Below are positions 1-51,474 of a stretch of DNA of 51,474 bases, one piece after another. Numbering within the stretch: the first letter of the stretch is position 1; every line of letters begins with the position of its first letter. The notes beneath the pieces were generated by a model, which had not been told where the DNA came from, did not search any database, and saw only the letters and a list, made by a program, of their open reading frames with translations. Location: positions 1 through 51,474 of IMG/VR virus record IMGVR_UViG_3300033981_002534. One strand, given 5' to 3'. The stretch comes from a virus. The translations under genes were made by a program, and so were the position numbers.

Positions 1-127
1 CCTCTACGCCAGCACCATACGGGTTGCCGATGTAGAGCGCGACAAAGGGAGAGATGCCTGTGAGGGTGGTGCCGCGAAGCAAGGCATCGACGACTGCGTT
101 ACGAGCAAAGGTAGACTTATCAGACAT
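1..127 (-). CDS. Partial tail appendage protein (N-terminal 42 residues)
   Basis: The start codon is at 127 and the reading frame runs off the left edge of the window. A good ribosome site, AGGAG, lies just upstream on the minus strand. The 42 residues are identical to the first 42 of the complete 128-residue gene at 46571-46957. This is therefore the same gene seen again, either because the genome is circularly permuted or because the segment is duplicated. No function can be read from this fragment alone; see the complete copy. Confidence 0.8.
   Translation of the reverse strand, partial: MSDKSTFARNAVVDALLRGTTLTGISPFVALYIGNPYGAGVE
1..127. repeat. 127-bp exact direct repeat, left copy
   Basis: Bases 1-127 match 46831-46957 exactly. 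The match stops at base 128 (t here, a at 46958). The left copy begins at the window edge, so its upstream limit is unknown. 127 is a common upper k-mer length in de Bruijn assemblers. The repeat therefore looks like an assembly-graph junction: a circular or permuted genome of about 46830 bp with two alternative continuations. Confidence 0.95.
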
Positions 128-145
128 TGGTCACTCCTATTATGA

Positions 146-1771
146 TCAAGGGATTGGGCCGCCCAAGAGGCCAGCCACTGCTGCTGCGAGACGGTCAAGA
201 GCACTGCGTACTGTTGTTGGGTCTGGGTCTGTCCAGTTGGCTCCTGTGGCTGGCGTGTATGCCATCACCTCGTCAAGGGCTGCCTTGATGGTGTTGACTG
301 TGGTCACGCGGTACTGAGAGCCAGCTGCGGGATTGGTTGTCCAGTTGGGTGTGATGGTCATCGCCGTGGCTGTGTTGCTCACGATGAGGCGAGCCTGTCC
401 AGCCCCTGTGCCTCCGATGATGTGCACCCACTGCCCTGCCAAGCTGTTGACCACAAACGCCTTGGTCGTGTCGGTGATGGTCGATGCTGCACCAGATGTA
501 GCCGTGCCCGTCTGTGATGCTGACCACTGCGCCGCTGTGGCTGGCGTGTAGGTCGTGCCGTTGGCATTGTCGATCAGGTTGTAGGTGACAGGACCAGTGC
601 CGTTGTCGATGCCCGAGATCGACTGCAGCGACGCAAAGCTGTTGCTGTCGATCTTGTATGTGGTCGCCGTCGTGCCGCTGCTGCGGCCGAGCTTGTACAC
701 TGTGCCGGCAAAGGGTGTATCTACAATGCCGCTGTTAGTGTTGAGGTTTTGTGACGAGACGAAGCCGTCGGTCACTGTGGCTGTCGTGCCAGCGCTGTCG
801 ACTGTGCGGTCGATGTTGAGCACGCGGCAGCAGTCGATCTCGATGAGACTGACGCGAGGGCCAAGAGGAGACTTGAGCTGACTGTTGGCAGCCTTGAGGC
901 CCATTGCAAAGGAGGCAGGCACAAAGGTCGTGCCACTGTATGGATGCGCTCCGAGGCAGCCGCCTTGTATGGATGAGCTGTCAATCTCGGCTGTAAGGCC
1001 CATGCTCCAGTTGCCCTCCATGCACGCGATGAGACCTGCCAAGAGCTGCACGTTGTTGATCATCAAAAACTGCGCGCCGGGATGTGTCCAGTTAGGAGTT
1101 GCTACGCCAAGCCACTCGATGCGCACCAAGCCAGTGACCATGAGGTTGAGCGACGTAAAACCACCCTCCATGCCGCCGCCCTCGCCGCACATCTCGAAGG
1201 TCACGTTGCACGCTGTGTTGCTCCAAGGCGCAGGCATACCTGCGATACCACCTGCTGTGATGGTCGGGTAGTTGCCTATGCTGTGTCGCACTGTGAGCGT
1301 GCCATTGATCTTGACTCCAGTGCCCTTGATGGACATGCAGCGTCGCACTTGGTTGAGCACCACAGTCTCGGTGTACACACCTGCTGCTAGCACAAAAATC
1401 AATTTTTCATTGGCCCATCTTGGCACGTCGGTAGTCGACAAAGGTACCTGAGACATCGCAAAATTGATGGTCTGGTAAGGCTTGAGTATCGTACCTGTAC
1501 CGTCGGTGTCGCTGCCATTGACTGGGTCGACATAGACCTCGAGCGTGGTCGGCAGTGTCATCTCAATAGGCGTCACTGCACCATTGGCGATCTCGCTTGC
1601 TGTGATAGCACCTGCAGCAATCTGGTTGGCCGTGATGGTCTCGTTGGCAATCTCGGTCGCAGTGATGACCCCTGCTGCGATGGTCGGGTTGGGATAGCTG
1701 CCTGCGAGGCTGCCGCCTGCTGGGCCGCTCGGTGCTCCGCCGCCTCCGCCTGCTGGTGGAAAGTAAGGCAT
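146..1771 (-). CDS. Tailspike/tail fibre with pectate-lyase-like beta-helix, allele A
   Basis: 541 residues. The start is supported by AGGAGA upstream of the ATG. The N-terminus has a glycine-rich stretch, then a GPAGGSLAGSYPNPT-type segment and short ITATEIA-like repeats, typical of phage tail-fibre attachment stalks. From about residue 100 a VDPVNGSDTDGTG...KPYQTI segment followed by GVYTETV resembles the entry of right-handed parallel beta-helix (pectate-lyase-like) spikes. The C-terminal part is rich in Thr, Ala and Gly. It is the likely receptor-binding or glycan-degrading spike. Its N-terminus is very similar to the 614-residue protein at 46971-48815, while the rest has diverged, as expected for host-range proteins. 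No catalytic residues can be assigned. Confidence 0.7.
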   Translation of the reverse strand: MPYFPPAGGGGGAPSGPAGGSLAGSYPNPTIAAGVITATEIANETITANQIAAGAITASEIANGAVTPIEMTLPTTLEVYVDPVNGSDTDGTGTILKPYQTINFAMSQVPLSTTDVPRWANEKLIFVLAAGVYTETVVLNQVRRCMSIKGTGVKINGTLTVRHSIGNYPTITAGGIAGMPAPWSNTACNVTFEMCGEGGGMEGGFTSLNLMVTGLVRIEWLGVATPNWTHPGAQFLMINNVQLLAGLIACMEGNWSMGLTAEIDSSSIQGGCLGAHPYSGTTFVPASFAMGLKAANSQLKSPLGPRVSLIEIDCCRVLNIDRTVDSAGTTATVTDGFVSSQNLNTNSGIVDTPFAGTVYKLGRSSGTTATTYKIDSNSFASLQSISGIDNGTGPVTYNLIDNANGTTYTPATAAQWSASQTGTATSGAASTITDTTKAFVVNSLAGQWVHIIGGTGAGQARLIVSNTATAMTITPNWTTNPAAGSQYRVTTVNTIKAALDEVMAYTPATGANWTDPDPTTVRSALDRLAAAVAGLLGGPIP

Positions 1772-1781
1772 GGTCTGTCTC

Positions 1782-3323
1782 CTAGTAACCGTATGCAGGC
1801 ACCATGTATGCCCACTGAATCAAGGCATTGCTGTCGTAGGTGTTGCTGTCGACAGGCGTTTCGATGCCGCATGCTAGCTTGACACGATAATCGGAAGTTG
1901 CGGGAAGGTCTACACCTATCGTTATCAATTCACTGATTCGATATGCTGCGCCTGCAGTACGCGCCGAAGGCTGACTTGCCAAGAGGTCGCGCAGCGTCCA
2001 GAGCGCACGGTCTCCGCTGCCCACTGGGTTGTAGGCTGCCGTGTCGATGGGGTTGACAGCGCATCCGATAAAGACCCCTGCAGTCAAATCAGGATCTTGA
2101 GCAAAGGTCGGCGTGCTGATGCTCGTTGCATAGGTCGTGGGTGGCGTGCCGTCGGTAAAGTCATCGTCGACGCAGACTCGCACGATGAATCGACAGTTCA
2201 GGCTATTGTTGCCCGGTACAAGTGCAAGCCTCAGGTTGATGGCTCCGAGACCAATGGGCATCGAGACGCGACCCTCGAAGAAGGTCATCTGGCCAAAGGC
2301 TGTGCCGCCCGTCTGAGAGCGCAAGCCAAGCACTGCCGATGTGTTCATTGTCGCGCCGCCGCTGACGCCGAGATCGACGCAGTAAGGCTGCGACCACATA
2401 CCTTGACGAATGCACGCACCATCACCTTCGCTCATACCTTTGTGCTGATGCGTAGTCGTCAGGTTGCGAGCCCATCTTGTCGTGTCCTCAAGCGTGAGGT
2501 TGGCCATGCCCGGTATCTTTCCGAGCACGTTGTATGTCGCTTGGTTCAGTCTTCGCTTGAGCTTAGTGCCGAGCACGTCGATGATCTTGCGGCCCTGCTG
2601 AATGTCGAGAGGCTCGATCTGAGTCGTGATCTGCGTGCTCGTCGGAGAGGCGTCGAAGGTCGAGCAGGTCGCGCCAGTGATCATCACTGAGAGCAGCCGA
2701 CAAGTCATCGTCGGGTTGGCCACTACCCACACCGCGAGTTCGCACTCTCGGTCGAGACCGGTGAAGCCAAGCACGCCCCTGATGTCTGCCTCGAGCAGCG
2801 TGCCAGTGCCCTCTCGAATCGACGTGCCGAGCGCAGGCTTGCTGATCGTGATGTCAGTGTAGATGCCTGTGTTGGCAGCAGGCCCAAGACCCGCATCGCC
2901 GAAGACTCGCAGCTCGACGCGGAAGGTTAGGCTCGCCGATGCTGAACCGCTGAAGCTGGCAGCAAGCCTGACGGTCAGGTCTCCGACGTTACCACCGAGC
3001 AGCATCCCACAAGAGGCCAAGAGCTTCGGTGTCGTCACAAAGCTGCCGCTCGTCGGTGGATAGACTGGCACGCCCGGAAGCCAGTTGCCTGTGGTGCCGT
3101 CATCGCTGCTTGGCCCGAGTGTCCACGTCACGACGGGTCGTTCGAGCACCTCGCCTCGGTTCGCTCCGTGGTCATGCGCCAGTGTGGGCAGCGGAGGCTG
3201 CAGACCAAAGGCAAGCTCGCGCAAGCCATCGACATTCGCAGCAAAAGCATCGCTCAGGATCTGCGGTGTCAGTGGCTGCATCGGAGCCACATCAGAATCA
3301 GGTATCAGCTTGATGTCAGACAA
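1782..3323 (-). CDS. Tail tip structural protein with HxH motifs, allele A
   Basis: 513 residues, of a family I cannot name. It is a clear homologue of the 510-residue protein at 48853-50385. Shared anchors are a HDHG...RGE motif near residue 50, TTPKLLAS-like and ELRxxG segments, and a late THQHKG...GDGAC..GMWSQ block. HxH motifs in phage tail fibres and spikes often bind metal and hold trimers together, so a metal-stabilised tail-tip or fibre component is plausible. The gene overlaps the upstream 202-residue gene by 8 bases and sits just before the tailspike, which suggests these proteins assemble together. Confidence 0.6.
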   Translation of the reverse strand: MSDIKLIPDSDVAPMQPLTPQILSDAFAANVDGLRELAFGLQPPLPTLAHDHGANRGEVLERPVVTWTLGPSSDDGTTGNWLPGVPVYPPTSGSFVTTPKLLASCGMLLGGNVGDLTVRLAASFSGSASASLTFRVELRVFGDAGLGPAANTGIYTDITISKPALGTSIREGTGTLLEADIRGVLGFTGLDRECELAVWVVANPTMTCRLLSVMITGATCSTFDASPTSTQITTQIEPLDIQQGRKIIDVLGTKLKRRLNQATYNVLGKIPGMANLTLEDTTRWARNLTTTHQHKGMSEGDGACIRQGMWSQPYCVDLGVSGGATMNTSAVLGLRSQTGGTAFGQMTFFEGRVSMPIGLGAINLRLALVPGNNSLNCRFIVRVCVDDDFTDGTPPTTYATSISTPTFAQDPDLTAGVFIGCAVNPIDTAAYNPVGSGDRALWTLRDLLASQPSARTAGAAYRISELITIGVDLPATSDYRVKLACGIETPVDSNTYDSNALIQWAYMVPAYGY

Positions 3324-3924
3324 AGGCCACCTGTACCTCGTAAAGATGTCCGTGCGAGCCGCTACTGTACTGTGACTGCAGTCGCATGTATACCACTCGC
3401 AGCCCGCTTGTCAGTGCAATGGGCGACACATCAGCACTCGAGCCGACAATCCAGCCATTGGTCGTGTCGACAGCTGCATTGGTGATGGTACCGCCTGCCA
3501 CGCCTACAACTGTCAGCGTGCTTGGTGCCATGTAGTCGATGGTCAGCGTCATTGTCTTGCCGCTGGTTGTGGTCATGCGAGCTCGCGGAATGATGGTCGT
3601 TCGTCCCTGCGGTACCACGAGAGGCATGTACCCAAGCAGCTCGATGATGTGATTGTCAATGCGAGTCGCCGTGCGTGTGGTCGCATCCGATGTGTCGTAT
3701 CCCTCGGTCGTGCGCCATGAGCCGAGCTGCATCCATGTCAAGACCGTATTGGTGCTCTCGCTGTGGTTGTGACCCTCTGTGACATTGACCGTGCCGACAA
3801 GCACACTGTCAGTCATCGACTCATAGAGTGCCATGGCATTGCGCTTGGCTGCCTCGGTCAAGAGCGATTGGTATGGGTCGTCAGCGTGCGCGAGGTTCTG
3901 GGGCATGCCGTACAGTAAAGACAT
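3316..3924 (-). CDS. Tail tip-associated protein, 202 aa, allele A
   Basis: 202 residues, with no family I can name. It has the same length as, and is homologous to, the protein at 50385-50993. Both begin M..LYGMP, and both share VTEGHxH (around residue 50), a W.Q.GS.RT block and a proline-rich VVPQG/VIPDG strand. The GHxH motif echoes those in the neighbouring 513-residue protein. It lies between the 882-residue tail protein and the 513-residue protein in the same operon. A short fibre or adaptor at the tail tip is the likely role, inferred from position only. Confidence 0.55.
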   Translation of the reverse strand: MSLLYGMPQNLAHADDPYQSLLTEAAKRNAMALYESMTDSVLVGTVNVTEGHNHSESTNTVLTWMQLGSWRTTEGYDTSDATTRTATRIDNHIIELLGYMPLVVPQGRTTIIPRARMTTTSGKTMTLTIDYMAPSTLTVVGVAGGTITNAAVDTTNGWIVGSSADVSPIALTSGLRVVYMRLQSQYSSGSHGHLYEVQVAFV

Positions 3925-3927
3925 GGG

Positions 3928-6576
3928 TCACCCTATCTTGCTGAAGTGTTGGTCGAACGGAAGCCCAGTGCTCGGAGCGAACTTCAGGAAGTCGTCTCCG
4001 TTGCCGCCGTCGAAGAGCTGCTCGGCGATGGGCTCAATGATGACACCCTCGACGTTGCTGTCTGGAAGTCGTCGGTCTGTTAGGCACACAAAGGCGAAGC
4101 TGCCAAGGTCGCTGATGGTGAGGCCACCACGAATCCACGACGCGTCGATGTTGAGCTCTATCCTGCTGACGCCAGCGACAAAGGCAATCGTCGCCACAGT
4201 GCCGCTTGCCTCTGCCCACCCTGGTGTGCGCTCCTGCTGCCCAACTGGGTTGTGGAAGCCATAGCTCACCAAGCGCACGCGACCTGTCACTGCCTGCAGT
4301 TCTGACCAGATGTTGTCATGCGCCGACGTGATATCGAAAGGCCCAGTCTCGCCCACGCTCGTCACCTCAAGCGTGATGGTAGTCGGCCCAGAGGAGACAA
4401 TGCTCTCGACTCGGAGCGTCGGCGCAATCTGGCCGGCCGAGGCTGACACGAGATTGGTCGCATCAGGCAAGGCCAAGATGAGCTGCCTGCCTGTCGCAAA
4501 GTCAACCTCTACGCTGACCACAAGCATCTGAAGGTTCGTGACCCCATGCCCAGTCGGTGTCGGCACTGCGATGCTTGGCTCTGTCCACAGGATGATGTCG
4601 CCAACCTCGAACGCCGTGTCACCAATGAAGGTTGGGATGCGGTATGCAATGGGCTGACCCTGCAGCTGCGTGAAGAAGCTGGTCACCATGCGATACAGGT
4701 TGATCTCGGCAAAGTCTTGAAAGGTCTGTTGGTTGCCAGAGAGCCATACCTTGACTCGCTGTGCTTGCCGAACATCTGCCGGCCGTGCGCCCTTGCTGCG
4801 AATCGCCATGCCCGCGAAGGCAGGCTCGAGCGTGATATCGTCGTATCCAAAGTCGACGATGATGGCGCGCATAGGTTCGAGACGTTCTCGAGGGCTTGCC
4901 AAGTCGTCTGGCCCAGTGAGAGGCTGCACAGTGATCGGCGTCACGTCGACCTTGTTCCAGAGCCTCAGCGCCCATGCACCGTTGCTTGGCTTGGGCAGCG
5001 CAAAGAGAGTCTGCAGCCGACATTCGTTCGTGAGCCAGTCGCTCATCGTGTCTTCTTTGAGGTCAATGACATAGTCAAAGATAGTCGGCAGGAGCTCGCG
5101 CAAGACAAGTAGTTCGTCGCTGTCATCGCTCGCAAGCAAGGCACTCGGTGGCGCGCTGCCTTGGTTGACCTGAGCAGTGAAGAGCCCACAGCCCACGCGC
5201 CCCACTATCTTGTCGTAGGTCGGGTCTGTCGTGCCGTCGCCCCGGTCGCTGTGCATCAAGTACAAAGCTGCATCCACCATGCTGCAATTGAGGCCGATGC
5301 GAAGGCTGGCCTTGGGCGCATCTTCTCCGTCGAGCAGTGGTGGGTTGATGGCTCCGATTGTACTTGGTTGCAGACCGGGATTGAGGCCAGTCTCAGGTGT
5401 CGAGCTGTCGATGATGGTCGTGTCTGGCTCGAACTTGATCAGCTGCGCATAGATCTCTAGATAGTCTTGGTCGATGTTGTTTGCGTTGTCTTGCGACACT
5501 GTCATGTCGCTGCCAGCATAGGGCTCGATAAGTCGATACGCGTACCGATGACCTCCGACCTCGAGGTCAAGTCGATACTGCACGTTGGCCTCTTGCCACA
5601 TCAAGCCGCCATTGCCGAAGATGTCATCGGCAAGAGTCTGGTCAAGTGTTGGTAGCCCAGGCTTGTGAATGCAGACATTGAACAGCGTCTCGGCCTCGAG
5701 CCTGTTGAGCCAGAGCCTGACCTGTAGAGCCTGCAGTCCATTGAAGGCCACATCGACGACGCCACCCACGCTCTCGAGGTTCGTCTTCTCGACTCGCACC
5801 CGACGGCTCAAAGTGATCTGCTCGCGCTGCCAAGAGTGCTCCTCGACGAGCTTGGTCACGTCTTCGATGACCACTTCCCACCTACCATCGCCGCTCGGAG
5901 TAGGTCGCTGCTGAACGTAGCCTTGCCTGTGCCAACGTACAGTGGCAATTCCAGTGACCACCTCGAACAGGTAGACATCTGCCTCGAAGTGGTACGCATC
6001 CCAGTCGGGGCGAGAGGTCAGCGTCAGCGTCTCTGTGAGCCCATTGTCTCCCGGCACATATGCATCAGGTCGCACCTCGTGAGCTCGCACCCGAGAGCCG
6101 CACACGCCTCGGTTGACCGTGATCACTGGGTTGCTGCCAGTCGTCACAGAGTCGACGCGCACTGCCTCTTGGCCTATCCACAAGATATCGCCGACGGTCG
6201 GTGCGTTGCCGTTGTAACCAAAGCCGATGAGCGTGTCAGTGCTCAGGATTCGAGGGTTGACGGAGTCGCGGAAGATAGTGTTCTGAAAGCCCGGGTCATC
6301 GGCGAAGTATGCGGAGAGCCCGTCGTCGACATCGACCATGGATATCTGGATTGGAGCTGCTGCAGTCACTGGCTCGCGAATGTCGCCCGCAACCGAGATG
6401 CCAGATGGGCTGCTTGTCAGGTCAAGCCACTGCAGCTGGATGTAGCCTGCGAAGGCACCGGGTAGAGAGAGGTTACCGTGCCAGTTGGTGAAGAGCACGG
6501 GCACCGTGGTCGTCGTACCAGTCGGGTCAGGAAGGCCACGAATGCAGAGGCCAATTGCGTACTGTGTCGCTGCCAT
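3928..6576 (-). CDS. Large tail tip/baseplate hub protein
   Basis: 882 residues, directly downstream of the tape measure gene (TGATG overlap at 6576). In siphoviruses this position holds the distal tail and tail-hub proteins. No signal or membrane segment is seen. The sequence is beta-rich, with many short Thr/Val strands and a few W/Y-rich segments. The last 160 residues align with the truncated frame at the right end of the window: RVESI, WIRGGLT, LTDRR, IIEPI and GLPFDxH are shared or nearly so. The host-facing C-terminus therefore exists in two alleles. The hub assignment rests on gene order; the exact family is not recognised. Confidence 0.6.
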   Translation of the reverse strand: MAATQYAIGLCIRGLPDPTGTTTTVPVLFTNWHGNLSLPGAFAGYIQLQWLDLTSSPSGISVAGDIREPVTAAAPIQISMVDVDDGLSAYFADDPGFQNTIFRDSVNPRILSTDTLIGFGYNGNAPTVGDILWIGQEAVRVDSVTTGSNPVITVNRGVCGSRVRAHEVRPDAYVPGDNGLTETLTLTSRPDWDAYHFEADVYLFEVVTGIATVRWHRQGYVQQRPTPSGDGRWEVVIEDVTKLVEEHSWQREQITLSRRVRVEKTNLESVGGVVDVAFNGLQALQVRLWLNRLEAETLFNVCIHKPGLPTLDQTLADDIFGNGGLMWQEANVQYRLDLEVGGHRYAYRLIEPYAGSDMTVSQDNANNIDQDYLEIYAQLIKFEPDTTIIDSSTPETGLNPGLQPSTIGAINPPLLDGEDAPKASLRIGLNCSMVDAALYLMHSDRGDGTTDPTYDKIVGRVGCGLFTAQVNQGSAPPSALLASDDSDELLVLRELLPTIFDYVIDLKEDTMSDWLTNECRLQTLFALPKPSNGAWALRLWNKVDVTPITVQPLTGPDDLASPRERLEPMRAIIVDFGYDDITLEPAFAGMAIRSKGARPADVRQAQRVKVWLSGNQQTFQDFAEINLYRMVTSFFTQLQGQPIAYRIPTFIGDTAFEVGDIILWTEPSIAVPTPTGHGVTNLQMLVVSVEVDFATGRQLILALPDATNLVSASAGQIAPTLRVESIVSSGPTTITLEVTSVGETGPFDITSAHDNIWSELQAVTGRVRLVSYGFHNPVGQQERTPGWAEASGTVATIAFVAGVSRIELNIDASWIRGGLTISDLGSFAFVCLTDRRLPDSNVEGVIIEPIAEQLFDGGNGDDFLKFAPSTGLPFDQHFSKIG

Positions 6577-8879
6577 CAGACTACGAATCCCCGCGTGCCA
6601 ATGAGACGACGCGCCATAGGTTGATTGCCTGCAGATGCCGCGGCCAAGCTCCGAGCCACTGCCTCGCCGAACTGCTGCGCTCCTGTCAGGTCATTGGTTG
6701 GGAATACCGCGCCGCGAAGGTCGACCACGATAGAGCCTGGTGTTCCATTGCTCTGTTGGCTACTGCCTCCGAGGCTGTTGCCTGTGCCACCAACACCACC
6801 TGCCGACGAGCTGATTCCTGCGCCGCCACCCACGTTGGGCACGCTGCCGCCTGCGCCGCCACCTGCGCTCGACACAAAGGCCGAACCTGCTCCTGCTGCC
6901 GCAGCTGCTGCAGCATACAGTGCCGCACTCTTGAAGAAGCCTGGAGCCGCCGCCGCAGTGAACGGGTTGGAGAGAGCAGCAAAGCCTTCGGCCAATGCGC
7001 CGAGCGACTTCACTCCGAACTCTTTGGCCAGTGCACCGAGAGCTGCTGCGACTGCCTGACGAACACCTTGGGCGAATGCCTCAGTTGCGCTCTGGCCTTC
7101 GGCAAGACCTTGCACAAAGGTACCAAAGATCGTTCCAACAAAGTCAGCATAGGGCTGCAGGATCTGCTTGTATGCGTCGATGGTGGCTTTCGCTGTGTCT
7201 GCCTGTGCCTTTGCAAGCTCCTCAGCCTGCTTGATGGCAAGCTCATTGGCAGCTGCTGCATCCTTCATCGACTGCTCTCGAAGCCCTCGCTTGTACTCGT
7301 AAATCTTACGTTCTCGGTCAGCCTCGATCTTCGCAACGATCTCCTCAACCTTGGCTTGATGCTCTGTGGCCTTGGTCGCCTCTTCTGCCATCTTCAAGGC
7401 ATCTTTGTCTTTGTCTGTCTTGTCTTTGGTTGCCTTGCTGCCTGCTGCAGTTGCCGCGCTCGCTTTGGATTGCGCAATCTCATACTTGCCAAGAGCCTCT
7501 TGCCACTTCTGGAAAGCTTCGGCTGCTGTCTTGGCTGCATCTGCAGCGATGCCGCCATCGGTTCCAGACTGCAGCGACTTCTTTGCCGCAAACTCTGCAG
7601 CCTTTGCTTGATCATAAAAACTTTGCTCGAGTTCCTTCGTCTTTTTCCCAAGCTCCGCAGTCGACAAGCCAGCAAACTCGTCGCCCTTCTTCTTCTTTTC
7701 GTACTGCTGCAAAAGATTGTTCACCGTCTGCAATGCTGAGTCGGCAAGCTGTCCCTGTAGGAAGATGGCAGTCTCTTGTGCTTTATTGAGTGCTTGCTGA
7801 GCCGAAGTCAGATTGGATGTTGCTGCCTCTTGTTCAGCTGTTGCTCTGGACAGGTTCGCGGTGGAAGCAATCGCAAAGGAGCGTCGCTCGGTGCCATCAG
7901 TGATGGAATTGTTTAGGATGACATTCGACTGTGCTGCTCTGTCTGCAGCCTGCGCTGCCTCTGACACCGCAACCTCTTGCTCGGCAACGACAGCATATGC
8001 TGCAGACAACTTGATACGGAGATCGTCTTGTACTTTGGCAAGCTCATCGAATGACAGCGTGGCACCAGACAGCTGTGCCTGAATGTCAGTAAAGCCTTTG
8101 GCCGTCTCGTCAATCCGAGTCTTTAGCTCTGCGGACTTCTTGGCTGCCTCTTCGGCTGATGCATTGAACATGCCCAAGATGCCGCCGGCCACAAGCCCTA
8201 TCGCCGCACCCATTGGCCCGAATGCGGCACCGACCAGCGCACCCTTCTCGGCAATGTCTGCGACCTTGACAGCAGCATCGACTGCTTCTTGCGACAGACC
8301 ACCAAGAGCAACACCAGTCTTCTCGAAGATGTCCTTGAGATCGCCGAACTTATCGACTGTCTCGTTCAGGACAAGCTGACCAATTCCCTCTGCTGCCTCG
8401 TCGCTTGCGCCTCCCACTTGCTGCAGCTGATCCTTCAGGTCTCGAACGCCATCGACAATCTCAGTGACGCTCTTGACCTTGCCTGCTGCTCGGTCGACCT
8501 CTCGTGCTGCCTGTGCAGTGATCTGCTTGAGGGCATCAGTGGCAAAGCCGCTTGCCTCGCCGAACGCACTGGCGATGGTGTCCTTGAGTTTCTGCGTCTC
8601 GGCTTTGGCCGCAGTGGTCTCGAGGATGATCTCAATCTGCTGCTCATCGAGACCCGCGCTCTCGAGCTCTGCTCGCAGCTTGTCTGGGTCGAACGCACGG
8701 AGAAACTCTTCGGTCGCATTCTTGCCCGCCGCTCTTGCCGTCGCTGTCGCTGCCTGGCCTGCGGTCGTACCGATGCGTGCTGCGCCCTGTGCAAGATCAC
8801 TGGCGATCTGCTGCTGCAGGTCTTGGAGTTGCTGCTCTGCTTGGTCGGTGTTGATGATGACATCGACAATCACACTCAT
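6576..8879 (-). CDS. Tape measure protein
   Basis: 767 residues. The first 200 and the 400-560 region are alanine-, glutamine-, lysine- and glutamate-rich and read as long coiled coil. Glycine-rich hydrophobic stretches lie near residues 225-240 and 640-670. The last 120 residues are low-complexity Gly/Ser/Ala. This pattern and its place after the tail chaperones are typical of the ruler that sets tail length. At roughly 0.15 nm per residue it predicts a tail of about 115 nm. The start overlaps the previous stop by 4 bases (ATGA), and the stop overlaps the next start (TGATG). Confidence 0.85.
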   Translation of the reverse strand: MSVIVDVIINTDQAEQQLQDLQQQIASDLAQGAARIGTTAGQAATATARAAGKNATEEFLRAFDPDKLRAELESAGLDEQQIEIILETTAAKAETQKLKDTIASAFGEASGFATDALKQITAQAAREVDRAAGKVKSVTEIVDGVRDLKDQLQQVGGASDEAAEGIGQLVLNETVDKFGDLKDIFEKTGVALGGLSQEAVDAAVKVADIAEKGALVGAAFGPMGAAIGLVAGGILGMFNASAEEAAKKSAELKTRIDETAKGFTDIQAQLSGATLSFDELAKVQDDLRIKLSAAYAVVAEQEVAVSEAAQAADRAAQSNVILNNSITDGTERRSFAIASTANLSRATAEQEAATSNLTSAQQALNKAQETAIFLQGQLADSALQTVNNLLQQYEKKKKGDEFAGLSTAELGKKTKELEQSFYDQAKAAEFAAKKSLQSGTDGGIAADAAKTAAEAFQKWQEALGKYEIAQSKASAATAAGSKATKDKTDKDKDALKMAEEATKATEHQAKVEEIVAKIEADRERKIYEYKRGLREQSMKDAAAANELAIKQAEELAKAQADTAKATIDAYKQILQPYADFVGTIFGTFVQGLAEGQSATEAFAQGVRQAVAAALGALAKEFGVKSLGALAEGFAALSNPFTAAAAPGFFKSAALYAAAAAAAGAGSAFVSSAGGGAGGSVPNVGGGAGISSSAGGVGGTGNSLGGSSQQSNGTPGSIVVDLRGAVFPTNDLTGAQQFGEAVARSLAAASAGNQPMARRLIGTRGFVV

Positions 8880-10012
8880 GTCGGCAGCTCCTTCTTGATC
8901 AAGTCGAACGTCTTGCTGTAGAGGGCATTGCCGATGTCGAGACGTGTCGGCTGGAAGTTGGGCTCGCCCGAGGCCAGAGCATAGCTCGATGCGTTGTAGT
9001 ACGGCTGCCCAGTCTGCTCATCCATGCCATAGACATGCAGGGTGCCAAGCCGCACTGCCTCGAACCACAGAGCGTGCGCCTCGCTGATCTGCGTGATCTC
9101 AAGCAGCGGGTCCACTGCGATAGCTGCAGGCACCGTATCCCAGAGCTGAATGCTTGTCGCCGTCTTGGCTCGCACCCTCGCCACCCACCTACCGCCGATG
9201 CTGATGTATCGGTTGAGCTCGACAAGCTCCTGAGTGTAACCGGGATTGGTGAGGCCAGTCGCAGTCAGGTTAGGCAGTGCTGTAAAGTTCGTGAAGTTGA
9301 GCGTGTCTCGAGCGCCGTTGATCTGCCCGCTGCTTGCGAGCAGGCCGATGTGCACTGCAGGACCCGCCATGTCGTAGTCTTGGTCGACCAGTGTGTAGGT
9401 GCGAGTCATGATGTGCGAGCCAAGGTCATAACTTCGGACCTTTCCATCTGCAAGTCTGTGGCTTGCGTACGCTGACACCTGCTCATAGTCGCCAGTGTCC
9501 ACCTCTGAGCGCTCGAAGCAGAAGATCGAGCGAGGCTGAAAAGCGGACAGAAAACTCCCTTGTCCTGATGTGATGGTGGCCGAGATCGACGTCGTGACAT
9601 CTGCAGCCAAGCCAGCCTTGCTCCAAGCCTGCGTTGTGTTGTCGAGGGTGATGCTCTGGTAGGTCGCCGGAAGGCCGCTTGCCACAAAGGTCGTGTTGGT
9701 CACGCCAAAGGTGTACTCGATGCCAAGTGTGCCTGCGCCCGGTGTTGGAGTCACCAAGAGGTCAATGTCTGGATACACGCCCACGCCGATACTCAGATTG
9801 GCATTGGCAGCAATGGCAGCCTGCAGAGTGTTGCGCAGTGCGAACAGCAGTGTCTGCACGAAGCTTGACCAGCGTGCTGTCGACGCAGCAAGGTTGAACG
9901 AGATGGGGCCGAGTGTCTCTGTCAGAGCGCCGTCGGTCAAGACCACAGTGTACTCGACACTGGTCAGGCTTCCGATGACGACATTGCTCCCAAGCAGTCT
10001 GATCTCAAGCAT
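8876..10012 (-). CDS. Tail protein between chaperones and tape measure, unknown family
   Basis: 378 residues, with no family I can name. It is beta-rich, with repeated Thr/Ser/Ala strands and no signal peptide. It sits one base after the second chaperone-like gene and overlaps the tape-measure start by ATGA. Most siphoviruses have the chaperones directly against the tape measure, so this insertion is slightly unusual. The N-terminal 150 residues (TDGALTETLGPISFNL and similar) look like tail-tube or distal-tail strands. A minor tail protein is the best inference. Confidence 0.5.
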   Translation of the reverse strand: MLEIRLLGSNVVIGSLTSVEYTVVLTDGALTETLGPISFNLAASTARWSSFVQTLLFALRNTLQAAIAANANLSIGVGVYPDIDLLVTPTPGAGTLGIEYTFGVTNTTFVASGLPATYQSITLDNTTQAWSKAGLAADVTTSISATITSGQGSFLSAFQPRSIFCFERSEVDTGDYEQVSAYASHRLADGKVRSYDLGSHIMTRTYTLVDQDYDMAGPAVHIGLLASSGQINGARDTLNFTNFTALPNLTATGLTNPGYTQELVELNRYISIGGRWVARVRAKTATSIQLWDTVPAAIAVDPLLEITQISEAHALWFEAVRLGTLHVYGMDEQTGQPYYNASSYALASGEPNFQPTRLDIGNALYSKTFDLIKKELPT

Positions 10013-10013
10013 G

Positions 10014-10436
10014 TCATTTACTCAATCGGATGCGAAGCGCATCTCTCTCGGCCAGCAGTCTATCACGAGTCTCAAGGCAGGTCTTGACGAACCATACAAG
10101 ACGAGCCGGCAAGTGTGCAATTGGTGTTCGTGTCCAAGATCCAAGGCCACCGAAGCTTTCGATCTCGATGGCTCGATACACCATGCGATGGAGCCTTGGG
10201 TCGTAGTGCTGCGCAGGACACCCCATCAACCAGTCTCGGTCGTCGCGCCCCACCTCTCTGTGGAAGTCGATGCGCACGAGCTCTTGCCTCTTGGCGCATG
10301 GAACATGCCCCGCCTTCATATGGCCAGCGAGCCCGACGCTGCCCATCGCCTTGCTCTGTCCAGAGCCTACCTCGACGATGAGCTTCTGTGACAGCCTGAG
10401 GTTGATGGCTATTCGTTGCTCGAGGCTGATGTCCAC
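10014..10436 (-). CDS. Possible second tail assembly chaperone (GTG start)
   Basis: 140 residues if started at the GTG at 10436, which has GGAGG four bases upstream. It overlaps the end of the 177-residue gene by 28 bases and lies in its -1 frame. The -1 frame stays open back to at least the CAAGGGGGCG run near 10461-10472. This layout resembles gpG/gpGT-type tail chaperones, where the second part is made by frameshifting. The sequence carries R.DWLMGCPAQHYDP and is basic and Cys-containing; I do not recognise a family. Independent translation from the GTG is equally possible. Confidence 0.5.
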   Translation of the reverse strand: MDISLEQRIAINLRLSQKLIVEVGSGQSKAMGSVGLAGHMKAGHVPCAKRQELVRIDFHREVGRDDRDWLMGCPAQHYDPRLHRMVYRAIEIESFGGLGSWTRTPIAHLPARLVWFVKTCLETRDRLLAERDALRIRLSK

Positions 10437-10942
10437 AGAGCCTCCAGTGCGGGTTGAGCCTCGCCCCCTTGGTGTCTTCGGATCGCTGCCGTCAGCTGCG
10501 CAAGCAGTGTACTGCCACCTCGGTTGTCGCGGCCAATAATCGTGTATAGGCGCAGCATCTTAGCCGAGGCGACCTTGTACTGCACCCCATCAAAAGAAAC
10601 GCTCTCTGCCTCAAAAGCGACGACTCCAGAGGCAGTCGCAATCTCATCGTGATTAGCCACACCCCATCGCACGACTTCGGTGTTGGCGCGTAGTACCCTC
10701 GACAGTGCCTCACCAAAGACCTTGGTGCCCTGCTCTGACTCGCTCTGACGCAGTGCGTCAAGTGCCTTCTGCAGCTGCTCGGCCGATGACAAGACCTCCA
10801 TCATCAGGCTCTGCCACTTCGCATAGGGAATGTCTTGAAGCTGAAATCGAGCACTGCCTTTGGCTGGGTCTGCAGGATCGACGGGAAGCGACACCCAGTC
10901 AAGCCGGGTGTCGAGGTCGAGGAAGTCGATGGTGATGGGCAC
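10409..10942 (-). CDS. Putative tail assembly chaperone (gpG-like position)
   Basis: 177 residues, just downstream of the tail-tube gene, the normal place for the first tail chaperone. It opens with a short beta segment (MPITIDFLDLD), then a mostly helical body with many charged residues (QKALDALRQSESEQ and similar). It ends LWTSASSNE. There is no signal peptide. A GGAGAG site lies upstream, but rather far from the ATG. Expected role: a chaperone that coats the tape measure before tube polymerisation. The call is from synteny and general composition, not a family match. Confidence 0.5.
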   Translation of the reverse strand: MPITIDFLDLDTRLDWVSLPVDPADPAKGSARFQLQDIPYAKWQSLMMEVLSSAEQLQKALDALRQSESEQGTKVFGEALSRVLRANTEVVRWGVANHDEIATASGVVAFEAESVSFDGVQYKVASAKMLRLYTIIGRDNRGGSTLLAQLTAAIRRHQGGEAQPALEALWTSASSNE

Positions 10943-10952
10943 GAGAGCTCTC

Positions 10953-12155
10953 CTATCCGAAGAAGCTCAGGCATCCTTGATACAGGTAAGGTGCGGCCAG
11001 TGCTTCTTCTTCTACTCGGAAGGCCAGCTGCTGACCTTCGATGCCGTCAATGTCCGTCAATGTGGGCTCACTGTCAAGCACCACCCGAGGAAGGAAGACG
11101 CCGATCTTCTCGAGGCCAGGCGTGCCGCCCGGTGTACCCTTGCTGAAGACAAGCAGCATACCGAATGGCGTGCGGGCATCACGGTCTGCAATCCATGCGG
11201 AGTCGGCCTTGGTGAGTGTCAACGTCACCTGGTTGGGAAACTGCAGTCCACGCTTCCATCCAACAAGAGCGCTGCCCGGTACGTTGAGATCGCTTGTGTT
11301 GATGCGGGTGGCTCGACGGCCGATGGTCTGCGGAGCAAGGTCAAGCCCAACAGTCTGTGCGTCAAGCTGCGTGCCTGCTGCGGGGGTGCCGATATCCTGC
11401 ACGAAAACCTCGCAAGCATAGCCGAGATACTGCCCAACCAGAGCGCCGTCTGGGTCTCCGAGGTCGCCGCCCACAGCCTGATCCCAGTCGCCACCCTCGA
11501 AGCTGAACGACAAACCGAGACGCTGTGTCAGGTCGAGCGAGAGACCGACGGACAGAGGAGCACAGCCTTTGCCAACGTACGGCACTTGGTCGGGCTCTTG
11601 GTCTCGGTCGGTCTGGATCTGGAACGTGAAGATGTCTGCGCTCGGGTCGTGCTTGTAACAGGCTATGGCATTCGAGACGCCGACCACTGTGCGGCCTCCG
11701 AGAGCAGGCAGCTGGATGGCAAGAGTCGCGACATTGGCGGCCACGCTCTTGACTGGGCGCACATGCTTGCTGCCATCGCTCAGGCTGATGATGATGAGCG
11801 GGTCGAACGTGCCGGCCGAGATCGTGATGCTGCTCTGGTTACCAGAGACAAAGGTCAGCGACGAGGCTGCCACCTTGGAGCCAAGCGCACCCTCAAGGAC
11901 ATCGCCCATGTCGGCAACGATGTCATCGTGCATTGGGATTGTCATGCCGAAGGCAAAGCTCTTCTGCCCAACGTGCGCTGCGTGCTGTCCTTTGCGAGAG
12001 GTCAGCTGACGGTTGTCGGCAAGAGCCTCGCGGCCTGCTGTCATGCTGGTTGCTTCGATGCCGCGTGGCTTGGTGAAGCTCGCGGGTGTTGTGTAGATCG
12101 TCGCCTCTTTGCCGATGGCGACGCGCTGGATTCTGGTCAATGCGCCTTGTGACAT
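10953..12155 (-). CDS. Major tail tube protein
   Basis: 400 residues. It lies between the head-tail connector genes and the chaperones, the canonical place for the tail tube subunit. The start has AGGAG seven bases upstream. The sequence is beta-rich and begins with a motif-like MSQGALTRIQRVAIGKE stretch, seen in tube proteins that bind through an N-terminal arm. Mid-protein glycine-rich strands (SFEGGDWDQAVGGDLG) follow. It is longer than a minimal tube protein (about 200-250 residues), so it may carry an extra surface domain. Confidence 0.65.
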   Translation of the reverse strand: MSQGALTRIQRVAIGKEATIYTTPASFTKPRGIEATSMTAGREALADNRQLTSRKGQHAAHVGQKSFAFGMTIPMHDDIVADMGDVLEGALGSKVAASSLTFVSGNQSSITISAGTFDPLIIISLSDGSKHVRPVKSVAANVATLAIQLPALGGRTVVGVSNAIACYKHDPSADIFTFQIQTDRDQEPDQVPYVGKGCAPLSVGLSLDLTQRLGLSFSFEGGDWDQAVGGDLGDPDGALVGQYLGYACEVFVQDIGTPAAGTQLDAQTVGLDLAPQTIGRRATRINTSDLNVPGSALVGWKRGLQFPNQVTLTLTKADSAWIADRDARTPFGMLLVFSKGTPGGTPGLEKIGVFLPRVVLDSEPTLTDIDGIEGQQLAFRVEEEALAAPYLYQGCLSFFG

Positions 12156-12163
12156 GCTAGCTC

Positions 12164-12523
12164 CTATGTGCCAAGTGTCTCTGACTTGACGTACTGGGTG
12201 AAGGCTGCGGTCTGCAGCCGACGATCAACATCGGCCATGTACTGTGGCGACACCCCTGCCCAGTTGTACTTGCCCTGTACTATCTCTGCATAGGGCGCAA
12301 AGTATTCAATTCGACCGGGTGTCACCGCGACATCGATGTCTTGCATCAAGCCGGTATCGTACATCGTCAGCGGGTCTTTTGTCACACCCTGTGGAAAGGG
12401 CGAGCCACTTGCCGAGATGCCTGCGCCACTCTGCTCGAGAATGACCTCACGCACCTCTTCGGCGGCGAGCTGCTGCCCGGGTTCTTCGACAAAGATACGA
12501 ATGCGAGTAACACGGACGGTCAT
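12164..12523 (-). CDS. Head-tail connector / neck protein
   Basis: 119 residues. The ATG at 12523 overlaps the preceding stop (ATGA), so this start is preferred to an upstream one inside the previous gene. The C-terminal half (RIEYFAPYAEIVQGKYNW...DVDRRLQ) resembles the gp10-like/neck family, in which a YA..VE or YA.IVQ segment is common. It lies between two other connector-sized genes and the tail tube. The role is inferred: joining the tail tube to the portal. Confidence 0.55.
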   Translation of the reverse strand: MTVRVTRIRIFVEEPGQQLAAEEVREVILEQSGAGISASGSPFPQGVTKDPLTMYDTGLMQDIDVAVTPGRIEYFAPYAEIVQGKYNWAGVSPQYMADVDRRLQTAAFTQYVKSETLGT

Positions 12524-12984
12524 GGTTGGCCCACCTCGGCCCACTCCAGATCAAACCGGTAGACCCTCGTGCGCTCTGTCGGCGGGTCGACACTGATGAG
12601 CACCATGCGCTTGACGTTCGCCACAGTTCCCAATGGGTTCCCAAAGGCGAGAGCACCGCGAACCGCACGCTCGTCTGCCCAGATCTGATGGTCAATGCCG
12701 ATGCCCATGACATCGTTTTGTCTTGGCTCCTGCAGGTTGTAACCAATGTGCAGCTGTAGTTCGGCGCGACACCAGAACAGCGAGGGCGAGGAGATCGTGC
12801 GAGGTATTGACCCTGCTCCGAGCCGCATCATGAAGGCACGCTCGCGCATCGGTCCGGCCACTTGGTCAATGGGAGTTGCACCACGCCATCGACGAAACAC
12901 GACGTTCGGGCGCACGTCTGGCTTGACGTTCTCGAGCGCCGTCGCGACTGCATCCAACACTTGCTCGATGGTGGTCAGTGCCAT
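12520..12984 (-). CDS. Tail terminator/completion-like protein
   Basis: 154 residues from the ATG at 12984 (MALTTIEQVLDAV). That ATG overlaps the stop of the DUF1320-like gene as TGATG, and earlier start codons would lie deep inside that gene. It begins with an amphipathic helix, followed by strands ending in RVYRFDLEWAEV. Size, order and fold pattern fit the tail terminator or completion protein of siphoviruses. No motif is decisive. Confidence 0.5.
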   Translation of the reverse strand: MALTTIEQVLDAVATALENVKPDVRPNVVFRRWRGATPIDQVAGPMRERAFMMRLGAGSIPRTISSPSLFWCRAELQLHIGYNLQEPRQNDVMGIGIDHQIWADERAVRGALAFGNPLGTVANVKRMVLISVDPPTERTRVYRFDLEWAEVGQP

Positions 12985-13466
12985 CAGAGCCCATCCGTCT
13001 GGTAGCGTGTGGCACGTCGAAGAGAGTTCGGTGGCAAGGTCTGGCGACTCTGCCATTGAAACACTGACGACACGACTTGCTGTGCGGGAGCCTGTCCACC
13101 GACCCAAGACACCTTGCCTACAGCCAACTCGGTCAGGCTTGCGATGACTCGGTCAAAGGCTGTCTGCCACTGGGCGGGAACCTCTCGGCGCACTGTCTCG
13201 TACAGGCGATATATTGCCAACGTGATGGCGGCCTGCTTGGCCTGAATCGGCGTGCCCGGACCACTCGGTGGACCCCAGAGGTCGCCCGGTGTTGAGCCAG
13301 TTTCGGGTGTGCCTGTCGCGTAGCTGTCGATCACGGCCGAGGCATACTCGATGGCAGAGGCCACAGCGGCCACGTCGACTTGCACATTGGTTAGATCTGA
13401 TATCCATGTCAGAGCCTCGAGGCCACCGACTGCGGCTTGGAGGTCTGCTTGTGTACAGTACGCCAT
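12984..13466 (-). CDS. DUF1320-like head-tail adaptor (Mu gp36-like)
   Basis: 160 residues. The N-terminus MAYCTQADLQAAVGG, then an AIEYASAVIDSYA helix and later AITLAIYRLYETVRREVP, match the known pattern of DUF1320/Mu gp36-type adaptors: a short helical protein beginning MxYxTxxDLxxxxG. An AGGGG ribosome site precedes the ATG. It lies between the capsid region and the tail-completion genes, in keeping with a first adaptor ring under the portal. Confidence 0.75.
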   Translation of the reverse strand: MAYCTQADLQAAVGGLEALTWISDLTNVQVDVAAVASAIEYASAVIDSYATGTPETGSTPGDLWGPPSGPGTPIQAKQAAITLAIYRLYETVRREVPAQWQTAFDRVIASLTELAVGKVSWVGGQAPAQQVVSSVFQWQSRQTLPPNSLRRATRYQTDGL

Positions 13467-13494
13467 GTCAGTACCCCTGCCACCAGTCCATCGG

Positions 13495-13791
13495 TTAGTA
13501 CTCGGTTACGCGAGCAAAGCCATTGGCTGCATCCCACTGGCAGGTGACCACACCAGTGTAGACTGTGCTTCCACCTGCCAACTCGAAGTAGCTGCCTGCA
13601 CCCATCTTGATGCTGAAGCTCGTCGAGCTGGCACCCAAGCCTAGCTTGATAAAAACACTGGCTGTGCTGTCGTTATAGATGGTCAGCTGTGTTCGGGTCT
13701 CATTAGCCGGAACAAGTATCTCTGAGGTGATCTTTGACTGCACGTTGGTCAGTACTGCTGTCGGGATTCTTGCTGGTACTGGCAGTGACAT
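13495..13791 (-). CDS. Small structural protein, unknown
   Basis: 98 residues from the ATG at 13791, which has AGGAG just upstream (on the minus strand AGGAGCAAACATG). Longer in-frame starts would run through the hairpin region and have no ribosome site. The content is beta-strand rich (QLTIYNDSTASVFIKLG) and ends ARVTEY. This pattern, with TIYNDS and a short KLG loop, resembles small phage proteins that decorate capsids or stabilise necks. It is the first gene after the major capsid, separated from it by a hairpin. Confidence 0.55.
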   Translation of the reverse strand: MSLPVPARIPTAVLTNVQSKITSEILVPANETRTQLTIYNDSTASVFIKLGLGASSTSFSIKMGAGSYFELAGGSTVYTGVVTCQWDAANGFARVTEY

Positions 13792-13874
13792 GTTTGCTCC
13801 TGATGCGCTCAATTGGATGCCCGAGTTCCCTACACGCCCCTGAAAAGGTTGATGTCTCAGACACCCAATGGAGC

Positions 13875-13890
13875 GCACCCCGAAGGGTGC
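13875..13890 (-). terminator. Hairpin with UUCG loop after the capsid gene
   Basis: On the minus strand a perfect 6-bp stem (GCACCC/GGGTGC) closes a C(TTCG)G tetraloop, the most stable RNA tetraloop type. It lies 13 bases after the major capsid stop and before the next gene. There is no T-run, so it is more likely an attenuator or 3'-end protector that keeps capsid mRNA in excess than a full intrinsic terminator. The rest of the 13792-13902 gap holds only the next gene's ribosome site. Confidence 0.6.
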
Positions 13891-13902
13891 ACCCACTTTA
13901 CA

Positions 13903-14823
13903 TCATGTGTTGGTGTTGCTGATCAGGAAGCCTGCAGAGGCGCTGATGAGCTTGACATCGTAGTTCATGGTCACCTTGACGAACTCGCCGCCGGTGCCGC
14001 CGCCGATCATGTTGTGGCGCTCGGTGATGACTTGGCGATCACCCACAGAGAAGGTGTAGGCCAAAGCAGCCTTGCGAGGAGACGGTGCATCAGGCTTGCG
14101 GAAGATGCACATGCTGTCGCCCCAGATGCGGGAGAGAACAGGTGTCTGTCCCTTGAGCGCAGTGTTGATGCGGGCCTCGCCGATGCTCAGGCTCTTGAAG
14201 CCGAAGAAACGAGCAATCTGCTCAGCCGAAGCAACTGCGCCTTCGCTGACGAAGTGGAAGGCTGCGGTCAGGTCAGGGTGACGCTGAAGCGCACGAAATG
14301 CCTCGATGCCGATGACAGCATGCAGAGGGTCGTTGCCGAGGGTGGCATCGATACCTGTCTGGATGTTGGCGATCGGAGTGCTGCTCGACACATCCCACTT
14401 GGTTGCTGGAGAGGCAGTGTTGCTGCCGTAGTTGGCTGGGTTGAAGACCAAGTCTGCAACAGCCTTCTCGTGGCCAAGCATGATGTTGTTGGTGAGCTGC
14501 TCCGTTGTGTCGATGAGCGGGTTGAGCGGCGCATCGGCATTGCGGATTTCCTCGTCAGAGACGAAGCTGCGGTTCGCATGGAAGCGGCAGCTATAGGTGT
14601 CTTGGCTGAGGGTGTAGTCCAGCTCTTGGGCCAAAGACTTGTCATCGGCCAAGTCATTGACGCGGGTGAAGAAGTCTGCCTCGCCGTACTTGAAGAAGAC
14701 GTCAGAGAGCTTGTTGACCGCCAACAGAGGAGCCACGCTGAGCCCGATGTACTGGCTGTTCTTGAACTGAATCGAGATCTGGCTTAGCGCCGCATTTACG
14801 TGAAGTTGTGATGGTGATGGCAT
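13903..14823 (-). CDS. Major capsid protein
   Basis: 306 residues, with a strong AAGGGAGG ribosome site. It follows the protease/scaffold and decoration genes and precedes the connectors, the fixed place of the HK97-fold major capsid in Mu-like head modules. The sequence (RVNDLADDKS, the FHANRSFVSDEE segment, SIGEARINTALK, IWGDSMCIFRKP, a YTFSVGDRQV strand and a beta-rich end) is of the length and texture of phage major capsids with E-loop and P-domain. No cysteine cross-links or Lys-Asn pair can be inferred. Confidence 0.8.
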   Translation of the reverse strand: MPSPSQLHVNAALSQISIQFKNSQYIGLSVAPLLAVNKLSDVFFKYGEADFFTRVNDLADDKSLAQELDYTLSQDTYSCRFHANRSFVSDEEIRNADAPLNPLIDTTEQLTNNIMLGHEKAVADLVFNPANYGSNTASPATKWDVSSSTPIANIQTGIDATLGNDPLHAVIGIEAFRALQRHPDLTAAFHFVSEGAVASAEQIARFFGFKSLSIGEARINTALKGQTPVLSRIWGDSMCIFRKPDAPSPRKAALAYTFSVGDRQVITERHNMIGGGTGGEFVKVTMNYDVKLISASAGFLISNTNT

Positions 14824-14851
14824 CGTCGCCTCCCTTTACCTTGTCAGTAGC

Positions 14852-15250
14852 TTACGGCTCGACGGAGCCATTGCAATAGAGCTTGCACACAACCAAGTCG
14901 TTGAGAGCAGTTGCTGCCTCAAGAGCCACGCCAACAAGCTGGTCTGCTGAGCTTGCTGTGTCGACCTTGCCGGAAGCTGCTGCGATGGCGAGGTTGTCGC
15001 CTGCGCTGAAGGGGCCGCTGGCCACAACATACGCAAGACCGAGCATCTGCACGCGGACGACTTCGCCGTCGGCTGCATCGACTAGAGCCACACCAAGAGG
15101 GGTGACTGAGGATGATGCTGCCACAGTGACGCGAGCATTGTTGTCAGAAGAAGGCGAAGAAAGTGTCACCACCGCGCCTTGGAAGATCGCGCCGTCAGCC
15201 ACGAAGGCGACGTCGAGGATGTGCTGAATTGTGCCGAGATTGAGTGCCAT
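14852..15250 (-). CDS. Capsid decoration protein
   Basis: 132 residues, between the protease and major capsid genes. CGGAGG lies upstream of the ATG. The sequence is beta-rich and Gly/Ala/Val-heavy (AIFQGAVVTL, GVALVDAADGEVVRV, LGLAYVVASGP, GDNLAIAAASGKV). This is the hallmark texture of DUF2190-type capsid cement/decoration proteins, which trimerise on the capsid surface. The role is inferred from this pattern and its place. Confidence 0.7.
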   Translation of the reverse strand: MALNLGTIQHILDVAFVADGAIFQGAVVTLSSPSSDNNARVTVAASSSVTPLGVALVDAADGEVVRVQMLGLAYVVASGPFSAGDNLAIAAASGKVDTASSADQLVGVALEAATALNDLVVCKLYCNGSVEP

Positions 15251-15262
15251 TGTTGCCTCCGT

Positions 15263-16525
15263 TTATTTCTTCAATAGAGCCTTGACAGCCTGGCCATAGG
15301 TCAAGCCATTCGCTGCCGCATACTTGCTGATCTCTTCAGCTGCTGGAAACATCACCATGCCCTCGCCCTGTGCGTTGGTGCGCTCGGGAAGGTCTGCCGA
15401 CTCAGGTGCTGCAGAGAACGAGGCGAGTGGGGTGATCTTGTCGAAGACCGACTTGAACACATCGACACCCTTGCCCAAGATCTCTGTCGCTGCCTTCGCG
15501 CCGCTCGGGTCTGTGTCTGCTACCGAGAAGATGCGGAAGCGACCCTCTGCCTGATACTTCTTGAAGAGGCTTTGCTTCTCTTCCTCTGCAGCCTTCGCAA
15601 CCGAAGCCTCGAGGCTGGCGACGCGCTTCGCAAGCACATCGTAAGCTTTGGCCTTCGCCTCTGCTGTGGCGATGAGCACGTCGGTGTTCGTGCCGGCAGT
15701 CAAGCCGAACGCAACAGCGATGCGACCCACGGAAGCCTTGAGATCCTTCGGCATGTTGCCGGCCTCAATAGACTCTTCCGTCATCGGCATCTCTTCTGCC
15801 GCAGGCTGCTCACCCTCTGGCATCTCGATCTCGACTTCGATCTCTTTCTTCTCGTCTTCGGCTTTCGCCATCTCAGCCTCGTGCATCTTGCGCTGATACT
15901 CCATCAAGCCAATCAACAACTCGGCCGAGAGTGCATCAACCTTGCCTGCATCAAGACCCTCAACCTTGCCTGCCAAGAACTCTTTGAGCATCGGCAGTGC
16001 TTCGATCCCTAGGTACATGTTTGCTCCTGCGGAATACTGCCGCTTGCCTGCGGCAAGTGAAAACTTCACTGGGTCCATATCAAAGAACGGGGTCAGCACG
16101 AGAGCAGCAGCAAGCAGCATGGGGCCGATGGGCTCGCCCGCCTTGCCTCTTGCACTGTCCGCATACCGCTTCCCATTCCAATTGATCTCGGGGCTGATGT
16201 AGCGGTACTTGCCGCTCTTCAGCTTATCTTTTGTATCACTCGACCACGACACCTTGCCGAACAGACCGAAGCCTGAACGCCATGGCTGAACCGACAGCGT
16301 CGAGCAGTCGACCCAACCCGCAGCCTGTCGGCTGTCTTCGTGCGTGATCTTGATCGGAATCTCAAGGCCGCGCTCCATCGCATTGTCGCGCATCATGAGC
16401 AGCATCGCCTTGGTCACCTTGAACTTGCCTTGGTCTTCTCGGTAGAACGCGCCAGTGCGAGCGAGCTGCACCATGCCTTCGGGAGCATCGACCATCACAT
16501 CAAAAAGGAAAACGGTCTCTTTCAT
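15263..16525 (-). CDS. Mu gpI-like head protease with scaffold domain
   Basis: 420 residues from the ATG at 16525, which overlaps the portal stop (TGATG). The N-terminal 190 residues carry the Mu I protease pattern: VQLARTGAFY, KITHEDSRQAAGWV and KYRYISPEI, with a hydrophobic LLAAALVLTP segment. The central and C-terminal part is a highly charged coiled region (KAEDEKKEIEVEIEMPEGEQ) and a helical tail ending VKALLKK, typical of an internal scaffold removed by the protease. It should cut scaffold and capsid delta domain during prohead maturation. Confidence 0.8.
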   Translation of the reverse strand: MKETVFLFDVMVDAPEGMVQLARTGAFYREDQGKFKVTKAMLLMMRDNAMERGLEIPIKITHEDSRQAAGWVDCSTLSVQPWRSGFGLFGKVSWSSDTKDKLKSGKYRYISPEINWNGKRYADSARGKAGEPIGPMLLAAALVLTPFFDMDPVKFSLAAGKRQYSAGANMYLGIEALPMLKEFLAGKVEGLDAGKVDALSAELLIGLMEYQRKMHEAEMAKAEDEKKEIEVEIEMPEGEQPAAEEMPMTEESIEAGNMPKDLKASVGRIAVAFGLTAGTNTDVLIATAEAKAKAYDVLAKRVASLEASVAKAAEEEKQSLFKKYQAEGRFRIFSVADTDPSGAKAATEILGKGVDVFKSVFDKITPLASFSAAPESADLPERTNAQGEGMVMFPAAEEISKYAAANGLTYGQAVKALLKK

Positions 16526-17967
16526 CAAGCACCACCTTTGGCGGCCTTCTCTGCCGCAGCTCTCTCTTGAAGCTGACGCACGAGGTCGTTGGTGTTCTCA
16601 AGCACCGGCAGATCGAAGAGCTTGGCATATGCCTCAACATCGACAGGCACGCCCTTCTCGATCATTGAGATCAAAGGGTAGAGCGCACTGCTGAACAGCT
16701 TGGCCTTGTCTTCGGCGCTTGCCTCGGAGGCACGGTCACGAAACACGACCTCGCCTGCAGGAACGCCTCGGCCGAAGCGCAGCGTCACAGCAGACAGCAG
16801 CAGTCGCTCGAGAGCATCGCCGACCATTCGCTCATCGCCTGCCACGAGGGTGTTCTGCACTTGCATGCCAACATCTGCGCTCGCATAGGTTGACTGGTCA
16901 CCAGAGGCCGTGCCCACTTGGCCCACGATCGCAAACTGAATCTGGCGCTCGGTCAGCTTGTCCAGTAGGTCAAAGACGCGCTCGCCACCACTGACCGCTG
17001 ACATCACTTGCACGTCGAAGCCCGGCGGCAGAATCTGCCGAGAGTCGCCCGCGAACTCGCGCAGCATCGTCTCGAAGCTCGCCAGTGTGTTCTGGTCGAA
17101 AGCTGCCGCCACATCGTTGCTCATCTTGCCGATGACACCAGGCAGAGCCCAGACCTCAGCATAGGTCAGCAGGTCTTTGAGAGCGCCCAGTCTTAGGGTG
17201 AATGGTAAAAGCACAGCACGACCAGAGCCACACTGAGACAGCACGCGCGAAACACGAGTGTTTCGCACCTCGAGCCAGAGGGCAGGATCGAAGTCAGTCA
17301 CTGGTTGACCGGGACCGTTGTTGGCCACAGTCGCCAGTGTTAGCGTGTTGGTCTCCACATCGAATCCAAAGCGACGCTCATCGAGCGGCTCGATGCCAAT
17401 GGGGCGCGGAAGACTGTCACCTTGTCGCACTCCCCAGTGTACCCATGCCATCTCGACACCGTACCAAGACGCCATCGACAGCAACTCGACCACGGAGGCC
17501 AAGCCGCCAGTGTATCGGAACGAACCGTCAGATGACTTCTCCATGCGACGAAGATGAGACAAGACCTCTTGACAGAAGGCAGCCACCTCTTCGGCGCGGG
17601 TTGGATTCGGGTCGGCTTTGCTCGGTTCCACAATCACCTCTTTGCGGCTGAGAGCCGAGAGGCGCGTGGTGAGCAAGCCCTGTATCAAGCCGTCACGTCC
17701 GGCAATCTCCTGCAGCAATCCCATCTGGTCTTGCATGTACCCAATGTCTGCCTGACGCGTGATACCCATCAGCTTCTCGGGCGAGAGGTATGCCGAGAGA
17801 TACTGAGGATAACGAACGTAGGCGTCCTTTGGAGCAGGCTTGCGGTACGCACCAAGCATGTTCGGGACAACAGGACGTGCCACGGGGACAGGGGCTGAAG
17901 GGGCCGCTGCTTCCAGTGCTAGAACCTGATTGTCTTTGCGACCGAGGAAACGGTCATACCATGCCAT
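16525..17967 (-). CDS. Portal protein (DUF935/Mu gp29-like)
   Basis: 480 residues from the ATG at 17967 (MAWYDRFLGRK), which has GGAG eight bases upstream. An upstream in-frame extension has no ribosome site. DUF935-type features include RYPQYLSAYLSPEKL, GLLQEIAGRDGLIQGLL...RLSALSRKEV, a WYGVEMAWVHW segment and the GTASGDQSTYASADVGMQV block, which matches the conserved late region of Mu-type portals. It forms the dodecameric DNA channel at one capsid vertex. It lies directly after the terminase gene and overlaps the protease gene. Confidence 0.85.
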   Translation of the reverse strand: MAWYDRFLGRKDNQVLALEAAAPSAPVPVARPVVPNMLGAYRKPAPKDAYVRYPQYLSAYLSPEKLMGITRQADIGYMQDQMGLLQEIAGRDGLIQGLLTTRLSALSRKEVIVEPSKADPNPTRAEEVAAFCQEVLSHLRRMEKSSDGSFRYTGGLASVVELLSMASWYGVEMAWVHWGVRQGDSLPRPIGIEPLDERRFGFDVETNTLTLATVANNGPGQPVTDFDPALWLEVRNTRVSRVLSQCGSGRAVLLPFTLRLGALKDLLTYAEVWALPGVIGKMSNDVAAAFDQNTLASFETMLREFAGDSRQILPPGFDVQVMSAVSGGERVFDLLDKLTERQIQFAIVGQVGTASGDQSTYASADVGMQVQNTLVAGDERMVGDALERLLLSAVTLRFGRGVPAGEVVFRDRASEASAEDKAKLFSSALYPLISMIEKGVPVDVEAYAKLFDLPVLENTNDLVRQLQERAAAEKAAKGGA

Positions 17968-18056
17968 GTGATGTGCTCCGTGTCGCGGCTGTGCTTTCAC
18001 GACAATCGTGAGGCGTATCACACCGCAACTGCTTAGTCTTAACGTATCGCACAAAT

Positions 18057-19286
18057 TCAGCGAATAAAGCCCGACAAGTGACCGCGCTTGCTTGCCCCTG
18101 CCTGGGCGATTGCCGCTGCCCTATTCGCCAACTGTGACATCCCAACAGCACCCATCGCAGCATAGGCGCATGACAGTGCATCGACCATGTCATCATGCTT
18201 GCCGACCGGGAAGGCCAAGAGCTCGTCGTCGAAGAAGGTCGGTAGGCTTCGGAGGTGATGCACCAGACCTTGCTCGTACCTTGCCTGCAGTGGCATGAAT
18301 CGGGTGGTCTTGTCTTTGTCGGCTCGCATGCCCTTGACTGGCAGCGAGGTTGTGCGCAGCAACTCCTGCACGACGGCAGCCTGAAACTGCACCTGCTCGA
18401 TGCCAACGACGGTCGGCTTCCACCTGTTCGCCTTCTCTTTGATGACGGTCAGGATCTGGTCGAAGGTCATGCGCTCTCGATGCACATCGAGCACATACAG
18501 CTGACCACCCTCCGAGCGACCAAGCACGACCAGTGCCGTGTAGTCTGCCGTGTCCTTCTGCGAGATGGCAAGGTCGACGCCCATCGCCAAAGACAAGCCT
18601 GCGGGTATCTGGCTGACGTACCTGAGCCAAGACGACTGGATGAGTGTGCCGGCTGCCGAGACGAACTCAGCACCGTACTCTCGCCGAAACACCAGACTTG
18701 GCAGAGCTGCTTGGGCCGCGTCGATCTCTCTTGGGTCGAGGAAGGGATTGCTCACAGAGGGATAGCTCCACGACTTCCACTCTGGGTCGGTGCCTGTCTG
18801 CCCGATCTTGAACAGCTTGTGGAACCAACCATTCTCGACCTTCGGTGTGCTGATGAACATCGCCCGACCCTTGCGATCAGACAGAGCAGGGCGCAGCACT
18901 TCGAGCCACACGTCTTCGTCGATGAAGTCTGCCTCGTCCATCAGCAGCAAGTCGAGACCCTCACCTCGGAGGTTGTCTGGTCGCTCGGCAGTCTTGAACC
19001 AGAACTCGCCCGTCTTGCCGAACTTTACCGCACGGTCAGCCTCGCGAACCTCGACACCCTGCAGACCAGAGACCACGCTCTTGAGCAGTCGCCATCCGAT
19101 GCCGGACACCGAGTAGGTTGGCGCGACCCACCAGGCACGTTTGCCTGCGAGCAAGGCAGCCAAGCCCTTGACTACTGCCAGCCGAGTCTTACCCCATCGA
19201 CGACCACACACGAGCACTTGGAATCGCGTTAGGTCATCGAAGACCTCACGCTGTGCTGGGTGAAGGTAGGGCATCGTGATGCGCAT
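18057..19286 (-). CDS. terL: Terminase large subunit
   Basis: 409 residues from the ATG at 19286, which overlaps the stop of a small Zn-ribbon gene (TGATG). An upstream in-frame start would fall inside that gene. ATPase motifs are Walker A CGRRWGKTR (residues 27-35) and Walker B LLLMDEADF near residue 125, with the coupling FISTP afterwards. The RNase H-like nuclease has GVDLAISQKDTADYTA and, near the end, HDDMVDALSCAYA. It is the DNA-packaging motor and headful or cos nuclease; the packaging type cannot be told from this alone. Confidence 0.93.
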   Translation of the reverse strand: MRITMPYLHPAQREVFDDLTRFQVLVCGRRWGKTRLAVVKGLAALLAGKRAWWVAPTYSVSGIGWRLLKSVVSGLQGVEVREADRAVKFGKTGEFWFKTAERPDNLRGEGLDLLLMDEADFIDEDVWLEVLRPALSDRKGRAMFISTPKVENGWFHKLFKIGQTGTDPEWKSWSYPSVSNPFLDPREIDAAQAALPSLVFRREYGAEFVSAAGTLIQSSWLRYVSQIPAGLSLAMGVDLAISQKDTADYTALVVLGRSEGGQLYVLDVHRERMTFDQILTVIKEKANRWKPTVVGIEQVQFQAAVVQELLRTTSLPVKGMRADKDKTTRFMPLQARYEQGLVHHLRSLPTFFDDELLAFPVGKHDDMVDALSCAYAAMGAVGMSQLANRAAAIAQAGASKRGHLSGFIR

Positions 19287-19444
19287 CAGTCGCTCTTCTC
19301 GCCCGCAATGTCGACGGCACAGGTTGGGCAGCACAGCACTCGGAGTCGAAGCCCAGCTATCGATATCTGGACAATCTGAAGCACGCACCTCGGAAGGTCA
19401 CGAGCATGTGGGCAGACAGTGTGTTTCATGTATTCGTCACTCAT
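19286..19444 (-). CDS. 52-aa Cys-rich protein between terminase subunits
   Basis: 52 residues. The ATG at 19444 overlaps the small-terminase stop by 8 bases, and its stop overlaps the large-terminase ATG. The sequence holds CPHA...PRC near residues 11-20 and CCPTC near residues 41-45, a likely zinc-binding set. Tight coupling on both sides and conserved Cys pairs argue that it is real. The role is unknown. A cofactor of the packaging motor is possible from location only. Confidence 0.65.
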   Translation of the reverse strand: MSDEYMKHTVCPHARDLPRCVLQIVQISIAGLRLRVLCCPTCAVDIAGEKSD

Positions 19445-19838
19445 CTTTCTTCGGTGCTTCCTCTGGCCAAGTCAGGACAATCTTTGGCTCGCCCTGCAGT
19501 GCGACTTGCTGCACTTGATTGATACGCCAGTCGGGCATCTTGCGCTCGATGAACCACGCTGCCCACCTCGGGTCGTCGGAGTGCGTGATCTTGTTGAGCT
19601 GCATGCGCACCTGCTCGAGCTCAGCCTCCTCTTGCTTGGCGATGAGCTCTGGGTCTTTGGCTTGCCATTCATACCAGGTGTCTCGGTGAATGCCGGCAGC
19701 TTTGCATGCGAACGCCACAAAGTGGCCCTCTCGGAGCAGCTGCAGAATCAGCTTGATGCGCTTCTGCTTTAAGTCTTCCTTGGCCAGCGTTCGAGACAAC
19801 GTCGTCGATGGCTTTGCTCTTGTTCGTTTAGCTGCCAT
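19437..19838 (-). CDS. terS: Terminase small subunit-like protein
   Basis: 133 residues from the ATG at 19838 (MAAKRTRAK), overlapping the stop of the preceding gene as TGATG. Residues 24-60 form a helix-turn-helix: LILQLLREGHFVAFACKAAGIHRDTWYEWQAKDP, with the AGIHRDTWYEW recognition helix typical of small terminases and phBC6A51-like HTH proteins. A charged helix (EEAELEQVRMQLNKI) and a C-terminal tail follow. It recognises phage DNA to start packaging and is paired with the large subunit downstream. Confidence 0.75.
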   Translation of the reverse strand: MAAKRTRAKPSTTLSRTLAKEDLKQKRIKLILQLLREGHFVAFACKAAGIHRDTWYEWQAKDPELIAKQEEAELEQVRMQLNKITHSDDPRWAAWFIERKMPDWRINQVQQVALQGEPKIVLTWPEEAPKKDE

Positions 19839-20008
19839 CACTCACCTCTCTTGTCTCGAGCCTGCTGCGCAATCTTGGTCAGCCACTCGATCTGCTTCAC
19901 TTGGTTCTCGCGACGGATCGCTTCTTCGCGGGTCTTGTACGGACCACCAAGAGAGCGGCTGCCGTCTTGGGTCATGAGGTAAAAGCCCTCTGGCTTCTTG
20001 ACTATCAT
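19838..20008 (-). CDS. 56-aa conserved small phage protein
   Basis: 56 residues from the ATG at 20008, which overlaps the previous stop (ATGA). The pattern is GFYLMTQDGSRSLGGPYKTREEA, then a basic helix ending ARDKRGE. The FYL...DGSR.LG.Y.TREEAI layout resembles small phage proteins related to the DUF-like "G.Y.t.eeA..r" modules. Its place between MazG-like and small-terminase genes suggests late early-phase expression. The function is unknown. Confidence 0.6.
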   Translation of the reverse strand: MIVKKPEGFYLMTQDGSRSLGGPYKTREEAIRRENQVKQIEWLTKIAQQARDKRGE

Positions 20009-20577
20009 GGCCGCACCTCGCCATTGAACATCTCGAGGAACAAGTCGACCTCGTCCATGCAGAGCTTCTTGGCTGCTTCTTTGATGGCAATGGTTGACAG
20101 CTGCTCTCGGAGCTGAGTGCTGTTCCATGGAATGACGACCGGCGTGCCGCCATTCAGCGACATGAATGTGTAAGCCCCAGACTCTGGGTTGACAACTATG
20201 AAGCCACGCCTTGAGAGCCCATCGACGATCTGCTCGTGACTAACTCGGAAGGCTGCATCAGACCGAAGAGTGCGTGTTGTGATGGCGACCTCTTTGAGCA
20301 GCAGTTGCTCGGAGAGGTGTTGTCTTAGATATGCAGCCAAGTCCAGAACTTCCTCGTACGCATCCCACAGAGGGTCGCGACCGTTGAACATTCTCAGCCT
20401 AGTGCCGTAGGTCTCGACACCTTTGGCTTCTCGATCTTGAAGATCAGACCGAATCGCATCGAAGATGTTGACCTCGATGTCGTACCTCTTCGTTGGTTCT
20501 ACAGGGTCAGTCACCGATGGCAGAGCCAAGTCAGTGCATGGGTTGTTACAGTTATTCGTCTGGCCATGATCGCTCAT
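20005..20577 (-). CDS. MazG-like/phage NTP pyrophosphohydrolase-related protein
   Basis: 190 residues. The N-terminal 95 residues contain YG.RL..FNGRDPLWDAYEEVLDLAAYLRQ, the conserved phage segment (RxxKGxxxYGxxL...GRDxLxDxxEExLDxxxYLRQ) related to MazG-type all-alpha NTP pyrophosphohydrolases. The C-terminal 90 residues (VSHEQIVDGLSRRGFIVVNP) are a different, unassigned module. The start overlaps the end of the 82-residue MazG-like gene by 26 bases. It may house-clean nucleotides or lower alarmones during infection. Confidence 0.6.
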   Translation of the reverse strand: MSDHGQTNNCNNPCTDLALPSVTDPVEPTKRYDIEVNIFDAIRSDLQDREAKGVETYGTRLRMFNGRDPLWDAYEEVLDLAAYLRQHLSEQLLLKEVAITTRTLRSDAAFRVSHEQIVDGLSRRGFIVVNPESGAYTFMSLNGGTPVVIPWNSTQLREQLSTIAIKEAAKKLCMDEVDLFLEMFNGEVRP

Positions 20578-20800
20578 ACTCTCTGCATCCTTCCGTGGCC
20601 ATCCTCATGGCCATCGCTGCCACCTGTACACACTCGAGGTAGATCGCCTCCCTGCTCTCATCCTGCAGAGCCTTGGCTACCTCACCGACTTCTTCGACCA
20701 AGACTGCCATCGTCGGCCGATCTGGGAACTTGACCCGTGCCATCTCGAGCTCGGCAACGAGTGCATTTAGAAAGCCACTATCTCTTGCATCCACCGGCAT
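20552..20800 (-). CDS. MazG-like NTP pyrophosphohydrolase
   Basis: 82 residues. The motif LVEEVGEVAKALQDE with a later YLECVQVAAMAMRM helix is the core of the MazG-like fold: EExxE then ExxD-like, here with E in place of D in the second pair (LECVQ). The start is supported by AGAGGAC just upstream. The protein is short (single domain), like other phage MazG proteins. It neighbours a second MazG-related gene, giving an adjacent pair. Confidence 0.7.
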   Translation of the reverse strand: MPVDARDSGFLNALVAELEMARVKFPDRPTMAVLVEEVGEVAKALQDESREAIYLECVQVAAMAMRMATEGCREYERSWPDE

Positions 20801-20859
20801 TGTCCTCTATCATGGTTGTGCTCGGCCTGACGAACTGAGCGGACATACTCCCACGGTGG

Positions 20860-20907
20860 ACAAGGGCGACCAGTGTCATCTCCTCACTGAGTCGCCCTTG
20901 TTTTTTC
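20860..20907 (+). terminator. Strong intrinsic terminator, plus strand
   Basis: An 11-bp perfect stem (ACAAGGGCGAC/GTCGCCCTTGT at 20860-20870 and 20891-20901) has an inner 5-bp CAGTG/CACTG extension. A run of six T follows at 20901-20906. The T-run lies on the plus strand although all neighbouring genes are on the minus strand, so it would stop antisense transcripts. On the minus strand it is a long hairpin without U-tail, between ssb and the MazG-like gene. The remainder of 20801-20976 shows no convincing gene. Confidence 0.8.
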
Positions 20908-20976
20908 TACCGAACCCACATCACCAGCGTCAGCCCACCAACAAGCATCAGCATGGTGAGTACGCCCCACAGTGCC

Positions 20977-21402
20977 TCAGAACGGCATACCGTCAGGAAG
21001 AGATCCAGGCCGCGAGCCTCTCGCTGCCGGCCGAGCTTGCGGGCGCGCATTGTCAACACCAGGTGACTGCTCTCCACCACGCTCACCTCGCTCGAGGAAA
21101 GTGACAGTGTCGGCCTTGATCTCGGTGACGTACTTGGTCTGGCCGCCCTGCTCGAAGCTGCGGCTCTGGATTCGCCCGACGACATGAACGAGCTGTCCTT
21201 TGCGAAGGTTGCTGCATGCCTTGGCGAGTGTGCCCCAGACGACGATGCGGTGCCACTCGGTGCGCTCTTGTATGTTTCCATCCCGGTCTTTCCATTTCTC
21301 TGAGGTGGCCATGTTGAAGTTGGCGACGTCCTGCCCGCCCTGTGTGCTGCTTGCCTCGACATCCGCGCCAAGTCTACCGATGAGTGTGCATTGATTGTAC
21401 AT
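20977..21402 (-). CDS. ssb: Single-stranded DNA-binding protein
   Basis: 141 residues. A classic OB-fold SSB: MYNQCTLIGRLGADVE at the start, VANFNMATSEKW, ERTEWHRIVVWGTLAKAC, LRKGQLVHVVGRIQSR, then TEIKADTVTFLERGE. The C-terminus is a flexible Pro/Arg/Ser tail ending DGMPF, close to the acidic tip (DDDIPF) through which bacterial SSBs recruit partners. An AGGAG site precedes the ATG. It should coat replication and recombination intermediates, and pairs functionally with the primase-helicase and the RecT-like protein. Confidence 0.92.
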   Translation of the reverse strand: MYNQCTLIGRLGADVEASSTQGGQDVANFNMATSEKWKDRDGNIQERTEWHRIVVWGTLAKACSNLRKGQLVHVVGRIQSRSFEQGGQTKYVTEIKADTVTFLERGERGGEQSPGVDNARPQARPAARGSRPGSLPDGMPF

Positions 21403-21443
21403 GTGTTCTCCTGCGGCAGGAAGGGCCGCCGCTGCCCATTGCT

Positions 21444-22082
21444 CTAGACTCTGTTCAGTACATCAACCCAAGGTGCGAGCCAGTACCCCTTGACGATTCG
21501 ATCTTCTCCAGTCGCCCAGTACGCCAGAAAGATCTCGTGATACCCCTCAGGCACCAGTGTGGTGTCGCCAGTCGAGCACTCGTGCACCGTTGTTCGAATC
21601 GGCCTTATTGGGCCTCGCTCCTTCATGTTCAAGACTTCACGCACGACTTCCTCTGACAGCGTGCAAGGCACCAGTGCTTTATAGGTCAGATCGCGCCGAA
21701 GCACTGCCTTCGATACTTCCGCAACCCACTCGGAGGCTGGCTTCGCAGGCCCATGCTCGATGACTGAGATGAAGCTGTAAGTCGCCTGGTCGTGCGGCAT
21801 CGTGTCGTTGCTCCAGACTCTCGTTCGCCACACCCTCACTGTCGCGTACTCTCTGGGATGCTCTGGCATCTGCAACCGACTGATGGGCAGACTGCCTTGC
21901 CACTGATGCCACATCTCATCGTACTTCTGCCATGGCTTCTCTGGTGTGACCCATCGTGCTCTTGCTTGGGCCAAGACATCATCGAGCAGCTCGGCCGGCA
22001 CTGGCAAGCAGACATGCTCGGTGAAGCCAGTCTTGTCTGTCATCGCGAGCCCATGCAAGATGTCGTTGATGTGCGCAATCAT
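21444..22082 (-). CDS. Hypothetical protein, 212 aa
   Basis: 212 residues, family not recognised. It is soluble and rich in Trp, Pro and charged residues (KPWQKYDEMWHQWQGSLP), with no membrane segment. The start ATG overlaps the upstream stop (ATGA). It lies between ssb and the LWGGD-family gene in the minus-strand replication block, so a role in DNA metabolism is possible. That is only guilt by association. Confidence 0.6.
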   Translation of the reverse strand: MIAHINDILHGLAMTDKTGFTEHVCLPVPAELLDDVLAQARARWVTPEKPWQKYDEMWHQWQGSLPISRLQMPEHPREYATVRVWRTRVWSNDTMPHDQATYSFISVIEHGPAKPASEWVAEVSKAVLRRDLTYKALVPCTLSEEVVREVLNMKERGPIRPIRTTVHECSTGDTTLVPEGYHEIFLAYWATGEDRIVKGYWLAPWVDVLNRV

Positions 22083-22501
22083 CTCGGCACAATGCTCCCT
22101 TCTTTGTCAAGCATGCCTGCCTTCCGCAGTTCGGAGAGCGCCCATGTTCTGCCAGAGTCTCCGCCCCAGAGCTTCCAAGCAATGAGCCCTGCGCTCGGGT
22201 ACCCAGGCTCTCCAGGCTTGCTGCCCTCGCCCTGCAGGTCGACCTCGTGCCGGTCAAAGTAGGCTTTCATGCGCTTCAGTGTCAGGTAGGATACTGCCCG
22301 CCCCCCACTAAGGTCACGAGCTCTGGCGACTCCGACCATCGTGCCGCCTCGCTTGTGCTTCAGTCGCCACTCGAGACCAAGAGCTGCCTCTTCCTGCACG
22401 CCCTTCGGCGGCTTGACTGTGTCAGTAACTGCCAGAAACTGCGCGACAGCCTCGACTTCTGCAATGATATCAATCTGTTTGTCCTGTCGTCTTTTGCTCA
22501 T
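22079..22501 (-). CDS. Conserved phage LWGGD-motif protein
   Basis: 140 residues. It carries the block VQEEAALGLEWRLKHKRGGT, GVARARDLSGGRAVSYLTLKRMKAYFDRHEVD and AWKLWGGDSGRTWA. This pattern (A..GL..R, GG, RA.dL..G, RM..YF.RHE, AW.LWGGD) is one I associate with a widespread phage domain often found alone or fused to head-morphogenesis proteins. The exact biochemical role is not established to my knowledge. It overlaps the next gene and the previous one by ATGA. Confidence 0.65.
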   Translation of the reverse strand: MSKRRQDKQIDIIAEVEAVAQFLAVTDTVKPPKGVQEEAALGLEWRLKHKRGGTMVGVARARDLSGGRAVSYLTLKRMKAYFDRHEVDLQGEGSKPGEPGYPSAGLIAWKLWGGDSGRTWALSELRKAGMLDKEGSIVPR

Positions 22502-22881
22502 GGTGCCTCTTCAAAGAATATGTCGGAACAGTCGCTGGTAGGGTCGAAGACTTCGTCGGTGTAGAGCTTGGTCACCAAGACCTCGAGGGCGCTGTCCACC
22601 GGGCGCACGTTCAGGTTGCCTTCGCCATAGACCTTGAGCGGCAGTGCCCATGCAAAAGTCTCGTAGAGGGTCTGGGCGAGCTTGCCGAAGACGACGCAGG
22701 GAATGTCCATGCTCGTGCTCTTGGTGGTGCCATCTCGTTTGTAGAGGGTCTTGCGAGTGGTCGTCAAGGTGAACTGCAGAGCGGTGCGCTGGACGTGCTC
22801 GGCGTCTGGGTGGTAGCTGACGATCTTGGTGATGGTACCTCGCAGCGTCACGCGTGCGAATTCAGGTGTCGATGTGATCAT
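22498..22881 (-). CDS. OB-fold ssDNA-binding-like protein
   Basis: 127 residues from the ATG at 22881 (MITSTPEF), with GAGAGGAT upstream. It reads as a second SSB-like OB fold: VTLRGTITKIVSY, RTALQFTLTTTRKTL, SMDIPCVVFGKLAQ, LPLKVYGEGNL, then an acidic end (SDIFFEEAP). An acidic tip is a hallmark of SSB-like proteins. It is the first gene downstream of a promoter with a bulged-hairpin leader (22895-22950). It may serve the origin or transcription-coupled DNA rather than general coating. Confidence 0.65.
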   Translation of the reverse strand: MITSTPEFARVTLRGTITKIVSYHPDAEHVQRTALQFTLTTTRKTLYKRDGTTKSTSMDIPCVVFGKLAQTLYETFAWALPLKVYGEGNLNVRPVDSALEVLVTKLYTDEVFDPTSDCSDIFFEEAP

Positions 22882-22894
22882 GATATCCTCTCTC

Positions 22895-22950
22895 GGCGGC
22901 ATCACTGCCGACCATGCCTTGACTGTACCTTAGTCGACCAGCAATTGCAA
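22895..22950 (-). promoter_or_regulatory. Promoter plus bulged-hairpin leader (site 4)
   Basis: On the minus strand: -35 TTGCAA (22950-22945), 17-bp spacer, -10 TACAGT (22927-22922). CATGG starts exactly 11 bases after the first base of the -10. Then comes a hairpin GG(T)CGGCA-GTGA-TGCCGCC (22913-22895) with a single bulged T, followed by CGAGAGAGGAT and the ATG at 22881. The -35 overlaps the end of the upstream gene. The same layout recurs at three other promoters with different stem sequences. Confidence 0.7.
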
Positions 22951-23406
22951 GGCTCTGACGAAGGCCAATCGCTCGTTCTTGTTGATGCTTCCCTCGAGGA
23001 TGATTGCCTGTTTCTCGGCGACCGCAAAGGCTTCCTCTTCGGTGAGCTCTTCGACCTTGCCTCGTGCCATGGCAGCAACGCACTCTTTGAGGGCATCGAC
23101 TTGCTTGGTGAGCTTCTCGGTGACTTGGTCTTGGGTGTAGGTTCGACTTGCGAGCAGGCTATCGAGCACATCGGTCGCATGCCAGAAGCGAGCGGCTGAC
23201 CGAGGGTAGAGCTCCTCGCAGGTAAGCACCGGCTGCTGATGCCCAAAGAGCTCTTGGCATCGAGCATAGACTGGCTTGAGTGCATCATTGCATCGAACGC
23301 AGTCGGCGAGCAGCTGCTCGTCAGAGGCACGGCTTGGCTCTGAGACGCTGACCACCAAAGGCTGCGATGCTGTTTTATTCGGTCGAGTTTTGAAAAGTTT
23401 TGACAT
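22930..23406 (-). CDS. Unknown 158-aa protein beside the origin
   Basis: 158 residues from the ATG at 23406, with GGAGAG six bases upstream. An upstream in-frame extension would translate the dinucleotide tract and repeats of the probable origin and is rejected. No family match is apparent. The middle holds VRCNDALKPVYARCQELFGH, and the C-terminal half is helical and charged (TEEEAFAVAEKQAIILEGSINKNERLAFVRALQLLVD). As the first gene next to the iteron-like repeats it is a candidate origin accessory or partner protein, by position only. Confidence 0.6.
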   Translation of the reverse strand: MSKLFKTRPNKTASQPLVVSVSEPSRASDEQLLADCVRCNDALKPVYARCQELFGHQQPVLTCEELYPRSAARFWHATDVLDSLLASRTYTQDQVTEKLTKQVDALKECVAAMARGKVEELTEEEAFAVAEKQAIILEGSINKNERLAFVRALQLLVD

Positions 23407-23423
23407 GTCATGCTCTCCAAAGT

Positions 23424-23505
23424 GTGACGGGTTGGTGATGGTTCGTGACGGGTTCGATATCAGCAACGCCTTGATATCATTGGCATGTGACGGGGTGACG
23501 GGTTC
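23424..23505 (+). repeat. Left iteron-like array, five plus-strand copies
   Basis: Copies: GTGACGGGTT at 23424-23433 and 23445-23454, degenerate GTGATGGTT at 23435-23443, GTGACGGG at 23487-23494 and GTGACGGGTT at 23495-23504. The first two are joined as TGTGACGGGTTGGTGA, which reappears inverted at the far right arm. All point toward the central tract. Confidence 0.85.
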
Positions 23506-23528
23506 AGGGCCTACCTCCTTTTCTATAG

Positions 23529-23562
23529 CATGTGTGCGTGTGCGCGTGTGTGCGCGCATGCG
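23529..23562. repeat. 34-bp alternating pyrimidine-purine (Z-DNA-prone) tract
   Basis: From 23529 to 23562 every step is pyrimidine-purine (CA, TG and CG dinucleotides only), 17 in a row. This is a classical sequence able to adopt left-handed Z-DNA or to melt. It sits centrally between the two arms and is flanked by TATAG. Confidence 0.9.
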
Positions 23563-23582
23563 TTATAGAGTTTGGAGACAAA

Positions 23583-23675
23583 AACCCGTCACCTTGACAC
23601 AGCCTAGCAAATCCAATGGGTTGCGCTGTCACGTCCCGTCACCAGACGTCACCAACCCGTCACACATCCTGTCAC
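23583..23675 (-). repeat. Right iteron-like array, six minus-strand copies
   Basis: As read on the plus strand: AACCCGTCAC at 23583-23592 and 23654-23663, CTGTCAC at 23626-23632, GTCCCGTCAC at 23633-23642, CAGACGTCAC at 23643-23652 and ATCCTGTCAC at 23666-23675. All face the centre, opposite to the left arm. The last copy overlaps the stop codon of the primase-helicase gene. Confidence 0.85.
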
Positions 23676-25939
23676 AAAGGCAGGGCAGCGATCTTCCAGA
23701 AGCGTCCGTCTCGGGTCTTTTTGTAGGTGCATCGGCTGAATGTGGCCAGCTTGGTTGCCCACTTGTTGCTTCCGAAGGGCTTGAAGTTGTTGGTCTTGCA
23801 CCAGTCCGCATAAGCAGCATAGAGGCGACTGGCCGCAACCCAGTTGTCGAATGTCTCGTCTTTGCCCTCGAATGAGGTGAGCCTGCATTCTTTGTCGTCG
23901 AGAGCAGTGACCCACTGAGAGACGATGTCTCCGTCATAAATCCACTCGGTGAGGAGCTGCCTCTCGCTGTTGGCAGTGGTGTATTTACGCTCCTCAAGCA
24001 GCAACCTAAAAGCTTCAATGCAGAGATTGACGACGCCTTCGAGTTCTTGGTCAATGATTCTGCCTGCGAGCCCTTGGTCTTGTCGCTCTTCTGGAATCGT
24101 GACAGTGAATGGCACCGTCAAGAATCGGCGACGAAAGCCCCAAGAGTCATCGGCGACCTTGGGCAGATGGTTGACTGACATCACATGACCGGCGATTGGT
24201 GTGAAGCTGAACTCGGGCTTGTATGGTTCGCGGGCAGACATGGTGTCACCCGCGACTGCCTGCTTGAACGCGCCTGACTCCATGACTTCTCGAAGGGGCA
24301 TGTCTGGCACGATGTTGATGAGCGCACCATCGAGCCGAGCTCTGGAGTACTCGTTCTCTGCCATGTCTTGGGGTGAGACGTTGACGCATCGAGACTTGCC
24401 CGCAGCTGCCTCGAGTATCTTGAGGAGCACTGACTTGCCGTTGGCGCCTGACCCATAGATGAGCAGTGCCTTCTGCCAGTGAGGAGCATCGCCCATCAAG
24501 CACGCACCGAAGAACTGCAGAACACAGGTTCGGAGGTTGTCGCCATCTTGCTCATCGATGCCTGGTAGAATCTCGGTCAGGAACTGCTCGAACATCGGAG
24601 CCTGAGCATCAGGGTTGTAGTTGATGCCAGAGACCCAGCGCACTCGCTGCTCTTTGGCATGTGGCTCAAAGACGAGGTCTTTGCGGTCTTTGGTCATGCG
24701 CATGAAGCCATTGGCGAAGGGAAAGCCTTTGTCTGTCTCGGCAAAGTACCCGATGTGCTCGACGGTCTCATCCATCTTGAGCAGCGAGATCACACCCTTG
24801 ACGCTGCTTGTGCTGAGCTTGAGCTGCTTGTACTTCTTCTCGCCGGTCTCTTTGTCTTTGCCTGCCTCGACTGCGCATCCAGCAAACCTCTCGACAACGC
24901 CGCCAACCTTGCTGTCAAAGAGATGTTCCCAATGTGTGGTGCGATACTGCCAGAGGGCACCTCGGTCATAGACCATCGGCCCTTTGTTCGCGAGCACAGC
25001 CAAGACCTTGTTCTTGACCTCAACGTCATCGCCTCGGGTGAAGACCTCATCGAAGAGTTCGTCATGCGGTGCAGCCTCCGGCATCGGAGACGAGTGCACA
25101 ATCTTTGTCGGCCTTGGCCTATCGACAAGCATCGGCTCTGGCTCTCGTGCACCATCGTCGATGGCATGCTTGAGACACTGTGCAATCTCTCGATCTGGCA
25201 AGCCTGTTGCCCTTGCCGCCGCCCACAGTTCGGCCTCAGCAGTGGCATGGTCGAGCGGTGACCACTCCGCCCCAACGAACTGCCCGAGTCGGAAGGCCGC
25301 CTTGTTCAGTGCATTGTTGCGGCCGCCCTTCGTGGTTGCTCTGAGATCATCCAGCACTTCGTTGATGGTCTTGTTGGTGTATGCCTGAAAGCGGTCTTGA
25401 TTGCCTGTGGGTGCTGCGCTCGGAGCTGCGGAGCGAGGTGCGGGCTGCGGCTTCTTTGGCGGCCACAGGAGCTCCATCAGATCTTTGTCGGCCTCTGCGG
25501 GTTCGCTCTGGTCGATGCAAGTGTAGACGTGACCAGTCTCATGGGTTGAGCCTTCGGCGACCACATAGCCTCCGTCTCCGCGCACATCGATCTTGTCGAT
25601 CTCGCATCGATGGCTGTTGGTGATCTGCATGCCCTCGACCCACTTGAAGTAGTAGTGGTACCCCTTGCCTGTCTTGATGGTGTAGGTAGCAGGCAGCGAG
25701 ATCTTCTCGAGAATGGCAATGTTTGCATCCTCGTCATCGACATCGAGCACCCAGACGCCAGAGCGTGGGCCGCATGCCAAGCCGATGTTGTACCCCTTGG
25801 CCTTCCAATCTTCGATCTCATCGAGTGAGTTTGTTGCTTGGTCTTTCCACTTGCCTATTGGTGTCTTGCCTCGTTCCTTGAGACGAAACACACAGAAGCC
25901 CCTCTGGGCGAGGGAGATCGCCACATCACGGATGTTCAT
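23672..25939 (-). CDS. Primase-helicase (Prim-Pol plus SF3 helicase)
   Basis: 755 residues. The N-terminal 150 residues are a bifunctional Prim-Pol domain: VWVLDVDDED (catalytic DxD), TGKGYHYYF, then DVRGDGGYVVAEGS. A middle D5_N-like region (EVFTRGDDVEVKNKVLAVL) follows. The SF3 helicase spans about residues 460-640: Walker A GSGANGKS near 495, Walker B-like LINIVPDMP, and sensor MSVNHLPKV. The C-terminal 110 residues have a YAAYADWCKTNN winged-helix-like stretch that may bind the origin. It primes and unwinds DNA at the replication start. It overlaps the nuclease gene by ATGA, and the origin-like repeats begin at its stop codon. Confidence 0.88.
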   Translation of the reverse strand: MNIRDVAISLAQRGFCVFRLKERGKTPIGKWKDQATNSLDEIEDWKAKGYNIGLACGPRSGVWVLDVDDEDANIAILEKISLPATYTIKTGKGYHYYFKWVEGMQITNSHRCEIDKIDVRGDGGYVVAEGSTHETGHVYTCIDQSEPAEADKDLMELLWPPKKPQPAPRSAAPSAAPTGNQDRFQAYTNKTINEVLDDLRATTKGGRNNALNKAAFRLGQFVGAEWSPLDHATAEAELWAAARATGLPDREIAQCLKHAIDDGAREPEPMLVDRPRPTKIVHSSPMPEAAPHDELFDEVFTRGDDVEVKNKVLAVLANKGPMVYDRGALWQYRTTHWEHLFDSKVGGVVERFAGCAVEAGKDKETGEKKYKQLKLSTSSVKGVISLLKMDETVEHIGYFAETDKGFPFANGFMRMTKDRKDLVFEPHAKEQRVRWVSGINYNPDAQAPMFEQFLTEILPGIDEQDGDNLRTCVLQFFGACLMGDAPHWQKALLIYGSGANGKSVLLKILEAAAGKSRCVNVSPQDMAENEYSRARLDGALINIVPDMPLREVMESGAFKQAVAGDTMSAREPYKPEFSFTPIAGHVMSVNHLPKVADDSWGFRRRFLTVPFTVTIPEERQDQGLAGRIIDQELEGVVNLCIEAFRLLLEERKYTTANSERQLLTEWIYDGDIVSQWVTALDDKECRLTSFEGKDETFDNWVAASRLYAAYADWCKTNNFKPFGSNKWATKLATFSRCTYKKTRDGRFWKIAALPL

Positions 25940-26271
25940 TTGTCTTCTCCTAGTCGAGCTCTCTGGACGGCAGCAAGTGCCTCATCCACGGAAGCCACCA
26001 CGGCAGCGAATCCACCGAGTGAGCGCACCAGACAGAGCCATGTCTCTTGGTGCGGCTTTGCTTTGCGGCCGGGCACTTTCACTTCGAGAGCGAAGAAGCG
26101 CCCGGTCGGCGCGAGTATACCTATCAGATCAGCGGACCCGATGGCAAGGCCAAAGGTGACTGCCCGGCCTCGAGAGTCGAGGAGCTCGCCGACATTGTTT
26201 CGCCAGAGTGCGAGATCGTCACACTTGCCCAATGCATTCCGAATGCTGGTCTGGATGTCCTGTTCACGCAC
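25936..26271 (-). CDS. VRR-NUC nuclease
   Basis: 111 residues, a stand-alone VRR-NUC domain: E3..Q begins MREQDIQTSIRNALG, then IGSADLIGI, then FALEVKVPG with the catalytic ExK, then QETWL. These are the core PD-(D/E)XK-like motifs of the virus-type replication-repair nuclease. It overlaps the primase-helicase start (ATGA) and the SF2 helicase stop (8 bases). The three proteins probably work together on branched replication DNA. Confidence 0.85.
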   Translation of the reverse strand: MREQDIQTSIRNALGKCDDLALWRNNVGELLDSRGRAVTFGLAIGSADLIGILAPTGRFFALEVKVPGRKAKPHQETWLCLVRSLGGFAAVVASVDEALAAVQRARLGEDK

Positions 26272-27577
26272 TCTTCATCGCTTTCATGACTGCCATGTAT
26301 GGCACGTCGTGCCCTGTCTGTTCTTTGTACTGGAACCAAACCCACCCGTGCTTGTAGCCCTTGGCCTTGCAAATGGAGCAGAGGGCAGTCAGTCGCTTCC
26401 AGTCAATGGGATGCCTGACCCCTTGCGTGACGGTCGACAGCCTGTGGGGATTGATGACGATCTCTGGTCGCTCTGGCGCATATCCACATCGAGCGCACGG
26501 GTATGCTCTGCCAAAGCGACCGCAGTTTCTGCAGACCGAGAGCTGCTGCTTGGCTGCTGCCTTGCGAGCGATGCCCTTGCCTGCAAGGCTGTACTCTCGC
26601 TCTTCATCGGGTGTGCCATGCTCTACCGCCGAGCCTGCGAGGTCAATGACGAGCGCCGATGTCTTCCCCGCTGCCGGTCGAAGCACGCGCCCAACCATCT
26701 GCAGGTAGAGGCCAGTGTGCCCAACGCGTCGCCCGAGGATGCAGATCGCAGTCTGTGGCGCATCCCACCCTTCGGTCAGGACGTTGACATTGGTCACGAC
26801 ACGCAGATCACCTGACGCGAATCGACGCAGCACATCGTCTCTGTCTGCTGCCGCCATGCCGCCATCGACTGCTGCCGCTGAGATACCCGCAGCACAGAAG
26901 GCTTTGGCGAGGTCGTGGGCGTCGGAGACAAAGGGCATGTATGCAACAGCCTGCCTGCCTTGCCCGAGGTCTTGGTAAGCCTTGACTGGATCTGCTGCGA
27001 GCTCTCCCTGCCCAAGCTTGGCCGGTGGTGCGATGACCTCGCAGGGCACCAGGTGCCCATCTTCGGTCAGCTGCTTGACTGATGCACCGATGACCATCTG
27101 GTCGAAGATGTCTCCGAGAGGCGAGCCGTCTCCGCGCTCTGGTGTGGCAGTGAGACCTAGGTGCCAAGCGTGAGCATAGGCTCGATAGAGTTCTCTCCAC
27201 GTCTCGGCCGCGCAGTGGTGCGCCTCATCCCAGATGACCAAGTCGGCATGGGGCCGCTTGCCACGAGCGGTGAGGGTGTCGATGCTGCAGACCTGCACCG
27301 GTGCCCAGTCGTCGGCTCGCTTGTCGTTGGCCATGATGACGCCGCACGGCAGCTCTTCGGCGCACAGTCTGTCGTACGCTTGGGTGATGAGCTCTCGCCG
27401 ATGGGCAATCCAAAGACATGACTTGCCTCGATGCACGGCACGACGCACAGCCTCCGCACCGATGGTTGTCTTGCCACTGCCGGTCGGAGCAACGAGTAGC
27501 ACTGCCCTCGCGCCATTGCGCCAGTGCTCGGAGACGGCAGCGAGGGCCGCGGTCTGATAAGGTCGAAGCTCTCTCAT
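26264..27577 (-). CDS. SF2 DEAD/DEAH helicase with zinc ribbon
   Basis: 437 residues from the ATG at 27577 (MRELRPYQTAAL), which overlaps the 44-aa gene's stop (ATGA). The earlier in-frame start at 27607 lies inside that gene. Motifs: Q-motif-like RPYQ, Walker A APTGSGKTT (residues 30-38), DEAHH near residue 116, GLTATPERGD, and later NVLTEGWDAP and QMVGRVLRP. A C-terminal zinc ribbon CRNCG...CARCG lies around residue 355. It should remodel replication forks; UvsW-like and recombination roles are possible. It is the second gene of the leftward early operon. Confidence 0.88.
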   Translation of the reverse strand: MRELRPYQTAALAAVSEHWRNGARAVLLVAPTGSGKTTIGAEAVRRAVHRGKSCLWIAHRRELITQAYDRLCAEELPCGVIMANDKRADDWAPVQVCSIDTLTARGKRPHADLVIWDEAHHCAAETWRELYRAYAHAWHLGLTATPERGDGSPLGDIFDQMVIGASVKQLTEDGHLVPCEVIAPPAKLGQGELAADPVKAYQDLGQGRQAVAYMPFVSDAHDLAKAFCAAGISAAAVDGGMAAADRDDVLRRFASGDLRVVTNVNVLTEGWDAPQTAICILGRRVGHTGLYLQMVGRVLRPAAGKTSALVIDLAGSAVEHGTPDEEREYSLAGKGIARKAAAKQQLSVCRNCGRFGRAYPCARCGYAPERPEIVINPHRLSTVTQGVRHPIDWKRLTALCSICKAKGYKHGWVWFQYKEQTGHDVPYMAVMKAMKSA

Positions 27578-27708
27578 GGCTTGCTCGGCTTGATGATGAT
27601 TGCCCACTTCAGCAATGGGGTCTTGCGATTGGCAGCTCGGCCGCGTTCGTTGGCAGCATTAAGCTTATGCAAAAAGTCGATGGTCTTCTTATCTGTCATC
27701 TTGTCCAT
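27574..27708 (-). CDS. 44-aa basic leader protein of the leftward operon
   Basis: 44 residues, beginning MDKMTDKKTIDF and ending IIIKPSKP. It lies directly downstream of the leftward promoter leader (27720-27777). CGAGGAG is six bases upstream of the ATG, and its stop overlaps the helicase ATG. It is lysine- and arginine-rich with one hydrophobic IIIK segment. It may serve as a translational leader or a small DNA-associated protein. The function is unknown. Confidence 0.7.
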   Translation of the reverse strand: MDKMTDKKTIDFLHKLNAANERGRAANRKTPLLKWAIIIKPSKP

Positions 27709-27719
27709 GTCGTCTCCTC

Positions 27720-27777
27720 GGCGCTGTCACTGCAGCGACCATGACTGCACACTAAGATGTGTCGCTGCGATTGTCAA
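27720..27777 (-). promoter_or_regulatory. Leftward promoter with bulged-hairpin leader (site 3)
   Basis: On the minus strand: TTGACA (27777-27772), 17-bp spacer, TAGTGT (27754-27749), CATGG 11 bases after the first -10 base. Then a hairpin GG(T)CGCTG-CAGTGA-CAGCGCC (27740-27720) and CGAGGAGACGAC before the ATG at 27708. Its -35 is back to back with the rightward promoter. TTGTCAAT/ATTGACAA with a T6 centre (27771-27792) forms the shared dyad. Confidence 0.75.
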
Positions 27778-27785
27778 TTTTTTTA

Positions 27786-27843
27786 TTGACAACGGAGGCA
27801 TGAATGCTTACAGTGGATACATGGTTGGCACGATGAGGCCACC
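27786..27843 (+). promoter_or_regulatory. Rightward promoter with bulged-hairpin leader (site 1)
   Basis: TTGACA (27786-27791), 17-bp spacer, TACAGT (27809-27814), CATGG starting at 27820. Hairpin GGT(T)GGC-ACGATGAG-GCCACC (27823-27843), then GAGGAGACGACGAC before the ATG at 27858. The transcript should start near the CATGG, so the hairpin would be at the very 5' end of the mRNA. It drives the whole rightward early operon. Confidence 0.75.
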
Positions 27844-27857
27844 GAGGAGACGACGAC

Positions 27858-28211
27858 ATGACGACAATCAACGAGACAATCTTGGCACTTGCGACCGAAG
27901 CACGAGAGGCCACTGGCACAATGGTTGGTATCCGCAAGAGCACCCGCAGTGCCGATTACTACAGCGTCGGTGAGACACTTGGTCGCTGCTACCGCTGGAT
28001 AGACGGACAGCGTTCGGACGAAATGCTTGATGGTGTCTCGACAGTCGAGCCTGGCTACTGGACGCGCGTCGAGAGCGACTACCCCGGCGACACTGTGCTG
28101 GTGGTGACAGGGCAAGCGGAGTATGGCGAGGATGTCGGCGAGCTTGTGATCAAAGATGCCTGCGTCTATGCCGTCATCGACACCAAGTCTGGCAGCATCA
28201 ATGTCCTTTAA
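27858..28211 (+). CDS. First rightward early protein, unknown
   Basis: 117 residues, no family recognised. It is acidic and soluble, starting MTTINETILALATEAREATG with a helix, then Asp/Gly/Val-rich strands (DYPGDTVLVVTGQAEYG) and ending GSINVL. The start follows the strong GAGGAG leader described for site 1. As the first product of the early operon it is a candidate host-takeover or regulatory protein. The next 48-aa gene starts inside its last codons. Confidence 0.7.
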   Translation: MTTINETILALATEAREATGTMVGIRKSTRSADYYSVGETLGRCYRWIDGQRSDEMLDGVSTVEPGYWTRVESDYPGDTVLVVTGQAEYGEDVGELVIKDACVYAVIDTKSGSINVL

Positions 28212-28347
28212 GTCATACATCATCTCTTGGGGCTTCGGCCCCATCAAGGCTTCGACCCGCGCTCGCTCATGGGTCGAAGCTGACATCATCGCACGCTATT
28301 GGTTGGCCCAAGGCGCGCACACCGTCACCATCATCGAGGAGACCTGA
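28201..28347 (+). CDS. 48-aa protein, unknown
   Basis: 48 residues starting at the ATG at 28201, which overlaps the last codons of the previous gene. The stop leaves 2 bases before the RecT-like ATG. The sequence begins MSFKSYIISWGFGPIK and ends VTIIEET, where the GAGGAGACC is also the ribosome site of the RecT-like gene. It is slightly basic with Trp and Tyr. A small partner of the recombinase is possible. It is too short for any family call. Confidence 0.65.
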   Translation: MSFKSYIISWGFGPIKASTRARSWVEADIIARYWLAQGAHTVTIIEET

Positions 28348-28349
28348 CC

Positions 28350-29072
28350 ATGTCCCAACTGCCTGTCATCATGCCACTGTCCGAAGTGAAAGAACTCGTC
28401 TCCATCTATCTGAAGTCTGGCCTTGCCTCTGGCATCAAGAGTGTCGAGCAAGGCATCGTCGTCGCCATGCTTGGCATGGAGATGGGCATGCAGCCACTGC
28501 ACGCCCTGCGCAGCCTGCATGTCATGGATGGCAAGCCAGTGCTTGCCTCCGAAGCCCTCGTCGCCTTGGTGCACAAAGGTGGTCGCTGTAAGTACTTCCG
28601 CTGCGTCGAGAGCACCGCCGAGAAGGCCACCTTCGAGACGATGGCGATCTCCGACCCAGAGCCAACTCGCCTCACCTTCAGCATGGACGATGCCAAGCGC
28701 GCTGGCTTGGCCGGTCGTGGGCCTTGGCAGAAGTATCCACAGGCCATGCTTCGTGCTCGATGCGCCATGGCATTGGCACGCGCCCACTATCCTGACGCTG
28801 TGATGGGTGCCCTCGAGGAAGGAGAGGCGCGCGACATAGCAGCCGAGAAGACCGAGAAGGCAGAGCCAGTGGTCAAGCCTGAGGTACGCATCGAGATGGA
28901 TCGAGAGGGCCTTATCAACGGCATGAAGATCCGCATTCGCAGCGCCAATCTGCAGCAGCTGGCAGACATCGGAATGGAGATCGTCCGTCTTGACGATGAC
29001 ATCAAGGCAGCCCTCCGTGACCTCTATCGTGCTCGCAGAGCCGAGCTTGACCAAGTGGTAGCCGAAGCCTAA
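28350..29072 (+). CDS. RecT-like single-strand annealing protein
   Basis: 240 residues from the ATG at 28350, with GAGGAGACCTGACC upstream. A longer in-frame start lies in the previous gene. The central pattern is that of RecT-family annealases: GIVVAMLGMEMGMQPLHALRSLHVMDGKPVLASEALVALV, then a charged core, FSMDDAKRAGLAGRGPWQKYPQAML, RARCAMALARAHYPDAVMGAL. C-terminal helices follow. It promotes strand annealing during phage recombination, likely with the SSB and VRR-NUC. No exonuclease partner (RecE, lambda exo) is next to it. Confidence 0.75.
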   Translation: MSQLPVIMPLSEVKELVSIYLKSGLASGIKSVEQGIVVAMLGMEMGMQPLHALRSLHVMDGKPVLASEALVALVHKGGRCKYFRCVESTAEKATFETMAISDPEPTRLTFSMDDAKRAGLAGRGPWQKYPQAMLRARCAMALARAHYPDAVMGALEEGEARDIAAEKTEKAEPVVKPEVRIEMDREGLINGMKIRIRSANLQQLADIGMEIVRLDDDIKAALRDLYRARRAELDQVVAEA

Positions 29073-29104
29073 GTCTTGACCGCTGCCCACTGCTAGCCCA
29101 TCAT

Positions 29105-29122
29105 GGCCCTCGAAAGGGGGCC
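29105..29122 (+). promoter_or_regulatory. GAAA-capped hairpin over a ribosome site
   Basis: GGCCCTC-GAAA-GGGGGCC forms a 7-bp stem (one G-U pair) with a stable GAAA tetraloop. The GGGGG side is the only plausible ribosome site for the TTG start at 29126. The hairpin could mask it and hold down translation of the zinc-finger gene, or serve as an attenuator before the CRISPR operon. No T-run follows. Confidence 0.55.
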
Positions 29123-29125
29123 GCC

Positions 29126-29776
29126 TTGCAGATCCCGCCCAATATCAAAGTCACACTGCCAGTCACTGTTAGGCGCGAGCTCCGCACGAAAGCCGATGCC
29201 GCACGGCAGCTTGCTCCGCTGCAGCCATGGCACACCCGCCGGACCTCTCGAGTGATCAGCGTTATGTTTGCCGAGCAAGCCTGCGACGAGCTCGCCCTGC
29301 GGATCATTGGCGCTCTCGATGAGCAGCATGCCGTGGCTCGCGTCGATGCCCTGCTCTCGGAGCTCATTCAGCGCGAGCTCGTTGGTCTTGCAGATCGCCC
29401 AGGTGTCTGGTGTCGTTGGGCATGTGATGTGCTCCGAGCACTGAAGCTGCCGGTGCCCTCCTTCGGCAGTGCTCACCTGACCATCGTGCGGAAGCTCGAG
29501 CCTGCGCCAAAGAAGAACCCACTGCTGTCGCAAGAGCGTCGCAGCCCCTGCCAGTGGTGTGGTAAGCTGTTCGCTACAAGCAAGGGTCGGGTAAAGTATT
29601 GCACGACCGACTGCCAACTCGAGCGCCAGAATTCAGTCAGGTGCGAGAACGACAGAGCCAAGCGACGTGCTGCATCGATGCCTCGTTTCTGCGCGCAGTG
29701 CCGTGGCGAGATCCCTTTGTGGCGTCACAACAGCAAGTACTGCTCGGGCGGCTGTAAAAGTACGTCCGTGGATTGA
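29126..29776 (+). CDS. Zinc-finger protein upstream of the CRISPR operon (TTG start)
   Basis: 216 residues if started at TTG 29126. The N-terminal 130 residues are helical (HTRRTSRVISVMFAEQACDELALRI, DALLSELIQRELV). The C-terminus carries two zinc knuckles: CQWCGKLF...KYCTTDC and CAQCRGEI...KYCSGGC. These CxxC/YCxxxC units are the same type as those repeated in the zinc-finger gene run at 36-40 kb. The gene precedes the Cas6-like gene by 32 bases. An accessory DNA- or RNA-binding factor is possible; the exact start is uncertain. Confidence 0.65.
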   Translation: MQIPPNIKVTLPVTVRRELRTKADAARQLAPLQPWHTRRTSRVISVMFAEQACDELALRIIGALDEQHAVARVDALLSELIQRELVGLADRPGVWCRWACDVLRALKLPVPSFGSAHLTIVRKLEPAPKKNPLLSQERRSPCQWCGKLFATSKGRVKYCTTDCQLERQNSVRCENDRAKRRAASMPRFCAQCRGEIPLWRHNSKYCSGGCKSTSVD

Positions 29777-29808
29777 CTCAACCAAGCGCCCATGCTAGAT
29801 AGGCAAGC

Positions 29809-30471
29809 ATGTGGACCGCACGAATCAAAATATCGCCTCGCCTAACCATGCCTTGGCATCGAGACGCAACGATGATGCACGGCATCATGTCTCGATTGCA
29901 CGGCAAAGATCACACAAGACACAGTGCCAACTTTGGGCTTTGGCATGACGATGGCGACTGGCACGTCATGTTTCGCGATCGAGAGCAGCCCGCCTGTCTG
30001 GCAGTGCCATCGCATTCGGTCATCGCGAATCGTCGGCCCGTTGACCTAATCTTTGTTGGAATCAAACAGGTACACCTGCCCCAGATCCAACCTGATGCTG
30101 GGCGCGTGCTGCTGACCACCAAGACGCCACTGGTCTTGACATGCGACAACCACAGCAAATCCTGCACCGATCCAACTGCCGAGCACATCAAGGGTGCGCT
30201 GCAAAGAATGTCTGACTCGGTTGGTCTGGGGCTTGGTGTCGTCGATGTCGAGCAAGCAGCAGTGGCTGGTGTTGGCACACGCACAGTGGTCGGTGGTCAT
30301 GTTCAGCGAGGCAGCCCTGAGGCAGGCGTGGTGATTGGTTGGCAAGGCAGCATGGTTCTTGACTGCAGCCCAATTGCTTTGTGGTTGCTCCGCGTAGCCG
30401 AATTGGTTGGCATCGGTGGCTTGGTCAGCATGGGATTCGGGCGGGTGCAGATCGCGAGGGCGCATGAATAG
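29809..30471 (+). CDS. Cas6-like RAMP endonuclease
   Basis: 220 residues. The N-terminal part, MPWHRDATMMHGIMSRLH, has histidines in the position expected for a Cas6 catalytic helix. The protein ends with GIGGLVSMGFGRVQIA, a glycine-rich loop characteristic of Cas6 (GxG...GFGxV). Strand-rich segments lie between. It is the first gene of the type IV-like operon and overlaps csf1 by 8 bases. By analogy it would process crRNA. Classic type IV-B lacks Cas6, so this needs a structural check. A Cas5-like RAMP is the alternative. Confidence 0.65.
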   Translation: MWTARIKISPRLTMPWHRDATMMHGIMSRLHGKDHTRHSANFGLWHDDGDWHVMFRDREQPACLAVPSHSVIANRRPVDLIFVGIKQVHLPQIQPDAGRVLLTTKTPLVLTCDNHSKSCTDPTAEHIKGALQRMSDSVGLGLGVVDVEQAAVAGVGTRTVVGGHVQRGSPEAGVVIGWQGSMVLDCSPIALWLLRVAELVGIGGLVSMGFGRVQIARAHE

Positions 30472-31480
30472 CGCAAGCCAGTTGTTGTGGATGACCGTAC
30501 TCGGAGAGCCTGCGCAGGCTGACTGCTTGCCAGTGGCTGATGCTTTTGGTTGCTGGGTATGTGGTAGCAACTGGCAAGGGCGAGGTGCATTGGTCGCCAA
30601 GTGGATGCCCGGCAGCTTCACCTCCCAAAACAGAGTGCGCCTGCCTAAGTCGCAGTGGGTCTGCGAGCCGTGCGTGCACATCTGCAGTCGACTATCTCCT
30701 GTCCTCGGTAGGCCGCCGAAAGAAGGCAAGCTGCAAGGTGGCAACTATCGCAACTACAGTCACGCATGGTGGCAGAAGCCTGACGGCAGCATCGAGTACA
30801 TCAATGCCAGCAAGGGAGAGAAGCCTGCCCTGCTTGCTTGGCTCCGCAAGCCCAAGCAAGGCACGTGGTGGTGTGCAGTTGCCGACAGTGGGCAGAAACA
30901 CGTCATCCCATGGGCACCAGTCTGTCGCACAGCCAAGGGTGGGAATGTGCTGCTTGATGATGCGCTGATCACACTTGGTAGCTGGCAGTTGGTTGACGAC
31001 ATGGCCGAGCTGCTGACAGTGGGCGCGACGAAAGACGAGATCACCACAGGCGACTATCATGCAGGCAGCATCATGCGATGCGGTGCTGACATCGAGGCGT
31101 TCGAGAAGAAGTGGTCTGGGCAGCGTGGAGGCGCGTTCTTTGGCCTTGCCATCTGGCTTGCTCAGCGAGACGAAGAGAGGGTGGCCGCCAGACTCGCGGC
31201 CGAGAAGGAGGCAAAGAAGAATGGACGACAGAAGAAAAGCGACGGTCAAGCTGCTGGGCTGTTTGCGCATGCAGTACCTACGGACGCCGTCATGCAACCC
31301 GATGAAGCACTGGGAACAGCTGGCGACTCGAAGCCGAGCAGCCTCGAGGACGAGCGCCAACCTGCCAGAGTGGCTGACCACGATGTGTCGCAGCCTGCAG
31401 ATAGACGCGCCGGACAACTGGACCTCTTTGGCAGCCTCGGCCTTGCAGAGTCTGCTGCCAAGCCAAAGAGACGCCGATGA
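30464..31480 (+). CDS. csf1: Csf1 (type IV CRISPR large-subunit-like protein)
   Basis: 338 residues from the ATG at 30464, overlapping the Cas6-like gene. Type IV Csf1 traits: a Zn finger with C30-x2-C33 and C67-x2-C70 (CWVCG, WVCEPC), then a conserved-looking region WWCAVADSGQKHVIPWAPV resembling the S-x-K-H...W.P block. The C-terminal 90 residues (from about 31221) are low-complexity and overlap a second, well-initiated frame. Csf1 is the large subunit that caps the Csf2 filament at the crRNA 5' end. The long C-terminal tail is not part of the usual core. Confidence 0.75.
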   Translation: MNSASQLLWMTVLGEPAQADCLPVADAFGCWVCGSNWQGRGALVAKWMPGSFTSQNRVRLPKSQWVCEPCVHICSRLSPVLGRPPKEGKLQGGNYRNYSHAWWQKPDGSIEYINASKGEKPALLAWLRKPKQGTWWCAVADSGQKHVIPWAPVCRTAKGGNVLLDDALITLGSWQLVDDMAELLTVGATKDEITTGDYHAGSIMRCGADIEAFEKKWSGQRGGAFFGLAIWLAQRDEERVAARLAAEKEAKKNGRQKKSDGQAAGLFAHAVPTDAVMQPDEALGTAGDSKPSSLEDERQPARVADHDVSQPADRRAGQLDLFGSLGLAESAAKPKRRR

Positions 31481-31568
31481 CTGGTTGGAGATGGTCGACA
31501 GAGAGAACGGTTTTTTGATGGCATCACTGCGGGTCGAGGCTGACCAGAGAAGGGCAGAGAAGCAATGA
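31221..31568 (+). CDS. Cas11-like small subunit, overlapping csf1
   Basis: 115 residues in a different frame inside the end of csf1, continuing into the gap before csf2. AAGGAGG lies nine bases before the ATG, one of the best ribosome sites in the operon. The stop overlaps the csf2 ATG (ATGA). The protein is small and mostly helical (MDDRRKATVKLLGCL, WTSLAASALQSLLPSQ, DWLEMVDRENGF), as Cas11 subunits are. Reported type IV-B complexes contain Cas11 copies. Function is inferred from place and size. The overlapping csf1 tail could also be real. Confidence 0.55.
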   Translation: MDDRRKATVKLLGCLRMQYLRTPSCNPMKHWEQLATRSRAASRTSANLPEWLTTMCRSLQIDAPDNWTSLAASALQSLLPSQRDADDWLEMVDRENGFLMASLRVEADQRRAEKQ

Positions 31569-32557
31569 AACAGATCAAGTACGGATTCATCCTTGAAGCG
31601 ACACAGCCAATCGCGCACCACAGCGAGACGCAGGGTAACACCGCCCTGATTCAGCGAGCGAAGGTGCGCCTGAAGGACGGCACCTTTGGCCGCTTACCAT
31701 ATGTCACTGGCGATGCGATGCGACACCAGATGCGCGAGGCCATTGCCCTTGCCTACTTAAACGCCGCGGACATAGGGCCAAGCCTGTCCGAAGGTGCACT
31801 GCGCCTGCTGTTTGCGGGTGGCATGCTGACCGGTCGAGGCACTGGTGGCGACGTGGTGAAGATCGACGACTACAACAAGATGGTCAAGCTGTTCCCACAG
31901 ATCTCGATCTTCGGTGGGTGCGTTGGCAATCGCTGCGTCCCCGGCAAGCTGCAAGTATCGCATGCCCAATTGATCTGCAAAGAGACCATGCACTATCTAC
32001 CGTCTGAGGTAGTGGGGTGGCTTGGCGATCAGCAACAGGCAATCGAGACGCACCGAGCCTATGTCGAGGAGACGCAGCGAGTGCGCATGGATCCGACACT
32101 CAACCCAGCCAACCGGCTGCTGATGTCTGAGCCTGCTCGTGCGCAGCTCGAGGCGCGCCTGAAGATCTCTGAGGCCGCGCACGAGAGCGACGACCCAATC
32201 GCCCGCGAAGAGAGCAAGAGCAGCATGATGCCGCGCACGTTCGAGCGCATCATTCAAGGCAGCCTGTTCTTCTGGCAGCTCTCGGCGATGGTGCAAACCG
32301 AGCTTGACGAGGACACGCTGAATGTGGCCGTCGCGACGTTCTTGGCCAATGCTTCCGTTGGTGGCAAGCGAGGGTCTGGGCATGGTGGTCTTCGCTGCCT
32401 AAAGGCATTCGACTTCCGCTGGACAATCGCACGCCAAGAGGCAGTACCCTTGCCGGGTGACATGGTCGTGCGCTCGGAAGTCGGCAGTCTCTTCTTTCGC
32501 CATGTGGCCGAGCGCAAGGACGAGATCAAGACTTGGCTTTCGGATGTCAACGCATGA
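31565..32557 (+). CDS. csf2: Csf2 (Cas7-like backbone)
   Basis: 330 residues. RAMP/Cas7 pattern of Csf2: PIAHHSETQGNTALIQR, then LPYVTGDAMRHQMREAI (the conserved P-Y-V-T-G...R motif), a long helical insertion, and ANASVGGKRGSGHGGL with a glycine-rich loop near the end. It should polymerise along RNA as the backbone of the effector. It overlaps the Cas11-like stop and the csf3 start (ATGA each). It is of usual length for Csf2. Confidence 0.85.
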   Translation: MKQIKYGFILEATQPIAHHSETQGNTALIQRAKVRLKDGTFGRLPYVTGDAMRHQMREAIALAYLNAADIGPSLSEGALRLLFAGGMLTGRGTGGDVVKIDDYNKMVKLFPQISIFGGCVGNRCVPGKLQVSHAQLICKETMHYLPSEVVGWLGDQQQAIETHRAYVEETQRVRMDPTLNPANRLLMSEPARAQLEARLKISEAAHESDDPIAREESKSSMMPRTFERIIQGSLFFWQLSAMVQTELDEDTLNVAVATFLANASVGGKRGSGHGGLRCLKAFDFRWTIARQEAVPLPGDMVVRSEVGSLFFRHVAERKDEIKTWLSDVNA

Positions 32558-33213
32558 CCCCGTTGCGCGTGCAGGCACGCATTCAGTCTGCCATCTCGCT
32601 GCCCGGGTCACTGCTGATGCTTGACTCGCTGCTTGCCTCTGTGGTCGCCAAAGAACAGAACCTTGACACCAGTTTTGTCGCGACACTGCAGCCGACGGAG
32701 ATCGTCATCCCTGTGGCAAAGAGCGAGTGTGGGCAGTACCACCTAGCCTCCGCAGCCGAGTACGAGTGGGAGGAGAGAGAGAGCACTTGGGTCAATCGCC
32801 CGTCCCCAGTAGCTGCAGCACAGCTGTTTGGCAGCAGCAAGGTACGCATCGAGACAAGCACAGGGCTCAGCAAGCCATGGCGCTTGCCCATTGCGACAGG
32901 CTGGGTCAAGGGGGATCTGCTGACGTGGTGGTGTGTTGGTGATGCAGACGAGATCGAGCGGCTGCTGCGCATGGTTACGCATCTAGGCAAGCGTGCTGCC
33001 GTCGGCAAGGGCGAGGTGGCAGAGTGGACTGTGCAGCAGTGCGAGACGTGGGCAGGCTATCCTGTGCTGCGAGGGGGCTACCCACTGCGGCCGCTGCCCA
33101 CTGACACGCCAGGCCTTGCCGAGGATGCATACATTGCTGATGGCAGATTAACCTATCCGTACTGGATGCAGCAGGGGCGCGACTGGGTGGCCCTACCGGA
33201 GCCACAATGGTAG
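32554..33213 (+). CDS. csf3: Csf3 (Cas5-like)
   Basis: 219 residues from the ATG at 32554, overlapping the csf2 stop. Strands and a HLGKRAAVGKGEVAEWTV block near residue 150 match the G-rich loop of Csf3/Cas5 (lG...aG.G.v..w.v). A VLRGGYPLRPLP stretch follows. Cas5 proteins hold the crRNA 5' handle. The stop overlaps the cysH-like start (7 bases). Confidence 0.78.
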   Translation: MTPLRVQARIQSAISLPGSLLMLDSLLASVVAKEQNLDTSFVATLQPTEIVIPVAKSECGQYHLASAAEYEWEERESTWVNRPSPVAAAQLFGSSKVRIETSTGLSKPWRLPIATGWVKGDLLTWWCVGDADEIERLLRMVTHLGKRAAVGKGEVAEWTVQQCETWAGYPVLRGGYPLRPLPTDTPGLAEDAYIADGRLTYPYWMQQGRDWVALPEPQW

Positions 33214-34019
33214 AGCCGATTTTGCGACCAGAGGATCTCCGTCGTTGGGGGGAGTGGATGTCTGAGGCCCTTGCTTGGTCGCGTACCATTGCGCACAAGA
33301 GGCGTGTTGAGATGGCCAAGCGCGACATCGAGCAGGCACTGGCAGCAGCTCCTCGGTGGTGCGTGATGTCATCTGGCGGCAAAGACTCGACTGCCATGAC
33401 GCACCTCGTGTGCACGGAGATGGGGCTGCCGATCCCAGTTGGGTCGGAGAAGGATGACCTCGATTTTCCGGGAGAAGAAGAGCACTTGGTGCACCAAGCA
33501 GCGCAGTATGGGTGGGATCTGCACATCCTGCGCCCGCCCGTGTCTCCGCAGCAGTGGCTGCTCGAACACCGCGAAGAGCTGCACGGCAACACCAACATGC
33601 ACAGCCGCGCCGCTGGCCTCTCCAAAGCCTGCTTCTATGGTGTCGTGGAGGCATTCTCCGAGCAATACGACGGCGCCTTCTTGGGGCTGCGAGGCGAAGA
33701 GAGCAAACATCGCCGAAAGAATCGCGCAACCCACGGCAAGCTGTACCACAAGAAAGCTGGGCAGTGGGTCTGCACGCCACTCGGCGACTGGCGAGGCATC
33801 GACGTCTATGCCTACTGCGCAGCCCGCGACATCGAGCTGCTGCCGATCTACAAGTGCTGTGCTCTAATGGACAGCTCCGACCCCTCGAGGGTGCGCAAGT
33901 CTTGGTGGGTCTCCACGTCGCAATCACACCGAGGTGCAGCCGCTTGGCTGCGCCACTACTACCCAAGCTTGTATGCCCGCCTGGCAAAGATCATCCCAAC
34001 CGTCACTCGTCACGCCTAA
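33207..34019 (+). CDS. cysH: CysH-like PAPS reductase-family protein of the CRISPR operon
   Basis: 270 residues. The PP-loop ATP-binding motif MSSGGKDSTAM lies near residue 52. Later come LGLRGEESKHRRKN and a Cys pair KCCALMD. This is the PAPS/APS reductase family. A CysH-like gene beside csf1-csf2-csf3 is the defining accessory of type IV-B loci, where its role is not known. The usual C-terminal CysH active-site Cys was not found, so it may act on a non-sulfur adenylated substrate. It is the last gene of the operon and is followed by the site 2 promoter. Confidence 0.8.
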   Translation: MVEPILRPEDLRRWGEWMSEALAWSRTIAHKRRVEMAKRDIEQALAAAPRWCVMSSGGKDSTAMTHLVCTEMGLPIPVGSEKDDLDFPGEEEHLVHQAAQYGWDLHILRPPVSPQQWLLEHREELHGNTNMHSRAAGLSKACFYGVVEAFSEQYDGAFLGLRGEESKHRRKNRATHGKLYHKKAGQWVCTPLGDWRGIDVYAYCAARDIELLPIYKCCALMDSSDPSRVRKSWWVSTSQSHRGAAAWLRHYYPSLYARLAKIIPTVTRHA

Positions 34020-34049
34020 CAAAAAATACACGCCTGCATCTTTTTTGTT
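34018..34049. promoter_or_regulatory. AT-rich dyad overlapping a -35
   Basis: AACAAAAAA (34018-34026) and TTTTTTGTT (34041-34049) form a perfect 9-bp inverted repeat whose right arm overlaps the -35 TTGACA (34048-34053). It may be an operator, an UP element or an end of the CRISPR-operon mRNA. It is too AT-rich for a strong hairpin terminator. Confidence 0.55.
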
Positions 34050-34104
34050 GACAAGTTTTCTTTCTGACCCCATAGTGGGTACATGGTTAGCGCATGACGC
34101 TACC
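34048..34104 (+). promoter_or_regulatory. Rightward promoter with bulged-hairpin leader (site 2)
   Basis: TTGACA (34048-34053), 17-bp spacer, CATAGT (34071-34076), CATGG starting at 34082. Hairpin GGT(T)AGCG-CATGA-CGCTACC (34085-34104), then GAGGAGACAACATG. It has the same layout as sites 1, 3 and 4 but a different stem sequence. It starts a second rightward transcript after the CRISPR operon. Confidence 0.75.
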
Positions 34105-34115
34105 GAGGAGACAAC

Positions 34116-35042
34116 ATGACAACCGAGACCAACATCATCCGCACAATCGTCAACAAGTTCGAGGGCCGTTGCTATCGCTGTGGTTGCACCGTTCGTCGCG
34201 GCAATGGCCTTGCCGAGCAAGTAGTTGACAGCCGCACTGGTGGCACCAAGTGGCAGAATCGTCATGACGACGGCTGCTGCTACACCAAGGCAGACGGCAT
34301 GGGCTGGCTGCTAGACAACAGCCGATGGGAGAAGAAGACTGGCGTCGTGATCCCGCTGCCAGAGGCTCCTAAGGCTGAGGTTGTAAAGGCTCCTAAGGCT
34401 GAGGTTGTAGAGGTTGATGTCTTCTCCGCAGACGTGCTCGAGGCTGTCGAGGCCAAGCCTGCACGTCGCCAGAGCTGCAAGACCTACGGTGTGTCTCATC
34501 GCCACGTCTGCGACCAAGATTGGATTGACATGCTGAACGATGCAGATCCAAGCGAGGCAGAGCTCGCAGCCGCAGAGGCAGAGGTCGAGGCAGCCGAGAC
34601 CGCAGAAGCAGCAGAGATCGCTGTGGCTCAAGATATATCAACCATCAAGTTCTATCGCACCAACCTCCGCTGCATCACATGCCGCATGACCACCCGCAGC
34701 AAGAACACCGAGATCATGCACTACGAACACTGCGAGACCAAAGAGCAGTCTGCCGAGCTGCTCGCCGAACTAAAAGCCCGCGTCGCCAAGATGCTCGCCA
34801 AGCGAGCCGCAACCATCGCAGAGAAGGCACTGGCTGGTGTCGAGGTGTCCGGCAATGTCGCCAAGGTGGAAGGCCAGACTGGGCTTTACACTGTGCGTCC
34901 AACAAGCTGCACCTGCCCTGCTCATCGCTTTGGGAAGGGCAAACCATGCAAGCACATCGAGCGCGTGAAGCATGCGGTTGTCTTGGCCGCTCGAGCTTGG
35001 CCGCAAAGATATGACCCAAGCGTCTGGCAGATGACCGCATGA
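34116..35042 (+). CDS. SWIM zinc-finger protein
   Basis: 308 residues. The N-terminal zinc cluster is CYRCGC...CC (residues 18-54). The middle has two tandem APKAEVV units and Glu/Ala-rich helices. Another Cys cluster is LRCITC...HYEHC. The C-terminus (residues 270-290) is a SWIM finger, CTCPAHRFGKGKPCKHI. SWIM fingers bind DNA, RNA or protein. It is first behind promoter site 2 and heads the zinc-finger gene run, and overlaps the next gene by ATGA. The function is unknown; a nucleic-acid-binding regulator is likely. Confidence 0.75.
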   Translation: MTTETNIIRTIVNKFEGRCYRCGCTVRRGNGLAEQVVDSRTGGTKWQNRHDDGCCYTKADGMGWLLDNSRWEKKTGVVIPLPEAPKAEVVKAPKAEVVEVDVFSADVLEAVEAKPARRQSCKTYGVSHRHVCDQDWIDMLNDADPSEAELAAAEAEVEAAETAEAAEIAVAQDISTIKFYRTNLRCITCRMTTRSKNTEIMHYEHCETKEQSAELLAELKARVAKMLAKRAATIAEKALAGVEVSGNVAKVEGQTGLYTVRPTSCTCPAHRFGKGKPCKHIERVKHAVVLAARAWPQRYDPSVWQMTA

Positions 35043-35245
35043 CACCAGTACCGATCGCCTGGTGGATGTGCCCTTGCTGTGGGGCCTCCATCAGACTTGC
35101 AAGTCCACAGCGCGAAGAAGAGTGGCATGAGATTTACTGCCCATTCAGTAAGAGACGAGAGGCTCACGAAGCCATCGAGAGGAGATACCATGAGCGCCTG
35201 GCCCAACTGGGAAGCCGACGAGATGATGAAGGAAGTCGAGAGTGA
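35039..35245 (+). CDS. Small zinc protein
   Basis: 68 residues. MCPCCGASIRLAS with a later YCPFSK makes a C4-like zinc site. The ATG overlaps the SWIM gene stop (ATGA). Its last 56 bases overlap the next gene, whose own strong GGAG lies in it. It is part of the zinc-rich early run; the function is unknown. Confidence 0.55.
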   Translation: MTPVPIAWWMCPCCGASIRLASPQREEEWHEIYCPFSKRREAHEAIERRYHERLAQLGSRRDDEGSRE

Positions 35246-35366
35246 GTGGGAGTCAGAGCCCACAGACTGCATGACGCGAGCAGAGTGGCTTGCCGAGCTC
35301 GAGGCCGAGCGCCAAGCGCACGCTGAGAGCCGCATGTACTACTGGCTTCGCGGAGGTGCGCTATGA
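35190..35366 (+). CDS. 58-aa acidic protein
   Basis: 58 residues from the ATG at 35190, with AGGAG five bases before it, which decides the start. It is highly acidic and Trp-containing (MMKEVESEWESEPTDCM, LAELEAERQAH) and ends YYWLRGGAL. The stop overlaps the next ATG (ATGA). DNA mimicry is conceivable from the acidity but untested. Confidence 0.6.
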   Translation: MSAWPNWEADEMMKEVESEWESEPTDCMTRAEWLAELEAERQAHAESRMYYWLRGGAL

Positions 35367-35545
35367 CCGATGAGCAGCTGACCATGGAACTTGCCGTCAT
35401 TGGTGCGCACTTGGCCGCCGATGATTGGCAGCTGTACCTGTACCTTATCGACAAGCTGCAGGCTGCCGGCCTGACGCAAGCAACTATCATCGCCTCAGCT
35501 GAGGCATTCGTCGCCACCAAAGGAGAACTGTCATGTCTATCATAG
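35363..35545 (+). CDS. 60-aa hypothetical protein
   Basis: 60 residues, mostly helical: MTDEQLTMELAVIGAHLAADDWQLY and LIDKLQAAGLTQATIIASAEAFVATKG. It is coupled by ATGA to the previous gene and overlaps the next by 13 bases. It is a small soluble protein of the early run. The function is unknown. Confidence 0.6.
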   Translation: MTDEQLTMELAVIGAHLAADDWQLYLYLIDKLQAAGLTQATIIASAEAFVATKGELSCLS

Positions 35546-36039
35546 TCGAAGCCATCATGAAGCGTCACAACACGGAGCCCAAAGAAGTCGAGACCGCCAG
35601 ACGAGCAGCAGCAGTGGCAGCCGAGGATGTATGCCAAGCAGAAATGCTTGGCGAGTATATGGCCGCAATGGCTTGGCGCGAGTTCCCCGGAGGGTGGCAG
35701 ATGTGCGACCGCGACACATATCAGCTCGATGGTATGTGGTACTTGGTCTCCGCCATCAGGCTCGCAATCGGAGCGCCAAACAATGCCGATGGTGACCTCC
35801 CCGTCAACGAGGCATGCGCCCGTCTGCAGCAGTGGCTGAACGCAGGGGGCGCAGCAGAGATGCTCTCCTTTGCGATAGAGGCTGCTCGAGCAGCAACGGC
35901 TGAGTGCGATACACCAGATGCTGCCGTGTGGAAGCTGTCGTGGGATGAAGAAGGCAGTTTTCGCTATCACATGCTTTGGAGCGATGTGCTGCCGGCTTGG
36001 CTCGGGCTTCGCCCCTGCTCTACGCGGAGACACCAATGA
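35533..36039 (+). CDS. Hypothetical protein, 168 aa
   Basis: 168 residues. AAAGGAG lies eight bases upstream of the ATG. The body is helical with an AGAT-like mid-region, MAWREFPGGWQMCDRDTY. I do not recognise a family. It overlaps the next gene as ATGA. The function is unknown. Confidence 0.6.
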   Translation: MSIIVEAIMKRHNTEPKEVETARRAAAVAAEDVCQAEMLGEYMAAMAWREFPGGWQMCDRDTYQLDGMWYLVSAIRLAIGAPNNADGDLPVNEACARLQQWLNAGGAAEMLSFAIEAARAATAECDTPDAAVWKLSWDEEGSFRYHMLWSDVLPAWLGLRPCSTRRHQ

Positions 36040-36203
36040 GATCAACAGCGCAGTGCAAGGCATGCGGAGAGACCGCTCTCCACAGGCTCTGGAGCACCAA
36101 GCTTGGCTTGATGCGAGTCTGCGGACAGCACATGATCGAGTATGAGCAGGCAGACCTCGATCGTCAGGAGGAACTGCTTGCAGAGTGGGCGCACCATGAG
36201 TGA
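36036..36203 (+). CDS. 55-aa zinc-site protein
   Basis: 55 residues from the ATG at 36036, overlapping the previous stop. It carries CKACGE with VCGQH further on (residues 7-10 and about 29-32), making a CxxC...CxxH zinc site, followed by a helix EQADLDRQEELLAEWA. It overlaps the next gene by 8 bases. Its function is unknown, in keeping with the surrounding zinc-rich genes. Confidence 0.6.
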   Translation: MRSTAQCKACGETALHRLWSTKLGLMRVCGQHMIEYEQADLDRQEELLAEWAHHE

Positions 36204-36801
36204 GAGCTATCAAAGGTTCCTCGCAGAGACCAAGCCCTGCGAGCGATGCAAGAAGAGGTTCAAGGCCAGAGCGGAGGGCAAGCCACAGAAGTTCTGCTCG
36301 CCCTTCTGCCGGCTTGCACACAACCAAGACAAGGTGCGAAAGCCGCCAGTACCAGAGCGCCCCTGTGAGGCATGCAGCGCGATGTATCGCCCAAGACAGA
36401 GCACTGGCCGCCTGCCTCGTTGGTGCTCTGCAGAGTGCCGTCGAGACGGTAAAAAGAAGCCACTCGTGACCAAGCAGTGCCGCATCTGCAAAGAACCGTT
36501 CGAGACATCGAGAGGCAATCAAGTGCTCTGTGGCCCAGAGTGCGCCAAGAAAAACCAAGGATGGATTGCAATCGAGGTCTATGCTCGGATTCGGCAGAGG
36601 TTTCGAGCACTGCATGATGGGGCTCGAGGTTGGACAGCGACTCGAGCTCAGAGTGCTGAACCTCGACAGCACCACATTAAGCCGTCGCTGATGGAGTGTC
36701 TGTGGTGTGGAGACGACTTCGAGGCAATTGCTGGTGATGTGTACTGCTCGGAAGACTGTCAGGTCGAAGACGCTGCTGAGCGCATGAAGGAGGCATCGTG
36801 A
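36196..36801 (+). CDS. Zinc-knuckle protein with four units
   Basis: 201 residues from the ATG at 36196. Four CxxC/(F/W/L/Y)CxxxC units: CERC...FCSPFC, CEAC...WCSAEC, CRIC...LCGPEC and CLWC...YCSEDC. The last is followed by the tail DAAERMKEAS. The unit resembles TRASH/MYM or HNH-type metal knuckles but lacks nuclease residues. It is a clear paralogue of the next gene; their last 108 bases differ at about 15 positions. The stop overlaps the next start (GTGA). Confidence 0.8.
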   Translation: MSESYQRFLAETKPCERCKKRFKARAEGKPQKFCSPFCRLAHNQDKVRKPPVPERPCEACSAMYRPRQSTGRLPRWCSAECRRDGKKKPLVTKQCRICKEPFETSRGNQVLCGPECAKKNQGWIAIEVYARIRQRFRALHDGARGWTATRAQSAEPRQHHIKPSLMECLWCGDDFEAIAGDVYCSEDCQVEDAAERMKEAS

Positions 36802-37514
36802 TACCGTGTGAGCGATGCAGCAGGGAATTTCAGCCAAGAGGGCGAGCGACTCCCCAAAGGTTCTGCTCTGTCTTCTGCAGGAACGCAGCTTATCAAGACA
36901 AGCTTCGCAGGCCCAAGCTGCCGCCCAAGCATTGCTTGATGTGTGACAAACTGTTCGAGCCACGCAACTACACCGGAGGCAAGGTTCAGGTGCTGTGCTC
37001 GTTGGCTTGTCGCAAAAAGTCACGACTGCGCCCAGTGGTCACCAAGCAGTGCCGAATGTGCGGCCAAGACTTCCAGACATTCCGAGACAATCAAAAGATG
37101 TGCGGCTCGGTCTGCGCGAAGGCAAGCACTGACTGGCACCGAGTTCAGCTGCTTGAGAGGCATCCCGAAAAGAAGAAGAGATGGCGCGAAAAGACTCGCC
37201 TCTGGGTCAAGGCCTATACTGCCAACCGACGCACCAAATGCCGATGGTGCAATGCTGAGATCGTTGGCAGAGCATATGCGGTCTATTGCAATCAGCGATG
37301 CATGTGGGCGCGCAAGAAGAGCATGTCGCCGGAAGAGTGGACACGAGCACTGGCCGAGGTTAGGCAAGAGCGCCTCACCAAGAAAGCTCGGCCGCCAGAG
37401 GCCATTGAGTGTCTCTGGTGTGGTGACGACTTCGAGGGTCTACCTGGTGATGTCTACTGCTCGGAAGACTGCCAGACCGAAGACGCCATCGAGCGCATGA
37501 AGGAGGCATCGTGA
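36798..37514 (+). CDS. Zinc-knuckle protein with five units (GTG start)
   Basis: 238 residues from GTG at 36798, overlapping the previous stop (GTGA). The GGAGG in the previous gene's MKEAS codons serves as ribosome site. Units: CERC...FCSVFC, CLMC...LCSLAC, CRMC...MCGSVC, CRWC...YCNQRC and CLWC...YCSEDC. It is a paralogue of the gene before it, with an extra unit. The C-terminal unit and ERMKEAS are nearly identical in both. Confidence 0.8.
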   Translation: MIPCERCSREFQPRGRATPQRFCSVFCRNAAYQDKLRRPKLPPKHCLMCDKLFEPRNYTGGKVQVLCSLACRKKSRLRPVVTKQCRMCGQDFQTFRDNQKMCGSVCAKASTDWHRVQLLERHPEKKKRWREKTRLWVKAYTANRRTKCRWCNAEIVGRAYAVYCNQRCMWARKKSMSPEEWTRALAEVRQERLTKKARPPEAIECLWCGDDFEGLPGDVYCSEDCQTEDAIERMKEAS

Positions 37515-37858
37515 TATACCAAGATCCCAAGTGTTTGATATGTGAAAAAATATTTGAGATATATGCCCCACATCAGAAGACGTGTGGCGCAAAGTGCGGG
37601 CTCGAGCTAAAGCGAAAAACGAGCCGAGAGTGGAATCGCAAACAAAGAGTCTATCGACGCGCGCAGAAGCTTGGGCTGGTTCTCGGCCTCCGAGAAGAGA
37701 AGCGACTGGCCAAGCTTGCTGAAGAGCAAAAGGCTGCGTTCAACACCCAGTGTCTCTGGTGCGGAGATGACTGTGCGGCCATGCCAGACGACCCGTACTG
37801 CTCCGACGAATGCCGATGGGATGACGCGGCAGACAGGCAGAGGGAGGCGGGACAATGA
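37511..37858 (+). CDS. Zinc-knuckle protein with two units (GTG start)
   Basis: 115 residues from GTG at 37511, overlapping the previous stop (GTGA). The ribosome site is again supplied by the MKEAS codons of the upstream paralogue. Units: CLIC...TCGAKC and CLWC...YCSDEC. A basic helix (RVYRRAQKLG) lies between them. It is a shortened member of the same family. Confidence 0.78.
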   Translation: MIYQDPKCLICEKIFEIYAPHQKTCGAKCGLELKRKTSREWNRKQRVYRRAQKLGLVLGLREEKRLAKLAEEQKAAFNTQCLWCGDDCAAMPDDPYCSDECRWDDAADRQREAGQ

Positions 37859-38190
37859 TCTCGACGTGTAAAATCTGCGGAGCTCACTTCTTCGCCAGCC
37901 ATCGGTTGGCTGAGCTATGCGACTGGGTGTGTCGCAGCGAGAACAACACTCGAAAGAACCGACGTTACAAAGGGCTGCCACAGCTGGAGACGGTGAGGCA
38001 GCAATGCGTATGGTGTGCCGATGACTTCTTCGGCGCCCCTAACCAAGAGCACTGCTCCGAGCGGTGCCAGAAAGAAGACACTGAACATGCTGACCATCAA
38101 GAGAGACAGCCTGCTGTGGGCTGTCAAGACCGCCAAGGAACTCATCGGAAAGAGCACGATAACATCGCCCATTCAACTCCGTGCGGGTGA
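37855..38190 (+). CDS. Zinc-knuckle protein overlapping the clamp gene
   Basis: 111 residues, coupled by ATGA to the previous gene. Units: CKIC...LCDWVC and CVWC...HCSERC. Relatives end soon after the last unit (CSExCQxED). Here the frame continues for about 35 low-complexity residues and overlaps the sliding-clamp gene by 104 bases. The tail may be non-functional, or the real stop may have been lost by a frameshift. It belongs to the same family as its neighbours. Confidence 0.65.
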   Translation: MISTCKICGAHFFASHRLAELCDWVCRSENNTRKNRRYKGLPQLETVRQQCVWCADDFFGAPNQEHCSERCQKEDTEHADHQERQPAVGCQDRQGTHRKEHDNIAHSTPCG

Positions 38191-39169
38191 GCAAGACCTG
38201 ACTGTCGAAGGCACGAACCTTGACCAGTGCATCCGCATCAAGATGCCGGCCGAGGTCAAACGAGCGCTGACTGGTGCAGCTCCTCTCGACATCTTGGCCG
38301 CGCTGTCATCTGCCACCGGCGACGAGGTGACCATCTTCGAGAAGGGCAATCGCCTAAACGTCACGTGGGGTAAGGCAGGTCGCAGCTCATGCGCATGGAC
38401 AGACCAAGGGCTCATCGACATGCCATCAAGCAAGGGCAAGCCTGCCCAACTCGAACTGTCTCCGAGCCTGCTCAAGCAGGTGCTCGGCTGCGCTGTGGCT
38501 GCAGGGTCTGACGAGACACGCATCCACCTGATGGGAGTGAACCTCGGCCGCGAGCTGCTTGCGGGTACCGATGGCCACCGATGCCATGTCATGCAGTCTC
38601 GACTTCCAATGGCTCCCGAGCAGTGGCCTGCGCCAACAGTGCCAGTCGCCTTCTTCACCCAACTGGACAAGCTAAGTGGCGGCCGCATCCCACGCTTCAG
38701 CTTGGCCGCCGATGGCAACCACGTCTCGTGCGAGTTCGAGCACAGCAATGGCTTCGTTAAGATCTGGACGCGCTGTACTGACAGCACGTATCCAGACATT
38801 CTCGGAGTGCTGCCAAAGAGCTATGTGTGGCGAGTGTGGGTCAACAGCAAGGCAATGCTCGACCTCATCACCAGGGCCAAGAACACTGGCGCAGAAGGTC
38901 TTCGCTTGGCAGGCGACCCGTCGATTGGTCTGCGAGTCAAGATCGACAAAGACATCGAGTTCGAGGATGGCATCGAGGCCGAGTTCGAGGAAGGCAAGGC
39001 CATCGTGCCAACTGGAGTCGCGCCGAAGTATCTGCTCGATGCGCTCAAGGTCTGTGAGCTCGAAGACAAGATCTGCATCAGCGGCACGGAGCCGACTGCC
39101 CCAATGACCGTTGGGCTTGCGGAGGGTCGCGACAGCATGGTTGCCGTCGTGATGCCGATGCGCCTATGA
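38087..39169 (+). CDS. dnaN: DNA polymerase III beta-type sliding clamp
   Basis: 360 residues from the ATG at 38087. It is a three-domain beta-clamp: MLTIKRDSLLWAVKTAKELI start, QLRAGEQDLTVEGTNL, ARLTGA-like strands, TDGHRCHVMQSRLP near residue 170, and the canonical end DSMVAVVMPMRL (compare DnaN MPMRL). No replicative polymerase was found in the window. The clamp may therefore work with the host polymerase or load a phage factor. It overlaps the small zinc-finger frame upstream and the next gene (ATGA). Confidence 0.88.
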   Translation: MLTIKRDSLLWAVKTAKELIGKSTITSPIQLRAGEQDLTVEGTNLDQCIRIKMPAEVKRALTGAAPLDILAALSSATGDEVTIFEKGNRLNVTWGKAGRSSCAWTDQGLIDMPSSKGKPAQLELSPSLLKQVLGCAVAAGSDETRIHLMGVNLGRELLAGTDGHRCHVMQSRLPMAPEQWPAPTVPVAFFTQLDKLSGGRIPRFSLAADGNHVSCEFEHSNGFVKIWTRCTDSTYPDILGVLPKSYVWRVWVNSKAMLDLITRAKNTGAEGLRLAGDPSIGLRVKIDKDIEFEDGIEAEFEEGKAIVPTGVAPKYLLDALKVCELEDKICISGTEPTAPMTVGLAEGRDSMVAVVMPMRL

Positions 39170-39357
39170 TCACCCGTATCATCGTCTGTCAACTCGTGGT
39201 CGCTGTCATCATGGCAGCGGCCGTCACACTGGAGGCTAAGATGTCAGAGCAAGAGAAGAAGCAGGAAGAGCAGCAAGAGAAGCAAGAGCAGCAGCAAGAC
39301 GAGAGCCACGTCGTGTGGCTCGGAGGCACCATCAAGCTGAACGGTAAGAAGCAGTGA
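39166..39357 (+). CDS. Small membrane-anchored protein
   Basis: 63 residues. The N-terminal 20 residues are hydrophobic (IIVCQLVVAVIMAAAVTL), a single membrane segment. A Gln/Glu/Lys-rich linker of about 20 residues and SHVVWLGGTIKLNG follow. It is coupled by ATGA to the clamp gene. It may be an inner-membrane early protein, with unknown role. Superinfection exclusion is one possibility. Confidence 0.6.
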   Translation: MITRIIVCQLVVAVIMAAAVTLEAKMSEQEKKQEEQQEKQEQQQDESHVVWLGGTIKLNGKKQ

Positions 39358-39692
39358 CTTGGTGTGATGTCTGCGCCGAGACAGGTGCATCGACCGTGGC
39401 CATTGGCCAGACCATGAGCCAAGAAGGAAAGATCATCATGACGTGGTGTGAGCAGCATGCCGGCACAAAGCCGAAGAGACTAGACCGCAAGCAGTTGCTG
39501 GCCAGCATCATGGTCACCGAGAGGGCTGCGCTCGGCATCTCCCTCAGTGGTCTGGCGCGCAAGCTCGAGGTTCCGAGGCAGCAGCTCGCGCTCTGGGAGC
39601 AAGGCACTGGCATCAACATGACCTCGTTCCTCAGGTGGTGTGATGCGCTCGGAGTCAAGGCTAGCGTCATCTTCGAGAGGGCAGGGCTATGA
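39354..39692 (+). CDS. Zinc-site plus XRE-like helix-turn-helix protein (GTG start)
   Basis: 112 residues from GTG at 39354, overlapping the previous stop (GTGA). The N-terminus has CDVC and later WCEQH, a possible zinc site. The C-terminal 65 residues are an XRE-like HTH: LGISLSGLARKLEVPRQQLALWEQGTGIN. It is the only clear helix-turn-helix regulator in the right arm. It could control the divergent promoters or the switch to late genes. No operator was assigned. Confidence 0.7.
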   Translation: MTWCDVCAETGASTVAIGQTMSQEGKIIMTWCEQHAGTKPKRLDRKQLLASIMVTERAALGISLSGLARKLEVPRQQLALWEQGTGINMTSFLRWCDALGVKASVIFERAGL

Positions 39693-39994
39693 CGTGTCCG
39701 CACTGTGGGAAGGAGTTTGTCAAGAAAGTCTACAACCAGAAGTACTGCAACTGGGAGTGTCAGCAGCAGGCCAATGTGCCGGCCATCAAAGCAAGATGGA
39801 AGGCCAAGCATGTGCCGTTCGAGGAGCAGCGGCAGTGCGTGGTCTGCTCTGCCTCCTTCGTGGCACGCGGCAACAGTCACTGGCAGTCGACGTGCTCGTC
39901 AACGTGTGACAGTGAGCGACGCCTTCGATATCGCAAAGAGTACACCGCCGTGCGCCGTGCACGGTATCACCAACAAAAGGAGATCGAGCAATGA
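39689..39994 (+). CDS. Zinc-knuckle protein, two units
   Basis: 101 residues. Units: CPHCGKEF...YCNWEC and CVVCSASF...TCSSTC, followed by an Arg/Tyr-rich helix (RRLRYRKEYTAVRRARYHQQ). It belongs to the same family as the genes at 36-38 kb. It overlaps its neighbours by ATGA. The basic tail suggests nucleic-acid binding. Confidence 0.75.
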   Translation: MTCPHCGKEFVKKVYNQKYCNWECQQQANVPAIKARWKAKHVPFEEQRQCVVCSASFVARGNSHWQSTCSSTCDSERRLRYRKEYTAVRRARYHQQKEIEQ

Positions 39995-40485
39995 GGTATG
40001 ACCGATTTGCAATCTTGATGCGCGATGGCTTCAAGTGTGGATACTGTCAGAAGACGTTGACCAATGATGAGTTCGAGGTTGATCACTGCTTTCCCAAGTC
40101 AATGGGAGGAAGCGACAATCCTGAGAATCTGACTGCCTCGTGTCGAACATGCAACAGACAGAAACAAGACAAGCTGCGAATGCCTTACGTCGACATTGAA
40201 GAGCAGTATGACGAGATTCGCGGGCTTTGGTCGACTTGGTATGTGCATCGTCGTTTTGGTGACTGGAGCATCAAGTATCACTCAAGCGGTGCGATCGTTC
40301 TTGAGTTTGAGGATTGGTACTTTATTGACACTGATAGTGTCTATGACGATGACTGGATTTCGCATGTTGGTCGCAAAGACTGGGGCACTTCTGAATGCCT
40401 AAGAGACCTATCTGAAGGGTTAAGGTATTTCCGAAGAATGCTTCAGCAAGAGAAGCTCAAAGAGAATCTCAGAGCTGCTCGTTAG
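39991..40485 (+). CDS. HNH endonuclease
   Basis: 164 residues. An HNH motif in residues 10-60: CGYCQKTL...FEVDHCFPKSMGG, NLTASCRTCNRQK. This has the Zn-binding CxxC pairs and the DH of the catalytic strand. The C-terminal 100 residues (YVDIEEQYDEIRGLW and acidic stretches) are of unknown fold. It may be a homing, packaging-associated or host-DNA nuclease. It ends the rightward arm; its stop overlaps the amidase stop on the other strand. Confidence 0.82.
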   Translation: MRYDRFAILMRDGFKCGYCQKTLTNDEFEVDHCFPKSMGGSDNPENLTASCRTCNRQKQDKLRMPYVDIEEQYDEIRGLWSTWYVHRRFGDWSIKYHSSGAIVLEFEDWYFIDTDSVYDDDWISHVGRKDWGTSECLRDLSEGLRYFRRMLQQEKLKENLRAAR

Positions 40486-41330
40486 TACCTTGCCCGCCTT
40501 ATTGGATCCCAAGCTTCTGGTATAGGGTACCCACCTTGCTGGAAGCCTTCCCCTCCATCACTCAAGCCAAGCTCCCTCTGTGCCCACAGCCCCACCTCTT
40601 GCCAGATGCGCGAACCGGGATCGCTGATGCGGTCTTTGCTGCTCTGCCGATGTGCCAAGATGTACTGGATTCGCCCACCGTGCCGAGCGACCTCATCGAC
40701 AATGAACCGCACCGCCACCCTCGCTGCGCCGAGCTGCTGCTCTGTCGCCACGTCGGGCTGTGCCTTCGAGCCTGCGGGTCGCCAGAATGTGGAGAGATTG
40801 CCTTCGATGCCGGCATAGGCTCCGTCGATCTCGATGCCGACCGAGCGGCCATTGAAGCCATTGGCATGCGGAAGGTTCAGCGTCATGTCGTTCAGGTACA
40901 AGATCTTGCCTGACTTGGTGACGCCGAAGTGTATCGGAATGGAGTGCCATCGCTCGGGCTTCTCTCCCAAGGTGCATGCTGTCTGGTGCAGGACAATGGC
41001 AGTCACCGAGCCATAGCCTCTCGACTTGACGAGCTCTGCCCTTGGTGTCGGATGCTTGCTGCGCTCATCGAGTAGGCTGCCGATGACTGGCTTGCTCTCG
41101 ACGAGCTGCACCATGGTTGCGATGTATGCGAGCTCCGAGTCAGCGAGGCTGTCGCGGTCTTGGTCGATGGAGCCGAGGCCGTGCTTGGCCACGAGGAAGC
41201 TGTGGGCTGCGTCGAGCGTCTCGTCTCCGAGGCTGCCATCAATGCCCCATCGAGGCAGCTTGCAGCCGAGCAGGATCAGGTCTTCTTGGAGTTGGCGCAC
41301 AACGTCGCCCTTGTCACCTTTGCGGAGCAT
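40482..41330 (-). CDS. Endolysin: peptidoglycan-binding plus amidase_2
   Basis: 282 residues from the ATG at 41330, overlapping the spanin-like gene stop (TGATG). The N-terminus (residues 3-50) is a PG-binding repeat: GDKGDVVRQLQEDLILLG, then GIDGSLGDETL. The amidase_2 domain follows: AIVLHQTACT, HFGVTKSGKI, GRSVGIEIDGAY and ILAHRQSSKDRISDPG, with the Zn His and the AHR...DPG signature. No signal peptide is seen, so a holin is needed for release. It cleaves the muramoyl-Ala bond. Confidence 0.88.
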   Translation of the reverse strand: MLRKGDKGDVVRQLQEDLILLGCKLPRWGIDGSLGDETLDAAHSFLVAKHGLGSIDQDRDSLADSELAYIATMVQLVESKPVIGSLLDERSKHPTPRAELVKSRGYGSVTAIVLHQTACTLGEKPERWHSIPIHFGVTKSGKILYLNDMTLNLPHANGFNGRSVGIEIDGAYAGIEGNLSTFWRPAGSKAQPDVATEQQLGAARVAVRFIVDEVARHGGRIQYILAHRQSSKDRISDPGSRIWQEVGLWAQRELGLSDGGEGFQQGGYPIPEAWDPIRRARY

Positions 41331-41737
41331 CACTTGTCGAGCGTGTGTGAGAGCACGGCCCCAGTGCCGATGCCCAAGAGCAGCGCACCCACGCAAGCAC
41401 GCAGCCATGTCTTTTCGCGAGCCTGCGCCTCTGCCGCCACCCACTGCACCTGCCGTGTCATGCCCGCAATGACGATCTCGCCTTCGCGACGACCGAGCAT
41501 GTACTGGTCGACCATCTGCCCACGGAAGTACTTAACCTGTGCGGCGAGCTTGGCTGCCTGCTCAGGTGTCAGCACAATCATTCCGTCTCTGGTCTGCACG
41601 TCACCAATGCGCAGCTCGACCGGCACTGCGTTATCGACAGGCATCGAGGCAGGCATCACGAGCGGCTTGGGAGTCTGCAGTACCTTACAGCTGAGAGTCA
41701 CGAAGAGCAGCAGCAGCAGTCTCCGCATCTTGGGCAT
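41330..41737 (-). CDS. Outer-membrane spanin-like lipoprotein with C-terminal TM
   Basis: 135 residues. A lipoprotein signal (MPKMRRLLLLLFVTLSC) with Cys at residue 17 as lipobox. The middle is a helical periplasmic part, and a C-terminal membrane segment ACVGALLLGIGTGAVLS follows. A lipoprotein with a C-terminal TM fits a unimolecular spanin (u-spanin). The gene also overlaps a TM-plus-coiled-coil gene by 53 bases, as Rz/Rz1 pairs do. Either way it fuses the outer and inner membranes at lysis. It points to a diderm host. Confidence 0.65.
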   Translation of the reverse strand: MPKMRRLLLLLFVTLSCKVLQTPKPLVMPASMPVDNAVPVELRIGDVQTRDGMIVLTPEQAAKLAAQVKYFRGQMVDQYMLGRREGEIVIAGMTRQVQWVAAEAQAREKTWLRACVGALLLGIGTGAVLSHTLDK

Positions 41738-41957
41738 TCGTCTTCACCTCTTGCGTCAGTGTCTCCACCTTCTGTGACGCGCTTGTTTTTGCCTCTTCTC
41801 GGGCCTCTTCGACCTCTACTGCTACCTGTGTCTGGGTCGGAGGCTTTGCGTCGCTTAAACGCGGTTTTTGTGTGTCGTACTTCAGCAGTCGACCGAGGAA
41901 GAAGAACGCCATCATCGAGCCAATGAAGACTCCGAGCAGATCCATGACATCACTCAT
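41685..41957 (-). CDS. Inner-membrane spanin-like protein (TM plus coiled coil)
   Basis: 90 residues. The N-terminal TM (LLGVFIGSMMAFFFLGRLL) is followed by a polar linker and a Glu/Lys/Ala coiled coil (EVEEAREEAKTSASQKVETLTQEVKTNAQ). This is the i-spanin layout. It overlaps the lipoprotein gene by 53 bases and the holin-like gene by 8. It may also be a minor holin or antiholin. Confidence 0.55.
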   Translation of the reverse strand: MSDVMDLLGVFIGSMMAFFFLGRLLKYDTQKPRLSDAKPPTQTQVAVEVEEAREEAKTSASQKVETLTQEVKTNAQDAETAAAALRDSQL

Positions 41958-42372
41958 TCTCGTCCTTGGTCAGCGGAGGTGGCTTCGGAGGCTCAGGCTT
42001 CTTGATTGCCTTGATGTGCACGGCGCTCATGTCTCCAGAAAAGGTCATCTCTTCACCGCCCTTTGGATTCTTGCTGTCGCCTTTGAGCCTCGCTGCGACG
42101 AGTCGGCGAATAGCATGATAGATCGGTGCCGAGAAGCTGCCGGCAAGAAGACCGTACATAGTGCCCATCAGGTGTGTTGTGCCTTTGGGGTGAAGCTCAG
42201 GAAACAGATATCCGCCCACGGCTCCGAGCACCAGAGGCGCGATGGTGGACAGCGGCTTGCTCTTCTTGAGAGTGGGGATGCCTTCGCGCAGACCAAGCAC
42301 GACCGCCGAGATCGCGCAGGCCAAGACTGCATATGGGATGAGAACGCCTGTGATACCGAGGCCCTCTAGCAT
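41950..42372 (-). CDS. Putative holin
   Basis: 140 residues. Three membrane-spanning stretches: LIPYAVLACAISAVVLGL, TIAPLVLGAVGGYLF and HLMGTMYGLLAGSFSAPIY. A Lys/Pro-rich cytoplasmic tail (PEPPKPPPLTKDENE) follows. Three TM plus a charged C-terminus is the class I holin plan. It is directly upstream of the spanin-like and endolysin genes. It forms the lysis hole. Confidence 0.62.
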   Translation of the reverse strand: MLEGLGITGVLIPYAVLACAISAVVLGLREGIPTLKKSKPLSTIAPLVLGAVGGYLFPELHPKGTTHLMGTMYGLLAGSFSAPIYHAIRRLVAARLKGDSKNPKGGEEMTFSGDMSAVHIKAIKKPEPPKPPPLTKDENE

Positions 42373-42386
42373 GACATGTGTCCTGT

Positions 42387-42710
42387 TCAGTCAGCTTTCT
42401 TTGCCGGCTGACTAGACGGCTGACTTGCTGCAGGCACACCGAGTAGCCTGTCCAGCTTGCCATCGATACGGTCGAGCTGGCTGTCAAGCTGCACGACCTT
42501 CTGGTCGACCTTGCCGATCTCCATGTAGGCTGACTCGATCTTTGCTGCGAGTTCGCCCTCTGTCACGAAGTTGGCGAAGTGCGCGACCATACCACCGACA
42601 AAACACGAGAAAGCCCAGAGCATAAAGCTCAAGCCTCTTGTCGTGGTGTTGACTTGCAAGGGCTCGGTCGCTCCGTTCTTGATGCTGTTCACTATTTGGT
42701 CGACGTTCAT
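42387..42710 (-). CDS. Single-TM coiled-coil protein of the lysis region
   Basis: 107 residues. One TM (LSFMLWAFSCFVGGMVAHFA) is followed by a coiled coil ESAYMEIGKVDQKVVQLDSQLDRIDGKLDRLLG and a Pro/Ser/Lys tail. It may be an antiholin, a holin-accessory factor or a tail-associated membrane protein. The start overlaps the previous gene by ATGA. Confidence 0.55.
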   Translation of the reverse strand: MNVDQIVNSIKNGATEPLQVNTTTRGLSFMLWAFSCFVGGMVAHFANFVTEGELAAKIESAYMEIGKVDQKVVQLDSQLDRIDGKLDRLLGVPAASQPSSQPAKKAD

Positions 42711-43129
42711 GTTGTACGCTCCAAGACATCAATTGGCCCGGCAACGTGAGTGAACGTGCGGGTGTTCAATGTGATGACTGAAGCATACGATCCGCGCCCC
42801 ACCAAGGGCAATAACGTAGCGCTCTCGGTCGACGAGAAGTTGACCTGATACCACCCCAGCCCAGTGGTCGGCGTGCTCGAACCTTGGTTGTCAATCGAGA
42901 TCTGGAAGGTGCCAGTCGTCGGGATGAGCACACCTGTCGTGCGAGTCAGCGTCAGGAAGCCAAACTGTATGGTCAGCTGAATGCTCGCGCCAGTCAGGTT
43001 CTGCGCCACGTCGCTGCTGTTCACGAGGCAGAATCGGAAGGCCACGTCATCGCCCACATACAGAGGAGCAAGACCACGAGGTGAGAGATAGTCAAAAGTA
43101 AGTGGAAGCCTGAGGCCATTGGTGATCAT
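42707..43129 (-). CDS. Baseplate upper-like/tail beta-sandwich protein
   Basis: 140 residues. The start overlaps the 568-residue fibre gene stop (ATGA). The sequence is a chain of strands (PLYVGDDVAFRFCLV, LTGASIQLTIQFG, TGTFQISID) with the length and order of a BppU-like beta-sandwich. It likely links the fibre to the tail. No catalytic site is seen. Confidence 0.5.
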   Translation of the reverse strand: MITNGLRLPLTFDYLSPRGLAPLYVGDDVAFRFCLVNSSDVAQNLTGASIQLTIQFGFLTLTRTTGVLIPTTGTFQISIDNQGSSTPTTGLGWYQVNFSSTESATLLPLVGRGSYASVITLNTRTFTHVAGPIDVLERTT

Positions 43130-44832
43130 ACTCGAAACGCTCCTGTGTCGAGGCTTGGCACTCGAGCCGTCTCCTCGGTGTACACGACGCGGAAGGATGC
43201 TGTGACAGTCATCGGCACGCGGTACTGCACCGAGTCCATGGGCACGCCGATGACTACAATCAAAGAGGCTGCTGCATTGCTGTCGCCGTCAAGCACGCCT
43301 GCTATCGTCAGAGCAAGGTGCATGTTGCCAGTGACATCGCCTGCGCCAGTGACATCGCCAGCTAACGGAATTGGTAGCTGCAGAGCACCATCGATAAAGC
43401 CCTCGCCCTCTGCCACGCCAGCAAGGTTGATGACAGTCTCGAGCTGCGCAGGGTCAAGCGTACCTGCACCTGTGACATCGCCTGCCAGAGGGAGCCCCAC
43501 GCCGAGGAGTGCGGCTGCGTCTCCGCTGCCGTCGACCGAGCCGGCCATCTGGTGCACAAGCACTAGGTCTGCAGCTGCCGCACCGTCTCCGACCACCGAG
43601 CCAAACATCTGCTGGTCTATGGCAAGCAGAGCTGCCGCATCGCCTGTGCCAGTGACTGTGTCTGTCACCATGTGGTGCACAAGCACTAGGTCTGCGGTCG
43701 CGTCTCCGTCGCCAGTCAGGCTGCCGGAGAATTGATTCACGATGTCGATGTTGTTGGCAAGCAGATCGCCTTGGCCGACCACATCACCGAGCAGGTAGAT
43801 CTCGTTGATGAGCGTACCAAAGAGACCACCCGCGCCATTGATGGTGCCGGTCATCAGCTTACTGACGATGAGGTTGCCAGTTGTCGTGCCTCGACCAAGG
43901 GCAGTGATGGTCGTCATAAACTTGGCAATGGTGATGGTGCCGTCGAGCTCGCCTACGCCATCGACTGCACCCTCTATCCACTGGCCTACCTGCAGCGTAC
44001 CGACAAGCAGGCTGTCGCCAGTAGCCGAGCCTGCCATATCATGCGCCATGGTCATGTGACCAATGGCATTGCCAGAGCCATCTAAATCGCCGTCAAAGCC
44101 CACAAACTGCTCGAGGTTGGCACTGACTACGCCCGACCCATCAAGCACGCCATCAAGGGCAAATGCCTGCGTCAGGTTGCCTGTCACAGTGCCAGTGCCA
44201 GTGACCGCTCCGAGGTAGCTGTATGGGATGTCGAGCTGTGCAGGGTCGAGAGTGCCGACGCCTGTCACTGCGCCAGACATACCGAGCAGCTGCGTCATGC
44301 TGGCAGCTGCATTGCCTACGCCGTCGATCTGCCCGACAAGAGCCTGCATCTGCGTCAGGCTAGCATCGACCTCGCTGTCACCCTGCACGCTGCCAAAGAT
44401 AAAGGTCGCGACAAAGAGATCTGCAGTCGCAACGCCCGCTCCGTCGATGGGGTCTGCCGACAAAGACTTGGTGGTCGTCATGCCACCAGTCAGCTCGCCG
44501 TCTCCGTCAAGAGCGCCCGCCAAGACCACAATGCCCGTGTTGACATCGAGGTTGGCTGTTGTGTCGCCCTCGCCAGTCAGTGCGCCAGCCAGTGGGAGCG
44601 GCACCTCGAGATATGATGGTGTCAGATCGCCAGTGCCTGTGACGCTTCCGGCAAGTGCTTGTATTTGGCTAAGGTTAGCTGTGGCTTGCCCTTGCCCCGT
44701 GACCACACCTGAGAGCGCTACCTCTGCTGCGCCAAAGAGCGCCTGCTGCGTGATAGCCTGAGAGGTCTGCGAGGCAGTCGCGCTCTCTGTGCTATAGATG
44801 CCGACAATAGGGGCTGCGAGTGGGCCTGCCAT
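43126..44832 (-). CDS. Repetitive beta-solenoid-like fibre protein
   Basis: 568 residues built from about twenty copies of a 24-27 residue unit with the consensus x-G-x-(V)-(T/D)-G-x-G-(D/x)-x-x-A-x-L. Examples are AGSVDGSGDAAALL and AGDVTGAGDVTGN. Such Gly-rich turns spaced at 24-27 residues suggest a beta-solenoid or long fibre shaft. The DNA units are also similar; an identical GTGCACAAGCACTAGGTCTGC string occurs twice, so copy-number change by recombination is likely. It is a likely long tail fibre. Confidence 0.6.
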   Translation of the reverse strand: MAGPLAAPIVGIYSTESATASQTSQAITQQALFGAAEVALSGVVTGQGQATANLSQIQALAGSVTGTGDLTPSYLEVPLPLAGALTGEGDTTANLDVNTGIVVLAGALDGDGELTGGMTTTKSLSADPIDGAGVATADLFVATFIFGSVQGDSEVDASLTQMQALVGQIDGVGNAAASMTQLLGMSGAVTGVGTLDPAQLDIPYSYLGAVTGTGTVTGNLTQAFALDGVLDGSGVVSANLEQFVGFDGDLDGSGNAIGHMTMAHDMAGSATGDSLLVGTLQVGQWIEGAVDGVGELDGTITIAKFMTTITALGRGTTTGNLIVSKLMTGTINGAGGLFGTLINEIYLLGDVVGQGDLLANNIDIVNQFSGSLTGDGDATADLVLVHHMVTDTVTGTGDAAALLAIDQQMFGSVVGDGAAAADLVLVHQMAGSVDGSGDAAALLGVGLPLAGDVTGAGTLDPAQLETVINLAGVAEGEGFIDGALQLPIPLAGDVTGAGDVTGNMHLALTIAGVLDGDSNAAASLIVVIGVPMDSVQYRVPMTVTASFRVVYTEETARVPSLDTGAFRV

Positions 44833-45740
44833 CAGAGAGCCAGGACCTTGGCCTCAAATCCGACCTGAGGCATGATCGTGCTTGGCCCTAGGCCAGCGCG
44901 AAAGACCGCTGCAGGACCTGTTTGGATCCCAAGACACAAGCAGGCGTTACCGTCAAACTGCGGCAAGCTGCCCATGAAAGACTGCCCTGCCGTAAAGTCC
45001 GGAAAGGTACTGCTATTGACTCGATACGCGCCAAGATACCTCACTACCATGAGCGAGAAGGCGTTTGCTGGGCCGTCTGGGGCGCCAGCGCTCAGAGTGA
45101 TGGCATTGACTGCTTGCACACCACTGTCGCCTGCCAGCAGTGGGATCGGGAAGGCGCTCATCTCGTGATAGCAGTTATTGATATTTGGATTGTTGACCCA
45201 AGACACTGTGCGGCTCACGCCTGCCTGATTGGTATATTCAACCGTGATCGTCGCTGTTGGTGTTGTAAATGTGTACAGCCATCGCAGCCAGATGCTGAGC
45301 CCTTGCCCTGTAGTATATCGAGTCAAAGCCGGGAAGGTGATAGCCTGTCTTGCTGTTGTGTTTTGACTAAATGCATTGGCCCATATGCGATCCCATACAT
45401 GGACATAATACTCCGACCCACCTGCAAAAATGTATGGAGGGGTCGTCTCGTTGGCAGGTGTCCATGTCGCGGAGGTCTGCACATCTGCCAGTGCATAAGT
45501 GCTGCCTGCCGAGGTGTTGGTGCCGAGAGCGATTGCACCTTGAGTGCTCTTACTGTACTGAGTGCCATTGATCGTGGATGGGCTAGCTCCCGCATGAGGA
45601 GACTGCTCCCACAGATCCCAAATATGTCCTGTGTATCGATTGACTGTGCCACCGATTAGATTAAATACCGACGCTTTATAGGCACTTACTCGACGAGCCT
45701 CATCTAGAGCAGTCCGCAGACCAGCGAGATCGTATGCCAT
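44832..45740 (-). CDS. Tail appendage protein, 302 aa
   Basis: 302 residues, a beta-rich tail protein, distantly like the neighbouring 274-residue protein. Shared features are GDSGVQAV/GDTGVRSV, a PLLAGDSG... segment and near the end FDGNACLCLG/IDSNACLNF. The N-terminus is helical (ALDEARRVSAYKASV). It overlaps the fibre gene start by TGATG. It is a receptor-binding or fibre-tip candidate, with role inferred from place. Confidence 0.5.
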   Translation of the reverse strand: MAYDLAGLRTALDEARRVSAYKASVFNLIGGTVNRYTGHIWDLWEQSPHAGASPSTINGTQYSKSTQGAIALGTNTSAGSTYALADVQTSATWTPANETTPPYIFAGGSEYYVHVWDRIWANAFSQNTTARQAITFPALTRYTTGQGLSIWLRWLYTFTTPTATITVEYTNQAGVSRTVSWVNNPNINNCYHEMSAFPIPLLAGDSGVQAVNAITLSAGAPDGPANAFSLMVVRYLGAYRVNSSTFPDFTAGQSFMGSLPQFDGNACLCLGIQTGPAAVFRAGLGPSTIMPQVGFEAKVLAL

Positions 45741-45743
45741 ACG

Positions 45744-46568
45744 CTACCCCTCGATCAGCTGGACACTGCCAGCCCACAGGCCAGTAGACACAGCGCTGCT
45801 ACATAGCTGTACAAAGTTAAGGCATGCGTTTGAGTCGATCTGTTGTAGGCCAGTGCGCAGGCCGTCCAGAGTAGTGCCGGGGCTGTTGATGGTCATCGGC
45901 GCAGTGATGATGCGCTTGGCCACAAACAATCCATGCGACCCACCACCAAAGCTGCAGCTCGTGTTTGTCACTGACTGCACAGATCGCACTCCAGTGTCGC
46001 CTGCCTGTAGGCTGCCCACATAGCACTGCCCAGTGGTAAGCGGAGATGTCGAGCCGGGTGCTAGCGATATGGTGCAGGTGCGACCTGCTACACCTGCACT
46101 ATTGGTGTAGGTGACTGTCATCGTGCCAGCGACAAACGTACTCGCAGTGATGCACCAATACCAGATCTCAGCACCAACACCACTGCTGTAGCGTGTGATG
46201 TTGCTCATGCCTGTCACTGTTGACGTTGCGCCAAGTGTTGTCGACAAGCCACGACAAGCCCACAGCCTGTCGATGATATACAAGCTGTTGGGCACTGAGC
46301 ATGTGGCATTGACCGACGCCAAGTACAAACTGTTACTGCCAGATGGCGCAGTAAAAGGCAGACCGCCTGCAGCCGAACCTGTGTAGCTCGTACCGCCACT
46401 CGAGGCGGCATCAGGTGTCGCCATCGCACCAGGTACACCTGCGGTCTGCGACAGGTCAAAAAACGTACCTGCTGCCTCTGGAGTTGCCGCTGTTTTATTC
46501 CATGGGATGTTCTGTGCTGTGGCCGCAGTCATGGCCGCCACGAGCTGATCCATGCTGCTGATGGCCAT
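45744..46568 (-). CDS. Tail appendage protein, 274 aa
   Basis: 274 residues, with AGGAG upstream. It starts with MAISSMDQLVAAMTAATAQ, then beta-rich Ser/Thr/Gly-heavy strands. It has a paralogous-looking relation to the 302-residue protein after it, with common GDTGVRSV and IDSNACLN motifs. It is probably the tip or knob of a fibre together with its neighbour. Confidence 0.5.
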   Translation of the reverse strand: MAISSMDQLVAAMTAATAQNIPWNKTAATPEAAGTFFDLSQTAGVPGAMATPDAASSGGTSYTGSAAGGLPFTAPSGSNSLYLASVNATCSVPNSLYIIDRLWACRGLSTTLGATSTVTGMSNITRYSSGVGAEIWYWCITASTFVAGTMTVTYTNSAGVAGRTCTISLAPGSTSPLTTGQCYVGSLQAGDTGVRSVQSVTNTSCSFGGGSHGLFVAKRIITAPMTINSPGTTLDGLRTGLQQIDSNACLNFVQLCSSAVSTGLWAGSVQLIEG

Positions 46569-46570
46569 GA

Positions 46571-46957
46571 CTAAGACTCCTGCACTGTGATGGCAGTGGC
46601 CGCGAATTTCGGCTCATTGCCAGTGTTGACAGTCTGCGATACGGTCAAGGCATCGGCGTACAAGATATTGCCGCCAGTCACTTGGTCGCACAGCGCAAAG
46701 TGAGACACTGTGCCACCGTAGCTGGCCGAGGCAATGCCAAAGGAGATGGTGTTGCTGTTGCTAGTCGCGCCATTGGAGGGCGCAGAGAAGGTCACGCTCT
46801 GGCGAGAGTAGTTGGTGCCTACTGTGGAGACCTCTACGCCAGCACCATACGGGTTGCCGATGTAGAGCGCGACAAAGGGAGAGATGCCTGTGAGGGTGGT
46901 GCCGCGAAGCAAGGCATCGACGACTGCGTTACGAGCAAAGGTAGACTTATCAGACAT
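46571..46957 (-). CDS. Conserved tail fibre-like protein (complete copy)
   Basis: 128 residues. It begins MSDKSTFARNAVVDALLRGTTLTGISPFVALYIGNPYGAG, then YSRQSVTFSAP, a Gly/Ser-rich TSNSNTISFGIAS and DQVTGGNILY. This matches the widespread phage tail protein of about 120-130 residues seen in gp80-like families (LxxxxxxP...YxRQxVxF...GGN). AGGAG is upstream. The first 127 bases are repeated at the window start. Confidence 0.7.
   Translation of the reverse strand: MSDKSTFARNAVVDALLRGTTLTGISPFVALYIGNPYGAGVEVSTVGTNYSRQSVTFSAPSNGATSNSNTISFGIASASYGGTVSHFALCDQVTGGNILYADALTVSQTVNTGNEPKFAATAITVQES
46831..46957. repeat. 127-bp exact direct repeat, right copy
   Basis: This copy is identical to bases 1-127. 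The distance between copies is 46830 bp. Downstream of it (46958 on) lies a second, diverged version of the tail-tip genes found downstream of copy one. Confidence 0.95.
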
Positions 46958-46970
46958 AGTGGTGCTCCTC

Positions 46971-48815
46971 TTATAGTGTCGAGTACGGGACGCTTGTTAC
47001 GCCCACGCTCTTGGTGGTAGATGTGCCGGGGGCGGCTATGTTTTGTGAGTTTGCGTAGGTTACGCCAGTTGCGGGAGCTGTAAGCAAGATCGCATTCTTT
47101 GCGCCAGTTACGACAGTGAAGACGCATCGGATCAGGACAATGGCAAAGCCATTGGCATTGACATTGACTCCATCAGAACTCGCTGATGTGATGCCGCTGT
47201 TGGATATCGCGAGCTTGAAAGTGCCTGGCTGCGTGCCACTAAGGTCGATGGCTGCGCTGCCCAGAGAGTCAAAGGTGCATGTGTCGCACTGTGCTGTGGC
47301 TGAGCCTGAGAGCTTAAGTGCCGAGCCTGTCGCGCCCTGTGCCTGAAACTGCACGGTGTCGCCACACTGCATGTCCACTGTGCCGCTCAGATCTGCCGCA
47401 TGAAAGGTCGCATCCTCGCAGTTGATTGTGCTGGTCGTGATGTTGATGCGGCCACGAGAGGCTGCGGTGTTGTCAGAGACTAGCACACTGCCATTGCCAG
47501 TGGCTGGCATGTACAGGTAGCAGCTGTCGATGTCCACACCAAAGGCCGCTGAGCCAGTTACCTTGAGAGTGTAGGTGTCGGCCGTGCTACCATGCAGCAT
47601 GAGGTTTTGGAGGGCAATGCGAGAGTTGAACTTGCCACCCAGAGACACGGTCGGGTTGATAGTCATCTGGCCACGCAAGACCGTAGCCTGTGCTCTGCCG
47701 TACTCCGAGCCTGCGCCGCGCAGCACCACATTGACACGGCTTATCGTGATGTCCTCGGTGTAGTCACCGGGAGCGATCTGCACCATAAAGTAGTTGCTGC
47801 CTGCCGCTCCACTTGGAGCAGGCACCTCACTCGTGCCCAGGGTCAGTGCTGCACCCACGGTCGCAAGGGGCTTGCTGACAGAGCCATCGCCTGTCACGTC
47901 AGAGCCACCCACGGCCACGTGATAGACGCGAGCGATCTTTGTGCTGCCTCCTGCTGCATCCTGCCATGTCGGTGCAGAGCCTGTGCCATTGCTGGTGAGC
48001 ACTTGGCCTGCATTGCCCGCAGCACCATTGAGCTGCAGCTCTCCGAGCTCGAGGTTGAGGGGCGCTGCAGTGCTGTCAAAGTCCTGTGCTGTGATGGTGG
48101 GCTTGGTCGGGAGTGCAGAGTCGCCCTTGATCAAGACCTGTGCGGTCGTGGCATTGAGGCTGATCTGCTGCACGCTGTCCACCAAGGACGCGCTGCCTGG
48201 GGTGATGGTAGATGTAATGCCCATGCCGACGAGGTCTACCATGACCTGACCGGCAGTGATGTTGCTGCTATTGGTACCGCCGTCTCCTGCGACAAAGCCA
48301 TTGACTGCGCCGATGACAGCGACCGATGTAGAGCCCAAGGGGTCTAGCAGGCTGATGTCATGCGTGCTGGCATTGATGGTCATGAACTGGCCATCCACGT
48401 CGCTCGACACTGACAGAGCGGTCGCAGGGCTTGTGATGCCCATCTCGCCAGTGCCTGCATTCCATGTCAGCCGAGCGTCTCCTGCGATGCTGTTGACGCC
48501 ATTGCCAAAGGCGATCTCATCGGCTGCGATAGAGCCTGACACTTTGCCTGACAAGTCAGAGGTCAGGTTTAGGATCTTGCTCTGCTCGATGTCTGCCGTC
48601 GGGCTGATCTCGTCGTTGCCGATGGTCTGGTTGGCAATCTCGTTGGCAGTGATGGTGCCAGGGTCTATTTCCGCAGCAGTGATGGTCTGCGCAGCAATCT
48701 CTGTCGCTGTGATGACTCCTGCTGCCACGGTCGGGTTGGGGTAGCTGCCTGCGAGGCTGCCGCCTGCTGGGCCGCTCGGTGCTCCGCCGCCTCCGCCTGC
48801 TGGAAAATATGGCAT
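46971..48815 (-). CDS. Tailspike/tail fibre with beta-helix, allele B
   Basis: 614 residues from the ATG at 48815, with AAGAGGT before it; an upstream ATG lacks a site. The N-terminus is the same type as allele A: a glycine-rich start, GPAGGSLAGSYPNPT and ITATEIA repeats. It then carries a long inserted stalk with coiled and strand repeats not found in A. A pectate-lyase-like entry (GSDVTGDGSVSKPLATVGAAL, then IAPGDYTEDITI) follows, with parallel beta-helix-like strands. It is probably the receptor-binding spike of a second host-range variant. Confidence 0.7.
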   Translation of the reverse strand: MPYFPAGGGGGAPSGPAGGSLAGSYPNPTVAAGVITATEIAAQTITAAEIDPGTITANEIANQTIGNDEISPTADIEQSKILNLTSDLSGKVSGSIAADEIAFGNGVNSIAGDARLTWNAGTGEMGITSPATALSVSSDVDGQFMTINASTHDISLLDPLGSTSVAVIGAVNGFVAGDGGTNSSNITAGQVMVDLVGMGITSTITPGSASLVDSVQQISLNATTAQVLIKGDSALPTKPTITAQDFDSTAAPLNLELGELQLNGAAGNAGQVLTSNGTGSAPTWQDAAGGSTKIARVYHVAVGGSDVTGDGSVSKPLATVGAALTLGTSEVPAPSGAAGSNYFMVQIAPGDYTEDITISRVNVVLRGAGSEYGRAQATVLRGQMTINPTVSLGGKFNSRIALQNLMLHGSTADTYTLKVTGSAAFGVDIDSCYLYMPATGNGSVLVSDNTAASRGRINITTSTINCEDATFHAADLSGTVDMQCGDTVQFQAQGATGSALKLSGSATAQCDTCTFDSLGSAAIDLSGTQPGTFKLAISNSGITSASSDGVNVNANGFAIVLIRCVFTVVTGAKNAILLTAPATGVTYANSQNIAAPGTSTTKSVGVTSVPYSTL

Positions 48816-48852
48816 GATATAACCTCTTATGTAAGCACTTATGCTGCGCCTA

Positions 48853-50385
48853 TTAATACCCAAAGTCGGGCGTTATTGCAAGCCATTGTAGTACCGCATC
48901 AGGGTCAAGGTCTCCATCCACCTCGCGCATCTCGATGCGCAGTCGCACCCTGTAGATGCCCGTGGTCGGCACAGACACAGAGACCTTGAGGGGCTCGCTG
49001 ATGCGATAGGGTACGTCTCTGTCAAGCAGCCCAGTGAGGATGGTAGGCAGGAGTGCATCGGTGCCCCATGGTCTCGTGCCTGTAGCTGCGAGCTGCTGCG
49101 GAGACATGTATAGACCATCTGGCGCAGCCTCGACTGCGCAGAGCAGCCATGCACCAAAGACCTGACTGCTGTTCATCCCCTGCGTCGCGAGTGTCGCAAG
49201 CTGCGTGCCTGTGCTTGGCCCTCCTGTGGTGGAGGCGTAGACATAGACACTCACCCTGCATGCAATCTCAGGCAGACTACAAAGCGCAGCAAAGCGCACA
49301 GAGAAGCTCCCAAGCCCCTCTGGCAGGGTCACCCTACCCTCTACCTCGGAGGCGATCCCCCGATTGTCTGTGATAGGCAGCCCATAGTAGGGGCTGCTCG
49401 ACATCGTGCCTACAGTGAGCTCCATGTCTGTGGTGTAGGTCTGCGACCACATGCCATGCCTGAGGCATGCACCGTCACCAAGAGCCTTGCCTCTGTGCTG
49501 ATGAGGCGATGAGATCACTCGCTGCCATGGTGCGCTGTCATCCTCTGTGCCATCCACTGCATAGCCTGGCACGAGACCAAGCGCAGACTTGATGGCTCCG
49601 TTTATGCGCATCTTGCCCTTGATGAGCGTGCTTGTGATGATGGGTCTGCCATCCTGCACCTCGGGTGGCTCGATGCTTGGGAGCTGCTCAAGAGTGACAG
49701 GCTGCAGAGGGATCGACGTAGCAAGGCCCGTGGCATAGGCTGTCATGCAGAGCAGCCTGTGGGCAGTGGCCGGTGCAGGGTCGCTGGTGAGCCAGATGCA
49801 GAGCTCAACCTCTCGGTCAAGCCCTCTCGGCCCTGCAGCATGCGAGACCTCTGTCTCGGTAAAGAGGGCACTGCTTGTGTCGTAGCTCTGCCCCACGCCT
49901 GTCGAGAGCGTGATGGTCTTGGCTGGCCCCGCTGCACCTATCGCTCTGCCCTGACTACCAAGAGGCCGCAGCTCTACAGTGAGGGTCACTGTCTGTGCCG
50001 ACGTGGTCGGAGAGAGCTTGCCCGCCAGAATTACCTTGATGCCACCGACATTGCCAAGCACTAGAACGCACTGCGCAGCCACGAGCTTGGGTGTTGTGGC
50101 GTAGCTTCCAGAGGTGAGCCGGTAGAGGGGTATGCCCTGCTGCGCATCACCTGGAGCTCCTGTGTCTGCATAGGGTCCATACGACATCGAGACAAGAGAG
50201 CGGTCGAGCAGCTCTCCACGTCCCTGCCCATGGTCGTGAGGTATCACCCCAGTCGGAGGCAGCGTGCCGTAGGTCAAGACCTGCAGACCATCCACATTGC
50301 TCTGATGTCCTGTGTAGTAGAGCCTGCCATCTGCAGGCACCATGGGCACCACATCGCCCACCACGATCTCTTGTATGTCTGCCAT
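48853..50385 (-). CDS. Tail tip structural protein with HxH motifs, allele B
   Basis: 510 residues, a diverged version of the 513-residue protein at 1782-3323. Matching anchors: IPHDHGQGRGELLDR near residue 50, TTPKLVAAQ, ELRPLG, and SPHQHRGKALGDGAC..GMWSQ. Conserved HxH motifs in otherwise diverged copies support a structural or metal-binding role. It lies in the same order between the 202-residue gene and the spike. Confidence 0.6.
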   Translation of the reverse strand: MADIQEIVVGDVVPMVPADGRLYYTGHQSNVDGLQVLTYGTLPPTGVIPHDHGQGRGELLDRSLVSMSYGPYADTGAPGDAQQGIPLYRLTSGSYATTPKLVAAQCVLVLGNVGGIKVILAGKLSPTTSAQTVTLTVELRPLGSQGRAIGAAGPAKTITLSTGVGQSYDTSSALFTETEVSHAAGPRGLDREVELCIWLTSDPAPATAHRLLCMTAYATGLATSIPLQPVTLEQLPSIEPPEVQDGRPIITSTLIKGKMRINGAIKSALGLVPGYAVDGTEDDSAPWQRVISSPHQHRGKALGDGACLRHGMWSQTYTTDMELTVGTMSSSPYYGLPITDNRGIASEVEGRVTLPEGLGSFSVRFAALCSLPEIACRVSVYVYASTTGGPSTGTQLATLATQGMNSSQVFGAWLLCAVEAAPDGLYMSPQQLAATGTRPWGTDALLPTILTGLLDRDVPYRISEPLKVSVSVPTTGIYRVRLRIEMREVDGDLDPDAVLQWLAITPDFGY

Positions 50386-50993
50386 CAGATCCCCACCTGT
50401 ACCTCTAGGAGGTACGCGCTACCACTGCCTATCGTGATCTCTACCATCACCCTGAGATAGGCTATTAGGTAGCCATCTGTCAGGCCCACTGCAGCAAGGC
50501 TAGTGGCTGCCCCTGCATGCCAAGAGTCTGTCTCTGTGTGTGGTATCGTGATGCTGCCTCCTGCTATCGTGCCGCTGCCTATGGTCGACGGAGGGTCGTA
50601 GTCAAAGGTCACTGTTAGGTGAGCAGGGTTGGGCACAATGACACGCACTGTAGGAGTGACTGTGGTAGAGCCATCTGGGATGACAAGAGGCACGATGCAC
50701 GCGACTTTGGCAGGGTCTCCATGGTCGATGTGCATCCCAGTGATCTTGAGCTCGTCATTGCGTGTCGTAGCGTCTGCCGTGCGATAGCTCCCCACCTGCA
50801 GCCATGAGAGCCCCTTGGCTGCTGTGTCTCTGTGGTGATGCCCCTCCGTCACAGTGAGCGTGCCAGAGAGCACTTGGTCATCAAGGGCAAGCACAAGACT
50901 CGCTGCTGTGTCTCTGCCTATCATGGGGTAGAGGGTGCTGTAGCTGTCGTCAGTATGCCCTATGTCTATGGGCATGCCGTATAGGGTAGGCAT
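50385..50993 (-). CDS. Tail tip-associated protein, 202 aa, allele B
   Basis: 202 residues from the ATG at 50993 (MPTLYGMP), which overlaps the stop of the preceding gene (TAATG). An upstream in-frame start would add only five residues from that gene's end. It is homologous to the 202-residue protein at 3316-3924, with the same length and VTEGHHH, WLQVGSYRT and VPLVIPDG blocks. Identity is moderate, well below that of recent strain alleles. Confidence 0.6.
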   Translation of the reverse strand: MPTLYGMPIDIGHTDDSYSTLYPMIGRDTAASLVLALDDQVLSGTLTVTEGHHHRDTAAKGLSWLQVGSYRTADATTRNDELKITGMHIDHGDPAKVACIVPLVIPDGSTTVTPTVRVIVPNPAHLTVTFDYDPPSTIGSGTIAGGSITIPHTETDSWHAGAATSLAAVGLTDGYLIAYLRVMVEITIGSGSAYLLEVQVGI

Positions 50994-51474
50994 TAGGAGA
51001 CACTCCAAAGTGAGAGGTGCATGTCAAAGGGCAGGCCGCTCGGAGGCCCTACCTTCGCAAAGTCAAGCCCAAGGCCTGCATTGTAGAGCTGCGTCAAGAT
51101 CGGGATGATGGCAATGCCGTCGTAGGTCATCTCTGCGGCCCGCCTATCGGTAAGCTGTATGAGGCAGCCAGTCTCCACGATCTGCGCTGCTGTGAGACCG
51201 CCTCGCACCCAAGACCCTGGTAGGATTAGCTGCAGAGTCTCCGTGCCTAGGATAGCACTCACCTCTAGGTACGCCTCAAGCCATCCGGGTCTGCGCTCTT
51301 TGCTGGCGTTGGTGATGGGCGTCATGTCGTAGGGGTTGTGTCTATCAAGGTTGAGCAGCCGCACCCATGGGATGGCTGGCCTTGCTGTCGCTGCCAGTGT
51401 CGCCCAGATGCCTCCGTGCGCAGTGTTGAGATTGAGGCTGCCCTCTATGATGCTCTCCACATCCACGCTGCAGA
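50993..51474 (-). CDS. Partial tail tip/baseplate protein, C-terminal end, allele B
   Basis: About 160 residues. The reading frame is open through the right edge, so the protein's start is outside the window. It aligns with the C-terminus of the 882-residue protein at 3928-6576: VESI, SWVRGGLT, LTDRR, GLPFD. It shows that allele B continues into this protein and that the boundary of divergence is not reached. Confidence 0.7.
   Translation of the reverse strand, partial: CSVDVESIIEGSLNLNTAHGGIWATLAATARPAIPWVRLLNLDRHNPYDMTPITNASKERRPGWLEAYLEVSAILGTETLQLILPGSWVRGGLTAAQIVETGCLIQLTDRRAAEMTYDGIAIIPILTQLYNAGLGLDFAKVGPPSGLPFDMHLSLWSVS

Follow-up and report, generated by a model that had tools for sequence, protein, structure and literature searches.

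A gap of 263 bp between two minus-strand genes is, judged by its anatomy and by its homologues, very probably the replication origin of the phage represented by a complete IMG/VR contig, whose 51,474 bases were all analysed and are referred to below as the window. Two sets of short repeats point towards each other across the centre of this gap, and the centre is occupied by a long tract of perfectly alternating purines and pyrimidines, which we regard with moderate confidence as a putative unwinding element maintained by selection. The explanation as a whole, namely a bidirectional SF3 origin in which alternating DNA would act as the unwinding element, frequently substituting for AT-rich DNA, is one that we hold with good confidence on the strength of comparisons between genomes.

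Anatomy of the putative origin and its surroundings

The features of the locus, numbered from the first base of the window, are as follows.

23409..23671, no strand: putative replication origin, spanning the gap from the primase-helicase stop to the next gene start, at the homologous position in relatives
23424..23504, plus strand: left iteron arm, with GTGACGGG at 23424, 23445, 23487 and 23495
23524..23528, plus strand: TATAG, left flank of the tract
23528..23563, no strand: 36-bp perfectly alternating purine-pyrimidine tract made of CG, CA and TG steps, candidate unwinding element
23564..23568, plus strand: TATAG, right flank of the tract
23583..23675, minus strand: right iteron arm, with six GTGAC units, three of them GTGACGGG
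23672..25939, minus strand: 755-aa primase-helicase (Prim-Pol, D5_N, DUF5906 (SF3) and a C-terminal winged helix), presumed initiator
22902..23408, minus strand: 168-aa ORF with no assigned function, directly beyond the origin, its start an ATG behind GGAGAG
22498..22905, minus strand: weak SSB-like protein (Pfam SSB, E 3e-4, under the curated cut-off), sharing the operon direction

The gap is bounded by the stop of the primase-helicase gene on one side and, on the other, by position 23408, where the following minus-strand gene starts. The original prediction had described five plus-strand and six minus-strand copies of a repeat facing each other; the array is indeed there, but these counts hold only because degenerate copies are included, the exact copies numbering four and three. 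The fifth plus-strand copy is the degenerate GTGATGGTTC (GTGATGG) at 23435, while the six minus-strand GTGAC units appear on the plus strand as GTCAC at 23588, 23628, 23638, 23648, 23659 and 23671, and the exact minus-strand units among them read as CCCGTCAC on the plus strand, at 23585, 23635 and 23656. All seven exact occurrences of GTGACGGG in the whole contig (four plus, three minus, pointing inward) lie inside the array, compared to at most two per 270 bp in 200 dinucleotide-preserving shuffles. A loose 10-mer scan of the whole window, in which two mismatches were allowed, showed no enrichment (29 found, 37 expected), and the array signal is one of clustering of the units, not of their window-wide number. 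Within each arm the spacing of the units tracks the helical repeat, with a vector strength of approximately 0.8 at 10.5 bp for the few units available. The inverted outer ends that had been foreseen were found as a TGTGACGGGTTGGTGA pair (23423-23438 and 23649-23664), embedded in a 31-nt inverted pair that is 87% complementary, and the helicase gene does end in the right arm, its stop codon (23672-23674) overlapping the outermost right repeat.

The alternating tract had been placed at 23529-23562 (34 bp) between two copies of TATAG. Alternation is perfect over this stretch and both flanks are present, though the tract in fact extends slightly further, to 36 bp. No other alternating run in the window reaches 14 bp, and the longest such run in 200 shuffles was 23 bp. 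Being long, unbroken and rich in CG and CA/TG steps, the tract has the sequence by which Z-DNA elements are recognised. Two viral contigs encode the primase-helicase at 98-100% identity, and in one of them (L002), from which the window differs by few bases, the spacers of the left arm are altered and the exact GTGACGGG units are not. The tract of this relative is two bases shorter (34 bp) and carries one G-to-A change, and still its alternation is perfect; its core is 49% AT, with a best 20-mer of 70% AT. No close DNA homologues were found among named phages.

The domains of the 755-aa protein (Prim-Pol, D5_N and DUF5906) were assigned by Pfam, and in PHROG the protein matched DNA primases. 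Its AlphaFold2 model (residues 291-755; pLDDT 82, pTM 0.81) has a winged helix at its C-terminal end, made of two helices and a beta-hairpin. The top match in a Foldseek search of the PDB was the SaPI5 primase-helicase 7OLA (E 1e-18), and a PDB profile search returned the same structure (7ola, E 1e-33) along with the African swine fever virus primase C962R and poxvirus D5-type helicases. The C-terminal winged helix was also considered as a Z-alpha domain, a reading that was rejected, as the best 50 Foldseek matches of the isolated winged helix included no Z-alpha domain; these matches (forkhead, Fur, SmtB, LOTUS and Orc1/Cdt1) were weak, all with E of at least 0.026.

Beyond the origin, the 168-aa ORF gave no match in Pfam and PHROG searches and is conserved in the relatives L001 and L002. 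A second SSB-like gene, with a clear match (E 1e-28), lies near the origin at 20977-21402 on the minus strand. Readings of the region as a promoter, a terminator or a member of an RNA family were dropped after searches that gave nothing convincing. The contig encodes a complete TerL (Pfam) as well as long tail-like ORFs, and the replicon is an ordinary tailed phage rather than a PICI satellite. Elsewhere on it, three plus-strand genes in a row (30407-34019) matched type IV CRISPR effectors in PADLOC (Csf1/Cas8, E 3e-16; Csf2/Cas7, E 5e-45; Csf3/Cas5, E 2e-33) and are followed by a PAPS-reductase (CysH-like) ORF; this module, carried by the phage, is similar to type IV-B systems. A plus-strand ORF at 38015-39169 gave a weak full-length match, over all three domains, to the DNA polymerase III beta clamp and may encode a phage sliding clamp.

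GC skew had been proposed as a check on the origin. The cumulative minimum at 22512 lies approximately 1 kb from the array, but since it is broad (22.5-30 kb) and the coding strand switches nearby, it lends little weight to the assignment.

Recurrence of arrays and tracts beside DUF5906 helicases

Pairs of GTGACGGGT units lying within 30 bp were found in at least 120 stretches, and inward-pointing arrays were sought in two scans, which gave 73 and 64 stretches. When the units were required to point outward, as a control at the spacing of the first scan, 38 stretches were found, compared to 73 for the inward orientation, and several of these 38 were complex origin arrays. A DUF5906-type helicase, detected with a profile built for this analysis, was present in 62 of the 118 inward-array loci, a few of which are one contig fetched twice, and in 59 of these 62 the array lay 3' of the helicase domain and started at a distance of 318-722 bp from it. 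The 56 convergent-array loci in which no DUF5906 helicase was detected, many of them in coding DNA or at contig ends, are probably due in part to chance. On one short contig, where no helicase of the DUF5906 kind was detected, an opposed GTGACGGG array (L061:1648-1751) directly follows a terminase large subunit gene with a LAGLIDADG homing-endonuclease insert.

Pfam analysis showed that DUF5906 is what the proteins at the array loci have in common, their N-terminal parts being of several kinds (Prim-Pol, Toprim, BT4734-like with PriCT_1, NrS-1-like), and the array thus goes with the helicase and its C-terminal domain rather than with the primase. Comparative support for an origin served by the adjacent SF3 primase-helicase, as originally predicted, is strong, since the layout recurs after divergent SF3 helicases. 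In fusions of Prim-Pol, DUF5906 and a family-A DNA polymerase (L015, L038 and L110), the array lies in an uninterrupted frame, in the linker past the helicase, and the same holds for the fusion in L161, which had no scored Prim-Pol match. The alternating tract is in frame too in L161, L153, L187 and L038, where it is translated as YTHARTHAQ, HAHAHTRTHAHE or LTRTHTP. Such in-frame arrays and tracts indicate that it is the DNA itself that is kept, rather than an intergenic signal, and that the position relative to the helicase domain is kept despite the strange linker which is thereby encoded.

Clustering of 81 helicases at 70% identity gave 48 clusters, and 46 representatives had at least two units. 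An alternating run of at least 16 bp lay inside the array in 14 of these 46 clusters, with 0.08 expected from equal-length windows on the same contigs, and runs of at least 20 bp did so in 10 (0.03 expected); outside the arrays, only six runs of at least 16 bp were found in 445 kb. Nearly all of the tracts had plus-strand units to the left and minus-strand units to the right, pointing inward. By exact match, L113 has plus units on both sides of the tract. The array in L113 adjoins a Toprim/DUF5906 primase-helicase and holds the longest tract observed, with 59 bp of perfect alternation between GTGACGGG units (L113:9183-9376).

The tract is not obligatory, since one of at least 14 bp was absent from 27 of the 41 scorable array-bearing centres. 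Most centres without a tract are AT-rich, and tract-bearing centres are less so (best 20-mer 0.67 vs 0.81, p = 0.007). Tracts were also commoner on contigs with a GC content of at least 0.55 (12 of 26 compared to 2 of 15, p = 0.04), and several of the tract-less centres belong to GC-rich phages without an obvious AT-rich element. On the helicase tree, a quick build with several long branches on which change counts are indicative, the presence of the tract needs at least eight changes, at least four of them forced by well-supported branches; it is also clustered on the tree, with none of 500 shuffles giving a value as low.

Two further samples were drawn by searching for peptide motifs of the helicase alone, regardless of any array. 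The search of viral contigs gave 80 loci with 75 distinct post-stop regions, of which 70 contained a tract of at least 14 bp, in 64 different tract sequences, and the opposed repeats at these loci were diverse (GTGACGGAT, CTGACGGAT, TGACGCA, TGGCGGAT and others). The search with one genome per species, in which the hosts were mainly Alpha-, Beta- and Gammaproteobacteria (prophages), likewise gave 80 loci, with 72 distinct regions. Tracts of at least 14 bp were found in 70 of these 72 regions (0.94 expected) and tracts of at least 18 bp in 65, with none in control windows and with 52 different sequences. As the helicase-selected loci largely come from one proteobacterial prophage clade (six single-linkage clusters at 80%), they are not independent, and their value is that alternation persists while the sequence diverges. 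In most of these prophages (L296, L284, L415 and others), a short gene starting ILALDLGTTTGWAL directly follows the origin; it looks like a RuvC-type resolvase, and its AcaML1 version is annotated as a polynucleotidyltransferase.

Transitions preserve the alternation of purines and pyrimidines, whereas transversions break it. When the tract was delimited on just one member of each of 67 disjoint pairs, the substitutions in tracts comprised 57 transitions and 17 transversions, compared to 699 and 824 outside (odds ratio 4.0, p = 1e-7), an excess that could be due in part to the CG-rich content of the tracts. Indel parity went in the same direction as the transitions, though not significantly (p = 0.09).

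Comparison with known origins and a proposed mechanism

Origins of SaPIs and other PICIs consist of opposed iteron sets directly 3' of the primase-helicase gene, with an AT-rich centre (PMC6092414, PMC7581432). SaPI Rep, which apparently binds as two hexamers, uses its C-terminal domain to recognise iterons directly downstream of its own gene, and the C-terminal domain of the related helicase Cch2 likewise binds the repeats of that system (PMC7581432). The present locus matches this plan, which further supports reading it as an origin: the array (23424-23675) lies immediately 3' of the initiator gene, its two iteron sets have opposite orientation, and the predicted initiator resembles SaPI Rep in being an SF3 helicase that carries a C-terminal winged helix, its closest structure being 7OLA. 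It differs in that the centre holds a Z-prone alternating tract where the PICIs have AT-rich DNA, and in that it belongs to a tailed-phage contig encoding a terminase of its own rather than to a satellite. The earlier remark that the pattern is not a standard one is therefore apt for the Z-prone centre, but not for the opposed-iteron plan, which was already known.

P4 has two separate cis sites and a Toprim-type primase. Its alpha protein, compared here by description, has in common with the present protein that it is a primase-SF3 helicase with a C-terminal winged helix, which according to work cited in PMC4234260 binds short repeats. The crenarchaeal plasmid pRN1 resembles the present locus in position, its essential cis element being located immediately 3' of a gene for a Prim-Pol/SF3/winged-helix replicase (PMC4234260), but this element is a 100-nt stem-loop with neither iterons nor an alternating tract. 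On inspection, Bacillus phage phi105 and Listeria phage PSA were seen to have a DUF5906-type primase gene followed by opposed short repeats, though with an AT-rich centre and other repeat units (AGTAACA-like and CAACTATCCACC-like). Acidithiobacillus phage AcaML1 (JX507079) is a named phage laid out in the same way: its annotated DNA primase is immediately followed by TGACGGGTC repeats, then CGTACACGCGCGCGCGCGTA and then inverted repeats. Its tract, CGTACACGCGCGCGCGCGTA, is however shorter (20 bp), its repeats are fewer, and the record carries no origin annotation there. No comparable array was seen in the post-primase regions of the phages with distant primases that were inspected, several actinophages and one Vibrio phage (Liebe, Armstrong, Dubu and Vibrio 13VV501A). 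Literature searches on the repeat unit itself returned only primers and unrelated texts, and no paper combining 'Z-DNA' with 'iterons' was found in the open-access literature, subscription journals lying outside the scope of the search.

We infer that the primase-helicase binds the GTGACGGG units via its C-terminal winged helix. The convergent arms would then load helicase rings facing each other across the centre, which would open and let two forks move apart, with priming by the Prim-Pol domain of the same protein; the opposed rings and divergent forks are modelled on SaPI Rep and other SF3 initiators. The alternating tract would take the role of the AT-rich unwinding element of the PICIs. 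Negative supercoiling or the pull of the helicase rings may drive it out of the B-form, probably into Z-DNA with junctions at its TA-rich edges, and this would nucleate strand opening.

Possible roles of the alternating tract

The recurrence of the tract at the array centre in divergent lineages, even in coding sequence, and the fact that alternation is kept while sequence is not, argue for a selected structural role. That the tract could instead be an incidental microsatellite, created by slippage and non-functional within a PICI/SaPI-type origin, seems unlikely. Opposed iterons 3' of an SF3 primase-helicase do suffice for the known plan (PMC6092414), and many relatives are without such a tract, but the tracts mix CG, CA, TG and TA steps in 101 different sequences instead of forming simple repeats, the array tracts recur in distant lineages as reflected in the changes on the helicase tree, runs of this length are almost absent elsewhere, and the tracts change by transitions. 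The main rival is that alternation has been selected for deformable pyrimidine-purine steps, easily melted or kinked, which SF3 hairpins or the winged helix would engage in the B-form without any left-handed DNA; this we consider possible, if rather doubtful. An alternating sequence has as many YR steps as possible, and TA steps cluster at the tract ends (79 observed vs 25 in shuffles), as easy edge melting predicts. The tract interiors, however, are 80% GC and thereby poor for plain melting, and interior TA steps, the weakest, are depleted (25 observed compared to 51 expected). With TA at the ends and depleted inside, the interiors are made of CG and CA/TG steps, which Z-DNA is known to prefer over TA steps. 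A supercoil-driven unwinding element, probably adopting the Z-form, appears to be the most likely role of the tract.

The opposed repeats might also represent an origin that is extruded as a stem-loop, as for pRN1 and for Bordetella phage BIP-1, where a stem-loop origin has reportedly been proposed, or the tract might form a cruciform, and both are improbable. The inverted repeat given by the outer arms would suit a stem-loop, and pRN1 does depend on one 3' of its SF3 replicase (PMC4234260), but relatives preserve the unit and its polarity and differ in the spacers and in where the units sit, and BPP-1, a close relative of BIP-1, has neither an opposed array nor a tract at the corresponding place. 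The cruciform is disfavoured by the lack of any excess of palindromes, the 101 distinct tracts being no more palindromic than alternating shuffles of equal composition (9.8 vs 10.2); short hairpin stems are mildly in excess in the 101 tracts (5.26 vs 4.92), which leaves some room for a hairpin role. It is very improbable that the array is not an origin at all but an operator or promoter region for the downstream operon (the 168-aa ORF and the SSB-like gene). Although a cluster of minus-strand genes follows it directly, no promoter-like site was found in 23300-23800, the downstream gene differs in relatives, and in the fused proteins the array lies within a single frame. We give just as little credence to the idea that the primase domain finds its priming sites (GTG or CAC) in the tract, even though the pRN1 Prim-Pol starts at GTG according to work cited in PMC4234260 and 96 of the 101 tracts contain GTG or CAC. 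Neither motif occurs in the other five, GTG needs no alternation, tracts accompany Toprim primases too, and pRN1 replication tolerates loss of the plasmid's GTG motifs (PMC4234260).

Extending the preferred reading, that of a supercoil-driven unwinding element, beyond this phage, we tentatively suggest that at many phage origins the unwinding element may be Z-DNA formed by a sequence-free but strictly alternating tract between opposed helicase-loading arrays, an element repeatedly gained or lost and favoured where AT-rich elements are scarce. To our knowledge, there are few clear examples of roles for Z-DNA in bacteria and phages. Here, many phages and prophages preserve alternation rather than sequence at a single defined site, beside a helicase of known structure, and the old question of whether Z-DNA or alternating DNA helps origins to open becomes directly testable on small plasmids. 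The opposed-iteron plan, which had been thought peculiar to PICIs, is widespread in tailed phages and is linked to the helicase rather than to the primase domain. It also provides a simple signature by which the origins of phage genomes can be located, even within coding sequence.
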